NCBI GenBank assembly: GCA_025765615.1 | Contig: JAIVFJ010000288.1 | Coordinates: 1-64,000, forward strand | Direction: 5' to 3' | DNA from: Zopfochytrium polystomum | Lineage: Eukaryota > Chytridiomycota > Chytridiomycetes > Chytridiales > Chytridiaceae | DNA length: 64,000 nt | Part shown: positions 1 to 64,000 of the stretch, piece by piece | Position numbering within the stretch: the stretch's first letter is position 1 | How the letters are laid out: every line of letters starts with the position of its first letter | Position numbers and translations under genes: made by a program | The notes under the pieces: generated by a model | What the model saw: the letters and a program-made list of their open reading frames with translations, nothing else | Database searches by the model: none | Told to the model about the DNA's origin: nothing

Positions 1-8
1 CCGAACGG

Positions 9-1111
9 TCAAGAGATGTCCGGAAAAATAGAGGACGAAAACGGATGGGTGGGCCCTCGCGAGGGGGCCGCCGTAACGATCTGTTCAGGAGAATGGCAGT
101 AGCAGCAGGCGGGGGCCGACGAACGAAGCGCCTCCACCTGCTGTTCTCGTCGAGACAAAAACTCCCTAACGCGCATCGCCCGTTTGGGGTGCTTAGTTCG
201 CCAAGGAGCAGGTGGGGGTGGTGCTGTGGAAACTGGCAAATCAGTGATTGTTGTGGCGTCGACGGACAGCGGTGCGGGGGGTGGAGAGGTGGAGCCATCG
301 GTAAGGGGAACAGGAACCGTGCTGGTGGACTTGTCAGAGGTGGCTGTTTTGCGAGTAGACGTGCTGCGATCTGTGCGTGATTGTTGTGCGGATGGGAGAA
401 GCGAGAAAAGTCGCTGGATGAGGTCATCCTGATCGGCAATGATGGACTGCAGTTCGCGGAGGAGTGGGTTGATAGAGGTCTTAACGTCATCCAGCAGCTC
501 GTTATGCGATTTCGGGATAGAATAATGGGCACTTGGTAGAAATACGAAGGATTGGGTCAAGATGCCGGGTTTGGGAACAAGAAACGCCTTTTGGAGATAC
601 GGCGGATGCGAGTGCAACGCAGAAGACAGCCGATCGGAGCCAGAGAAGGTCGGTGGGAGCGGGATCGGCGGCGGGGAACGTGGGAGTGACAGACGGCGGC
701 GACAGCGGGGGCGGTGGCGGAGATGATCGTGGTGCAGGAATCGCTGGAAAAGGCTGCAGACCGGGGTTGGCCGGAGAGAGAACTTTCCGCTTGTTGCGTT
801 TGCGATCGCCCACCGGCGTAAATGGTGGGGTCAGTGATCGAAGGTGGAGGTGCTGGATCGTTCGTAGTAACTGGCGGATCGGGGGATAGGGCTGAGAACG
901 AGGATGGGGCGAAAAAGTCGGAGATGCGTCGAGACGACGAGGAGGACGCCGTCGGCGCTGGCAGAGCCGGCCCCGACTGTGTCTTCCCTCGGCCGCTCAT
1001 CTTGCGAAGTGAAAAATCCCCCCCTAACCCTAACCTTAACCCTGCTTGGGAGAAGAAGGAACCTACCTTCATAGCTTCCAGAATGATTGGAGTTTTTGCG
1101 GCAGTCTGCAC
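9..1111 (-). CDS. unidentified Pro/Ser-rich protein, frame-broken
   Basis: I do not recognise this gene. On the minus strand a short first exon (from 1111) seems to end at 1072 with a donor GTAGGT, and coding resumes at an ATG near 1000 (MSGRGKT). The protein is rich in Ser, Pro and Thr. A basic cluster (RKRNKRK) near 800-790 could be a nuclear signal. A helical-looking stretch at about 510-400 (LLRELQSIIADQDDLIQRL) is followed by disordered Ser/Thr/Pro sequence. The three segments lie in different frames (557-1111, 502-813, 9-617), so there are frame breaks or unseen introns. A retroelement ORF1 is an alternative, but nothing specific supports it. Confidence 0.35.
1018..1043. repeat. short interstitial telomere-like repeat
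   Basis: About three units of CCCTAA-type repeat (CCCTAACCCTAACC then TTAACCC) sit inside the probable first intron of the gene at 9-1111. The array is too short to be a telomere end. Confidence 0.5.
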
Positions 1112-1117
1112 CCGCTG

Positions 1118-1345
1118 TTTGGTTTCCAGACAAACAGGCAGACAGACAGCTCAGTAGCTCAGTTGTTTGTCTGTCTCTCTCTCTCTATCTCCATCATTCA
1201 CAGAAATTGCAATCGCACATGAGAGAGAGAGAAGAGAGAGGACCAATGAACGATTCTTGTCTGCCTTGCCGCAGACGCCCCCTTGATTAACTCAAAAACC
1301 TCTCCACCCTCACTATCCATTTGCAGACTGCCCAGAACACCTCAC
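1118..1345. repeat. CTGT/TC simple repeats, no gene seen
   Basis: This stretch holds short (CAGA)n, (TCTG)n and (TC)n runs. No supported coding sequence is visible. Confidence 0.5.
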
Positions 1346-1395
1346 CACGATCCTCGCAGCCCTAAGCCCTTACTTTCACCGCCTGCTGCCCGTCC

Positions 1396-1865
1396 TTGGG
1401 CGCCGCTGCAGTGACACCAAAATCCTCCTCGCCGACTTTCAGACCATGGGGTGGGCGAGAAGCTTGCAGCGACCACGACGCCGACAAACTGCTGTATGCA
1501 AACCTGGCGTATGCGTTCAGATCTGTCAGGCTGGTCGTGGTCGCAGCCTGCTGTGCGAGCGTCAGGAGCTGCCTGGCGCTCACCGACGAGCTGTTTCTCG
1601 CCGATCGCGCTGCCTTGGGTCCGCTCCCCACGTTTGCAGTGGTCTGCCCCACGGGGCACCACAGCAGGCGCGCTTCACGGGCAGGCTCGGCAGGCTGAAC
1701 CGGGTGGCGATTGCGGAGGGGCACGTGTGGGCGGCGCATGGGGTGCGGGTGGGGATTGTGGACTGGGACGTGCACCGCAGCAGCGGGATTGAGGACGTTG
1801 AGCGGCAGTGGGGTGTGTCTGGCGAATGTGTACTGCGCACTGAGGAACGTTGGCGCCAAGATTGA
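1396..1865 (+). pseudogene. histone deacetylase relic
   Basis: Two frames on the plus strand together resemble the catalytic core of a class I/II zinc histone deacetylase, which removes acetyl groups from lysines. The first frame reads FAVVCPTGHHS near 1630-1665, matching the PxGHH active-site His pair. It hits a stop at 1698. The next frame continues with RLNRVAIAEGHVWAAHG and then VGIVDWDVHRSSG near 1750-1790, matching the zinc-binding DxDxHHGNG motif. The Asp and first His are retained, but the second His is Arg and GNG is SSG. The remaining third of the fold is not recognisable. The frame change, altered motif and short length indicate a decayed fragment. Confidence 0.55.
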
Positions 1866-1935
1866 CTGGTGCACCGTGGCGGGAGGGGAATATTCTGTCT
1901 GTGGCCATGGAGGAAGGTGCCAGCGACGTTGAGTA

Positions 1936-4101
1936 CTAGCGGGTCTTGCGGGAGAGGGTCGTGCTGTTTTTGCAGGGCGACGACGGCGTTGGCAAGGTGG
2001 CCAGCGACGGTGGATTATACAGTGTGGGGAGCAAGGGCCGTGGGAACTTTACGACAAGGGCCGCCGCCTTTGTGGCTGCCAGCAGAGAGAGAGAGCCCTT
2101 CCCAGACGGCAACCGCTTCTTCCGCATAAACAGCGAGCACACGGCAACCATCCCCGACGTCCCCACAATCATATAAAACACCACCCTCAAGCTCTCCAGG
2201 TAGCCATGCACGACGGGCGCCACTGGTCCTCGGGCAGCACCGTCCTCACGAGCGCAGCGGACTTGTACAAGCTCTCTTCGTCGACGCCGGGCACCGTGAA
2301 CGTCAGGGTAACGTTCGCGGCCGCCACGTTCTGCCGGACGTTGCCTGGCAGCACGGCGTTGAAGGCGGCGGCGAAGGCGGAGAGGCTGATCGCGCCGCCG
2401 AGGGACTCACAGAAGGCGGCGAGGGCGGTGACGGCGGAGACGGAGGCCTGTGGCGGGGCGGCGAACTGGGCGAGGAGGACGAGGGTTTGCATTGCGAGGC
2501 CGCCGCCGACGCCCGGGGTGAGGAGGATGAGGGTTTGGTGGAGGGTCGGGGTGGTTTCGGAGAGGAGGGAGCAGAGGGCGGCGCCGAGGGAGAGGAGGAG
2601 GCCGCTTGTTGGGATGAAGGCCCAGGCGTGGCCGGTGGCGCTGGAGTGGAGGCCGGCGAGGACGGCGAGGACGGCGAAGAGGACGCCGCCGAGGATGAGC
2701 GGGAAGGAGCGGAGGCCGGCGGAGGTTGCAGAGGCTTTGGTGGCGCACAAAAGAAAAAGTAACCGAGTGAGTCTTGGTAGAATTTGGATGATATCGTCGC
2801 GTTTGATGGACCCAACGTACCTCCCATAAGAATCTGGTACCACTGCGGCACATAAAAAATGAGGCCATTAAAAGAGCACCCAAAGAAAAACGTAGCCATC
2901 ATAGTAGCAAGCAGCCGACGCTCAGAAAGCAGCGCGACGGGGATGATCGGATTCCTCGCCACATTTGCTTGCACGAAAGCGAACGCGGCCGCCAGGGCTG
3001 CCGCCGCAACGAACAAGGCGACCGCGAGCGGAGAGTTCCACGGGTACTGGCTGCCGCCGCTCTGCAGCGGAACGAGGAGGCAGACGACAGACCCGACCAG
3101 CAGCGCGGTACCCAGCCAATCGATGGATCGGACGGCCTCCCACTTGTTGGTCACGTTTTGCGTCTTGAGCTTGAGGAACAGCAGGGCCGTCATTATGGCG
3201 ACCGCTCCGAATGGGAGGTTGATGAAGAAGACCCAACGCCACGAGAGGTGGTCGACAAAGACGCCTCCCAGTAGTGGACCTGTAGTTTTGGGTTTGTCGG
3301 TGAGACAGTCGGCAAGAGTTTTTGGAACAAACAGAACAACCAAAAAAAAAAAAAAAAGAACGAGTGGGTTGGTTCTTACCAGCCACAGAAGCAAGTCCAA
3401 ACGACGCTCCTATGAAACCACCCCACTTCGCCCTTTCTTCCGACCGCACGATATCAGCAATAATGATATTGACGACCAAGAAGATCCTGCTGCCTCCAAT
3501 TCCAGCGACGGCTCTCCCTGTAATCAGCATCTACCATCGAAGCCAGTTCAGTTTCACCCCACTATTCATCGAAAAGCAAAAGTCAGCAAAAAAAAAGGCG
3601 CCCCTCACCGGCATACTCCCTGCCGCGCTGCAAATCGCGCTTCCGACCTCGAACACAGCGATGGCAAATAGGAACGTCGGCTTGCGGCCAAAGATGTCTG
3701 CCAGCTGGCCGTACGACGGGACGAACGCCGTCGCGGTGAGGAGGTACGCGGTCGCGACCCAGGCGACCTGGTCCTGGGCGGTAAACTCTTCTGCGATGGC
3801 TTGGAACGCGACTGCGACGATCGTCTTTGGCCGAGGTGGGTTGGGGTGGTATGGGGGAATCATTGGCCAAAAACACCGCGTGAAAGGGAAGGTAAGGGCC
3901 CAGGGAGGACTGTGGCGAGAAAGGAGGGCAAAAGCAACTTTGCGTACCACATCTAGAGCGGCGAGGAACGTTAGGGAGCGCCTCGGTGGACATCTTCAGA
4001 ACGGCGTGGTCGCTCGGCCCCACTGCTTGCTCGGGGGCCGCGGCGGCGGCGGCGGCAGTACCGCTGGCTGGCTGCACGCTTTCGGGCTCTTCCTGGTCCA
4101 T
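1936..4101 (-). CDS. MFS drug/H+ antiporter, DHA2 (14-TM) type
   Basis: This is a plasma- or vacuolar-membrane efflux carrier of the EmrB/QacA-like DHA2 family. I place five exons at 4101-3948, 3824-3609, 3530-3380, 3279-2821 and 2734-1936, all with GT-AG borders, giving about 590 residues. Landmarks in order are TFLAALDV|TIVAVAF (TM1), GQLADIFGRKP (the MFS GxLaDrxGrk loop), MLITGRAVAGIGG, VAGPLLGG (antiporter motif C), LSWRWVFFINLP, and a last helix VVFYMIVGTSGMVAV. Two one-base frame discontinuities exist. One is in exon 1, where the ATG frame and the LTFLAALDV frame differ. The other is near 2216, where a missing G would restore the C-terminus. Otherwise all motifs are present, so the gene may be intact with sequencing indels, or newly dead. 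Confidence 0.85.
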
Positions 4102-4230
4102 GTTCGTTCGTCGCTGAACTCAAAGCAAGTGTGTGAAGGGAAGCACTCTGTAAGGTTGGTGTTCCTCAATCTCAAAACTGAATATTCATGTTCACAGGTT
4201 GGGCGGGGGAATGCATTCTTCCCGCCCCTC

Positions 4231-5564
4231 TTACGCAACCCCCGATCGGCGTTTCTTTCGGGTCGTCGGGATTCGGAGGAAATTGACAGAAAATGGGCAT
4301 CTCTCGCCGAAGCGGGAAAACAGATAACTCCGGGAATGGAGAGACACCCTTCCTTGTTGCTCACCAATAAAGCACTTGCACAAGATCAACTTCGTGGCAA
4401 TGGGCGTACTTTCATTTGGATTCACTAGTTGCCCAGTCGCAGGAGTCTCACCCCCCTTCCTCCTCCTCCTGGGAAAATCCGGCGCGGTTAGCAAACGGAT
4501 CCCCCAGTCCATTCTCACCACTCCACACCCTGCGAGCGCGGCCGCTCTCGCCGCCCTCCGGCCCACGTCTCGCTCAACCCACACCCGCTCCACACGCGCC
4601 GACGCCCCCTTCTCTCCCTCGTCCAACAACCCACCCCTCTCGACATGCGCCCACACGTCCCCCACCCCATCCCCTGCCATTCCCTCCGGCACGGCGACGC
4701 ACTTGACCAAGAACCGGTCTCTGCCTTCCGTCGTCCTCTGCTGCGGGCCAGGCGCCCAGCCGCACACGACGGTGACAGACTCGCCCGGTAACACGACGCC
4801 CCTGTTGGGGCGCGGGTCGGGGCGGTGGTTTTTATTTTGAAGGCGACGGCGCGGGCAGGGGAGGGGTGGACGTTGGTGAGGCGCAGGTCGGCGTGCAAGG
4901 GGGTTGTGGTGTTGGCGGGTGCGGTTGTGGGAGGGCGGTGGAAGGGGAGTTCGCCTGTGGGAGAGACGTGGAGGAGCTGGTTGGTGGCGGTGGGGTGTTT
5001 GTCGTCGAGGACCGCAGATGCTGATCCTGCAACCAACTATCGGCAGCGGAGCTTCTTTTCTGCAACAAGTTTGGCGTCCTTATCCGACTCTGCGACGGCC
5101 CACAGCTTTGCGATATGTGCGTCGCAGGCGGCCGAGTCGCCAGCGGGGATGCGCGCGACGTGATCGGGGACGAGGATGGCCTGGATCAGGACCTTGTGGT
5201 TGGGGTCGAATCCGGCAGGCGGGTTCGTGGGCAGCGGTTTCGACGAGATTTGGATTTTGGCGGAGGCGCCTGGGCCCAGGACGCCGGCGTTTGGCTTTGC
5301 TGCGTGGCCCATGCCAGACTTTATTTTAATCTTGAAGGCGAGCGTCTGATCGGACAGGTGGGTGTTTGTGAGGGACAAGGATCGGTCGAGACTGCGGTGA
5401 AGGGCGGACGGAAGTCGAGGTGGTCGGCCGGGTCGGAGTGGAAGAAGGGTGCCAATGACGGGGAAGAGGAGACGGCGTGGCTGGAGAAGAAGGAGGAGGA
5501 GGAGGAGGGCGGCAATGCCAGTCCGTTGCCCGGATCGAGCAACGTCAGAGGGGGCGGCGGGCAA
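4231..5564 (-). pseudogene. tandem MSP-domain (VAP-like) protein, broken
   Basis: Two copies of the major sperm protein fold, as found in VAP membrane-contact proteins, lie in tandem. The upstream copy (5564-5037) has LSLTNTHLSDQTLAFKIKI followed by KPNAGVLGPGASAKIQI. The downstream copy (5036-4515, then 4794-4231) has LRLTNVHPSPARAVAFKIKT and VVLPGESVTVVCGW, then FLVKCVAVPEG. A frame break separates the start of the first domain (LDPGNGLALPP... near 5540) from its core near 5385. An in-frame TAG near 5037 separates the domains, and another frame break near 4800 splits the second. No C-terminal TM anchor is visible. An ATG near 5651 could be the original start. It may be a decaying gene, or one damaged by sequence errors. 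Confidence 0.6.
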
Positions 5565-5689
5565 TCATAGTCGGGGCCCTCGTCGTCGTCGTCGCTGTTG
5601 ATGCTGCTGTTGTTCTCGATGCCTTTCCGGTGGAAGCACCACCCATTTATGCTTTTTTTTGCTTTGATGATTTTTTTTTCGTTTGTTTG

Positions 5690-6330
5690 TTTGTTTGTCT
5701 CTGTTTTGACAAAAAATCAATTTCTCTGTGGGGACGCTGTGGTGAAATAAACCATAACAAAATGAAAAAATTGACAAAAAAAATCAATTGCAAGTCTGTG
5801 GGAACGCTGTTGGGGGCACTCTGTGTGGGATGCAGTGCCGGCTGTGGGAGTCTGTCGGAACGCTGTGGAGAGGGGACTCTGTGGGACGCTGTGCCGCTTC
5901 GACGCCCTCTGTGGGACGCAGTGAGGACATAGTTTTTTTTGCCCTCACGTAAAAACCATAACAAAATGAAAAAAATTGACAAAAAAAGTCAATTGCCATA
6001 ATTGACAGACTCTGTGGGAACGCTGTTGGGAGGCACCCTCTGTGGGAACGCTGATGAGTCGGCCCCTCTGTGGGACGCACTCCGGCTTCGTTTGTACTAA
6101 TCGGCTTCGTTTGTACTAATCGGCCCCCCGGATGGATATGTCTGGGTGTGGACTCAATAGTGAATGAAAACCATAACAAAAACAATAAAATTGACAAAAA
6201 AAAACAATTAAGGAGACACAAAATGGACTCATTAATGGACTTGATAGTGGACTTGATAGTGTGGACTTGATAGTGGCCCCACTTTCACTAAGTGGCCCCA
6301 CTTTCACTAAGTAGGGCCCGGATTGATATG
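5690..6330. repeat. degenerate repeat mosaic with AT-rich cores
   Basis: Three copies of an AT-rich core (ACCATAACAAAA, then AAATTGACAAAAAAA and TCAATT) occur near 5752, 5955 and 6168. They are spaced by GC-richer tracts built from variants of CTCTGTGGGAACGCTG. Short direct repeats follow: TCGTTTGTACTAATCGG twice near 6087-6124, TGGACTTGATAGT three times near 6236-6275, and CCCCACTTTCACTAAGT twice near 6284-6315. No gene is supported here. Confidence 0.7.
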
Positions 6331-6332
6331 TC

Positions 6333-6366
6333 TAGGTCGCAGGCTCAACAGCCTGTCGTCCTCACA
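6333..6366 (+). repeat. short dispersed repeat shared with 53.9 kb
   Basis: A stretch of about 34 bp beginning GGTCGCAGGCTCAACAGCCT recurs near 53932-53965 with a single difference. In both places it lies at the edge of a larger repetitive region. Confidence 0.6.
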
Positions 6367-6582
6367 AGAGTGATAACTGACAGTCACACTGGGATCAGGT
6401 CTGTCTTGTACCTCTTGCTACTAGCTGCACCTAACTTTAGGACTGTGGTTGGATGTCTCAGGACGCTTGGCTTCTGTTTGGCTGTCTCATGACACTGCAG
6501 GTTCACTCCAGGTGAGGGCTTTCTGCCAGCAGTTGCGTAGCATAGAGCGATAATACAGTTACAGTGCTCTGCTGTCCCTGTG

Positions 6583-6664
6583 GACAACGTGGCCGAGCGG
6601 TTAAGGCGACAGACTCGAAATCTGTTACTCTTTGGGTGCGCAGGTTCGAGTCCTGCCGTTGTCG
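6583..6664 (+). tRNA. tRNA-Ser (anticodon CGA)
   Basis: An 82-nt class II tRNA folds cleanly by eye. The acceptor stem GACAACG pairs with CGTTGTC, with discriminator G. The A box is TGGCCGAGCGG and the B box GGTTCGAGTCC. The anticodon stem CAGA/TCTG encloses the loop CTCGAAA, giving anticodon CGA and decoding UCG. A long variable arm (ACTC-TTT-GGGT) fits serine. No intron is present. Confidence 0.93.
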
Positions 6665-7851
6665 TTGGAGGGCATTTAAAACAGGGCCAGAGTGGTCTGG
6701 CTGTTACCTCCATTGCCATTAGGGGTCCTGAATTTTGCCACAGGTGCATGGTCGTTCTCCAATAATTGGAGGCTGCTGGAAGTAACTAAGGATTGAAATT
6801 GATGTCCTGATACCCAAGAAACATTGCATAGATTACATCACAAAAAGCCTTATGTGAAAAAACTGCAGAGACTCTCCCAGGTGACAATAGCAATACTCTG
6901 ATAATTCTTGGCATCAAGTCTACTTTCATTTGTTCTGGAGGAAATCAAATCTACAACCTGATATCAATATAGATAGCCAGGTAAATAGCCACTGGACCAA
7001 GCCATACAACACCAATATGGGTCCAAATGTCACTATATTCTATTGATTTAGATCCTTAGAAATGACTGCAATACAACCAGCAAACAAAACCTGTGGTTTG
7101 CCAGTTGCTGGCTGCCAGTGTGAAGATCCGTATTGCGGCAGTGGTGTTTGGTGCCTGCTAGAGTTGTAGATGCAACCCAAAAGCTTTGGGTGGCCTATGA
7201 AATTTTTAATCTCATGGTCAGTAGTTAGCTGGGGTTTTACAAGCGCTCCCTGAGATAATTATTGACAATTACCAAATAGTAGGGCCACCACCATGAAAAT
7301 TCTAATTTTAAACTTTCCCATAATTTATCCTGCATAACAGCAAACCTTTGTCCTGTCCTCTGCATCACAAAAGAGCTCCTTGTGTTCTTTATGCTGACTG
7401 GGCCACAGTATAGAGGACACACCCCTTTTCTTTCCTGTTTACTTTTTGTTGCTTTGGTTGATGTCGCTCCCTTTTACCATTCTTCAATCCCCTTTCTGTG
7501 CAATGATGTGTGGCCTCCCAGAGCTTCAAATTTCATCCATCGTCAATTTTGAGGAAAGCTCTTCAAATTTGAGAGAGGTGTGGCTGAATGTGTGGCTGTT
7601 GCCTTACAAATTGTTCTTTTCTTTCCTTTTCTCCTTTTTTTAATTCTTTTGTGTTGTTTCATTTTCTTGCTTTCCTTCTTTCTTTCTTATTGTCTTTTCT
7701 TTTTCTCCTTGACTGCTAGAAACACTGCCACCCCTTCCACTTTCCCTTTCTCTTTATCTATGTTCTATCTTACTTTCCTCAATAAAACTCTCTCTCTCTC
7801 AGGTCCATCATATTGTTCTTTGTTTGTTGAGGTGGTTCTTCCTGGCCAGTG
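6665..7851. other. region without a recognisable gene
   Basis: I see only short, unsupported ORFs between the tRNA and the Ty3/gypsy LTR. A pyrimidine-rich stretch occupies 7610-7800. Confidence 0.5.
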
Positions 7852-8159
7852 TGTTATGAATCACCCTCTGGAAACCTCTGGAACCTTCTAGAACATTCCT
7901 TCATGGAACCTTCTGGAACCTTCTGGAACCTTCTTTGCTTTCCTGACTTGTCTTGTTGTCATTGGTATCATTGGTATCATTGTATTACTAATTGCTCTTT
8001 CTGGAACTTTCTTGGAGTCTTGACAAGGAACACTCTCAAAAGGTATAAAAGGGGGATGGGGGACCTGTCCCATCCCTCAAGTGAATTATTGTTTCCAATA
8101 CAATCATCACTCCTCTCAGTTCCTTGTCTGCCTTGTCCTGTCCTGCCCTGTTCCTGACA
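7852..8159 (+). repeat. 5' LTR, 308 bp
   Basis: Begins TGTTATGAATCACC and ends CCTGTTCCTGACA, so it has TG...CA ends. It carries several tandem TTCTGGAACC motifs near 7880-7935 and a TATA box near 8044. Two solo LTRs in this window match it over the same 308 bp. Confidence 0.9.
8044..8050 (+). promoter_or_regulatory. LTR TATA box
   Basis: TATAAAA lies about 35 bp before the sequence AAGTGAATTAT (8079-8089), the likely 5' end of the genomic RNA. The box is conserved in the other two LTR copies. Confidence 0.6.
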
Positions 8160-8161
8160 TC

Positions 8162-8172
8162 ATAATTCACTT
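8162..8172 (+). promoter_or_regulatory. putative self-priming primer-binding site
   Basis: The 11 nt ATAATTCACTT start two bases after the LTR. They are the exact reverse complement of AAGTGAATTAT at 8079-8089, near the predicted RNA 5' end. No tRNA 3'-end complement is evident. The arrangement matches the self-priming of Tf1/sushi-type elements, in which the first 11 nt of the RNA anneal to the PBS. Confidence 0.6.
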
Positions 8173-8199
8173 CACCCTCTCCCACTACTCTCTGCCATC

Positions 8200-9123
8200 A
8201 TGTCTGACCCAAACAACACCTTCCCTGATGCAACTGCCTTCCAAGCCTTGATGGACCAATTACAAGCCCTCTCAAGACAGACACACGAACTTCAAGAACA
8301 AGTCCTTCACCAGCAGCACCAGCTTCAACAACAACTTCACCAACAAGAACATCAAGCTCTTCCCCTGCCTCAAGCCAACCAAGCAAGAGAGCCCAAGGTT
8401 CCCAGCCCTGACAAGTTCACTGGGCTGGCCAAAGACCTTAGGAACTTCATGGCCACTGTGGAGAATGTCATCCTTCTCCAACCTTCAAGATTTCCCAGTG
8501 AGCAAGTCAAGGTTCTTTTCACAAGCACCCTCCTGTCTGGTCAAGCTCAATCATGGTACAGATCTCTCCCAAGCACACCCAACACCCTGCAAGACCTCTG
8601 GGAGGGGCTGGAAGCTACCTTTGGTGACCCCTACGCATCTTGGACAGCAAGATCCAAGCTCAAGCATATCAAGCAAGGAAAGCAATCTTGTGTGGCCTAC
8701 ACCAACCAATTCAAGCAACTAGCCAGAGACTCTGGATACAATGATGCAGCTCTGATGGAGCTGTACCATGATGGTCTCCATGAGTCTATCCAAGACATGC
8801 TCTCCCAGTCTCTGCACATCCCTGAGACCTTGGAAGAGTACATTCTCCTTGCCATCAAGATTGACAACAGACTCTACTCCAAGAGGCTGAAGCAAAGACA
8901 AGTAGGAACTACATCAAGACCTACCCCAGTTCCTCAAGCTCTTACAGTTCCTGAACCCATGCAAGTGGATGCAGTTGAGACACTTCCTAAGGGTCCTCTG
9001 AGCCAAGAGGAGAAAACAAGGAGGGCCCAGCAGGGACTGTGTTTTTACTGTGGCTCCAAGGAGCATGCTGTCAAGGACTGCCCAAGGAAGAAGCACCCAA
9101 ACTCCCAGGTCCAGGCTCACTGA
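8200..9123 (+). CDS. gag: Gag-like capsid/nucleocapsid polyprotein
   Basis: 307 residues, the structural protein of the Ty3/gypsy element. It starts MSDPNNTF, has a Gln/His-rich N-terminal coiled segment, then a retrotransposon-gag core ([25 protein letters not shown] region; [17 protein letters not shown]). It ends with one zinc knuckle [14 protein letters not shown] (CX2CX4HX4C) near residue 281. The frame is open throughout. It overlaps the pol frame by about 85 nt, with pol in the -1 frame, so pol would need frameshifting unless the overlap reflects an indel. Confidence 0.85.
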
Positions 9124-10950
9124 GGGGCAATTCCCTGGACCCTCCTCCAAGCTGCCCCTGTTTCATCACCACCACCAGCACCACAAACACCTCAGATTCC
9201 AAGCCCCACCAACTCACCATGGATGTCAAGATTCAACTCTCACCCAAGTCAACCATCACAACCAAGGCCCTTATAGACTCTGGATCATCCTGCAACATCA
9301 TTGATGCCACCCTTGCCAAGTCTTGTGCCATTCCTACGATCAAGAAATCCACACCCCTCAAGGTCCACTTTGCCAATCATGCTCTGTTCAAGGAAATCAG
9401 CCATGAAACCAAGCTAAACCTCCACATCCAAGACTTTCCACCATCTATGGTCAATCTGGAAGTATTGGATCTTGGCTCACCCACATTCTCTGTCATCCTG
9501 GGATTACCATGGCTGCAAGCCCAGAACCCTGCCATTGATTGGGTCACTGGTCAAGTCCAACCTCCACCAATCGGAACAGTCACCCAAAACTCAAGTCAAG
9601 CCCCCAAGTCTCATGCTCTCAAGCCCTTGATTCAAGATTCACAGCCAGCCAAGACTCAAGTTCCACAGTTCACAGTTCACAGTCAAGATTCAAGTAGAGC
9701 TCATAGAGCTCACAGTCATGGCCAAGACTCTAGTTCACAGAACCCACAGTCAAAGATTCAAGTACCACAGTTCACAGTCCACATTCAAGATTCAAGTTCC
9801 ACAGCTCACAGTCTTTGCCAAGAACAGAACTCTCAGTCAAAGATTCAAGAATCACAGTTCCCAGTCAAGAACTCATGCCCCACTGCTGAAGAGCACAGGA
9901 ACTTGGGCCCATCAGACCTTTTGCTGGCATCCAAGCTACCAAAAGAATATCTCCCTTATGCTGATGTGTTTTCCAAGACCAAGGCAGACCTGCTACCAGC
10001 TCAGAGGCCTTATGACTGTGAAATCCCACTCAAGGATGAAACTTGCAGCCCACCTTTCAAGCCACTGTACCACCTCTCTCCACCAGAAGCCAAGGCCCTC
10101 CAAGAATACATTGAAGAAATGCTGAACAAGGGATTCATCCAATCTTCCAAGTCACCAGCTGGAGCTCCCATCTTTTTTGTCAAGAAGAAGGATGGGGGAC
10201 TGAGACCCTGTGTGGACTACAGAGATCTCAATGAGATGACAGTCAAGAACCGCTATCCACTGCCTCTCATCTCTGAATTACTGGACAAACTGAGCCCATG
10301 CAAGGATATTTTCCAAGATTGACCTCAGAGGTGCCTACAATTTGGTCAGAATTAAGCCCCAGGATCAATGGAAGACTGCCTTCAGATGCAAATACGGTCA
10401 CTTTGAGTACTTGGTCATGCCCTTTGGACTTACCAATGCTCCAGCTATTTTCCAAGGCATGATGAATGACATCTTCAGGGATATTCTGGACCTTTTTGTC
10501 ATTGTCTACCTGGATGATATCCTGGTATTTTCATCTGACACTGCAAGCCATATGGGACATGTCAAGACTGTCTTGGAGAGACTCAGACAGCATCACCTCT
10601 ATGCAAAGCTGGAGAATTGTGAATTCCACAAGACCTCCATTGAGTTTTTGGGGTTCATTGTGTCTGACAAAGGGATCTCCATGGCACCAGACAAGATCCA
10701 AACTATTCTTGAATGGAAGGCTCCAAATTCCATCAAGGATGTTCAAAGCTTCCTTGGATTTTGCAACTTCTACAGAACCTTCATTGCCAACTATTCTGCC
10801 ATAGCCAAGCCTCTCACTGATCTCACCAAGAAGACCACCAAGTTTGAATGGACCCCAGCAGCAGAGCAAGCCTGGCTAGCTCTTAAGACAGCAACCACGA
10901 GTGCACCACTCCTTAAGCATGTGGATCCCTTGCTTCCCTTCACCTTGGAT
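9039..10950 (+). pseudogene. pol: Pol: protease and reverse transcriptase, truncated
   Basis: The first open stretch (to 10322) contains the aspartic protease motif [13 protein letters not shown], a repetitive Ser/Gln linker (9590-9880), and the RT fingers/palm start ([17 protein letters not shown]). A one-base shift near 10310, in a TTTT run, moves the frame. The second stretch (10342-10950) continues with GAYNLVRIK, FGLTNAPAIF and the catalytic VIVYLDDILVF box, then the thumb. RNase H and integrase are absent. The codons after 10950 belong to the inserted AT-rich sequence. Confidence 0.85.
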
Positions 10951-11013
10951 ATTTTTCATTACTTTTTGGACATTATTTCTAAAATTTTATTTTCTTGACA
11001 CTTAATAAAAAAA
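10951..11013 (+). repeat. terminal remnant of the AT-rich virus-like element
   Basis: This AT-rich tract matches the right terminal repeat of the element at 25.8-28.9 kb. Both share TTGGACATTATTTCTAAAA, then TTTTATTTYCTTGACACTTA and a run of A. It abuts the truncated RT gene exactly, so insertion or excision of the element, or recombination at its end, probably removed the 3' half of the retrotransposon. Confidence 0.65.
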
Positions 11014-11324
11014 ACTCTTCGCGCGTGAAAGCCTCCGTGGTTAAGGCTGCAAAAGAGTTCCATTTCCAGCCATTAACTTCAAAGCCTCCCACTGGTCAAC
11101 CCCAACATAATGCTCATAAAAGCATTTCCCCATACACAGTGCCACTCCACATGCTGCACAGAGTGTGAAGACAAGTTTCTGCGGCCCAGACAGCTGGCAC
11201 TGCAGGCAAATCCTGCATTTTCTTTCATGAACACCATCAGTGAACAGAAAAGATGTGCATCCAACTTCTCTGGCACTGAAAGTCGTTTCTTTGATTGAGA
11301 AGACTGCTTGTTGTTAGGCGCAAC

Positions 11325-11730
11325 TGACTGGTTAGCAGCAAGAGGCACAAGACGTACCTGGCCTATTGTGACTGTCAGTAATTGTTCTCACGATGCCCAT
11401 GGGAGAGCAACCCACTGCCAATGCAGACCTGGGTGCTGGCTTGTGCTGTTGACAAATACTCTGAGTATTAAGTGGAACAGAAACCCAGTGTTGACAGTTT
11501 TCCTCCTCCTCTGCTCATGCAGATAATATAGGAGAGGTTTTTACCCTGTGCCAGTCACGCCTGCCTAGCAACTATCACAGCGTGCATATCATCATTATGT
11601 ATCAATTATTCATAACAAAGTTTTTTCTCTTTCTCTCCAAGTTAAGAGAAGGACCACCCACATACACACATCTCCACTTCGTTCACTCCTTCCACTCACT
11701 CACTCAGAGTAGACTATTCATAGAGAGACA
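11325..11730 (+). repeat. dispersed repeat family R2, copy 1
   Basis: A sequence of about 400 bp starting near GGTTAGCAGCAAGAGGCACA and running through TATTAAGTGGAAC to CACTCACTCAGAGTAGAC recurs at 29400-30105 (split by a solo LTR) and in part at 38813-39188. No coding is visible and its class is unknown. Confidence 0.65.
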
Positions 11731-12114
11731 GACAGAGAGACAGTCAGCCCATTGACTGCCAGTTCCAGAGACAGGGAGGTAGAGAGACAATCTGACAGAC
11801 AACACGTTGAGTCCTTTGCTGATTTTTCCGATGAGTTTTGATTGAGCACCAAAGCCAAAAAATTAACCCCCCCTGCTCCACTAATTGATATTAGAAATCA
11901 GTTTAGCGGCAAAGCCTTTTTTTTCATACTAAAGATAAAAAGAAAATTACAAATTTTGGCATTACTGAAAGAAGTGAAAATAATTTGCTATGCATATATG
12001 TGTGCAATAGGCAGCAATCATTCTTCTTATTTTCTTCAAATTCAACAACACTGCCGTTGATAAAGGCTACGATACAGAAACACAGAATGTCAAAGAGACA
12101 GAGCCATTACCTGA
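11731..12114. other. region without a recognisable gene
   Basis: AT-rich spacer between repeat R2 and the 3' end of the NLR gene. Only short spurious ORFs are present. Confidence 0.5.
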
Positions 12115-15100
12115 TCAAAATTGTATGGCACAAGAAAAGGATTGGCCCAAAGTGAAAATATTTTGCCTTGAGAGGAGCTGGAAACTGCCACGAAATTCAG
12201 GTGGAAGCCAGAAACAGACTTTTGTGACATTGAAGTTGAACCAAACACCACCACTTATTACAGATTCAAGAACCCCTTCCCCACTCTCCAGCCGCTGTCC
12301 TGACGAATTATGTACACTAAAATTGTGTGCCAGGATTGGACCTGTGAGTGTGGTATCACTTCTGTCCACCAGCAATGCTGTTCTAAGCTTGACGAATATT
12401 CTTTTGTCATTTCTGTCCTTCAAAACAACATATTGCCCATCAGCACTAAATCCAGAAGACATTGTGAATGAAAAACCATCCAGCTTATGCAGCTCCTGGC
12501 CAGTGGAAGCATTCCAAATCCTGACTGTCATGTCAGGACTTCTCATATCCTTACTTCCAGACACAACAAATTGCCCATCAGGACTAAATGCTGCAGAGTT
12601 GACAAAATAAGAGTGTCCCTCCAGCTTACGGAGCTCCTGACCAGTTGAAGCCTTCCAAATCCTGACTGTCTGGTCCCAACTTCCAGACACGACAAACTGC
12701 CCATCAGGACTGAATGCTGCAGAGGTGACATTCCAAGTGTGTCCCTCAAGCTTATGCAGCTCCTGACCAGTGGAAGCATTCCAAATCCTGACTGTCTCGT
12801 CATCACTTCCAGACACAAGAAACCGCCCATCAGGACTAAAAGCTGCGGAGTTGACAGAACCAGAGTGTCCCTCCAGCTTATGCAGCTCCTGACCAGTGAA
12901 AGCATTCCAAATCCTGACTGTCTTGTCCCAACTTCCAGACACAACAAACTGCCCATCAGGACTGAATGCTGCCGAGGTAACATTCCATGTGTGTCCCTCA
13001 ACCTTATGCAGCTCCTGACCAGTAGAAGCACTCCAAATCCTGACTGTTTTGTCAGAACTTCCAGATACAACAAACTGCCCATCAGAACTGAATGCTGCAG
13101 AGTTGACTGGACCAGAGTGTCCCTCCAGCTTAGGCAGCTCCTGGCCAGTGGAAGCAATCCATATCCGAACTGTCTCGTCCCAACTTCCAGACACGACAAA
13201 CTGCCCATCAGGACTGAATGCTGCAGAGGCGATATTCCAAGTGTGTCCCTCAAGCTTGTGCAGCTCCTGACCAGTGGAAGCATTCCAAATCCTGACTGTC
13301 TTGTCCCAACTTCCAGAAACAACAAACTGCCCATCGGGACTGAATGTTGCAGAGGTGACATTCCAAGTGTGTCTGGCAAGCTTGTGCAGCTCCTGACCAG
13401 TGGAAGCATTCCAAATCCTGACTGTCTTGTCCCAACTTCCAGAAACAACAAACTGCCCATCAGTACTGAATGCTGCAGAGTTGACTGGACCAGAGTGTCT
13501 CTCAAGCTTATGCAGCTCCTGGCCACTGGAAGCATTCCAAATCCTGACTGTCGTGTCATCACTTCCAGACACAACAAACTGCCCATCAGGACTGAATGCT
13601 GCAGAGTTGACTGGACCAGAGTGTCCCTCAAAAATTTGCAGCTCCTGGCCAGTGGAAGCATTCCAAATCCTGACTGTCTTGTCATTACTTCCAGACACGA
13701 CAAACTGCCCATCAGGACTGAATGCTGCAGAGGTGACATCATCAGTGTGTCCTTCAAGCTTGTGCACCTCCTGACCAGTGGAAGAATTCCAAATCCTGAC
13801 TGTCTTGTCACTACTTCCAGAAACAACAAACTGCTCGTCACGACTGAATGCTGCAGAGGTGACATCATCAGTGTGTCCCTCAAGCTTATGCAGCTCCTGA
13901 CCAGTGGAAGCATTCCAAATCCTGACTGTCTTGTCATCACTTGCAGACACAACAAACTGCCCATCAGGACTGAATGCTGAAGAGTTGACTGGACCAGAGT
14001 GTCCCTCAAAAATTTGCAGCTCCTGGCCAGTGGAAGCAATCCAAATCCTGACTGTCTTGTGAGAATTTCCAGACACAACAAACTGCCCATCAGGACTGAA
14101 TGCTGCAGAGTTGACAGAACCAGAGTTTCCCTCCAGCATATACAGCTCCTGACCAGTAGAAGCATTCCAAATCCTGACTGTCTTGTCATTACTTCCAGAC
14201 ACAACAAACTGACTGTCAGGACTGAATGCTGCAGAGTTGACACCACCAGAGTGTCCCTTCAGCTTATGCAGCTCCTGACCACTGGAAGCATTCCAAATCC
14301 TGATTGTCTTGTCCCAACTTCCAGACACGACAAACTGACTGTCAGGACTGAATGCTGCAGAGGTGACATCATCAGTGTGTCCCTCAAGCTTATGCATCTC
14401 CTGGCCAGTGGAAGCATTCCAAATCCTGACTGTCTTGTCATCACTTCCAGACACAATAAACTGACTGTCAGGACTAAATGCTGCAGAGTTGACTGATGCA
14501 GAGTGTCCCTCAAACATTTGCAGCTCCTGGCCAGTGGAAGCATTCCAAACCCTGACTGTCTTGTCCCAACTTCCAGACACAACAAACTGCCCATCACTAC
14601 TGAATGCTGCAGAGGTGACATCATCAGTGTGTCCCTCAAGCTTGTGCAGCTCCTGACCAGTGGAAGCGTTCCAAATCCTGACTGTCTTGTCCCAACTTCC
14701 AGACACAACAAACTGACTGTCAGGACTGAATGCTGCAGACCTGACACCACGAGAGTGTCCCTCAAGAGTATTTAAACAGGAAGGCCAAGTTTTTGGTTGC
14801 CCCTTTACAACTTTAGGGCACCTTACACTTCGAGGCACATTCTGGATGAAGTTTTTAAAAAATTCAGAGTCACTTGGGGAGAATGGAACAGCAGTGAAGT
14901 AAACTTGCAACGCAGATGCCTGGAGTGGAATGAGAAACTTTTGCAAAACCCTTTTCATGTCTTCCATCAGGGTGTACAGTCGTTTCTTTCCAGGAATAGT
15001 GGCAAGACTCTGGAGCTTTCTCATGGCAGGAATCACCAAATGGAGTGAGTCTAGCAAGCTGCATGCTTCCAAGTAGTGATGTCCGTGTTGCACAAGAAAT

Positions 15101-18100
15101 GTTCGCAATTCAGCAAAAAGAGTCTGATCAAGTAGAAAGGATGGAGTGGTTGGCACAGGCTTCTCAATTGCATCTCCTTGCAAATCTCCAGTGGCCTCTT
15201 CAAATTTTTGTGGAGGAAGTTTCACACTTCCTGGCTGAAGCAGACTGCTGCCTTGAGTGTCTTCCTCAGCGCCAAACCACCTTTCATCACCATCACCATC
15301 ACCATCACCATCCTCTTGGACATTGTTTTCAATGTTTGAGCTGTGTTTGGGTAGCCCATTGGCTCCTGAGTCAAAGCAGTGTTCCCAGAAGTGCTTCACT
15401 GCATATCGGACATGCTCAGGGATTCCATTTCGCACTTTCTCATCAAAATCAGGAATTTCAGAGTGAAAATCTGAAAATGGCAGATCACACATATTAAATT
15501 TGAGATTCTTGTCCATCGCACTGATGCACAGCCTTGCAAATTCAGAGTGGCTACGTTTTACATCAATCTGAACTGACAGCTTGCATCTTTCTGGAGTTGT
15601 CAGGTAGTCCTTGACAGACTTGTGGAAAATCCTGATCTTCTTGGTGGAACCATCAAGCACAAGGATTGAATCAAGCATTCGGACGCACTTCATCACATTT
15701 TCAGGTTCCTCCTTGTCCAGCAGAGAGACAATGGCTACTGCAGTCAGAGGTTCATAGGCAAGAACAATGGTGGACAGCACAGTATGAAGAAGAGTTTCCA
15801 AATGACTTTCTTTGACAGACTCCAGAATGGCGGCAAAGATTCTGTCATACATCAAGTCAATGCTTCCATCCATCTTGTCGCCCTCAGGAAGGTCTTTAAT
15901 TTGCTCAATAGTAAATTCTTCAGCATGGGAATTCTTCAGGTAAGTGCAAGCAGTCACAAGCCAGACGAAAATTCCAGCGGACTTTGACACCAGAATCTCA
16001 GATCCCTTATCAACAACAGATTGCTTAGCTCCTAGAGACCTGAGGTAATTTCTTGTAAAATCAATCTGGTCCTGAGTGTTTTCCTCTGCCGTTGGCTCAA
16101 TCTCCTCAAATGGAATCTTCTCAAAGGCTTTCACAATATCGACTTCAGGGCGTCCAGTCACTAGCAACTTCACATTATCAGGAAGCAGTCTGTTCAGTTC
16201 CTGAAACGCTGCAAGAATCTCATTCCTCTTTCCAATAACACTGCATTCATCAAGTGCATCGACAACCAGGACCACAGGTATATCCAGCTTCTTAGCTTCA
16301 ACGACTTTCTTCAATGGCTGAACAAGCAGCACCTTCATCATCTCAAACACTGATTTGGACAGAATATCTGGATCGTCTTGCTTGACTTGAAGTAGAATCT
16401 CTCCATACTGAAGACTAAACCTTGCAAGACCAAAGACAAGAGTCAAGACCAGGTTTCGAGCACTGCTACGACGCTCGTCATCATGCTTGCAGAAGAACAA
16501 GCCACCAAGCATGCCCTGGGCCTGAAGCGCCCTGGACACCATAGCAGCCATCACAGACTTGCCCACTCCAGCCACACCTTTCAACCACATCACCCTGTTG
16601 GTGTTAGCTACTGAAGGATCATCTGGAGACAAAAACTTGAACACTCTCTCAAGCAGCCACTGCCTAGATCCAGAAAGCACATTCTTCAGGAGAGATTCCC
16701 TCTCAAGATCCATGATTTCAGACAGGGGAGACAACCATTTCTCCAATTCAGCAAAACTAGATCTGGAAAGTAAATATCTTGGCTTGGACTAGGAGTCTTC
16801 AATTCAGCCTTGCGGCGACTGTACACTTCTCTGGCTTCAGTCACAATCCTTTTACGAGAAGATCAGGTGAGGGCAGGTGTAATGTTGGCACTTACTTCAT
16901 TACATCATTCTCAGGATTTGCCTTTGGCCCATTCAGGTCTAAAATCATCTTGATTGTTTGAGATACAGATTGGAGGCCAGGACTTAAAGGGTGGGCATGG
17001 GGGCGGTCGGGAAACTTCTTGAGGTCAAAGGTACTGAAGTCCACCATGACCTTCGCCTTTTTGCCATTCGCCAACGTTGCCTCATCTCGGTATGAAAGAA
17101 GAACAGGCAGGATGTCATGGCCTCTTTCTTTCTTCATCTGAAGTGCAAGCTCCCACTAAAGGTGTTTGTCAGTACAATGTGGATGAGGAGGAAGAACTCA
17201 CTTCTAACAAGCAGTTATCAGGCTCTGAATCAGCCTTTTGCATTCTCATCATGCTTGCATCAGAACACAAGAGAATGATGACTTTCGAGTGAAACAGTCC
17301 AGACATGAAGTTGATACCCCATTCCTCAGCGTAAGAAAGGCATTCTGCATCCAAGAAAGCATGTCTCCCATCGAGCTTGGACTCCTCAGGAAGGACAGAT
17401 CCAGTGTAAGCTTCCAAGAGGTTGATCTTCATCCATTCAAAAATACTTTTTGCAAAGGCCGTTTCAGATGCTTGTCGGTAGCTGGCAGAGTTTTAACATA
17501 GGTGAAAAGCAAAACTGAGAATACCTGATAAAAAAAGGGTGCTTTTGAACCTTAGTTTTGCACTCCCACTCATCTGGAATCAGTTCAATCCATTTATCTA
17601 CAGATAGAAGAAGACAAGTGTTTGCATTTACGAAACTAACTGAAACGACTTTCTCACCTTTCTTGCGTGCAAGACTTTTATCGTAGATGTCATCTGCAGT
17701 AGCAGCAACAGATCCAGTAGGAGGAGCAGCAGCCAGTCCAGGGCTGTTTGTGGCCGTGGCAGAAACACTCCCAGTGGAGATAGCTTTCACAGCGCCAAGA
17801 ACCTTTCAAGTTTTTAGAATTTGAGAATTGAATCAAACAGAGAAGGGCAGACAGAACATAATAATTACCTTCCACTTATAATTCTGAGTAAACATGTTAG
17901 ACAGATCATCATCTGCATCAAGGATTGTTGCATCGTTTGTGGCGGGGTCCACGTAAAGCAACTCCACGGCATCAGGGATCTGGAATTTGGCAGCAACAAG
18001 CTGAAGCAAGCCGTTGAAACCAGTGGCTGTAGGTACACGGATCTTCCTTCCAATGCCTTCATACACAAAGATCACAGTCCATGCAGTCACTTGGTTGGCC

Positions 18101-18102
18101 AT
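12115..18102 (-). CDS. PB1-TIR-NACHT-WD40 NLR-like STAND protein
   Basis: I place six exons at 18102-17869, 17802-17658, 17597-17525, 17481-17202, 17155-16896 and 16848-12115, separated by 43-66-nt GT-AG introns. The order is: a PB1-like domain (residues 1-78, WTVIFVYEGIGRKIRV, ILDADDDLSNMF); a linker; a TIR domain opening HPFF|ISYRQASE with AFLDAECL, GLFHSKVIILLCS and DNCLLE|WELAL, whose Glu is the candidate NADase residue; and a NACHT NTPase with Walker A GVAGVGKS, Walker B VVLVVDALDEC and LLVTGRPE. After a (GDGDGD)-containing linker come 18 nearly identical 42-residue WD40 units plus one degenerate unit, then a unique tail. Such STAND proteins oligomerise on ligand sensing by the repeats; here the TIR would be the effector. 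A one-base gap near 16770 breaks the frame between TIR and NACHT, so either the sequence has an indel or the gene is split. Confidence 0.85.
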
Positions 18103-18507
18103 TTGTTGATTAGTGCCAGAGTCTGGAAGTAAAAGATGAGTGTTAAATTTTGGAGATAGCGGGGATCAATCGGAGGAACTGGCTTGACAAGGTAGGGTGG
18201 TCGTTCTCACCGTTGACGAACACGCGACAAATCTAAATTCATCAAAGGAGATTGGTTAATATCGACGATGATTGCAAGGTAAATTCGATAAAGGTTGAGA
18301 TGCAACGATCAATGAAGGTAAGTGTCACAGGGGGATTAATCGATCAGCTTAAAACGATCAATACGAAGCTTGGGATGTGAGAGATTTGAGTTTTGCAATT
18401 CTAAGACTGGGTTTCAGTTGGAATAATCGAAAGATCTAGAGAGGCTGAGGGATCGAGAGAATTGAGCGATTGAGAGGAAACAGTCAAAAGAATTTGGAAA
18501 GTTATGC
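18103..18507. promoter_or_regulatory. upstream region of the NLR gene
   Basis: AT-richer non-coding DNA upstream of the PB1 exon. Several ATCGAT/GATCAAT-like motifs occur near 18160-18360. No TATA box or other element can be called with confidence. Confidence 0.3.
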
Positions 18508-18632
18508 GAGAGGGAGAGAGATCGAGAGAGAGATCGAGAGAGAGATCGGGAGAGAGATCGAGGGAGAGATTGAGAGAGAGATCGGGAGAGAGATCAAGGG
18601 AGAGATTGAGAGAGAGATCGAGAGAGATCAAG
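18508..18632. repeat. GAGAGAGATCGA minisatellite
   Basis: Tandem copies of a 12-nt unit (GAGAGAGATCGA and variants with GGG or TTG) run for about 125 bp. It creates spurious open frames in both strands. Confidence 0.8.
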
Positions 18633-18954
18633 GAAATCGTCAAAGAGATTTGTTTTGGAAAGATCTAAGCGATCGATTAAGAGATCCGCCACAGGAGAGA
18701 GTATCTTTTGGAAGGTCGAGAGAGGGCGATGAGCACGTTCTTACATGGGATGGATCGCTTCTTTTGTTCAATTTTTCCGTTCTTTGTTTTCCCTTTTGAA
18801 AATCTGTTTGACAAGGCGAACACACTGCCACCATGACCGGCTGCGGCAGGGCCAACGCCGGCCGGACGCTCCCCAGCATGCTGCGCCTCGTGTCAAAGCT
18901 GTGGGGGATGACCTTTATTGCTGCCACTGCCACACCACTGCTCCACCATCGATG

Positions 18955-19693
18955 TTCGACCTTTTTTTTCCCTTCGGGAGGGTTGGGTTGACGGGCAGCG
19001 CTCAAAATCCACTTGCTCTCGCCGTTTGCGATGCTTGTGTCCTCCACCTCCTTGAGCTTGATAAACACATCATCGAGGGTGGCCTGCTCCAGACCGACCG
19101 ACGCGACGCTGGGGAGCGCGCCGCAAGGGCGTCGTGGAGCTCGAGGAACATGGTGGTAAGGTCCGTTGGGTTCTGTGGGTCGGCGTTGCGGAGGACCACA
19201 CAGACTGGATCAACCGACGAGGAGGAAGTTGCGCTCGCAGGTGGCGCAGTGCCGTGGGCTGGGGAGACCTCTTATCCGTCAGCGGCGGCGGCGACGAACG
19301 GGACAGTTTCGTCGTGCGCGCCGTCGCCGTCTTCTTCTTGGCCCTCCACGTAAGCATTTGGGACAGACCGGCGGACCACGCGTAGGACCACCGGCGGCTT
19401 GGACGCGGCCACAGCGACCCATGACGATGACGCAATCGCCGAGGGCCTCAGCCTCCTCCATTGAGTGAGTTGTGAGAAGGATGCCGCAGCGACACTGGCC
19501 TGATTCGGATGACGCGCCAGCGCCGGCACGAAGAAGGTGCCAGATGGAGGCTGTGGTGGTCACGTCCATTCCGGTGGTGGGTCGTCGCGCAGCAGGATGG
19601 CTGAGGCGCTGACAAGTGCGCACGCAATGGTGAGCTTTCGCTGCTTGCCGCCAGAAAGAGTTTCAGATAGAGCAGAGTGCTTGGCAGGCGCAA
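18955..19693 (-). pseudogene. ABCA transporter C-terminal pseudogene
   Basis: This tract is a degenerate duplicate of 43475-44361, the NBD C-terminal half of the intact ABCA gene. Shared features in broken frames include the LLTTHSMEEAEALGD H-loop region (19620-19450), the ANAYVEGQEEDGDGAHDETV segment, and the end reading DVFIKLKEVEDTS with NGESK. Internal deletions remove about 150 bp relative to the parent. The copy ends abruptly near 19693, where unrelated sequence starts. Confidence 0.85.
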
Positions 19694-20060
19694 ACTACAT
19701 CAAGGCTGTCGAACTTGACAGAAGCAGGGTTGCTGCAGGTCCGCAGGGCAGTTGTCACCATTGGGGGGAAACATTCACAGTAGGGCTGAAACCTGGGGCC
19801 ATCCGCTCTGCATCATCATCTGATTCAGCAGTTTTACTCCCTTTTTCTGTTCTGAGGCACTGCAGGCAAAGCGGAGTGAAAGGCCTGGACAGTACAGGCT
19901 TGCTCCTTAAATGAGGCTAAGGTTGGGTAACTGTTCCATGTTTGGGTCCCAATAGTTGCGTGAGAACTTGCTTCAATTCAGTTTAATCCAGCTCCCCTTT
20001 GGGGTGCTGGATTACTCATATCTCGTGGCGAGGTGGTTAAGGCGGAGCCTTTCCATATCT
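19694..20060. other. region without a recognisable gene
   Basis: Spacer between the ABC pseudogene and the AT-rich block. Near 20028-20052 a tRNA-like A-box string (TGGCGAGGTGGTTAAGGCG) appears, but no complete tRNA fold follows. Confidence 0.4.
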
Positions 20061-20109
20061 TAAAATTAATTGAAGTGATTTTTTAAGCTCATATTTTCTT
20101 TTTGAGTCC

Positions 20110-20470
20110 TCTTTACATTTGTCAGGATTTCGAACAGTGTAGATTAGTCATCAACTGCACCTAGATAATTCAGTGCATAAATATCTAGAAAATGATTGAA
20201 AATGAACACTAAAAGAATCGAATGCAAGGAAATAAAAATGATAAGGGAGAAGATATAACAAAAAATATATATGATAACCTGAGAAAATGCAAAGGGGAAA
20301 AAAATGGAGAGGTAAAGTCATTTGCAAATGCTGATAGATGTGGAAGCATGTCAAAAAAAGGGAGAGTGTTGTGGTTTCATAAGTTTTTAAGAGTCTGATG
20401 GCACAGCAAGAAATTATGTGAAACAATATATGAAAATTTTTTTGAAAAATATTTTGATATATTATTTTGC
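20110..20470 (+). mobile_element. AT-rich virus-like element, remnant copy A
   Basis: A short, degenerate copy of the start of the elements at 20.6 and 25.8 kb. It matches the tail of the small minus-strand gene (GATTTCGAACAGTGTAGA near 20128) and the beginning of the polymerase-helicase gene (AATGAACACTAAAAGAAT near 20201 and TCATTTGCAAATGCTGATAG near 20319). It ends with the same AT-rich hairpin seen after other genes of the block. Confidence 0.6.
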
Positions 20471-20646
20471 CTATAGAAGGAAACTCATATTATATTTGAG
20501 AGTAATTTAATGGAGAAATAGAATGTGTGGACGTCTGTTCAACGCACAAATGGAAAATAAATAGAATGGTTATTGTGAAATAATATATGAAAACTTTTTT
20601 GAAAATTTTTTTGATATATTATCTTTCTGTGGGGAATGGGTATATG

Positions 20647-20892
20647 TTAATTGACAAATGTATCAAACAGAGTAGTGTCAGGAATGGGAAGACGCTTACC
20701 CTGATATTGTTTCCTTTGTCGAAATTTATCAGGATGTCGAACAAAGTACATTAGTTTATCAACTGCAGTAGGATTAAGAGCTTTTCTCTTCTGAAATTCT
20801 TGGACAACAAAAAGATAATGTCGCAAAAAGTCTGACTTGGAAAGAGCAAGAGTTTGATCTTGAAGTGGAGATTCCATATTATCATAAATCAA
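20647..20892 (-). CDS. small conserved protein of the AT-rich element
   Basis: 81 residues starting MIYDNMES. It has no family I recognise. The core DQTLALSKSDFLRHYLFVV recurs almost unchanged in the ORF at 25806-26210. The C-terminus PIPDTTLFDTFVN shares DTFVN with the ORF at 24647-24904. It is divergent from the polymerase-helicase gene and is followed by an AT-rich hairpin at 20576-20622. Conservation across copies suggests a real product, perhaps a small regulator or replication accessory. Confidence 0.6.
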   Translation of the reverse strand: MIYDNMESPLQDQTLALSKSDFLRHYLFVVQEFQKRKALNPTAVDKLMYFVRHPDKFRQRKQYQGKRLPIPDTTLFDTFVN

Positions 20893-20901
20893 GAAGACAA
20901 A

Positions 20902-23475
20902 TGTTTAAATTAGCGCGCGTTGAAAAATTGAAAATATATTCATTAGACATTTTAAACCAAAAATAACTAATGATTGAATTAGAAGAAAAAATGAACACTA
21001 AAAGAATTGAACAAGTGTTGAAATGCAAGAACATAATTAATAAAGAGATGATATAACAAAAAGTATACATGAGAACTTGAGAAAATCCAAAGTGAAAAAA
21101 AGTAGAGTTGTAAAGGTAAAGTATTCATTTGCAAATGCTGATAAATATGGAAGGCTTTATAGACAAAGGCTATCAAGATATGGCAAAAAAAAGTAAGACA
21201 TTATCTAATGGATGGAATGTATGGAGACATTGATATAAAAAACTGTCATCCAGTTCTGTTAGATCAATTAATGGAAAAAGAAAAATTCGGCCAAAATGAA
21301 TCTTAAAGAACTATGTAACGAATAGAGAAGAAGTTTTAAAGAAGTATGGATTAGATAAAGAAAATGTAATAAAAATGTTATATGACTCTGAGTTTTACAG
21401 TTACAATGATGATATCGAAAAAATGTTGAATGTAATGTATGGAAGAAATGGTGAGAATGGATTTGTAGATAAACTGTCTTGGGTATATAGTACTATAATG
21501 TCTGATGTTTCGAAAAAAGAAAAGGAAAATGTGAAAGAAAGTTTTTTATCACTTGTCTTACAAGATATTGAAAATCAAATATTGGTGGTAATGTATAAAA
21601 AGTTCAAGGAAATGGATCTAGAAATAGGAACATTAATGTTTGATGGACTAACAATTGAGAAGAATAGTGTAAAAGATAAAAACATGGATGAATTACTCTT
21701 GGAGTAGAGAGAACAGTGAAAAAAGAAACTGGTCATGAAGTTAAATTAGTAGAAAAGCCAATGGAAGAGAAATGGAATCCTGAGAATATGGATGTTAATA
21801 AAGCAAAAGAAGAAATGAAAGTTTTCGTGGAGGAACATAATGGTGATGTTATTGAAAATATTATTGATAAAACAGATGATAAAGGGGTTATTGAGCTTAG
21901 ATCAAAGATGACTAAAGCTGCTGATATGTTCGAATTTTTCAAAAAATGCGAAGATGGTTGCGATAGGGAACATGTTATGATCAAGGATGGTTACTATTGC
22001 GAGTGCATAAAATGTAAACAACATATCCAAGAAACCAATTATGTACACAAATTCCTTCTAAATATATTACTTTGACCCAATTTTTTTGGAGTCAATGTAA
22101 CAATCAACAACTACAACTTTAATGGAAATTCATATATAGAATTAATAAAGAAAAGTGAGGGCCTCAAAAATAAACACAGATATATTTAATGACAAAACTA
22201 AAGAGAAACTATTAAAAGCGTTTATTTGTACAACAAGCCATAGGAGATTTGTTGATATCGTTAAATACTACACAGAAAATGACCCTAACTTCAGTTTTGA
22301 ATATGTTGGTAAAATAGATGGAAAACAAGTTGGTACCAATGGAGTAATGGAATATGGTGTCAAACTGAATCTCCTGAAATTGATTTTATATTTGAATCTA
22401 TAGAAGAAGATTATAAAAAAATACTGTGTCATGGAGTGTCAGAAAAAAGTAAATCGTACTCTCATTTGGAAAAAATAACAAAGACTGTGGTGACAAGTCA
22501 TTTCGAAATCAAGTCATGAACATGTGGATGAAAGTATTCAAAAATGAAACTTTTGAGCTTATTGATAGTAATCCGTACTTGGTGGGGTTCAACAATGGAC
22601 TGTATGATTTGAAGGAAATGGTTTTCAGACCAAGAAAGAAAGATGACTATATATCAATGACTGTTGGATATGACTTCAAAGAAAGTTCCAACGTGTATAG
22701 AGATGAATAATGAAATTCTTCTCTGACATAATACCAAACCCTGAAAATAGGCATTTCTTGTTGAAAACACTATCATCAACATTACTCGGGAAGAATAGAG
22801 AAGAACGCTTAGCTATCTTTACAGGTAAGACAAGAAATCGAAAAGGAGTTTTAACAGATTTGATGGCCTGTACTTTGGGTGATTATATGGCTACTCCTTC
22901 TGGCTGTTTCATACAAGAAAATAGACCTGATACAGGGTCTCCTGATCCTCATTTGTTAGACTTGAGAAAGAAAAGATTGATTCTAATGAATGAAATAACA
23001 GACAATAAACCTTTGAATAGTCCTTTTGTAAAAAACTTGGTAGGAAATGACTCTATTCGATGTAGAACATTGTATTCTTCAAGAATTATAACATTTAAAG
23101 CACAATTCAAATGATTATAAATTGCAATGAAAGACCTCCTATAGATGCAGGGAAAAATGATTTATGGTCAAAGATTTATCTGTTAATATTCCCAATAACG
23201 TTGTGGACTCAGAACGTGAAATAAAAGATCCTTCTATTGAAAAATTAAAGAATCCGACTTTAAAAGAAAAGATAACATTATGGAAGGAAGAATTTATGTG
23301 CATTCTTATTGAATATTATAAGAAGTACATAGAAGAAGGGGTTGACTATAATCCTGATATAATAAACATGATACAAAAAGAGAAACGTGAATATGATAGT
23401 ATCAAAGATTATATAGATAACTATTTAGAACGAAACGATAATGGTGTTTTTAAAAGTGAGTCTGGTTATAAATAA
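20902..23475 (+). pseudogene. TVpol-like polymerase fused to SF3 helicase, decayed
   Basis: About 860 codons long, spread over several frames. The N-terminal part reads GDIDIKNCHPVLLDQLM near 21230, TLMFDGLTIEKN near 21630, and a zinc-ribbon-like CECIKCKQH near 22010. The D-x-N-x-HP and FDG pair resembles the family A-related polymerases called TVpol. The C-terminal part matches a D5-type SF3 helicase: NGLYDLKEMVFRP, VGYDF, LILMNEITD. The P-loop region reads GKTRNRKG instead of GxxxNGKS, and further breaks occur near 21300, 21710, 22080, 22400 and 23115. The gene is therefore inactive but keeps domains that copy C has lost. Confidence 0.7.
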
Positions 23476-23482
23476 CTATTTA

Positions 23483-23804
23483 GAGGTCGTTTCAAGTGGA
23501 AAAGGCGGAAATCTTTACTGGGGAAAAAAAGATTTGATTGGCTGAAAACTTAATGGAGGAAACATTTTCCTCCATTTCCTTGCCACAGCTAATCTTGCTC
23601 TATTTCTTTAATTGAGCTAATTCAGCTAATTCACTCAGTCCGGGAGGTGGTCTGTCTCCTCGGGTGGTCCGTCTCCGCCAGCGAAAAAATCTTTTTCTAT
23701 TTTTTCACTTGCTCATGTGCCAGTCTGTGGAAACAGCACTTGGAACAACCATTTCCTTGTTTGCTCAAAAATCTTTTCCGCCTTTTCCTACTTGAAACGA
23801 CCTC
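23483..23804. mobile_element. MITE-like element, 322 bp, TTA target duplication
   Basis: Left end GAGGTCGTTTCAAGT-GGAAA and right end, inverted, GAGGTCGTTTCAAGTAGGAA form terminal inverted repeats of about 30 bp. TTA flanks both sides (23480-23482 and 23805-23807). There is no ORF. A TTA duplication with long inverted repeats suits a PIF/Harbinger-like non-autonomous transposon. It lies directly after the helicase stop codon. Confidence 0.75.
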
Positions 23805-23819
23805 TTAGCAATAAATAAA

Positions 23820-23963
23820 ATGAAGATGAAGAAAAAAACGAACCTTAGAGAAGATTTTATAAAACATTTGGGAACTCCTCAGGATCAAAATCCTGCATGG
23901 TCTTATTGGATTGGTTGGTCTTTTATTTCTAACGATATTGATCCTGTTGTTGATGATTTGTGA
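23820..23963 (+). CDS. small ORF, 47 residues
   Basis: Starts MKMKKKTNLREDF and ends NDIDPVVDDL, with a central aromatic patch NPAWSYWIGWSF. I do not recognise it. It lies just after the MITE and before an AT-rich hairpin (24010-24070), within copy B. Short length limits confidence. Confidence 0.35.
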   Translation: MKMKKKTNLREDFIKHLGTPQDQNPAWSYWIGWSFISNDIDPVVDDL

Positions 23964-24359
23964 TGATGTATAAGTTTTGTTGTAAACTGATGCTTGTCAG
24001 TATTGTAATTATTTTTTTTTTTAAAAAATCAAAAGTAAATAAAAATGATAAATTGAACTTTGATTTTTTTTCTATACATAGAGACGATGAAGTAATACAT
24101 TATAATAAATAAATAAAGAAGACCATAAATAAGGTTGTAAAAGAGTGAGATTTCTTCAACTTAGAAAGTGAGAGAAAAAAGAACTTATACAATGAGTCGA
24201 TAAGAACTTATACAAGATCTATACGATCTAATACATGGTCACAAATATATCACAAAGAAGAATTTTTTTTTGTAAACATTGATCCACAAGGCATTCAAGA
24301 ATAAATAATGAGGACTATAAAAATAACAAATTAAAATATTTTGAAATTATTTTGATATT

Positions 24360-24560
24360 TTACAGTTGAGAAGTCTGTTCAACTGTTAGAAAAATGTTAG
24401 ATTTAGATTCAGGGTTAAATTCCAAAAAGGAAATAGTCCGAAACGTCTGTTCGACGAGTTCCTTTCGAAACAATGAAATCAAATAAGGAAATATTAGAGA
24501 AAAGCTAATGAAATGGTATATTGGGAAAACCATGTGAAAGCTTGTGAAGTATGACACAAA
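24360..24560. repeat. direct repeat shared with 28.15-28.36 kb
   Basis: The run AACGTCTGTTCGACG, followed by AATAAGGAAATATTAGAGAA and AAGCTAATGAAAT, recurs at 28255-28330 in copy C. It marks homologous 3' regions of the two elements. Confidence 0.65.
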
Positions 24561-24646
24561 TTAGGATAAAAATGATTGTGTGAAATAATATATTAAAACT
24601 TTTTTGAAAATTTTTGATATATTATATGTGGTGGGTTAGGTACTCT

Positions 24647-24904
24647 TTAATTGACAAATGTATCTAACAAAGTGTGAGAAGGTGTTTCAGATGGTTTCTT
24701 AGAAGAACGAGAATTACGTTGGTAGAATTTCTTTTGAAGATCATTGAGTTTTTCCAAGTTTTTAACAGCATAAATAGTTGAATGGAGTGCACTGGAGTTA
24801 TTTTTCTTAAGATCATTCATTTTAGCTGAGACATGAAGATGGAGTCGAACGAGGTCACGTTGAGACATATTGTCAATGTGTTGAAGAAGTTCATTAGATA
24901 ACAT
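24647..24904 (-). CDS. second small conserved protein of the AT-rich element
   Basis: 85 residues: MLSNELLQHIDNMSQRDLV at the N-terminus, Lys-rich middle, and SHTLLDTFVN at the C-terminus. The DTFVN ending equals that of the ORF at 20647-20892, suggesting a family with a conserved tail. It is followed on its 3' side by an AT-rich hairpin (24578-24626). Function unknown. Confidence 0.5.
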   Translation of the reverse strand: MLSNELLQHIDNMSQRDLVRLHLHVSAKMNDLKKNNSSALHSTIYAVKNLEKLNDLQKKFYQRNSRSSKKPSETPSHTLLDTFVN

Positions 24905-25013
24905 ATTAGTTCAAAAATGACACTGAAATAAGCTTTAAATGTGTAGCGCGGAGGGATGCCAAAACAAAAGTGTTAAAATATAATATCAATGGAGAATGAA
25001 GTTTTAACAATGG

Positions 25014-25698
25014 CGTGTGTGAATTGTGGAAAGATGACAAAGAAAAAGAGAGGGAAATGGGCGGGGAGGATGTATATGGTGTGAAAAATGTGCCAAAGCG
25101 AGAGTTGAGAGTAATGAAATTATTAAAAACAGCTGGATATAATATGTACATGACAAAGTAATAAGATCAGCAGAAAAATATGCGTATGATAATGAAGGGA
25201 ATTTGACAGGAATTGTTGAAACAAAGACAATTAGAAAATACAGACCAGATTTCATATTAAAGGCCAGGTCACATTTTGTAATACTTGAGGTAGATGAGAA
25301 TCACATAGAAATTATGGTCACACACAAATATGTGAGATGATAAGAATGAACAATATAATATATGAGCTTGGTAGTCCAACAAGATTTACAAGATATAATC
25401 CAGACGCAGTAGTGGATGAAAAAGAGAAAGAAGAAGTATTATGGAAGTTATTGAAAAAGCAATGGAAGAAGAAATGCAAAGTGTGATTGAAAGAATATAT
25501 GTGTTTTATGGAGATACTTATGAATATAAAAATAGCAAAAAAGAGAGAAGAGCAGTGCAAATAGTAATAGATGGATATTCATATGAATACATTGATGGAG
25601 AACTAAGAATGTTGAGGGATGAGTGCTTGAGGACGTACGATAAATATGAAAGTCCAGAAAGAGAAGATTATAAGTTTTCCAGAGTGCATGGGAAATAA
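25014..25698 (+). pseudogene. PD-(D/E)XK-like nuclease with zinc ribbon, frame-broken
   Basis: An ATG at about 25014 begins MACVNCGKMTKKKRGKW. After a shift, CEKCAKARVESNE completes a four-cysteine zinc ribbon. A third frame gives YRPDFILKARSHFVILEVDE and then CEMIRMNNIIYELG with RFTRYNPDAV. That string resembles nuclease proteins common in giant viruses and related elements, with candidate catalytic Asp and Glu in RPDF and EVDEN. A final frame (25441-25698) supplies a charged helical tail ending DYKFSRVHGK. At least three frame breaks or stops are present. Confidence 0.55.
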
Positions 25699-25744
25699 AA
25701 TCAGAATTTTTTTGAAAATACTTTGATATAGATAATTTTGCGAT

Positions 25745-25845
25745 AATGGATTAAAAAAAAGCTTTCAGAAAGGTTCTGGTTTTGTAGTGGAGGTAAAACC
25801 GAACACTACAAAGCCGCAGAAAGCTTTTTTTTAAAAAGTGTCAAG
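25745..25845. repeat. palindromic junction of two element termini
   Basis: TTAAAAAAAAGCTTTC near 25751 mirrors GAAAGCTTTTTTTTAA near 25820, with GTAGTG/CACTAC hairpin sequence between. The right half (25776-25845) is the inverted counterpart of 28866-28938. The junction therefore looks like the right end of copy B meeting the left end of copy C. Confidence 0.7.
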
Positions 25846-25929
25846 AAAATCTCATACTTCTCAAAACATAACGAGGACAATAAAAATAACATATTAAAAA
25901 AATTTTGGAAAAAATTTGATATAATGTAT

Positions 25930-26210
25930 TTTATGAAATGCCCGCTAAAATGCATAGAGGTGTCTGGAATGGGCGGCTGACTGCTAGAATGTAAGAGTGT
26001 TATCCTAAGTTTGATATACTGCATATGATTATTTTCCTTAATTATATCAGGGTGTTGATCAGCGTATAATAGTTTATTTGTTGCAGAAGAATTAAGAGAC
26101 TTTCGCCTGTGAAATTCATGGACGACAAAAAGATAATGTCGCAAGAAGTCTGACTTGGAAAGAGCTAGTGTTTGATCTTGGAGAGGGAGATTCCATGTTA
26201 CATTATTCAA
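25930..26210 (-). CDS. small conserved protein, copy C
   Basis: Starts MNNVTWNLPLQDQTLALSKS and continues DFLRHYLFVVHEFHRRKSLN, nearly the same as the ORF at 20647-20892. The tail contains PIPDTSMHF where the copy B protein has PIPDTTLFDTFVN, so the true end may be lost to a frame change; the open frame runs on to 25806 through non-homologous sequence. It is divergent from the helicase gene with a short shared leader. Confidence 0.55.
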
Positions 26211-26221
26211 GAAGACAAATG

Positions 26222-27720
26222 TTTAAATTAGCGCGCGTTCAAAAATTGAAAATTAATTCATTAGACATTTTAAACCAAAAAACTCTAATGATTGAATTAG
26301 TACAAAAAATGAACACTAAAAGGATTGAACAAGTACTAAAATACAAAGGTCCTATAATTAATGATGAAGGATACATGATAACTTGAGAAAATGTAAAGCA
26401 AAGACAAAGGTGAAATATTCATATGGAAAAGATAAAGATTCTGAAAAATATAAAGATTATGGAAGACTTTATGCAGACAAAGGCTACCAAAACATGTCAA
26501 AAAAAGTAAGGAATTACATAATGAATGAAATGTACATAGATATTGATATAAAAAATTGCCAACCAGTGTTGTTGCATCAATTTATGATGGAACAAATAGA
26601 AAAGGAAAGTGAGTTCCAAAGGAATTATGTAGCGAATAGAGAATGTGTATTAAAAAAGTATGGATTAGATAAAGAGAGGTTATATTTTAAGAAAAATAGG
26701 AATTTTGCAAACTTATTAAATAGCAATTTACATTATGTTCCATTCACAAATGGATTGTATGATTTATCGAGTGCAACGTTCAGACAAATACAACCAGAAG
26801 ACAATATTCAAGATACTACTGGTTATGATTTTGTAAATGGGGAGACAGGATTAGAAGCAGAAGTGTGGAATGTGTTAAAACAAATACTACCAAACGAGAG
26901 TGTAAGAGACTACATGTTACAGCAAATGAGTTATGCATTAGATGGAAAGAAACCAAATACAGTATTCATGATACTAACGGGGAGTGGTTCAAATGGAAAG
27001 AGTATTTTATTAACATTGATGGAGATGACAGTAGGAATATTTGCAGATAAAGGTCAAGTTACTCTTATGACTCGAAAGAGAGGAGATCCAAACCAAGCAT
27101 CTCCTGAGCTAGTAAAATATAGAACTAAACGATTTGTATTTCTAAGTGAACCAGAAGATGGTGAGAAATTAAACATAGGACTACTGAAGGAATTGACAGG
27201 CGGCGAGTCTTTTGTTGGAAGAGAGTTATATTGTGGGTGTATAACATTTAAATTGTATGCAAAATTTTACTTGGCTTGTAACACCATGCCTCAAATTAAA
27301 GGGGAAGATGAAGCGTTATGGAGAAGAATTAGAGTTGTGAATTTTGAATCAAAATTTGTAGAAAATCCGTCAAATCCAAATGAATATAAAATAAATAAAA
27401 ACTTGGAAAATGAAATGAAAGAAGATCTTCGATGGAGGCAGACATTTATGAATATATTGATAGATTATTATAACAAAGAAGAAATACCTGAACCACCTGA
27501 AGTGTTAGGTAGAACTGATGAATATAGAATTGAGAACAGTATGATGGAAAATTGGATTAAAGCGAATATAAAAGAGTCTGAAACTGATTTTATAGACTCA
27601 AAAGAATTATGCGACTGGTACAAATTGGATAATGACCTTAAGGAATTTGGCAACCAAGATAGAGGAAAATTACGTACTGAAGTTACTAGGGTTATCAACA
27701 AAGTGTTCAAAAAAATATAA
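26222..27720 (+). CDS. SF3 (D5-type) helicase with truncated polymerase domain
   Basis: Coding starts MFKLARVQKLKIN near 26222, and the frame shifts at about 26384 to the long open frame ending 27720. The polymerase-like part keeps only YIDIDIKNCQPVLLHQF (His of NCHP is Gln), then jumps to NANLLNSN-like sequence and TNGLYDLSSATFRQ, so several hundred residues present in copy B are deleted. The helicase is complete. Counting from 26383, it has P-loop GSGSNGKS (residues 200-207), Walker B FVFLSEPED (about 251-259), sensor YLACNTMP (about 295-302), and the arginine finger region ALWRRIRVVNF. It would unwind DNA as a hexamer during replication of the element. Confidence 0.8.
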
Positions 27721-27884
27721 CATGTATTACTAAGAAAATAAATGGAAAAACAAAAAGTGTTTGGGAGGGGTTTAAAATGGATGATGGTGATGGTATTAAT
27801 AATGATATTGTCGTGGATGTGGGTATTTGAGAGGGGTTAGAACGGTTAGAAAGGGGTTAGAACGACTTTTTTTTGTAAAGTGAA

Positions 27885-28145
27885 AATATATACCATTTTC
27901 ATATCAAAATTTATAAAAGGTTAGAAGGTTAGAAGGTTAGAATGATTTGAAGGGTATTGAAACTAAAGAGGGAGATAGAATTATTTTTTCCCGCCCAAAA
28001 AAAATTGCAGATATTCTCAAGAAAAAGTGGGAAAACGTTCTAACTCTTCTGTCTTCTAACCTTTTATAAATTTTGAAATAAAAATGGTCTAAGAAATGAA
28101 AAAAGAAAAAAGTTATTCTAACCTTCATTCTAACCTTCTAACCAA
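27885..28145. repeat. inverted repeat with GGTTAGAAG units
   Basis: TTTATAAAAGGTTAGAAG with further GGTTAGAA units at 27908-27940 is mirrored by CTTCTAACCTTTTATAAA near 28053-28070. The arms could form a large stem-loop 3' of the helicase gene. Confidence 0.6.
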
Positions 28146-28865
28146 CAGTGAGTTCAATAGGTTCATATTAGGGGTAGTTTGTTCGACAGGTTCATATTAG
28201 AGTTAGCAAAATGTTAGAATCAGTCAGGGTTAATTTCCAAATAAGGGAATAGTTCGGAACGTCTGTTCGACGGGTTCGATCTGAAACAAGAATACCAAAT
28301 AAGGAAATATTAGAGAAAAGCTAATGAAATTTACCATAAATTAGGAAGAAAATATTGGGAAAAAATATATATGAAAATTTGTAGAAAAAAAAAACAACAA
28401 CAAATAATATGTTTCATGTAAGAGCTAGTGAAATGTGACACAAATTAGAATATGATATTGAGATTAGATTTTTTAGTGGCGATGTAATATACATTTCAGT
28501 TGATAAATATATATTACACATTTTATCAAATGAAATGTAACCATAAATTAGGTTAGAAATGTTAAAAAAAGACTTTAGTTGCTGATGTAATATACTTTTC
28601 AGTCGACAAATATATATTACAACATTTTATTCAAATTATACACCATATTTATGTCACATTATTAGAAAAGAAGACAAAAAATTAGGATTAGGGCTAAAAA
28701 AATGTCAAATAATTAGAAAAATTAGAAAATATAACCAGAAATATGATTAAAATACTCTAAATTCTCGTGAAACAGTCCATAAAAAACTTTAATATCAAAT
28801 TTTATTAAAAAAATCTTTATATATTATATTTTGTTCTTTTTTTGGACATTATTTCTAAAATTTTA
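28146..28865. other. AT-rich non-coding end of copy C
   Basis: No ORF is supported. It contains the direct repeat shared with 24.4 kb and two copies of a CAGTYGAYAAATATATATTAC motif near 28497 and 28600. Confidence 0.5.
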
Positions 28866-29399
28866 TTTCCTTGACACTTATTAAAAAAAAGCTTTCTGCG
28901 GCTTTGTAGTGTTCAGTTTTACCTCCACTACGAAACCGGACAAGGCAGGAGAGCCACATAATGGGATGAGCTTGGGGAGGAGAGCAACCCATGAGGTGCA
29001 GGAGGAACAGAGGAGGAAAGAGTTTCAGCAAAGGTGTTGCGAATCATGGTAATGGCATCAGCAGCTGCAGGGCATTGCCAGACATGCTCTGTGGTTCCAA
29101 AGTGTGGTGGCATCAACGACAGTGGCCGTTGTAGTAGACTGTGGGCAAAGTGTTGCTGAGGATTTGGAGTTTGGTACTTGTGACGAGTAGAGCCAGGGAG
29201 GGTGCCAAAGAGGGAAGAGGGTTTAACACCAGAGTGGAGAATGAGAAATGTGGCTTTCCAATGAAGTATGTCAGGGTTGTGGGCGATGTGGGCAAAGGCT
29301 GAGGTGGTCAGAAGAGCAAAATGATGAGAGAGACTGTGAGGAGTCGCAGTTGTCGTCGAAGTTGGTCCAAGACAAGGGTATTTGAGATGAAGGTGTTAG

Positions 29400-30105
29400 G
29401 CAGAACTGAACGGTTAGCAGCAAGAGGCACAAGACGGACCTGAACCTATTGTGACTCACAATGCCTATGGGAGAGCGAGCCACCTCCAATGCAGACCTGT
29501 CAGGAACAGGGCAGGACAGGGCAAGGCAGACAAGGAACTGAGAGGAGTGATGATTGTATTGGAAACAATAATTCACTTGAGGGATGGGACAGGTCCCCCA
29601 TCCCCCTTTTATACCTTTTGAGAGTGTTCCTTGTCAAGACTCAAAGAAAGTTCCAGAAAGAGCAATTAGTAATACAATGATACCAATGATACCAATGACA
29701 ACAAGACAAGTCAGGAAAGCAAAGAAGGTTCCAGAAGGTTCCACAAGGTTCCATGAAGGAATGTTCTAGAAGGTTCCAGAGGTTTCTAGAGGGTGATTCA
29801 TAACAAGACCTGGGCACTGGCTTGCGCTTTTGACAAATACTCCAAGTATTAAGTGGAACGGAAACCAGGTGTCAACAGTTTTCCTCCTCCTCTGCTCAAG
29901 CAGATAATATAGGAGAGGTTTTTGCTCTGTGCCAGTCACGCTTGCCTAGCAACTATTACAGCCTGTATATCATCATCATGTATCAATAATTCGTAACAGA
30001 GTCTTTTTCTCTTTCTCTCCAAGTTGGGGAGAAGGACCACCCACAAACACACATCGCCACTTCATTCACTCCTTCCACTCACTCACTCAGAGTAGACTGT
30101 TTACA
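29400..30105 (+). repeat. dispersed repeat family R2, copy 2, split by solo LTR
   Basis: 29400-29497 plus 29806-30105 together match 11325-11730, including GGTTAGCAGCAAGAGGCACA and TAAGTGGAAC. The interruption is precisely the 308-bp LTR with its target duplication. Confidence 0.7.
29498..29805 (-). mobile_element. solo LTR, Ty3/gypsy, 308 bp
   Basis: Inverted copy of 7852-8159 (TGTCAGGAACAGG ... GATTCATAACA as read on the plus strand). It is flanked by a 5-bp duplication AGACC at 29493-29497 and 29806-29810, typical of integrase-mediated insertion followed by LTR-LTR recombination. Confidence 0.92.
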
Positions 30106-31649
30106 CTTCCAATACTCTGGCCCACCCCTATTTTCTGTTCACACTCACTCCATCAACTCATTAGTTCCTTGGAACTCATTAGTTCCTTGGCATATTTTTC
30201 TCAAAGTGCTTCCCACTCTCCATTCACACTCTGTCTTCTTTTTGAACAACTTTTTGACCTCTGCCTCACCAGTCCCTCCTACAAAAGCAGGCCTCTTCTT
30301 GACAAACTCCGTGAAGTGTACCACATCATTAAGACCTTTATTCTCACTCTTCCCACCTTTGGCTCTCCAGTCTTTTACCACAGCCCTCCTAATGGTCTCT
30401 TTACAATCCCTTTTACCCATCTTGGGCCTCCCAAACGAAATGGTTTCTAAAGTTGAGCTATGCTGATTCTGTTTGTTGGAGGTGGTAGAGAGTGTTTTTC
30501 TATGTGGCCAATGAGAGAGGGAGTTCAAGCGAGAGTTGAGGTCAACAATCATGTCAGAGCAGTATTCATTGTAAAAGTCAGGGAGATTATGGGTCATGGG
30601 GTGATGGAGAAAGGTGATGTTTGGAGGGTGAATAGGAAGGACAGTGGTGCCCCAGTTGATGGTGGTTGCTGCTGATCATGGGGTGTTGACAGCAGAGATG
30701 AAGATTTTCTTGGTGTTAGACTCAATTTTGTTATGTGACTGGTACTCAAAGAGGAGGTTGGCCTGAAGCTGAAGATCCTCCAGATGCTGGAGAGGGTGTT
30801 GGTGTTGTCGACAAGGGCAAAGCCAGTAACAGAAACAGGGGGTGGGGGTTGAAGAATTGGACGGGGAAGTTACAATGGGTGGGAACTGAGAAAACAAAAC
30901 TGGTGGTACAATGATCAAGGACGCAAAGAATAGGGTCCTAAAAGATATTCCAATCAAACAGGTCCCTCCAGGGAGCCTTGCTGAATCATAGTGCCAATGG
31001 GGAAGGTAGGGGATGCGCTAAAAGCTGTGATGACAGAGGAGCGAAAACGACATTGGGAATTGACTCGCATGTGAACATAAGAAGAGGGGAGGTGAATACA
31101 TTCCCAAGAGGCAATGAGGCCAGCAACAGGGGCACGGTCAAAGCTTTCTTAATGTTGTTGAGGAGAAGGTATAAGGGCTGTTTGGTGGAATGGGCAAGGT
31201 CAAGGGCATAGCGTACAAGGTGGAGGTGTGGGTCAGGAGAAGAGCCAGGGAGGGAAGAGTTCGTCAGTAGTGTAACAAATGTGGTCGATGCTGGAGTTGC
31301 TGCATGTGCGGTTGAGGATGTTGTTGAGGACAGTCTTTATCTTGCCAGAAGAGAAAAGGTTGTGAGCTGTGGCAATGCCCTCCATTTTGTGCAATTTTTC
31401 CTCCCTCCTTTGTGGCTTCATTCCCCAATCCTTTTATGATATCTTATTCTCATGTAACAACCCTGCTGCCTCTGTCCTTAAAACCCTTGTGACTGCTTTG
31501 CATCAGCTCCTTCTTGATGCCCATCGACTCATTTGGATTCCCTGTTGCAACAACACTATCTCTTGGGAGAAGTCACAGTCCATCAAGCCGTCTGAAAAGG
31601 GCTCCAAGCCCTGCAGATTCCCTCCACCAAATTCCCAGGCCTCTCACCC

Positions 31650-32481
31650 TCACTCCCCAGGCTCTCACCCACCATCTTCTCCAATCATCAAACCTTCCCT
31701 CCCTCCCACTCCATCGTCACATATACACAATATACACATGCACACTCCATTCGCGAACGTCCACGCATGCCGGCACAAAAAATTGTGTGTGGAAGCAGAT
31801 GGGGAAGAGACAGACAGACAGAAAGCGGAGAGTGTGTGTGAGTGAGAGAAATAGAAGGAAGATAGAGAGAGAGTGCAGAGCAAGGTTGCTCTGCTGGCAC
31901 GCTCTCACACACACACACACACACTCTCTCTCTCTCTTTCTCTCTCTCTCTCACTCTTTCTCTCTCTCTCTCTCACTCTCTCTCCCTCCTCTCGCCTCGA
32001 TCTTGTTTGCATGAATGAAATATTGCAACCTCTTTCCTCCACGCGCCCGTGTACACAGAGTGGTCTCTGCATCTTTTTTCCCGTCTGTCACTCGGTGGCA
32101 CTGGTTCGCCTTGTCTGTCTGTCTGTCTGTCTCTCTGTCTGTCTGGTGGCATGGCCTCCCCGCAGTTTCTTCACCGCTCTTTTCATTTTCCGCTTTTTCA
32201 TTCCTTTTTTCTCGTTTTTTGTCTCCCCTTTGGCAAAAAATAATAGCCACCAGCTTCGTTTTCGCTGTCGCTGGCTGTCGCTGTTGTGACAAAGACGATA
32301 GACCGATAGAGAGAGAGAGATAAGCGCGAGATGCACCAAGCAAAACAAAAATAAAAATAAAAAAAAGCACACCCGAGTTTTGTTACAACTGGTTTCTGTC
32401 TGTCTCTCTCTCTCTCAGTCTGTTTCTCACTCAGTCACACCACTCTCACTCACTCACTCTCTGTCTCTCAGTGTCTCTCTC

Positions 32482-32552
<71 letters not shown>

Positions 32553-32711
32553 ATTCTCTCTTGGTTCTGTCTCCATATCTGTCAGCAGTCCAGTGGTGCC
32601 CCCTTTCCAAGCCAAGGAAAATTCGCGGGAGGGGGAGCAATCATTGGCGAGTATAAAAACTCTAGCAGGGAATCGATCGGGAGGGGGCATTGAAAGAGCG
32701 TGCAGAGAAGT

Positions 32712-32755
<44 letters not shown>

Positions 32756-32995
32756 CTGCGAGAGAGACTGCGAGAGAAAGAAAACAGAAACAAAACAAAA
32801 CAACAAGAAAACAAAAAAAAGCCAAAAAGAAAAGCGCTGTAATTATCCAATCCAGTCCAGTCAGTCAGCCCAGTCAGTCAGTCGATCAGCCAATCCAACC
32901 CCGAAATCAACAAAGAGAGAGAGAGAGAGAGAGAGACAGAGATTAGGACGTGCGCCAACACTCGCGCCCACGTTGGGCTGCGCTTCGTCATAACC
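31650..32995. repeat. microsatellite-rich intergenic region
   Basis: Contains (CA)n near 31910, (TC)n at 31922-31985, (GTCT)n near 32117-32150, (CT)n at 32462-32550, and (AG)n at 32718-32750 and 32914-32940. No gene is supported. Confidence 0.7.
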
Positions 32996-33067
32996 TGTGG
33001 TTACCTCACACCACACTAAACTCGAACTCCCCTCTCCGACGACGAGGCGCCGCACACTTCGCCCACC

Positions 33068-33838
33068 ATGGCCACCTCCCCGTCCCCGTCGCCCGCCGCC
33101 TCCGCTGGCGGGTGGAGCGCTCCTCCCCCCGCCCGCCGCATCAACATCATCATTCTCCGCAGTCGCTGGCCCCCCCCCACACTGCATTCACATCGACGAC
33201 AGCAGCGCTCGACGGCACTAGCAGCAGCAGCAGCAGCAGCATCGCCGGTGGCGTGCATGCCAGCGCTAGCAGCGCCCACAGCAGCGTCCACAGCAGCGGG
33301 TTCGCGCCGTGGCCCCTAAGCGGAAGCGGAAGCGGAAGCACGGCGGGGCTGCCGCTGACGACGCCGACGCTGTTTCGACCTCCAGTACCTGCGCGCCATG
33401 CAGCAGCACCAGCAACACCGGCAGCAACAAGCGGCGGTGGCGATGATGGCGATGGTGGGCTTTGGCGGCGGCGTCGGCGGCGCGGGCGGTGGAGGGGGAG
33501 AAGGAGGGATGTCCTCAGGCGTCGTCGGGAGCAACGGTGTCGGGATCGGTATGGCGGCGGCCACCGTCGAGCGCGGCCGGACGGGCGGAGGCGGCGGCGG
33601 GTTCGTCGCGCCGGCGTTCTACTACGTGAGTGTTTGCAGCTAGCTCCTTCTCCCCCCCTTCCCCCCCCTTTCGAGTGCGGGCCGGAGGCCTGTGACGGCA
33701 TTCGCTTCAGGGGTGAACGTGCACGTGTGGGGGCACCCTGTCTGTGCGGGGAGGCTTGCCCTTTTTTTCATTTCCACCCTGGTGCTTTGCCCTTGGCACC
33801 CCAACAAACCCTAACCAACCCCCCAACCCCAACCCAAC

Positions 33839-33876
<38 letters not shown>

Positions 33877-35111
33877 CCACAGCACTTCCATCCACAACTC
33901 CACTACGCGGGCGGCGGCGGCGCGTTCCATGATCATCAGTACGCGCATCAGCATCAGCAGCGGCACTCGCGGCACGGGTCGCTGGACAGCCCGCTGGCGG
34001 CGGCGGTGGCGGCGGCAGCGGCGGCGGCATCGGCCGCGGCGCGCGGCGGAGGAGGAAGAGGAGCGGGCTTTGGCGGGGGGTTCCCGCACGACGACGCGTG
34101 GGCCAGCGCGGCGGCGGGGGCGTCGTATTCGTTGTCCGCGGCGCCAAGCAGCAGCAGCGGCACCCACGGGGTCGCCAGCAGTAGCAGCGCGGGCGGCGGC
34201 GGCGGAGGCGGCGTTGCATCCACCACCACCACCACCACCACCACCACCACCGGCACCCCCAGCAGCAACAACAGCACCACACGCAGCCGCAGCAGCAGCG
34301 CCCCCGCACCGGGCACTCGGCGCGCCCGCAACCGCGAATGGGACCAAAAATACGACCAGGGCCGTCGGTTCGACGGGCGCCGCGGGCACGGGATCAACCT
34401 CTGGCAATCGCAAAAGGCGCGCTGCGGGGCGCCGTACGACCGGGGCGTAGAATCCCTCTTGCAACGGTACGCGCGGCGGCAACCCCCGGACCTGCATTCC
34501 CGCGCGGTGTTTAGCGGGGCGGCGGTGGAGGCGGTCAAAGCGGTGCGACGACGCGCCGCAGGGGGCGGGGCGGGGGCGGCGGCGGGGGCGGCGGCGTGGC
34601 GGGTGTGGTTGCCGCAGCCGATCAAGGCGAATTTGGACGTGGTCAAGGCGGCGTGTTGTCCGCCGGGGGTGAGCGTGACCGTGCCCGAGTGCGTGGAGCT
34701 GTTGCTGGCGCTGAAGGAGCGCGAGACGGAGGAGGAGGCGGAGGCGGCCGCGGCCGCGGCGGCGGAGGGCGAGCGCGGGCCGGCTGGTGTTGGTGTTGCT
34801 GTCGCCGGCGCGAGGCGGCCGCCGCTGCTCGAGATCATCCAGGCAGACTCGTTCCGTGTGCGTATGTGAATCCCTTCCTCTGCTGTTTTTTTTTTATTTT
34901 TGTGTCCGCTCATCCGTCCAACGCCCTCGGCATTTCCTGTTTTTCTTCTTCTTCTTAGGGGTTGCTGCTGCCGTCACCTCCCGCACCGATACGCGTGGGG
35001 GCGTCCAAGACGCGTGGAGGCGGCGCGGCCGGGGCCTGGACGGCGGCGGCGAGATCCGTTCCGTCGGCGGCGGGAAGCAGCAGCAGCAGCCGAAGTCGGG
35101 GCGGAGCCAGG

Positions 35112-35142
<31 letters not shown>

Positions 35143-35516
35143 GTAGTGTCTTCGTCGACGGCGGCGGCGTCGGGGCAAGTGAAACCGTTGGGGACATTGG
35201 CGTGGGCGGAGGCTCGCTGCGGGGCGCGGCGGAGCGTCTGTGGATGGAGGAGGGGGGGGCTGCGGATGCGGCGGAGGAGGGCGGCAGTAGCAGCAGCCAA
35301 GGGGAGGCGGCGGTCGGGGGCGCGTCGTGGGCGGAGGAGTCGGCGACTGGGGCGTGGTGGTGGGGTGGTGGGGATGCGACCGGGTCGGCGTGGGGTGTGG
35401 AGCCGCTGGAGGACGACGTCGACGACGAGGGGGCGTACTATTACGAGAGCGGTGGGGACGCCGGCGACGATGCGGGGTATCCCGGGTGGGCGTTTGGTTC
35501 CTTTGGCCTGGACTGA
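33068..35516 (+). CDS. low-complexity Gly/Ala/Ser/His-rich protein
   Basis: I do not recognise the family. The start ATG at 33068 has a good fungal context (CCACCATGGCC). Probable exons end at 33626 (FVAPAFYY|GTGAGT), resume near 33889 (HFHPQLHYAGG), end near 34856 (IIQADSFR|GTGCGT), and resume near 34960 to the stop at 35516 (FGSFGLD). Long Ala, Gly, Ser, Thr and His tracts surround one ordinary region (REWDQKYDQGRRFDGRRGHG to WLPQPIKANLDVVKAACC, about 34330-34690). Frame changes near 33150 and 33375 need one-base indels. The first intron carries 35 consecutive A just before its acceptor. The product may be a nuclear or RNA-associated disordered protein, but this is only a guess. Confidence 0.5.
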
Positions 35517-35853
35517 GAGCGGGATGGCACGTTGAACCGAATCTTCCGTTCTTTTTTTTTTTTTCCCTGTTAATGTTGCTCTCATTTCTTCATATTCCCC
35601 AACTAACGTTGTTGCCCAAGCTCCTAAGGTATGCGGGGCATCCCTTTCTTTCCACTTTTTCCCCTCAACTCTCTCGCGAGTTCCTTGGCCGCTTCCCTTT
35701 CTCACACTCGCTCTTCATCGACGTCCCTCGATCCTCCTCCCTGCTCCAGTTGTTGCGGAAAACATTTTTTTTTCCCCCCTTTCTCTGCTTTCCTCCCTTT
35801 TCCGCCTTTTTACCGTTTCGGCGGCTTCCAACCATCCCATCCCCATCACCACT
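35517..35853. other. 3' flank, no gene seen
   Basis: Pyrimidine-rich sequence between two plus-strand genes with only shadow ORFs. Confidence 0.4.
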
Positions 35854-36902
35854 ATGTATCCGAGGGTGGAAATCCGGTCCTTCGGTCATCATCCATTTTC
35901 CCCTCTTCCTCTCTCGATGCGGAAACGAAGACCCAAAATCCATTCCGAACGGGCAATGGTTATAGGAGGTTCACAGAGAAAGGGAAAAAAAAAAGGAGAA
36001 AAAAAAAAGGCAACAAGGGCGGTCCCATCCCTCTCCGTCGCCGCGCTCGAGCCCAACTTCCTCGACTTCCCTGCCCATTTTTTCGCGGAGTATGGCACCG
36101 CATTTGCGACTGCAATCCGGCAGGGAACAACGCAACAGGACGCCCAGCCGGTTCGACGGCAAGGGCCAGCCACGGCGCGCACACGGCACCATCGGATCGC
36201 TTTGTCGCGTCAACTGAGCGGGCCGTCGCCGCGCAGCGAGCTTGGTAAGGGAGACTTGTGGTGGTTAGCGTGGATGCTGAGCTTTGGGCAAAGGAAACCC
36301 TCGGAGGGAGGTGGACGCCTCTCGGTTATCCCAGCACATGCGATTGCAAGCATCGTCCGGCCGGGTTCCTCCGATCGCGGTGTGTTATTGTTTGCGCTTT
36401 GTGGTAGTACGTGGTGCGCGGGTTAGTTGTTTTCCTATGGTTCGGTTGGGAGTGTTTTTGGTCGCAAACTGACCAGTTTGTACCTTTAACCCTTCCACAG
36501 CATCCCCACTCCTGTCCGTGAGCGACGGTTCCGTCAAAAAACGGCACATGATAGCTGTCTTCGAGGATTTGCTTCACGTGATTAGGTCTGTTCACCCCCC
36601 CACTCACACTCACCCGCTCACTCACACTACATTCACACCCACACACATACAACCCACACACACACATACACACACAGTCAACCCAATTGTCTCTTTACGC
36701 TCATATCTTCCCTTCGATATCCTTCCTTAGTCATATCCGCTCTCAGTGTCATCCCACCAACGCCTCCGTTAGGGTCATCTGATTTTCCAATCTGCAGATC
36801 ACGAACGTCACGCGATCTCGATCTGATTTCCGGCTTTTCTTCCCCCTGCAGCGCCAGCGCGAGAATGACGTAGACATGAAGACCATCCAGCTGAAACTTT
36901 GA
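35854..36902 (+). CDS. unidentified multi-exon gene
   Basis: A probable exon runs from an ATG at 35854 or later to 36245 (SVAALEPNFLDFPAHFFAEY ... SGPSPRSEL|GTAAGG). A second probable exon lies at about 36501-36587 (LLSVSDGSVKKRHMIAVFED, then LLHVI|GTCTGT after ATTAG). A third, near 36852-36895, may follow a TGCAG acceptor. The protein is not recognised. Splice sites and normal amino acid composition of the middle exon are the only support. A conserved mitochondrial or nuclear protein fragment is possible. Confidence 0.3.
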
Positions 36903-36966
36903 CACGGGTTCGTGATCGGCCCCGCCTGAAGCTCGAACTCATTACCCGTTTTTTGCTTCGCTCCTA

Positions 36967-36970
36967 GCAG

Positions 36971-37043
<73 letters not shown>
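36967..37043. repeat. perfect CT microsatellite, about 77 bp
   Basis: Uninterrupted (CT)n between 36967 and 37043. Confidence 0.95.
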
Positions 37044-37045
<2 letters not shown>

Positions 37046-37342
37046 GAGGGAATTTTCCTTTCTTTGATTCCGAGACGGTCGTCGTTCGTCGTGCATTGAC
37101 CGTCGGGTCTGGGTGTTTGTTGTTACGAGCGTCGATCATCGTCAATGAATAATAACACAGATCAGCGACAGCCGACGATTCGTCATCCTTTGGTTGCAGT
37201 GTATGGGAAGCTCGAGCTTACAAACAAATGTACGGTTACGTAATGTGATGGCAGATTTCATCATTTTTTTTTATTTTTTGTTTTGCTTTGGCCGCGACAA
37301 AGCGAAAGAACAAACAAAAACAAACAAACAAAAAAAAAATAC

Positions 37343-37447
37343 AGACACACACACACACTCACACCCGAACTCGCACACTCACACACTCACACTCACAGAC
37401 GAGTACTCACACTCACACTCACACTCACACTCACACTCACACTCACA
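37343..37447. repeat. CA and CACACT satellite
   Basis: (CA)n followed by repeated CACACT units for about 105 bp. It generates His/Thr/Ser-rich spurious ORFs. Confidence 0.9.
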
Positions 37448-38440
37448 CGGGGCGCCTTCCCGTTTGGTCTGTGACGGGTGCGTTCGCGGCATAATTGCAT
37501 TGTGCTAGGTTGCAAAATCATCGTCTGGGGTTGAGGATGTGCCCCTTGCTGCAGGCGCCAAAGTCACAAGCAAAACCAGACGGCACGAGCCCAGTCGCTG
37601 CACAAACAGCCGCCCACGATCGCGAGCTAAAGACTGCCCCTCCGAGGCCGAGACTGCGAGGCCCGTCGCCTGCAGCCGACGCCCTCCCACGTCCTCGTGT
37701 TTTTTCCGCGGCTCCGCTATTGCGTCTCATGCAGCCACCGAAAATTCAGGTCGCCCGCTAGTGTGAGCCACGACCGTGCCCTCGGCCGTGACGTTCGACC
37801 TCAAGGTGGACGTCGTCGGCTGCAGATGGTTATGGGAGTCGATGCGGCTTGGTCCTCGATCAGCGAGCAGTGCATGTCTAAGAAGGAGATCAGGCGGGAT
37901 TGGGAGCGGCAAGGAGGTGTGTCAATTTTGAGTTTATGATTTTGCACAACTTATCAACCCCTTCTCAAGCAGTCCCAGAAAGCACATCAATATATTGGAG
38001 AAAGGCTAATCGAATGTGAGGATCTCCTTCTGCAATTCTTTTCGCTTCTTTCTCTTTTTGTTTCGTCTCATTCGTTATGTTGTAAATACGTATACTGAAT
38101 ATTTCTGAATTTAGAAGCAGCCCATGCAAGACGTCTTTTTCTTGCTCCTCGGCGGGGCTTTCGCCGCCTTCGCTGCCTTCTCAGCCGCTTGCTTTGCCTT
38201 CCTTTCTCCCTTTCTTTTGCCGTTATCCCCTTTCCTCCGCCCATTCTTTTGGTGTCTTGCGCGCTTGGAGTACGGAGGGAGAGGTATCAAGAAAGAAAGA
38301 AATTGCAATCAATTGGCTCGGAAGAAACGGGCTTGGTGAGGGTTCGGATAGAGCAAGCCTCGCGAGTCAGCAAAAGCAAAGGACCGAATTTCAAGCAGTC
38401 GGCGGGAATCTTTATCGAAAATGAAGGTCCGCAAAGCTGG
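37448..38440. other. region with only weak ORFs
   Basis: No recognisable gene apart from the small minus-strand ORF at 38111-38308. A Pro/Arg/Ala-rich ORF at 37495-37761 has no identifiable feature. Confidence 0.35.
38111..38308 (-). CDS. small Lys/Ala-rich ORF ending CMGCF
   Basis: 65 residues with a Lys/Ala-rich helix (KQAAEKAAKAAKAPPRSK) and a C-terminus KKTSCMGCF. Two cysteines beside a polybasic stretch at the end resemble the lipid-modified tails of small GTPases. It could be the last exon of such a gene or an isolated ORF. No other exon was found. Confidence 0.25.
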   Translation of the reverse strand: MQFLSFLIPLPPYSKRARHQKNGRRKGDNGKRKGERKAKQAAEKAAKAAKAPPRSKKKTSCMGCF

Positions 38441-38812
38441 TTTACAACTTGAAAATGATGCTCTTACATACGCAGTACGAAACGCAAAAACGTTCCATCA
38501 CGGTCATCTCGTCTGTTAGAACAATGTATATCCCGTCGGAATGGTGGGAGGGGGGAAGGCCAAATGTTTGCTTGGTGTTCGTGATGGACGGGCACAGAGA
38601 GAGAGTGCGACGGCAGAGCCGGCTCCATTCGCCCTCCAACGTTACATCCTTGCGTGGCTGCCTTGGCGGGACTGCGTCCAGCCGAACCAATTTATTATAT
38701 ATATTTGTTTTATTGAGAATTAACGTCCTCCACACTTTTTAATCTTAAGCGCTCGCCAAAGGTTCGACTGGGGAGAAGGGGTATCTCAAACAGAGAGACT
38801 GGGATATGGAAC
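38441..38812. other. region without a recognisable gene
   Basis: Overlapping plus and minus ORFs of about 95 residues occupy 38442-38742, but neither has a recognisable motif. Confidence 0.3.
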
Positions 38813-39188
38813 TGACTGGTTAGCAACAAGAGGCACAAGATGTTAGTTTTGGGTCTTTTGGTGTAAGCAGTGTGCAGGAGCTTTGACCTCATACTGTTCT
38901 GCATGGATGACTTGCAGCATTTTGCAAGTGATGGTCCTTGTAACAGTTTTGTATAAAGACAAGCACAAGTCTGCCACCACCTTCAGTAGTGTACACCACA
39001 GCAGCCCAATCCATCAATCAGCCACCATAGCGAATTCTTTCACAAGACAGACCTGAACCTATTGTGACTGACAGTTATCGTTCTCACGATGCCCATGGGG
39101 AGAGCAAGCCACCATCAATGGAGACCTGGGTGCTGGCTTGCGCTGATGACAAATACTCCAAGTATTAAGTGGAATGGAAACCCGGTGT
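38813..39188 (+). repeat. dispersed repeat family R2, copy 3
   Basis: Starts with the GGTTAGCAACAAGAGGCACA motif and resumes at 39046 with ACCTGAACCTATTGTGACTG, after about 200 bp of extra sequence. It stops at the LTR boundary, after AAACCCGGTGT. Confidence 0.6.
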
Positions 39189-39496
39189 TGTTATGAATCA
39201 CCCTCTGGAAACCTCTGGAACCTTCTAGAACATTCCTTCATGGAACCTTGTGGAACCTTCTGGAACCTTCTTTGCTTTCCTGACTTGTCTTGTTGTCATT
39301 GGTATCATTGGTATCATTGTATTACTCATTGCTCTTTCTGGAACTTTCTTTGAGTCTTGACAAGGAAGACTCTCAAAAGGTATAAAAGGGGGATGAGGGA
39401 CCTGTCCCATCCCTCAAGTGAATTATTGTTTCCAATACAATCATCACTCCTCTCAGTTCCTTGTCTGCCTTGTCCTGTCCTGCCCTGTTCCTGACA
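39189..39496 (+). mobile_element. solo LTR, Ty3/gypsy, 308 bp
   Basis: Same length and ends as 7852-8159. Flanks are GGTGT and GGGAT, so there is no clean target duplication. The left flank is repeat R2 and the right flank is the NLR pseudogene, which implies recombination between two LTRs at different sites. Confidence 0.88.
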
Positions 39497-42400
39497 GGGA
39501 TGACTGTGGCAGACAGGGTTGGAGACAGATTGTTGATCTATTCCAGATCCTGATTGTCTTGCCCAAACTTCCAGAGACCACGAACTGCCCATCAGGGCTA
39601 AATGCTGCAGATTTGACGCCAGCTGAGTGTCCTTCCAGCTTTTGCAGTTCCTGGCCAGTGGAAGTATTCCAAATCCTGATTGTTTCGTCCAAACTTGCAG
39701 ACAAAACAAATTGCCCATCAGGACAGACAACAGCAGAACAGACACAATCAGAGTGTTAATCCAACTTGTTCAGCTCCTGGCCTGTTGACGCATTCCAAAT
39801 CCTAATTGTCTGGTTCAAACTTCCAGACACAACAAATTTGCCCATCAGGACTGAATGCTGCATATTGGACCCAATGAAAGTGTCCCTCCAGTGTTTGAAG
39901 CTCCTGGCCAGTTGATGCAGCCTTTGCTCAATCATTGGAAAATCCGTGTTGGAGACAACACGCTTCTGCGATGAATCAAAACATGCTCCCAGATGTGCTT
40001 CATAGCATAACTGACATGTTCAGGGATTGCTCTCTGCACTATCTCACGAAAATCAGGGATTTCGTAGTGCAAACACAGATCTCGTCAAAATATCTGGATT
40101 GTCCTGCTTGACTTGAAGCAGAATCTCTCCAAACTGAAGATTGAATTTTGCAAGACCAAACACCAGGGTCAGGACCAGGTTGCGTTCGCTGTTGCTGAGC
40201 TCATCATCATGCTTGCAAAAAGAACAAGCCACCAAGCATGCCTCGGGCCTGCAGCTCCCTGGACGTCAAGGCAGCCATCACAGATTTGCCCACACCTGCC
40301 ACTCCGTTCAACCACATCACCCTGTGGACACTGGCTGCTGAAGGGTTATCTGGAGGCAGAAACTGCAACACTTTCTTGAGCAGCCACTGTCTGGATGCAG
40401 AAAGCACTTCTTCAGAAGAGAGTCCCTCTCTGCATCCATCAGATTATTCAGAGGAGATAACCATTTCTCCAATTTAACCAAGCTGGGCCTTGACAGTGAA
40501 ATATCTGGGCTTGGGCTTGGAGTCTTCATATCAGCCTTGCAGCGACTGTACACTTTCTTTCAAGAGGGTGGCCTTAATCTTGTCAAAAAGTTTCCCAGCT
40601 AGCACTGTTTCAGAAGCTCGAAGGTAGCTGGCAGCGATCTTAGGGGGAATCACATCAAGAACCAAGTGTGCGAAATAAAGAAAAAAAAAACCCCCTGATT
40701 AAAAATGGAGCTTTTGTACTTTGGCTTTGCACTCCCAGCTATCTGGAATCAGTTCAATCCAATTTTCTGAAAAATAGGACAATGGAGTTGTATAAAGACG
40801 TCAATGCATAGAAGTGAATCACATTTTACACCTTTCTTGTGTGCAAGACTTGGGAGACTATACTCACTCCTTTGACCATGGGATCTGGGGCCCTAGAGTG
40901 AAGGAAAGCAAATGATAGGCTAAAACTAACTTTATTGGGCTGTTGTCTAGGGGGTGTTTCAACCCTACTACTTGCCCAGTCCATAAAGTTTCCTACTGAT
41001 CTGTCTAACAGGGGTCTCAAACACAAAGAAGGAACATTCAGAGGGACAATCCTCTGAGGGATCAGTACCAGAGCGCTGATGCGAGGGGAAATGGAAGGGC
41101 ACTCTCGAGGGAGAATAAAGAGAGAGAAGAGGGAAACAGGGGTTTTTATCTCAGGAACCTAATCTCAAATACAACAGGAGCGGTAATAGCGATGGGACGG
41201 ACAGGGCGCAACCTAGCACCCCTTGTCGCAGACGGTGCTGCAGGAGCCCTCATTGTCGCCAGCAACAGGGGGGAGAGAGAGAAGGGAGTCGACTATGTAG
41301 GGGTCAGAAGGTTGCCAGCAGGGAACTCGCACGCAGAAACACCTGCAATCGTACACACACCCCGCCGGACTTCGTCGGCACAATCACTTGACCAACAGGC
41401 TTTATCACATCACACTCGTACACACACATCTCACTCTCACAGCAATAGGACTGAGGCAGGCACTCGTAGATCGAACTCTCAGGTGTTGGGGACCGCGCAG
41501 GGCGTGGCCACCAACACCCTCGAGGGGTCGAAGACACCACCGCTGTCGCCTCTGCGGCAGGCGAGCGCCTGTGATCCTCACTCCAACACAGAGCCAGCAG
41601 TGTCACAGTCGGTGGTGGGGCCAGCTGCATTCCCCCACCTGTGGCCCCTTAAGAGGAGCCCCTGAAGGGACCATGTACTCAACTGGGTGTGTACCATCTC
41701 TCACTACCCTCACCGTCGTGAGCCAGATGGATTTGAAGGGACTCTGTATTGGTGCCAAAGGACAGAAATCAGATTGAAGAAAAAAGGAAAAGAGAAATGG
41801 CCCAAAACCAGAGAGAGAGAAAATTGACAAGTCAACCCCCCTGACTTGGAGCATCCACCACAGCTCTAAGTCCCCCCAACCCTATGCATGTATGTACAAG
41901 TGCCGAAAATAAATAATAAATTAGGTGGGCTTGGGTACAGCCTGTCAGGCACCCCATCCCTTTGCAGTCAGACAGTCTCTGTTAGTCACCAAAAAGAAAA
42001 TATGTTTGAGAAAACCCTGGCGCAATGGAAACTGTTAAGACGAAAGTAGTAAAAGCAGGCCCAATAATAAAGACAGGTTAGCCGCAAATACACTTTGATA
42101 GTGCCTTGGAAACTGAAGAACCAGGAATAATAATAGGGGTCCCGATCCTTGCGGTTTTATGACAGGTACACTTGTTTTTGCGAATAAAATCCCTAGACTT
42201 TATCACTGAGACCTTGGTGTAGTCTCACGCTGTGGAGGATCACCAACCACTCCATACTTGCTTGTGACGGCAGCAGCAAGACTTTCAGTAGCACTGGGGC
42301 TCACAGCACCAAACACCTTTGAAAATTGTGAGAACGAGCTTCCAGGATGGAACAATAGAGAAAAAACAACAATCAAAGGACTAATGCCCTTACTTTTCAG

Positions 42401-42643
42401 TTGAATTTTGAGAAAGCAGACTAGGTAGATCGTCATCCGCATCGAAGATCACTACATCGTTTGTGGTGGAGTCCACATACACCAACTCGATGGAGGAAGA
42501 GATCTGGAATTTGGCTGAAACAAGGTGATGCAGGCCATCAAAGCCGGTGGCTGCCAGAATGTGGACCTTCCTTCCAAGGCCATCGCACACAAAGGTCACA
42601 GTCCAAGCAGTCGTTTGGCTGGCCATTCCTCCAAGCACAATGA
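39497..42643 (-). pseudogene. NLR paralogue pseudogene (PB1-NACHT-WD40)
   Basis: A degenerate relative of the gene at 12115-18102. The PB1 exon is intact (42643-42390, WTVTFVCDGLGRKVHI, IFDADDDLPSLL). Exon 2 follows (VFGAVSPSATESLAAAV) and is interrupted by the 1.4-kb repeat R1. Beyond it lie WIELIPDSWECKAKVQK (about 40770), the opening of the TIR (SYLRASETVLAGKLF, about 40630), and then a direct jump to YSRCKADMKTPSPSPD. The TIR body is therefore deleted. NACHT pieces (GVAGVGKSVMAALTS; VFGLAKFNLQFGEILLQ) and two or three WD40 units (VVSGSLGKTIRIWN) remain, in broken frames, up to the LTR. Confidence 0.85.
40853..42230 (+). repeat. dispersed repeat R1, copy 1, about 1.38 kb
   Basis: Nearly collinear with 52094-53510. 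It starts GAGACTATACTCACT and ends GTAGTCTCAC, giving short terminal inverted repeats (TGAGACTA/TAGTCTCA) with TG...CA form, as in an LTR. It includes GAATAAAAT near the right end. It lies inside exon 2 of the NLR pseudogene. No recognisable protein is encoded. Confidence 0.75.
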
Positions 42644-42989
42644 GCGATAGGTTCTGATAAGAAGATTGGAGTGTTAGGTTTGGGAATAAATAACGCTTTG
42701 AGAAAGAGCTTTTGAAAAGGGAGGGTATAGGATAGGTGTAGGGTCTTTGGCAGCACTGAGTGGTTAGCTTATAATGAAGTGAAATAATTGACAACCTTGT
42801 TCTTGATTAGTGAAGAAAAAAAAACAAATGTAGGCAAGTACTGACCCGTTTCGCAAGTTTGCTAACCGCTATGAATTTCGGATCGCTGAATCCTTTGTAT
42901 TTGCGAAAGGGGGTGGCGGGGTCGCGAAGTGATTCAGTGGCGTTTGGCGTTTCTGGTGAACGTCACTCTCGCCGGCAACCAGAACCCGA

Positions 42990-43022
<33 letters not shown>

Positions 43023-43474
43023 CTTTGAAGACCGTTCGTTTTGCTTCACCCCCTTCTTCAATCGAGTATGTTTTTTTTCCCTTTACTTGCCGTCCGAGAG
43101 ACGTTGGGTGACGGGGCAGGCATGGGAACAAGAGGAAACAAAGGAAGGAAGGCCGGATGCGTCGAGAGAGGGGGAACAAGCCGAAGAGAAAGGATGGATA
43201 CGATTTATCGACCGGGGTTCACGTTCCCCCCCAGTCGACACGCAAATGAAGGGGCGCACAGAGAAAACAAAAAAAAAAAAAAAAAAAAAATTTCAAGGAA
43301 AAGCCATTCCCCCCGAATTAACCAACATACCAAAATAAAGGATTAATAAATGTGGGCCGGGACGAAAAAACGGGTTTTTCCTTCCTCCACACTTCTACAT
43401 CTTTAAGAACTCGGGAAACGTTGGAGGGGTTCGCGAAACGAACAGACTTTCTGGGTGCTGGGGGAAAAAAAATA
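42644..43474. other. intergenic region with poly-T and poly-A tracts
   Basis: No gene seen. A T-run of about 31 nt lies at 42991-43021 and an A-run of about 22 nt at 43268-43290. Confidence 0.5.
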
Positions 43475-43530
43475 TGTTCGGCTTTTTTCTTTTCCTTCTC
43501 GGGGTTGGGTGGACGGGCAGCGCTCAAAAT

Positions 43531-46500
43531 CTACTTGCTCTCGCCGTTCGCGGTGCTCGTGTCGTCCACCTCCTTGAGCTTGATAAACACGTCCTCGAGT
43601 GTGGCCTGCTCCAGACCGACAGACGCGACGCCGGGGAGTGCGCCGGCCGCGAGGGCGTCGCGGAGCGCGCGGAACATGGCGGTGAGGTCCGATGGGTTCT
43701 CCGGGTCGGCGTCGGGGAGGACCACGCGGACCGAGTCGACCGACGAGGAGGAGGTGGTCGCGCTCGCGGGTGGCGCTGCTGCCGCAGCTGCGGAGGTGTC
43801 GTGGGCTGGGGAGAGCTCTGGGCCGTCAGCGGCGGCGGCGACGAACTGGACAGTTTCGTCGTGCGCGCCGTCGCCGTCTACTTCTTGGCCCTCGACGTAC
43901 GCGTTCGGGACAGACTGGCGGACCACGCGCAGGACGGCGTCGGCGCCGGCTGGTGGGGCGGTGGCCGCTGCGGTGTGGGCCGTCGATTCTCCGAGTCCGA
44001 CAACGAGGCGTCTGCCGCCGCCGAGGCGAGCCTTCAGGAAGAGCGCGCCGCCGGCGGCTCGGACGCGGCCACGGCGACCCATGACGACGACGCGATCGCC
44101 GAGGGCCTCAGCCTCCTCCATCGAGTGGGTGGTGAGAAGAACGGCGCAACCGCGGCGACGGCGGCCCGATTCGGATGACGCTCCGGCGACGGCACGAAGG
44201 AGGCGCCAGACGGAGGCCGTGGCGGTCACGTCCATTCCGGTGGTGGGTTCGTCGAGCAGCAGGATGGCAGGAGCGCCGACGAGTGCGCACGCAACGGTGA
44301 GCTTTCGCTGCTCGCCGCCGGAAAGAGTTTCAGACCGAGCAGAGTGCTTGGCGGGCGCAAGAGCAGCATCGATCAGGAGCGCAGTGAGATAGGCGTCCAT
44401 AGTGGCGTCAGTTGTGTGGCCAGCAACGTCGGTCGCGTGTACGCCCTTAAGGGCCGCGTACAAGCGAAGATGCTCCTTGCTGGAAAGCTGCGGGTAGAGG
44501 ACGTCGAATTGCGGGCAAACGCCGATGCTGTTGCGGAGGGCTTGGACGTCCGCCAGTCGCGCCAATTTGAGAACATCAGTGCGAGATGGATCGGCCGCAG
44601 AAGGAACGCGGATGGTCACAGAACCGCGCGTGGGCTCAAGAGAGCCGCAGAGGATTGATATGAGAGTGGTCTTGCCTGCGCCATTGTGTCTTAAGGAAAG
44701 GATTAAGCATTGATGCAATAAGGAATATGCCGCGGCTCACCCCAGCAAAGACAATATTTGCCCAGCGTGCAAGCTCATCGAGACGCCTTCGAGCGCGACC
44801 TTCTCCTGCGATTTCTTCTCCTCTACGGCGGCGGCGGGGTTCCTCTTCTTCTTCCAGGTCTGGTAGATCGTGGAGATCAGAAGTCCGATCAAGCTCTTCG
44901 GCTTCTCCTTGCCCGCCGCGAACACCTTCCGCACGTTTTCGACGCGTACGGCGAACCTGCGCGAACTGGGGATCGAGGTAAGGTCTTCTGGCTCCAACGT
45001 GACTTCTTCCTCAAAGTCGCCGTCGACGTGCTCTGTTGTCGCAGCAGCGGAGTTGCCGGCGGGCTGATCTATAGGTTCCGCCGAGGCCTCACCCTCCTCC
45101 GTGACAGTCGCACGTCGGTCGCTGTACCAGAAGTCCTTGCGCAAGAAGAAGAGCCGCGGCAAGGAGCGCACAGGGAAGCGGCCAACCCCGTTGCCCGGGT
45201 ACCTCAAATTGAAGTACCACGCAAGTGCGAACCAAACGAAAATGTCCACCACGAGCATCACAACGGCTTCAGCCACCTCGGCACTTCGATCGCCGGTGCC
45301 CCAACCGACGCCGCGACCGGACTGCTCGGTGAGCCCGACCTGTCTGATCACACGGGCGAGGGCAGCTTGAGGAAAGATGAGCCAAAGTCGCTGAAGAGCG
45401 ACCGCTAGCTTGCCAAAGATGAAAATTTCGCCGATCGCATACCAAGCAAGGGTGGCGATCAGGGCAAGGAGGTTCATGCCGGCCGCTTGGCGAGGATCCG
45501 GGAATAGGACCGATAGGATAACGCCAAAGAAGATCGATCCAGCACAAAAGAGGAGAAGTGTCACGAGAAGAAGCGACCAGGAGGAGTACTATCATTTGAG
45601 AGAAAATGGACCGTGCGTTAGCCTTGGGAACGTGGAACAAAAGCCGAAGTGAATGAACTTGCCAGAAAGATGTTACCGAAAGTGAATGAGCACACGACCA
45701 CTGCAATAATAATCGGAAGTGAAAACAGAAATTGAACGAGGCAGATAGAAAGCATATCGACAGTCTCGTCCCTTGGTGAAGAGTCAGCCAATTTTTTTCT
45801 TGATAAGTTAAGGTGAATAACCTACATTCCCATCATTACGAGGCCAGGACGCAATTTAACCTTATTCTGCGACATGCGCAAAAGAACGTTTCCGGGGATT
45901 GATTGAAACATGAGGACAAAGTAGTAACTGCAAAAAGGAAAGCATTGAAGCAACGGAAGAGATGAGATGAGGCGGTTCAATGTAACGAAAGCACTCACGC
46001 CATGATGGCAGATATAGCATTAAAACTGCTTGCAACGGATGCGGTCCTCACTCCGTTTGCATCAGTCTGGAGTAGGGGACTTTTGTGCGGAGGCAGCCCA
46101 GCCGATGTTCGAGCGACGTTAATAACAGCGCGATTGACGTATGCCTTGTTGATTACAGTCAGATTTTACACTGAGAAACAGAAAACATATACCTGCGCCG
46201 AAATAAAATAGGTTGAGATGTAGTCCTTGACGAACACGGTGTCGTTGATCCAAATGGAGTAGTTCGCCTGCCCGACCGCGAGGGACTTGAACTCGACGCC
46301 GACGACAATGTTGCTTGGGTACGCAGCCTGGTACTGGCGCAAGGCATCAACCGAGTCGAACGGGCGGAGGATTTCCCGGGAGGCGCCGGCGAAACCGTAG
46401 GATTTCACGTCCAGGGGCTCGGCCTGGGCCACGAGGGACGCGAGATTTTGGATGACCGGGTTGAGAGATTGGGTGGGGATGGAGCCGTTTGTGTACCCGA

Positions 46501-47238
46501 TGAGGGTACATGGTCGGTCCGACAGGCCGTACTGGCAGCCCTGCGTGAGGAAGGGAAGATTGTCGATGGACGGGGCTATACCGCGCCAAAAAAAGAGAGT
46601 TCAGTTTGGGAGAAAAGAGTGGGCAACGGAAAAACGGAAAAACGGGGGCACGCACCGCCTGGCTGGACGGACAATGTCCTATTCAAGATAACCAAAATGA
46701 CTAATGATGATGATGGTAAAGTGGGTGGGTGCATATAGGTTGGTTATAACGCAATGGCGCACGCAACAACAACAACAGCGTCAAAGCAAACTCACACAGG
46801 ATGAAGAAGGACCCGACAAGTTCTTGGAACGACGGCGCAAAGTCGCGGCGCTGTGCGATTGACAGTAATAGTGTTTTGATTGGTGGGTTGATCAAAACGG
46901 TTGGCAAGGCCACCGCCGTTCGCTCCAACTACCTTCGCGCGCTCTCTCTCTTTCTCTCTCACTATCTCCCTCTCCCTCTTCCTTTCTCTTTTGCCCTCTT
47001 CACCGACCTTCAGGATCAGATAAACCCGCGTGATCTCCCGGAACTGGCGAAGCAGCGAGCGGCGTGTCGTGATCGTAAACTGCTCCGATGCGAGCTCGTT
47101 GGCTGCAAGCAACGACGTTGTGGATCCGCCGCGCCCGCCGCCGCCGGCCTTTGCAGCACCACCACCGCCACCACTCAGGGGCGGCGCATGGTTTTTGTTG
47201 TTGCTTGATGCCGTCGCCGTCGCCGTCGCCGTCGCCAT
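43531..47238 (-). CDS. ABCA-type half transporter 1
   Basis: A TM-NBD ATP-driven lipid-type exporter in about eight exons. I place 47238-47008, 46850-46796, 46575-46193, three short exons at about 46126-45660, then about 45590-44741 and 44689-43531. The order is: N-terminal cytoplasmic arm (FTITTRRSLLRQFREITRVY); first helix; a luminal domain with TQGCQYGLSDRPC and WINDTVF; LRMSQNKVKLRPGLVMMGM; helices such as IIIAVVVCSFTFGNIFLA and AGSIFFGVILSVLF; then the NBD. The NBD has Walker A LLG|HNGAGKTT (split by a 51-nt intron), Q-loop VCPQFDVLYP, signature LSGGEQRKLTVA, Walker B ILLLDEPTTGMD and H-loop TTHSMEEAEAL. All motifs are intact. It is divergent from ABCA gene 2, and part of its 3' end is duplicated at 18955-19693. 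Confidence 0.88.
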
Positions 47239-47980
47239 GCCGCCCTGGTGTGTGTGCGCTGCGGGTACGACCAGGGGCAGTGAGTCAGTGACAGAGTGAG
47301 TGAGAGAGTGAGCGAGTGAGTGAGGGTCAGGGTTGAGTGAGGTCAGCACAGCAGCAGTGTGGTCTGTCTGTCTGTCTGTCTGTCTGCGCGTCAGTGCTTG
47401 TTCTCCTTTGACTTTTTTCGAGACCTTTTTAAACAAAACAAAAACGATTGTTTTCGTGAAAGTTGGACGGCAGGGTTATCTGTCTCTGTCTGTCTGTCTG
47501 TCTGTCTGTATGTCTGTCTGTCCGTCTAACTGACTGTCGGTCTGTCTGTCTGGCCATGTGTGGGGGGGGAAAGACACTGCCGCATTATCAGCCAGTGAGT
47601 GCTGGATTCGTGAACCACAAAATCGTGGGCCGCCGTTGGAGACTGGGCAGATAAGAAGAAAAAAAAAACAACAAATTAAATTTTTGTTAAGCCTGCCTGG
47701 GCTTCCGGTTGCTTTGTTTTTTTCTTTTATTAGTGTTTTTTTTTTTGCAAGAAGGACAAGCACTTCCATTTAAAGACGAAGTTTACGCAATAACGCAGGG
47801 TTGTCGTGCGGGTGTGTGTCTCTCTACTCTCTCTCTGTAGCTACCTGTCTGTCTGTCTGTCTTCTGACAAGGCAACAGGCAAAACACACTCACCCGCAAC
47901 ACCCCTTCAACTCCCCTCGACTCACCCTCAACCCCAACCCGTCGATCTTCTTCAGCACCCATCACCATCATCAGCATCGA
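47239..47980. promoter_or_regulatory. shared upstream region of the two ABCA genes
   Basis: About 740 bp between divergent starts. It contains three (GTCT)n runs (47361-47383, 47485-47523, 47847-47862) and no ORF worth reporting. Position suggests a bidirectional promoter; no specific site is identifiable. Confidence 0.45.
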
Positions 47981-50900
47981 TGGCGCCGCCGCATCCTTCG
48001 CCATCGCCATCACCGTTGCCTGCTGCTGCACCACTCACGGCAAAGGCAGACGAAGAAGAAGAAAGATCAGCAGCAGCTCCAAAAGCTGCTCCAAAGGCAG
48101 ACCTGCGGGGAGCCCACTTTGTCGCAGTGCTCTGGTTGCGCGCCCTCCTCGCCCGCCGCGACTTTCGCGCCATCTTTTCCGCCGTCTTCTTCCCGCTCCT
48201 CAACATCGCCATCGCCGCGGGCACCTCGGCCGCCTTCCAGTCGTCCGTGCCCAGCTTTCCCGATGTTCCCGTCGTGACGCCCGTCGCTCTCATCCCGGAC
48301 GTGCGACCTGTCAGTTCGCTGTCGGACTCATCGATCCTGACCCTCGCGGCCATATTCCAGGGTGAGTTCATGGTGCAACCAAGAGCTCCCTTTACCCCCA
48401 CCCACCAGCGCACTGACTCTCGAAACGAATGGGAAAAAAAAAAAAAAAAAAAAAAACCGAACGTCAATAAACACCAGGGGATGCGACGAGTGCAGCCACA
48501 TCGTCCGTTTGGTCTTCGCAAATGTCCCCAGCTCTCCTGGCGCGACTGGCCCGCCTGGGATCCGCCCCGGACCGCACACGCATCCGCCCGTTTGCCTCTC
48601 CCGACGACTTTGCCCTGGCTAATCGAAAGTACAACCTTGGTGACCCTTCCGAACCGGATCTCGTGTACGGCGGATGGCGCTTCAACGACTCTTCTCTCGC
48701 TGCCCTCGTTGCCAACACCTCCGGCTCCGCACCGTCCTCCGACTGGGCGTACACCGTCATCACCGCCAGCGGCCAAGCCAGCATTCTCCCGGCGCTTCTC
48801 GCCAATCTTATCGATCAAGCCGAGTTGGACTTGATTGCTGCCGCGGCGGACCCCGCGACAGCAGCCGCAGCTAGGCCTGGACCTCGTATTAATACCAACG
48901 CGTCCACGTTCGTCACGCACACTGTGGTGGACGTGCCGAGTCAAATTGTCCCGATCTTCCTCGTCAATGGCCTCACTTTCCTGACGGGCTACTTTGCCGA
49001 AGCGCGCGTCCGGGAGAACGAGCTTGGACTCCAAAACCAGCTCTTCGTCTCAGGCATTGTGCCAGCTGCCTTTTACGGTGCGACTTTCCTCGCAGACATT
49101 TTGCTGTACCTGTGGTCGGTCGTGTCTACGTGCGTCTTTCTGGGTATTTCCGCCGCAGTGTCCGGCAGCATGGGCAAGGGGGACTCGTTCAGGTTTTTCA
49201 CGCAGCCATCCCTTGCCGGCTACATTCTTCCGATGCTTTGCTTTGGACCATCCCTCATACTGTCCGGGTATCTGCTCTCCTTCCGTGCCAAGAAAGGCTC
49301 AAGTATAGCAGCCCTTACGGGAATCGGGCAAAGCGTTGTCGTTGTAAGTTTTCCGCCTTTTTTTTTTCTTCTTCACTTCGAGCGGTGTCAATCGTTCAGT
49401 GCTTTAACGCAAAGCTTTCAAGTTTGTTCCGTACTTTTTCCTCCAACTCGTCGCAAAGAACAACATCACCCCCGTTACTCGTTACCTACTGACGCTGTTC
49501 CTGCCGGTGTTTGGCTTGACCCATGCTTTCCTCATCGTGGCGCAGTCTGTGCAGGGGACCCAAACTCCAATGACTACCCGACAGGTCTTTGACCCTTCGC
49601 AGTCCGACATTCTTCCCATCTGCTTGACCCTCCTACTCCAAGGCGCTCTTCTTCTATTGTTCAACGTGACCGCCGTCCAAATGCGGCTGACCAACACCGG
49701 CCTTCTGGAATTCATTCGTAGACTATTTCAGAAACCCACAAACGGCAGAGCCGCCACTCCAACAAAACGTGTGGAACCGTTCGATGACGACCTTGCAAAC
49801 GGGACCGTGACGCTCACGGTCTCGGACGACGACGGAACGGATGGCACAACTGCCGCCGGAAGCACAGAATCATCGGCCTTCCCCGTCGATGCCGAGCTTG
49901 AGAGGCACGTGGCCCACCTGAAGGCGACTGCCTCTGCGGATGGAACCATGTGGGGCGAAGAGGGCTGCGCTACGCGTGGAGGGAATCGGCAAAGACGTGG
50001 ATGGGACGAAATTGTTTGGGAAAAAATTGACCGTGCTGAAGGATTTGTGGTTTTCGGCCAACGTCGGAGAGTGCTTCGGCTTCCTCGGTAAGGTGTTTTT
50101 CGCTCAACAGAAGGTTTTTCGATTTCTCATTGATTGTGCACCACGTTTCAAACGAATTCAACTAGGCCCGAACGGTGCAGGCAAGTCCACGACTATCCGT
50201 ATCCTTACCGGCCAGGAGCCTCCAACTTCCGGAACAGCGCATCTGCCACCTTACACAGCCAACCATCCTATCACTGCCTTGACGCCGTATCCTCACGCTC
50301 GGCTGCGCTCTCACATCGGCCTCTGTCCCCAGCATGACGCCCTTTGGGACAAACTGACACCGCGCGACCACGTCTGGCTGTTTGGCGTCATCCGCGGCGT
50401 TGTTGCCGTTCCCACCTCCCTTTTGGGCTGGCTCCGCAGGGGCAAACGCCAGACTGACGAAGAGGTTGAGACCTGGCTCGAAAAAGTAGCGATTGCGACG
50501 GCGGACCGGGATGTTCTGTCGCAAAAGCTGAGCGGAGGGAACAGGAGGAGGCTGATGCTCGCGGTTGCGGCGGTCGGGAGACCGAGGGTGCTCTTCCTGG
50601 ACGAACCGACGACGGGCGTCGACGTTGCGGTCAGGAGGTCGATATGGTCCGCGATCCAGGACTTGAAGAAGACCAGCTGCGTTGTGCTCACGACCCACTC
50701 GATGGAGGAGGCCGACGCGCTTTCGACGCGGATCGGCATCCTCGTCGCCGGGCGCCTCCGCTGCTTGGGGTCCCCGCAGCGGCTCAAGTCTGTCTACAGC
50801 TCTGGCTACACGGTTACGATGCACCCGCCCACCGCCGCCGCTGCATCGACGCGGCAGGACGCCGCGTCGGCCGCCGCCGCCGCGGAGCTGGCCGGCGAGG

Positions 50901-51283
50901 CGACCGCGCGGCGGCTCGCGGCTGCCATCGTGGCGCGGGCCGCGGGGCTCGGACTGGCCGCGGGGACGGCGGACGCGGTGACTGCGACGCCGGAGCGCGG
51001 GGTCGGCAGCGTGTGGGTCGTGCGGGTCGGGTGGGCGGCCGCGGCGGCGATTGTCGGCGCGGACCTGCTCGCAGGCGACGGCGACGGCGGCAGCCGCGAC
51101 CGCGCGATGGCGGTTCGGGCGCTGACGCTGCTGGAGGCGATCCACGCGGCGATCGAGGACCGCGGCGCGTGGGCCGCGGACGCGACGGACGCCGGGGACG
51201 TCGGTGTTGCGCAGACGACGCTCAAGCAGGTGTTTAACGAGTTTTCGAAGCGCGGCGACGCGCTGCAGAACGCAACGAACTGA
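47981..51283 (+). CDS. ABCA-type half transporter 2
   Basis: Exons 47981-48361, 48478-49343, 49423-50087 and 50166-51283, with GT-AG introns; the first intron holds a 22-nt poly-A. The protein starts MAPPHPSPSPSP and has a first helix (FFPLLNIAIAAGTSAAF), a luminal domain, and a helix cluster (VPIFLVNGLTFLTGYFAEAR; FLADILLYLWSVVS; LILSGYLLSF; YLLTLFLPVFGLTHAF). The NBD has Walker A G|PNGAGKST, Q-loop LCPQHDALWDKL, signature LSGGNRRRLMLA, Walker B VLFLDEPTTGVD and H-loop TTHSMEEADAL. The tail ends VFNEFSKRGDAL. An extra G near 49963 breaks the frame just before the NBD; without it the reading is continuous. Confidence 0.87.
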
Positions 51284-52093
51284 ATCTCCTGTGAAGGCAT
51301 CGGAAAATGGGAAGAAGAACAAACCGCACCTACCCCCGTCTATTTCGGTTTCGGGAAACAAAAAAAGATTATAGTTTTCCATTTTATTCCCACTCACCTC
51401 CATGTTGTGTCTTTGAGTGCAGCTAATCTTTTGTTTTTGCTGACTCCCCCCCGGTTATTATAACTCTCACGACGTTTTTTTTTTTTTTTGTTTTTGATTT
51501 TTCGTTATTCTGTCCCACCCCCTATTTTGATTTCGCGGCCAAAAACTCCCCCACCCGACTACCCGCCCCAGTGCTTTCCTTAGACTCCGCCGCATAGTTT
51601 TTGCCCTTTCGTGAAAACCACCTCCGCACCTCCTGTCCTTTGCAGCCTCTCTGCCCCGTCGTCCACTTTCTTCCCCTCTTTTGCAAACATCACGCAACCG
51701 ACCGCTGGTGTTTGCGGGAGAGAAAGAGAGAGATAGAGAGGGGTGGTTTTGGCAGAGAGATAAAAAAAAAAAAAAAAAAAGAGGAAAGGGAATGAAAAAC
51801 CACGAAAAGAAAAAACGAGGAGAGAAAAAAAAAAAATAGAAAAAAAAAAGAAAAAGAAGAGAATCTCGAGGCCCAACATGACAGGCAGTTGCCTCTCCTT
51901 GACTCCTGCTTGCACATTGAGGACGCGTGTGCCGTGGATGCAGCAAACATCGCCAACTGCACTGACTGGCGCAAGTGGCTCAATGACAAGTATGTGATGC
52001 AGGACCACACTGGTTTGCAGGAGGACCAGTGGCTTGTGACTTACAGTTGTTTGGCAAAACTCCGAGACTCTGGTCAGGCAGTCCAGGAGTGGT
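51284..52093. other. intergenic region, homopolymer-rich
   Basis: 3' flank of the ABCA gene with T- and A-runs near 51475-51490 and 51760-51850. No recognisable gene. Confidence 0.45.
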
Positions 52094-53510
52094 GTGAGAC
52101 TATACTCACTACTTTGACCCTGGGATCTGGGCCCTAGAGTGAGGGAAAGCAAATGATAGGCCAAAACTAACTTTATTGGGCTGTTGTCTAGGAGGTGTTT
52201 CAACCCTACTACTTGCCTAGTCCACGAAGTATCCCTTCTGATCTGTCTAACAGGGGTCTCAAACACAAAGAAGTAACATTCAGCGGGACAATCCTCTGAG
52301 GGATTGGTGCAGGAGCACCGATTACTCGCGTAGCCACGGGCTGATGCAAGGGGAAACAGAAGGGCACTCCTGAGGGCGCAACACAACCGCAGAATAAAGA
52401 GAGAGAAGAGGGAAATGGGGGTTTTTATCGCAGGAACCTAATCTCAAATACAACAGGAGCAGTTCATAGCGACGAGACGGACAGGGCGCGACCTAGCGCC
52501 CCTTGTTGCAGACAGTGCTGTCGGAGCCCTCATCGTCGCCAGCGATGGGGGGGAAAAGAGAGAAGGGAGTTGACTATGTAGGGCTGGAAGGTTGCCAGCA
52601 GGGAACTCGCACGCAGAAACACCTGCGATCGTACACGCACCCCACCAGGCTGCGTCAGCACGATCACTCGACCAAAAGGCTTTATCGCATCGCACTTGTA
52701 CTCACACATCTCACTCTCACAGCAATAGGATTGAGGCAGGCACTCGTAGATCGAACTCTCAGGTGTCGGGGACTGTGCAGGGTGCAGCCACCAACACCCT
52801 CGTGTGGTCGAAGATGCCACCACTGTTGTCTCTGCGGCAGGCGAGCACCTGTGATCCTCACACCAACACAGAGCCAGCAGTGTCACACAGTTGGTGGTGG
52901 GGCCAGCTGCATTCCCCACCTGCAGCCCCTTAAGAGGAGCCCCCGAAGGGACCATGTACTCACCTGGGTGTGTACCACCTCTCACTACCCTCACCGTCGT
53001 GAGCCAGATGGATTTGAAGGGACTCTGTATTGGTGCCAATGGACAGAAATCAAATTGAAGAAAAAAGGAAAAAGAGAAATGGCCCAAAACCAGAGAGAGA
53101 GAAAATTGGCAAGTCAACCCCTGACTTGGAGCATCCACCACAAATGCTCTAAGTCCCCCCAACCCTATGCGTGTATGTACAAGTGCCGAAAATAAATAAT
53201 AAATTAGGTGGGCTTGGGTTCAGCCTGTCAGGCACCCCATCCCTTTGCAGTCAGGCAGTCTCCGTTAGTCACCGAAAAAGAAAATATGTTGAGAAAACCT
53301 GGCACAACAGAAACTGTTAAGACAAAAGTAGTAAAAGCAGGCCCAATAATAAAGACAGGTTAGCCGCAATTACACTTTGATAACGCCTTGGAAACTAAAA
53401 AACTGTGAATAATAATAGGGGTCCTGATACTTGCAGTTTTATGACAGGTACGCTTGTTTTTGTGAATAAAATTCCTAGGCTTTATCACTGAGACCTCAGT
53501 GTAGTCTCAC
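52094..53510 (+). repeat. dispersed repeat R1, copy 2, about 1.42 kb
   Basis: Begins GTGAGACTATACTCACT and ends GTGTAGTCTCAC, matching copy 1 along its length with small indels, and includes an extra stretch near 52320-52345. No target duplication is seen. The ORFs inside lack motifs. Confidence 0.75.
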
Positions 53511-55150
53511 AGTAGTACACCACTCTGGCCACACTGTTCACGGAATTGGCTGAAGCATTTCATATGCACTGCCACCTCTCGTCATTCACTCAGTGACTAC
53601 CAGCATGTCTAGAACTTAGCACCTTCCCCATCAAAGGGGGCACTCAACCCCACTTAGCTAGAGGCCTCTTGTCAGTAGTGCGGAGTAGCCTGAACCATTC
53701 GGCCTGCAACTTCGTGCATAATAATAACATGAATAGTATACATGGTCGCGACTAAGAGACAGTCCAAATCTCAGTGGTTCAGCTTGCAGGGACAATAATA
53801 ACCCACAAAAATAATAAGAAACAGGGTCCAGCTGTGTACATATCTTTTGTGAACATTATTTGGTTGAGTCAAATTGATAATCCTCACAAATTATCAGTTA
53901 AAAAAAGCAGGGTATACTCTTTTTATTTGAGGTCGCAGGCTCAACAGCCTGTCATCCTCACAGGTGGTTGAGGTCGCGATCGCGACGAAATTAGTTCTCT
54001 TCTGATGGGATATACTGGTTTCGACAGGGCAGAACTTGGAAGGGATGCACCGACTCCTTCAGGGACGCCCCAGGTGAGTCACAACAGAAAACTCCTCCTT
54101 TGCAAACTGCAACACCAACTTTAAGTCAAACTGACCCAGACCGTTTACCATTTGTGAATGAGTTTGTCATTGAACACCAAGTGAAACTCATCAGCTCTTA
54201 ACAGCTGTAACAACTCAGAGTTCATTTCATAACTCAAGACCAGACCTGTAAACATCAATTTTCAGTGCCAATAATTCTGGCCAGCACTTTTAAGTCCTGA
54301 ATGCTCTTTATATGCTGGCCCTACATTACTTGCTGCACTGAAGCAGAGGCTTTACAAGTTTGCCTGGATGCTGAACGCTTGTGAAAATTTGCCAATTCCT
54401 TGGAAGCACAGAAGCAAACATCAGGCTAAGTCTTTTGCTGTGTTACTCGCACAAATACTTCTCCCCAGAATCTCACCACAGGAACACTTGAAGAATTCAG
54501 GCAACTCATTGCCAAACTATGAAACTCCATTTAAACTCATAGATTATACTAACCGTCACTAACATCACCTTAATCTTTAGTTTTACCCCAACCCAACAGA
54601 CAAAGTCGACCACCTCATCTTCAATTAGTGTCCTTCAGTTGACCCAGCAGTGCCAGAACATTACTGGAGAAAGAAAAAGAGATTCGATTCTAGCACGATC
54701 TGCTGGTGGTTCGCACAACGCCTCAGAAGCTGAGAAGCCCTCCCACCCACCCTATTGCTCTGTTCGTTAGCACGTGCATGATGGGATGGGTGGTGGATGA
54801 AAAAGTCTTATGTACCTGCAAAAAAAGGTAGCAAACTATGAATTACCAAAAATTTGCGATACCACGTCTCTTGGCATTTCTCCCACTGAAGAAGAAGAGG
54901 GAAAAAAAGTGGGGTTGTGACGGAAAATTTTTGCAAGCAGCTTCCTTAGCAGACTTCCCTCATTCATTTTTTTGATGTTGCGCCTGATTCCCCAATTTTT
55001 TTTTTTCCAAGCAGTATTTACAAAAGAAGAGCAACAGCACAAAAAAAAATGTAAATATTGCCGATGTGATTAGTTTTGTCATGTGGTGACCAGTTCAATG
55101 ATTGTGGTGATGAAGGCCCGTATCATCGCAGGTCAAAACCCTGTCTGAGT
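53511..55150. other. region without a recognisable gene
   Basis: Non-coding sequence containing the 34-bp repeat shared with 6333-6366 (near 53932). ORFs at 53774, 54368 and 54836 have no identifiable features. Confidence 0.4.
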
Positions 55151-55199
55151 TTTCTCTCTCTATTGAAAGTCAAAACATCAGCCTTCTCGTTTTATTGAG

Positions 55200-55657
55200 A
55201 TTCTGGAAGACAAAGAAGAGAAAGAGAAAAAGGAAGAGAAAAAAGACGTTTCGCTTTGTTAGTGGTTCAATCCTCTTTTTTTCTGTCGTATAAAAAATGA
55301 TAGAAACAAAGAATTCCTTCTTTCTTGCTTTGTTAGGGAAGACGTTTGCCCGACAGTTGTTCTTTCGTCGCTGAGAATGCCAGTTTGGACGGAAAGAGCA
55401 ATAAATAAATAAATAATTGAGCGACAAAGGTGAACTGCCGCCACAAATTGCAAATCTCCCATGTAAACACACTTGGCAAAACTAGAAAACTGGCTTCTCA
55501 TCGGTCTGATAAGAAGACAGCATTGCAAATCGCAGCTCAGTAGCTTGGTGAAGTTTGGTTCAAATGGGTGCCAATTCCATGGACATTTTTTGCCTAGTAC
55601 ATTTTTTATTGCCTTGGGTCCAACAAAAATTGAATTGGATCGAACTTTTGTGGACAC
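55200..55657 (-). pseudogene. transposon fragment, inverted relative to 56.4 kb
   Basis: The minus-strand frame at 55657-55259 includes LSVQTGILSDERTTVG, and the plus strand near 56395-56440 encodes the matching PVQTGILTDERTTVGE-type string. These look like two copies of the same element start in opposite orientation. Flanking sequence is not recognisable as a specific domain. Confidence 0.4.
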
Positions 55658-55759
55658 TGCATTTGGTTTGATTTTCCGACTGGAATCAAATCCGTCCGGA
55701 CTGATCGTTTGGATTTTACTCGACCCAGTAACAGTATCCGTATTAGATACACTATAATT

Positions 55760-56380
55760 ACAGTCATGTAGTTATTGCAAATTGCAAAAACAACTTTTTA
55801 CCGCTGTTTTTAGTATGGATTCAGACCATTAAGAATGTCTGAGGATATGGAACCTGAACCAGGCTTGGAATCCCTGCTGGTATGGCCCTGCTAGGCTTCT
55901 ACAGCTTACCATCAGGATACCTGCTATCAACCGTCCAAACGTAGGAAAGCGGATATTTCAAATTCTATTGGCAGCTTTTAGCTTGGTTTTGTGGTCAGGG
56001 CTGGGGGGGTCCAAAAAGCAATGAGTAAAACCCCCCGCTTTGGCCGATTCTAAAGTGAAAGCTCTGGTCACTCATATCGCTTGACCATGGCTTCGTTGTT
56101 TTGTAGGATTAACAAATGAGGTGGTTTTTTTTTTTTTTTTTTTTTTTTTTGCTTCTCACGCTACTCGTCTCCGGCGTACCTGACAGCCTTATGCATTGGG
56201 TCCCAGGGCGTCCCTAGGTGTCCAAAGAAGTAGCCTGCATTCCTTGTAGGCACAGTAACGCTCTGACCAAATTACTGTACCTCCGCCCTGGCGCCGTAGC
56301 CAACGCCCAACAGTTGCGATGGTTATGTGGAGTCCATGATATCCTCTTTGTTTTTTTTTCCGCCTTGTTTTTTGGAAACT
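55760..56380. other. region without a recognisable gene
   Basis: Contains a T-run of about 26 nt at 56126-56151. No coding supported. Confidence 0.4.
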
Positions 56381-57241
56381 GGTATTGCTCTTCCTGTCCA
56401 AACTGGCATTCTCACCGATGAAAGAACAACTGTTGGTGAATCATCTTTATAACAAAATGATAAAAGTGGCAAGACAAACAGAAAAGGCTGTCAACTTTTT
56501 TTTTTTTTTTGTCAAAATGATTGACAGTTTGGCAGGGCTGTTTGAAAGCAGGTGTTGATTGACACCAGGCTCCGCGCCATCCACGCTATTGCCAACCTCC
56601 AGCTTGCCATTCCCTATCTCATCGTGGATTGGGTTGATTGCGAGGATATGCTCTTGAAGGGCAGCGCTTGCAATTTCGAGGCGAGTTCAGGCGCCTACCA
56701 AGAGTTTCGCTTCTTTGTTTCATTGGTATTGGCGGCCTCCTTGAATTCTGTGATGATGGAGGGACGTTCTCATGCTTGAGGTTCTTGGATGCGTGCCAAA
56801 GTTATGTTGAAATCAGGTTAGCACCACCACCGCCCACGCCCTCTTGTTGCCCATTGACCTCTGGCTCACGATTCTTCCCTCGATTTGGCTACATTTCACT
56901 AGGCAAAGTACAGTGCTATCCCACTTATCATTCCGAATGGATTATGGACAGTGCAAATCCATTGTGACCCAAACATATCTCTCAACCTTCGGTCAATTGG
57001 GGTAATCCCAGTGTTTCTTCCAGCCTACTGTCCCTTTTTTAATCCCATCGAAATTCTCTTTGGCGTTATAAAAAGTCACATGCAACGAGAGTATCCTGAA
57101 GGCGAACTGACACCACGTACTCTTCCAGGCTTTATCGCAAAAATCATGCAGAGATTTGAAACCTTCCCTAAGCAGAATATGTTTCGCCATTGTGGGAGGA
57201 TGGTGTGTTTGATCCAGGCGCTGGCTCCAAGGTCAACGTGA
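56381..57241 (+). pseudogene. DDE-superfamily (Tc1/mariner-like) transposase relic
   Basis: The last frame (56951-57241) reads IHCDPNISLNLRS, then VIPVFLPAYCPFFNPIEILF and GVIKSHMQREYPEG. This is the characteristic final Asp/Glu region of DDE_3-type transposases, with the PxxNPIE box. Preceding frames (56638-56967) contain FIGIGGLLEFCDDGGTFS and HSEWIMDSA, consistent with earlier parts of the catalytic core. At least two frame breaks occur. It would have catalysed cut-and-paste transposition and is now dead. Confidence 0.7.
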
Positions 57242-57399
57242 AGAAGATGGGCTTCGAATAAACAGTGAAGTTAGATTCGATCTCTTTATTCGCAGTTTCA
57301 AAAATAATGGCATGGGAGTATTTCACAGGTGGAACAGAATGGAGTCTCGAAAGAAAAAAAAACGAAGTGTTTCAACAAACAACAGTGGTAGGTAAGAAA

Positions 57400-58910
57400 C
57401 TATGTCAATGAGATTTCTTTTTGACTGCAAGCAAACCACAAGCAGCCTTCGAGGCATTGCCAAAGTTCATTCAGCGTGGTCCTCATCCTCTCAATCTTCA
57501 ATGCTTCCAAGAAATGCACGACCAGTTCTCGTCTCTCTTGGGGTGCCGAGAGCGACAATCCCTGCGAGAAAGTTAGATTGGCCCATCAACCAACAACTGA
57601 AAAGCCTGGAACCTTGGGTTGCATTGCAGCAATCAGTTCAGCAAGATGCGTTTTATGTGACTGGAGCATATTACCAATTGCTTTGTGCTCCGTTCGCATT
57701 TCCTGGAGTAGTCGTTCCATCTCGCCTGGTGTGTGTCAAAAGAACAGAAGCACATCTTGCAGTGGGGATTGGTTCATTGCTTTCTCCTGATTGGCACTTG
57801 GCAGACCAAGAATGTGCGTTGCCCAAAGATTCCAGTACGTATCAAGGTGAGTGGCATAGTTGCGTCCGTGCTTCTCCTTAAGAGCTGCAATGATCTGCTG
57901 AACGACCGACCCTGCTGGGGTCTCTGCCCGATCACGCGAAATTTGATGACGAAGAACTTGGGATTCGAAAAGAGCAAAGACTGGCCTTGTGCGCAGGAGT
58001 CCATACTTCATGACAGTCAGTTCTGCCTTGTGCCACTTGCTAAGCTCCTCCTCTGTGATTGTGTCAGTCGCAAGCCCACCACGCAAGGAGTACTTTCGAT
58101 TCCCACGAGTGTGCTTTTCGATGGCAAAGATGTTTGGCCAGTCAGCTACAGTGGCGGGAGAGCCTGTGAACGTCGTGCTGTTGGCTCCTCCCACCCGTGC
58201 CATAGGCCCAAGGTGGCATTCAAAAAAATTGAAGGCCTTTTGGAAGAAGTCATCCAAGCCTGTTGCTGTTATTGTGATTGGAGCAAGAGCTGTGATGGTG
58301 CTGTGCTGCTGATGGAATTCTTTTATCACTGGGTGCACAATGATGGAAAAGGATGGGACTTTGTCTGGGATATCAATGTCCATTTTGTGTGAAGGTTTGT
58401 GAAGCGCTTGTGATGAGTTCTGCGCTCGAAATAAAGACTGGACGCAACCCATAACAAAAAAAAAGAAATAAGAAGAGGGTTGAACCACTAACAAAAGCGA
58501 AAGGCCATTTTTCTTCTTTTTTTTCTTTCTCCTCTTTGTCTTCCAGAATCTCAACAAGCGACCGAAGGGAATCGGCATACTCCAGGCAAACTCCAGTAAA
58601 ACCAAGTTTGATCCAGTGCGCGTGCCAATCACCGCGGGTTGGGTTTGGGACTCGCCTCAGATCAGTCCTGCGATCTTGGTTGTTGGTGCCGTTCAAGCCA
58701 CCGCGCTTTTTCCACCGCTCGCCAGTGCGTCGTTAGGGTTGCGAAGCGCACGAGATCCTGGAGGATATGCACGGAGGGCGATGGGCGCATCCGTTCCAGC
58801 AGTTCCTCGTTTGTCTTGGATCTCTCTTGGTGGTTCAAGGGGCGTCTATGGAGTACTTGGAATGCGCGGGTCAACGAGTAGGCGCTCCCAGAAAAAAAAC
58901 AATTGGTCAA
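57400..58910 (-). CDS. unidentified gene near transposon relics
   Basis: The best segment begins MDIDIPDKVPSF at 58383 and continues to 57736, with VIKEFHQQHSTITALAPIT, CHLGPMARVGGANSTTF and LATDTITEEELSKWHKAEL. An upstream exon-like frame (58910-58540) has ERMRPSPSVHILQDLVRFAT and DWHAHWIKLGFTGVCLEYA, with a one-base break near 58700. At 57736 an in-frame TGA is followed, in the same frame, by a coiled-coil-like segment (GEMERLLQEMRTEHKAIGN). A further segment, ELVVHFLEALKIERMRTTLN, ends at a TAG near 57400. No family is recognised. It may be a lineage-specific or element-borne gene. Confidence 0.45.
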
Positions 58911-59334
58911 AGACGGAAAGAGAGAAAGTGAGAGAGAGAGTGTGTGTGTGTGTGCGTGTGCATGTGCTTGTTTGCTTGTTCGTTTGCATGGCCTTCAGAC
59001 CATTGCAGACAGACAGAAATGGGCGCCAACAGACTAATAGCGACCCAACAGACTAAACCGCGACCCGGTGGGTGAAGGAGAGCCGAATCAGAAACAAACA
59101 ACCAAGCAAGCAAACACCCCCTCGGAAAAAAAAAATGCGCGGCAAAAAGACAGTTGACAAAAAATAACAGCCGAAGATTGAACTAGTACTGAAGCCTTGC
59201 GTCAGCTACCGTGACGAACACCAAAGCCTTTGCTTGTTCCTCCCCACCGAAAGTGATCGACAAGAACCTAAACGAAGGAAAAGAAAAAAAAAAGAAGAAA
59301 AAAAAAAGAAAGAAACAGAAGGGGAAAAACCCCC
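58911..59334. other. intergenic region
   Basis: Short (GT)n and A-rich tracts, no gene seen. Confidence 0.4.
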
Positions 59335-60801
59335 TCATTGGGCGGCGGCACCAGCGGCGTTCATCGCCGCGCGCAGGACTTCCCCCTCGTCGACGCGCTC
59401 AATCGCCGAGATGCGCGCTACGTACCACCGCTCCCGCCTGGCCCACGCGTCGCGCTCGCGCTCCAGCGCGCCGACACGCTCGGCGAGACGCACCCGTGCG
59501 CCGCGCTCCTCGTCGACCTGCCGCTGCAGATCGATGCGCTCCGTCAGCCGCCGTTCGCGGAAGCGCCGCGCCGCGTCGCGGTTGCGCTGCCGCTGCAGGT
59601 CCAGCGCCGCTGCGTCCGCCGCGCTCGGCGTGGTCGCCGTTGCGGGAGGGCTTGTTCCGGATGTACTTCGGCCGCCGGTAGCCGCTGTGGCTGCTGTTGT
59701 TTTTGTTGTCGGTGCTGCGGGCGGGCCAGACTGCGCGACAGCTGTTCCTGCTGCTGCCGCTCTCGCCGATGCCGGTGCCAGCGGCGAAGGAGTCGGAGTG
59801 CCATGCATCTGCGGTTGTTGAGGCTGGGGGTGTTGGTGGTGTTGGTGGTAGGGGTGGGGGTGGTGTGGGGAGAGGTGGTGGCCGAGCGGCGATGACCGGC
59901 GCGACGCCGAGCGCGAGACGTAGCCAGGGTGGGCGGCTGGCGCGGTTGGCGGCGGCGGGGTGGTGCGGCGGTATGCGGCGGCGGGGGGTGAGAGGGAGGG
60001 GGTCGCGGGCGGGCTGGAGAGAAGTAGCGGCGACTTGAGGAGCGGTCCGGCGCCCGGCAGTGTCGTCGTGGTGGGGTTCTGCGGCGCGGCGTGGTTGGGT
60101 AGAGGGTATGATGACGGGTGCGGCCGCTGTACCTGCTGCTGCTGCGGCTGTTGGGGTTGGTACGGGATCGCTTGGTGCGGATGGGAGTAGACGGTGTACT
60201 GTTGGTGCGGCTCCGAGTGCTGCTGCTGCAGCTGGTGCTGTTGCGGGCCTTGCGGCACGTAATACAGAGTCGCTGGACGCGGGGGGTTGGTTTGGTTGTG
60301 GTGGTGGATTGACTGGTAAGGTGCGGGGGATGGCGCGGCACCGTCCCCTGCGGTGGTCGAAGGCACCGCGGCTGGTTGGCGGTAGGGGCCACCGACGCCT
60401 CCGTGGTGGTGTTGCACAGGTGGAGAACCGGCCATGGGGCGGGGAAGGACGGGGCGCGGTGGTAAAGCGTCCACGTTGTTGGAAGACGAAGGGGAAGAGG
60501 AGGAGGAGGAGGAGGAGGAGGAGGAAACCTCAACCAAGCTTGCTATGCTGAAGCGGCTCGTTGGGCGCGGCAAAGCAGCGGCGGAAGCTGGCGAGGAGGG
60601 AGATGCGGCCTTTGGTGAGGAAACGGCGGGTTGTTGTGGTGGTTGTGCTGGAAGCGGTGGAGGAGTGGCTACTGATGACGTCGGAGAAGCGGACAGCGGA
60701 GCACCACCACCAGCAGCAGCAGCAGCAGCGGCTGAGGCTGATAGCGATAGCGCTGGTGACGGCGAGGAGGAGGAGGAGGAGGGTGCGGTCATCATCATCA
60801 T
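59335..60801 (-). CDS. bZIP transcription factor
   Basis: 488 residues in one uninterrupted frame, a sequence-specific DNA-binding protein of the nucleus. Residues 1-400 are disordered, with Ser, Pro, Ala, Gln and His tracts. A short hydrophobic motif RFSIASLVEV lies near residues 83-92. The bZIP begins at residue 404: the basic region RQRNRDAARRFRERR contains the N-x2-AA-x2-F-R contact residues, followed by a leucine-type coiled coil (ERIDLQRQVDEERGARVRLA, then ERVGALERERDAW) and a short tail. The start MMMMTAPS at 60801 is the first ATG of the frame. No family member can be named, since F replaces the S/C of the NxxAAxxS/CR signature (as in some Pap1/AP-1-like and other fungal factors). Confidence 0.9.
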   Translation of the reverse strand: MMMMTAPSSSSSSPSPALSLSASAAAAAAAGGGAPLSASPTSSVATPPPLPAQPPQQPAVSSPKAASPSSPASAAALPRPTSRFSIASLVEVSSSSSSSSSSSPSSSNNVDALPPRPVLPRPMAGSPPVQHHHGGVGGPYRQPAAVPSTTAGDGAAPSPAPYQSIHHHNQTNPPRPATLYYVPQGPQQHQLQQQHSEPHQQYTVYSHPHQAIPYQPQQPQQQQVQRPHPSSYPLPNHAAPQNPTTTTLPGAGPLLKSPLLLSSPPATPSLSPPAAAYRRTTPPPPTAPAAHPGYVSRSASRRSSPLGHHLSPHHPHPYHQHHQHPQPQQPQMHGTPTPSPLAPASARAAAAGTAVAQSGPPAAPTTKTTAATAATGGRSTSGTSPPATATTPSAADAAALDLQRQRNRDAARRFRERRLTERIDLQRQVDEERGARVRLAERVGALERERDAWARRERWYVARISAIERVDEGEVLRAAMNAAGAAAQ

Positions 60802-61742
60802 TCAACGATATTCCTCAAATTCCTCAACGGACGGGCGCACGGTGGAGGGCTTGTTGGTTTGTTTGATTGTTCGTTCTCAGGTTCGAGTGAGCGAGCGAAC
60901 AGGCAAGCCGGGAGCAGCAGCAGCAGCAACCAAAAAGAAAAAAAAACAAGCACGTGTGTGCGCGTGAGAACAAGTGAGTAATCGTCCCTGAAACAGCGAC
61001 ACGCCCGCGCGTGTGATGATGATAATGCGAGGGGCACCACCGCTGCGGCTGTCTACCGACCGCCCGACTGACTGACTGACTGACTGACTGACTGACTGAC
61101 GGGCTGATGGACTGACGGACTGACGGACGGGAGTAGCCGTGGGAGTGTGGGGGGGTGTTTGTGTATGTGGGGGGTGGTGGGAAGGATGAGGATGAGGCGC
61201 CTCGTCCCGCGGCGCCGAAAACAGAGGTTTCGGTCTTGCCTCTGGATGACTGAGCAAGCAAAGCGAGGGAGCGAAAGAGCGACGGAGTGTTCTGTGTCTC
61301 TCTCTGTCTCTCACTTCCGACCGGACTGGGTTGATGGGATGGGGGGTGGTGGAGAGACGCTTGGTTGAACTTGAGAGAGGCTTGATAGAACTTGGGATCG
61401 GGGGGAGGGAAGAAGGCAAGGTACCCGCGGCGACCAAGGAAGGAGCGAAGGAGCGAGCAACCAGGGTAAGGGAAGTGGGTAGGTGAATAAACTCGGCGTG
61501 CGACGGGGGGAGCCCCCCTTGTTTAAATAACAGACGAGGTTGTTGTTGTTGTTGTTGTTGCTGTCGTTGTCAGAATTTGACAATGGAGAACAAGAAGAAG
61601 ATTCACAGAGATAGGTAGACGGACAGACAGACAGATAGACAGACAGGCCGACAGACAGAGCGGCTGATTCAAAAGGGGTGAGACAGTCAGGCGGAGTCTG
61701 TCAGTCAGTCTGTCCTTCGGTGATTCGGAGAGAGAAAGAGAG

Positions 61743-61779
<37 letters not shown>

Positions 61780-63637
61780 ACGTGTGTGCATGTGTTGTGT
61801 GTGTGTGTGTGTGTGGGTGGTTTGCTGCATGTCTGCGTTCGTGCGAGTGTTTGGTTAGCTTTGTGAGAGAGAACGGGAGAGAGAGACAGAGGTGGAGAGA
61901 AAGAGGGGCGAAGAACATCGCAGTGATGCAACAGGGCGAGAGACAGAGTGTGCGTGTATGTGCGAATCCGCGGTCTCTGTCCCGCTCGGCCAGCCGTGGC
62001 AGCTTCGGTTCAATTTTTGCTTTCCAAGATTGCCCACATGATTTACTTGCCTATTAGCGGGTTGGTAATTTTACGCAGCATGTTTTTGGATTTTTTCTAT
62101 TTTTTTTTTCGGAACTGTGGGCGGGAGGGAGAATTATTTGCCCACAGTTCCAATCACTCATCAATCTTTCAACATGATCAACGCTCTCTCTGTGCACAGC
62201 AGAGTTGCCTATCTGGCCGTCTGTCGCTTCGTCTGTGCTTCGGCAGGGACTCTGTCTGTCTGTCTATCTGTCTGCCCGTCTATGCTGCATGGTCTGTGTG
62301 AGGAAACCTGCTAGCATGGCGCCCGCCGAAGGATTATTCATTCTTTAATCAGCTCGTGCTCGATCAAAAGAAAAAAGGTCAAAAAAAAAATTTGCAGAGC
62401 TTGCAGTTTGTTAAGTTTTGTCGTCTTCTTTTTTTTTTCCCTCCGATTCGTCAACCAAACATCGACTTCAGCCTCTCTGTCGGAGTGGGTCAATATCGGA
62501 CTGGGACGGAAGAAACATCGTTGTTTGGCCGCCGAACTGTATGTCTGTTTTCATGCCTTTGGCGTCATGCATGTTGCAACAACATTAGTCTTTTTTTTTT
62601 CTTCTTTTGCCTAATCTCAAATCAACCTCGGACGTTTGTCTGTCTGTTTGCCCCCAAGCTCCCCCCTCCACTGCGACAGCCGCACGCACATCGCCGCATG
62701 CATCTTGCCTTTTTCTTGTGAAATGACGACACTTTGGGCTTAATGTGGAGATTAGGAACCTTAAAAAAAGAAAACAGAAAAATTTAAGGCCGAAAACAAA
62801 AGGAGCTTGCATGAGCAATTTCAGTTGTTAGTTGCAAGTTTTGTGCACCGCCACGTTTTGCTGCTTTTTTCTATTTGTCAGCGATGCCGTCTGTCTCTCC
62901 ACCAATGCCACGCCACGAGCCAAGCAAAGGAGGAGAGACAACGAGACAGATTGGCCCAGAAAAACCGGAGGCACACTGAATAATGACAAACTCGGCGTCA
63001 AAATTTGCATCATGAAAAATCAAACACACACAAAAATTTCGGCAAACATTTACAAAAATTAAAATAAAATTACTTGGTTAAGCCCCCGATGCTTCAAAAA
63101 GACAAATGGAAAGTTCCACGGATCGCGCTCTCTCCACGAAATGTGGGACTGACCACGGCTGTTTTCTTGTATTCCTTTTTTTTTTTCACTGTTTTAGGAC
63201 TTCTCCAGGTCTCTGTCTGTCTGTCTGCGGCGACCTGTGGGCTCCACTCCTCGGCGTTTCGGACCCCCCACAAGGCTTTCGGCCCGACTCTTTAAGGAAT
63301 TTATTTTTTCCTTGCCACAGCTCAGTCGGATTGCCTCTCCAGCGCGTTTTGGACCCGGCCTTTGGGAAGAACAAAGGCAGAATTCGTAACCGCCCCATGT
63401 CGCATATTTTAGGCTAATAAGCACCAAATATTTTTTGAAAGACCCAAGGATCTGCCGACGCTCTGTCCGCCTGATAGCCAGATTTGGATGATTTATTTTT
63501 CACGTTTAAGTTTCTCTGTCTGCCCGGCGCGGGACAATCCGCACTTGCAAGTGCGGATCTGCAATCCGTCTCTGCCAGTTTGTCTGTCTGTCTCTGCTTC
63601 CTCCGGCCCTTCGGGTGCAAATGATTGTTTAGGAATG

Positions 63638-63723
<86 letters not shown>

Positions 63724-64000
63724 AACAGTCTCCAAGAGCCAGCGCGATTTTGGGCTTTTTCTTTCCTCCCTTTCTCTCTCCACGTAACCAAAAATTTCTG
63801 CCGCTCTTCGTCACCCATTATCATCCAATGTGTTATTAATAATAATGGTAAAAGAACTGCGCCGCGCGTGCAAGGCCTCCTTGTGTTTGTTGCATATGTG
63901 TGTGCGTGTACCAACAGTATCCTCTGGACAGGAAAACAGGAAAATTCAGAAAATCGCGCCGAGCCGCTCGGGATTTCCCTCGCATGAACATCCAAACACC
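60802..64000. other. microsatellite-rich region without a recognisable gene
   Basis: Upstream flank of the bZIP gene and beyond. It contains (CTGA)n at 61061-61101, (GTT)n at 61538-61560, CAGA-type repeats 61620-61660, (AG)n 61737-61778, (GT)n 61795-61816, CTGT-type repeats near 62250, and (CT)n at 63640-63720. All ORFs are short or follow these repeats. Confidence 0.55.
63640..63720. repeat. CT microsatellite, about 80 bp
   Basis: (CT)n with one CTCC interruption near 63672. Confidence 0.92.

Follow-up and report, generated by a model that had tools for sequence, protein, structure and literature searches.

The AT-rich block at 20.06-28.94 kb of the analyzed stretch of 64,000 nucleotides (the window) is probably made up of captured and degraded copies, clustered together, of small dsDNA replicons that were linear and had imperfect hairpin ends. 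On our best reading, these replicons are akin to Polinton-like viruses (PLVs) through their replication gene, and to nucleocytoviruses through the architecture of their telomeres. The data suggest that linear, hairpin-ended, virus-like DNA multiplied in this fungus and was captured many times.

The GC content per kb was 0.278-0.332 across positions 20001-29000 versus 0.396-0.713 in the remaining kilobases of the window (28-33% and 40-71%, respectively), in agreement with the initial annotation, which had described an AT-rich element cluster in GC-richer DNA. That annotation also counted at least three related copies. Three related pieces were indeed found (one is a fragment, one, at 20722-23475, is a decayed copy, and one, at 25775-28940, has terminal inverted repeats, or TIRs), but every one of them is broken. 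The features are as follows.

10949..11039, + strand: solitary telomere fragment of 91 bp (hairpin family T2), broken close to the hairpin tip and surrounded by host-like DNA.
20061..20674, + strand: fragment of a related element, with a short piece of TVpol reading frame (20229-20346); 83% to the C63 copy (L017); internal repeats D10, D11, and D18.
20722..23475, + strand: decayed copy of the TVpol-SF3 gene with many stops; motif A at 21163-21306, motif C (MFDG) at 21300-21707, SF3 piece at 22707-23114.
23484..23804, no strand: insertion of about 320 bp with 31-bp inverted repeats (arms 97%) in the decayed copy.
24578..25747, + strand: nuclease unit; its zinc-ribbon/PD-(D/E)XK-type nuclease gene (25041-25686) is broken; tblastn to the nuclease P0003 40-50%, with stops; family motifs.
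25748..25849, no strand: complete imperfect palindrome, internal, of hairpin family T1, with the 'A' arm on one side and the nuclease-side 'B' arm on the other.
25775..25935, + strand: left TIR of the TVpol-SF3 module.
26368..27720, + strand: open frame of 450 aa in which an in-frame 1152-bp deletion joins the motif A region of TVpol to the SF3 helicase.
28778..28940, - strand: right TIR.
28866..28940, + strand: terminal hairpin, truncated, with the arm motif TTTCCTTGACACTTATTAAAA; it gives way to other DNA (GC 0.52) at about 28941.

The fragment at 20229-20346 recurs at 21027-21153. In the first matched stretch of the decayed copy, the TVpol-SF3 gene is broken by 5 TGA, 1 TAG, and 4 TAA codons, and the open frame previously assigned to 20902-23475 must be given up, the gene there being interrupted by stops. 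The insertion at 23484..23804 is foreign to the element; it is absent from the C63 copy, where the flanking matches overlap by 4 bp. At 26681/26682 of the 450-aa ORF, 1152 bp (384 codons) of the C118 copy are missing (1151 bp relative to the C144 copy), and for this reason polymerase motif A is fused straight to the helicase. The motif-C pattern was not found in this ORF. Since the deletion took out motif C, there is no intact copy in the window, and the ORF was rejected as an intact polymerase-helicase. All of the reported motifs, DIDIKNC(H/Q)P, MFDG, GSGSNGKS, SEPED, and ACNTMP, are present in the block. TIRs were seen for one copy only: a stretch of 76 nt at 25775-25850 recurs in inverted form at 28865-28940 with 93% complementarity, and the repeats reach about 163 bp at 77.5%. 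The order of nuclease gene, internal palindrome, and TVpol-SF3 module is common between islands of the genome, but less so within the window, where a shared gene order had been claimed. Neither the brokenness of all window copies nor the hairpin-telomere architecture was part of the initial annotation.

In the 80.2-Mb assembly, the 822-aa TVpol-SF3 protein has at least 61 matches and DUF5906 at least 30; judged by these sequence matches in one assembly, the gene family of the block is beyond chance. The N-terminal domain of protein P0002 (the C118 copy) was compared by hhalign with a TVpol-type profile built from 11 proteins (two lie on viral contigs of IMG/VR) and scored 99.95%, which upholds the earlier family call. 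The same domain scored 0.04% against AEP primases of the same genome, while a positive control, AEP versus AEP, scored 99.6%; an AEP primase, the outcome that would have overturned that call, was thereby ruled out. The TVpol-type domain carries D-x-D-x-x-N-x-x-P and [FHY]DG motifs, the second of which is deleted in the window ORF; the invariant residues, in P0018 numbering, are D79, D81, N84, P87, D212, and G213. The name TVpol for this putative polymerase domain follows the usage in PMC4642659 and PMC12220804. A C-terminal SF3 helicase is present in the replication protein, as annotated (PHROG 1156, E 2.7e-54), with weaker Pfam support (DUF5906 at 27.0 bits, just under the cut-off of 27.6, and D5_N at its cut-off). 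Compared with known structures, the SF3 part of profile A1 matched poxvirus D5 best, then a protein called Primase, and then ASFV C962R. PDB sequences yielded no credible match to the N-terminal domain or to P0003. In GenBank phages, no match was found to P0003, to residues 1-349 of the L028 protein, or to the N-terminal domain; full P0002 matched 828 phage records, and among the 20 listed only residues 424-821 (linker and helicase) were matched. IMG/VR scans with P0002, P0018, P0003, and the L030 protein gave no result, and alignment A1 alone gave matches, at two loci.

The ends of the elements are imperfect hairpins. Genome-wide, 58 ends with one common arm motif were found; a control with the pattern read backwards gave 1. 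Because ends were detected via their arm, truncated ends were missed. Fifty-five ends are distinct, 24 internal and 31 terminal. A complete palindrome is present in 24 out of 24 internal ends, as read in the sequence of integrated copies, of which example folds were made; each of the 31 terminal ends gives way to other DNA, in two cases only past more than 0.9 of the palindrome. Between fixed arms, the loop of the 55 ends is in the flop orientation in 40 cases and in the flip orientation in 11, with four ambiguous by score. Both orientations occur in four of the five hairpin families (flop/flip: T1 24/4, T2 2/3, T3 7/3, T4 5/1, T5 2/0). A module that flips freely as a unit was ruled out; sorting of internal and terminal ends by inner sequence agrees with palindrome completeness. 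The orientation of the terminal module beside the nuclease gene is single, which is at odds with random concatemers.

An A-type telomere was looked for at the left end of the islands and not found, and the nuclease unit has no sharp boundary on its left. Among the five nuclease-side 'B' arms found, one (C75) terminates in a broken hairpin, which hints that the 'B' arm was once a telomere itself. In the listed end coordinates, no island has such a telomere on both sides except for two outward-facing ends on C114, 5.9 kb apart and with identical downstream DNA, which look like an inverted duplication.

The arm resembles the base of the vaccinia hairpin, being equal at 20 out of 24 nt, a likeness noticed after the fact; it is a candidate counterpart of the resolution motif that lies next to pox/asfar-type hairpins. 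Dinucleotide shuffles of the terminal 162 bp reached 20, on either strand, in 5 out of 5000 cases; the terminal 162 bp of the element in the window has a score of 19, a value reached by 17 of 5000 shuffles. Within 191,779 bp in 20 loci, 15 sites score 19 or more, and all of them are such ends. The arm motif fits the poxvirus consensus incompletely, and its exact form had no match in IMG/VR.

The junctions with other DNA lie near the hairpin tip. At the 31 junctions, the median retained fraction of the palindrome was 0.49, with 24 within 0.35-0.70 and none below 0.35; two junction pairs are duplicates, leaving 29 independent junctions. The 91-bp relic at 10949..11039 (98.7% over 77 bp to the C198 end, plus an adjoining 34-bp match) has a retained fraction of 0.49, and no target-site duplication was evident there by eye. 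DNA beyond the 31 distinct ends is mostly host-like (GC 0.35-0.62) and nearly all different, and a mis-joined or contaminant contig, the other objection raised initially, is therefore unlikely. A few ends abut the DNA of other islands (L011 at 9729; L034 and L066, into element genes), and the L062 end runs into unplaced AT-rich DNA. The assembly contains 21 Chitin_synth_1 segments, which support the fungal host proposed earlier.

We propose that the replicon DNA would have multiplied extrachromosomally in a free linear form, with a fusion of TVpol-type polymerase and D5-like SF3 helicase as its replication protein. Its ends would be copied through to give palindromic junctions, and a structure-specific nuclease (the neighboring PD-(D/E)XK-type protein, or an enzyme of a helper virus or the host, are candidates) would resolve these into covalently closed hairpins; such resolution would leave the loop in either orientation. 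Now and then, a hairpin tip may have opened and the end been joined to a chromosomal break, probably by end joining and with no integrase. Counting against this scheme are the telomeres on one side only, the single orientation of the terminal module, and the few ends that run into DNA of other islands. More tentatively, the replicons may be small, possibly capsid-free linear molecules with poxvirus-like flip/flop hairpin telomeres, TVpol-SF3 or AEP-SF3, and a telomere-side nuclease, which live as fungal plasmids or nucleocytovirus satellites and enter chromosomes only by opened-hairpin capture, a class of eukaryotic mobile element without a counterpart in the literature searched.

A rather unlikely alternative is that the islands broke off the ends of one or several large nucleocytoviruses with hairpin telomeres that had infected the fungus, with TVpol-SF3 and AEP-SF3 as subterminal genes, each capture comprising one telomere and a random inner break. 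It would account for telomeres on one side only and for varying island sizes, down to the 91-bp end fragment. The islands also hold AEP-SF3 genes, D12 methyltransferases, a nuclease with environmental relatives that bear EsV-1-7 motifs, and, in an AT-rich island on C340, one VLTF3 gene near collar- and caspase-domain frames; the NCLDV capsid model PF04451 matches one fragment on C206, outside the AT-rich islands, which were partly read. However, the existence of five hairpin families and of helicase paralogs by the dozen points to many replicons, the VLTF3 and capsid models have one match each versus at least 61 for the TVpol-SF3 protein, and no link of either to the hairpins was seen. No A32 or other packaging ATPase was found with PF04665 or the L028 ATPase-like protein, searches that divergent ones could escape. 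The elements are putatively 'capsid-less', as first proposed; the part covered by the searches comprises the ATPase (none) and the NCLDV capsid model (one fragment on another contig).

Chromosomal DNA transposons with palindromic ends, i.e., a 4-kb autonomous element with TVpol-SF3 plus non-autonomous derivatives of 0.7 kb, all mobilized by some transposase, would explain the terminal inverted repeats and the 21 paired modules (hand count), 15 of which are short (0.63-0.85 kb) and four of which contain TVpol-SF3. We consider this improbable given flip/flop loops, junctions that spread about the hairpin tip with no fixed end base, the apparent lack of a target-site duplication at the relic, and the absence of a transposase or integrase (tyrosine recombinase or rve) among island frames scanned with Pfam. 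Palindromes are liable to snap-back errors in assembly and amplification, and several flanks are repeats common to different loci; yet chimeras of this kind are a very improbable source of 31 terminal ends with nearly all different neighbors, and of 24 complete internal palindromes on contigs of up to hundreds of kilobases.

If captured replicons are the correct reading, flip/flop hairpins within a host genome document an extrachromosomal mode of replication, and junctions at the hairpin tip document the route of chromosomal entry. The arm motif, loop orientation, and tip-centered junctions provide a sequence test for other genomes, and free linear DNA in the living fungus is open to a simple bench test. 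As of 2023, no dsDNA virus was stated to be known to infect fungi (PMC10640383). The endogenous asfar-like region of Rhizophagus irregularis described there is likewise a vestige of a large dsDNA virus in a fungal genome, but it is one 1.5-Mb region as opposed to dozens of small elements here, and the words 'hairpin' and 'Polinton' are absent from the main text of that report.

Maverick/Polinton transposons share inverted repeats and a self-encoded replication protein with the elements described here but differ in that neither PolB nor an rve integrase was present among the island frames scanned, and no duplication was seen by eye at the one small case, the relic. In PLVs and virophages, a TVpol-SF3 fusion serves as the replication protein (PgVV, PLV-YSL1, PLV-RED1, and Sputnik, PMC4642659; cryptophyte PLVs, PMC12220804), they have TIRs and multi-copy insertions, and AEP-SF3 proteins also occur in this fungal genome. 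In contrast to them, the elements here have flip/flop hairpin ends (the word 'hairpin' is absent from the main text of both reports), junctions near hairpin tips, a fungal host, and no ATPase or element-linked capsid gene in what was searched. Hairpin-ended nucleocytoviruses (poxviruses, ASFV, chloroviruses, Kaumoebavirus) differ in their full viral gene set, which was not seen beside the TVpol-type gene and its module of some 4 kb; here, the hairpins are known as sequence in integrated copies, and their closure is presumed. Yet these viruses likewise have incompletely paired terminal hairpins beside inverted repeats and a D5-like helicase, the arm shows a likeness, noticed after the fact, to the hairpin base of vaccinia, and poxviruses and Kaumoebavirus have flip and flop loop forms (PMC8956199, PMC7909422). 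In the present case, a replication gene of Polinton-like type is linked with telomeres of a kind known from nucleocytoviruses.

The window contig, C288, belongs to an assembly of 761 contigs (80.2 Mb), in which the presence of 21 chitin synthase segments suits a fungal host. GC content per kilobase is 28-33% from about position 20061 to 28940 of the window, and 40-71% in its remaining kilobases. The initial annotation had reported at least three related copies in this AT-rich block, and three related pieces were confirmed: a fragment, a decayed copy and a further copy that has inverted repeats at its borders.

Features of the AT-rich block (window coordinates)
20229-20346, element fragment, related to the other two pieces
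20722-23475, decayed gene copy
25748-25849, complete palindrome separating the nuclease unit from the TVpol module
25775-28940, copy with inverted repeats at both borders

The frame at 20902-23475, previously taken as open, is broken by stop codons. A stretch of 1152 bp present in the copy on contig C118 is missing from the 450-aa frame at 26368-27720; the loss keeps the frame, and polymerase motif A is thus joined directly to the helicase. An insertion of ca. 320 bp with 31-bp inverted repeats is found at 23484-23804, and the copy on C63 (L017 4206-4209) provides an uninterrupted counterpart of this site; the 4-bp overlap there resembles what a MITE-like transposon would leave. A motif near GTCTGTTCGACGGGTTC, perhaps a binding site, recurs outside genes (24445, 28256, 20531, 28179) and is also found in other AT-rich islands, at the left border of the nuclease unit. 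Elsewhere in the window, a minus-strand frame (12115-16746; 1543 aa) was named by eye as NACHT-WD40-like, with near-identical WD repeats.

The C118 copy is an 822-aa open frame (protein P0002), which is matched by NCBIfam primase_Cterm (E 5.5e-32). The SF3 helicase call made earlier for the window element held (PHROG 1156, E 2.7e-54), and this identity is certain. Profile comparison of the N-terminal domain with a TVpol set gave 99.95%, as against 0.04% with AEP domains of the same genome; an AEP-to-AEP positive control gave 99.6%. The domain is accordingly classed as TVpol-type rather than AEP, as initially proposed, with a polymerase fold predicted from the family match. P0002 was matched by 16 environmental proteins (14 in one search and two in another). 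For 13 of the 14, the best match lay within about residues 94-364, the exception being P0006, whose best match falls in the helicase. The nearest environmental relative, P0018, is 40% identical over 72% of residues 100-400, and D79, D81, N84, P87, N174, E188, D212, G213 and K246 (P0018 numbering) are invariant in both alignments (11 and 16 sequences). In five homologues (P0011, P0014, P0015, P0016 and, according to its label, P0017), this N-terminal domain is followed by a PolB_2 domain; we know of no description of a TVpol-type domain placed before PolB_2, as in the environmental proteins P0011, P0014, P0015 and P0016. Two more relatives are encoded by the IMG/VR viral contigs L027 and L028; L028 additionally has a GIY-YIG nuclease (E 6e-6) and weak similarity to AAA. 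Pfam named no capsid protein among 10 frames scanned on the two contigs, so their designation as Polinton-like viruses (PLVs) is our own reading of their gene content. The TVpol-S3H fusion, as well as AEP-S3H proteins in some PLVs, is described in PMC4642659 and PMC12220804.

At its right end, the window element reads ...TTTCCTTGACACTTATTAAAA, after which come most of an imperfect palindrome and then other DNA. The arm motif beside this hairpin occurs 58 times genome-wide with no more than two mismatches, compared with one occurrence of the control pattern read backwards. All 58 sites were read, and 55 had distinct downstream sequences (two sites on C114 and one on C344 were removed as repeats). 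Classified from their inner sequence, these 55 ends comprise 24 internal ends and 31 terminal ends, where the element runs into other DNA. A complete palindrome of 54-81 bp is present in 24/24 internal ends. Five hairpin families were found. Loop orientation was assigned by scoring the ends against a single reference palindrome for each family and against the reverse complement of that reference; it was flop in 40 ends, flip in 11 and ambiguous in four. Both forms are present in four of the five families. Some elements carry one form at the internal end and the other at the terminal end, for example on C262 (L053, L054), C319 (L056, L057) and C117 (L048, L071). The arm is identical to the vaccinia hairpin base at 20 of 24 positions, a score equalled by 5 of 5000 shuffles of the terminal 162 bp, while the window's own terminal stretch, which differs by one base, scores 19 (reached by 17 of 5000 shuffles). 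This likeness is suggestive only.

The fraction of the palindrome kept at the 31 terminal ends had a median of 0.49. It was 0.35-0.70 in 24 ends, 0.72-0.85 in five, including the window's own (0.72), above 0.9 in two, and below 0.35 in none. As ends were located through the arm, its retention is a given; a stop near the tip is not. Comparison of 120 bp past these ends revealed two duplicate flank pairs (C144/C554 and C66/C184), leaving 29 independent junctions; the C75 and C319 flanks have 37 bp of one repeat in common. Three terminal ends (L011 9729, L034, L066) adjoin gene sequence of other islands and that of L062 adjoins unplaced AT-rich DNA (23% GC); the remaining flanks are 35-62% GC, several within repeats present at other loci. 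A solitary 91-bp telomere piece, cut at 0.49, lies in host-like DNA at 10949-11039 of the window, where inspection by eye revealed no evident target-site duplication. At L023 7971 (C75:16970), a nuclease-side arm has its hairpin broken off, after which comes part of another element. Three terminal ends on C114 (105528, 125267 and 131211) share identical first 80 downstream bases, and two of them face outward, 5.9 kb apart; these sites are probably duplicated host DNA.

A hand count from arm-motif coordinates paired an internal with a terminal end in 21 cases. Fifteen of these pairs are spaced 0.63-0.85 kb, too short for the TVpol-SF3 gene, spacing is 2.1 kb on C262 and 2.8 kb on C344, and pairs on C118, C144, C554 and in the window (3.0-4.2 kb) contain TVpol-SF3. 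Among the matches listed to the nuclease P0003, at least 19 of the 21 pairs have one flanking the internal palindrome on its outer side; none is listed on C262 and C446, and that on C56 is 1.75 kb off. Invariant residues of the nuclease in an alignment of 13 sequences, PDF...E.DE..H...CE..RM...RYNPD, appear to us typical of PD-(D/E)XK enzymes, and 18 of 28 environmental relatives bear EsV-1-7 motif labels. Other islands encode AEP-SF3 proteins, including an open frame of 951 aa (Prim-Pol, PriCT_2, D5_N) whose top PDB match, within the helicase part, is ASFV C962R, as well as D12 methyltransferases, a MUG113 protein and an LRR protein.

Three features argue against hairpin-ended replicons: module orientation beside the nuclease is constant, unlike in random concatemers; the two arms of the internal palindrome differ from each other; and arm-motif coordinates revealed no telomere on both sides of an island, bar one C114 pair resembling an inverted duplication. 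The islands could instead be end pieces of a larger virus, which we consider unlikely. Nucleocytovirus traces do occur in the same genome, although we claim no linkage to the hairpin elements. An AT-rich island, L073 (C340:1-8000), contains a VLTF3 gene beside phage-collar-domain and caspase-domain frames and is likely a nucleocytovirus remnant; RING-like frames were also seen there by eye. A 53-residue NCLDV major capsid protein fragment lies in DNA of host-like GC (L029 3227-3385; C206:50226-50384). No A32 ATPase was found in the assembly, and the ATPase-like protein of L028, used as a query, had no match in it.

Under the reading that we prefer, free hairpin-ended elements, a hairpin would be opened near its tip and the opened end then attached to other DNA by end joining. 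These two steps would account for the junctions without an integrase, and none was found among the frames scanned. Both the TVpol-SF3 protein and this type of telomere are already known separately; in the literature searched, with subscription papers mostly outside it, we found no report of the two together or of such elements in fungi. Poxvirus replication gives palindromic junctions, which a resolvase converts to hairpins. Poxviruses and Kaumoebavirus have flip/flop loops together with inverted repeats (PMC8956199, PMC7909422). The same signs are seen here in integrated copies, and by this analogy the elements most likely once existed as free linear DNA with hairpin ends.
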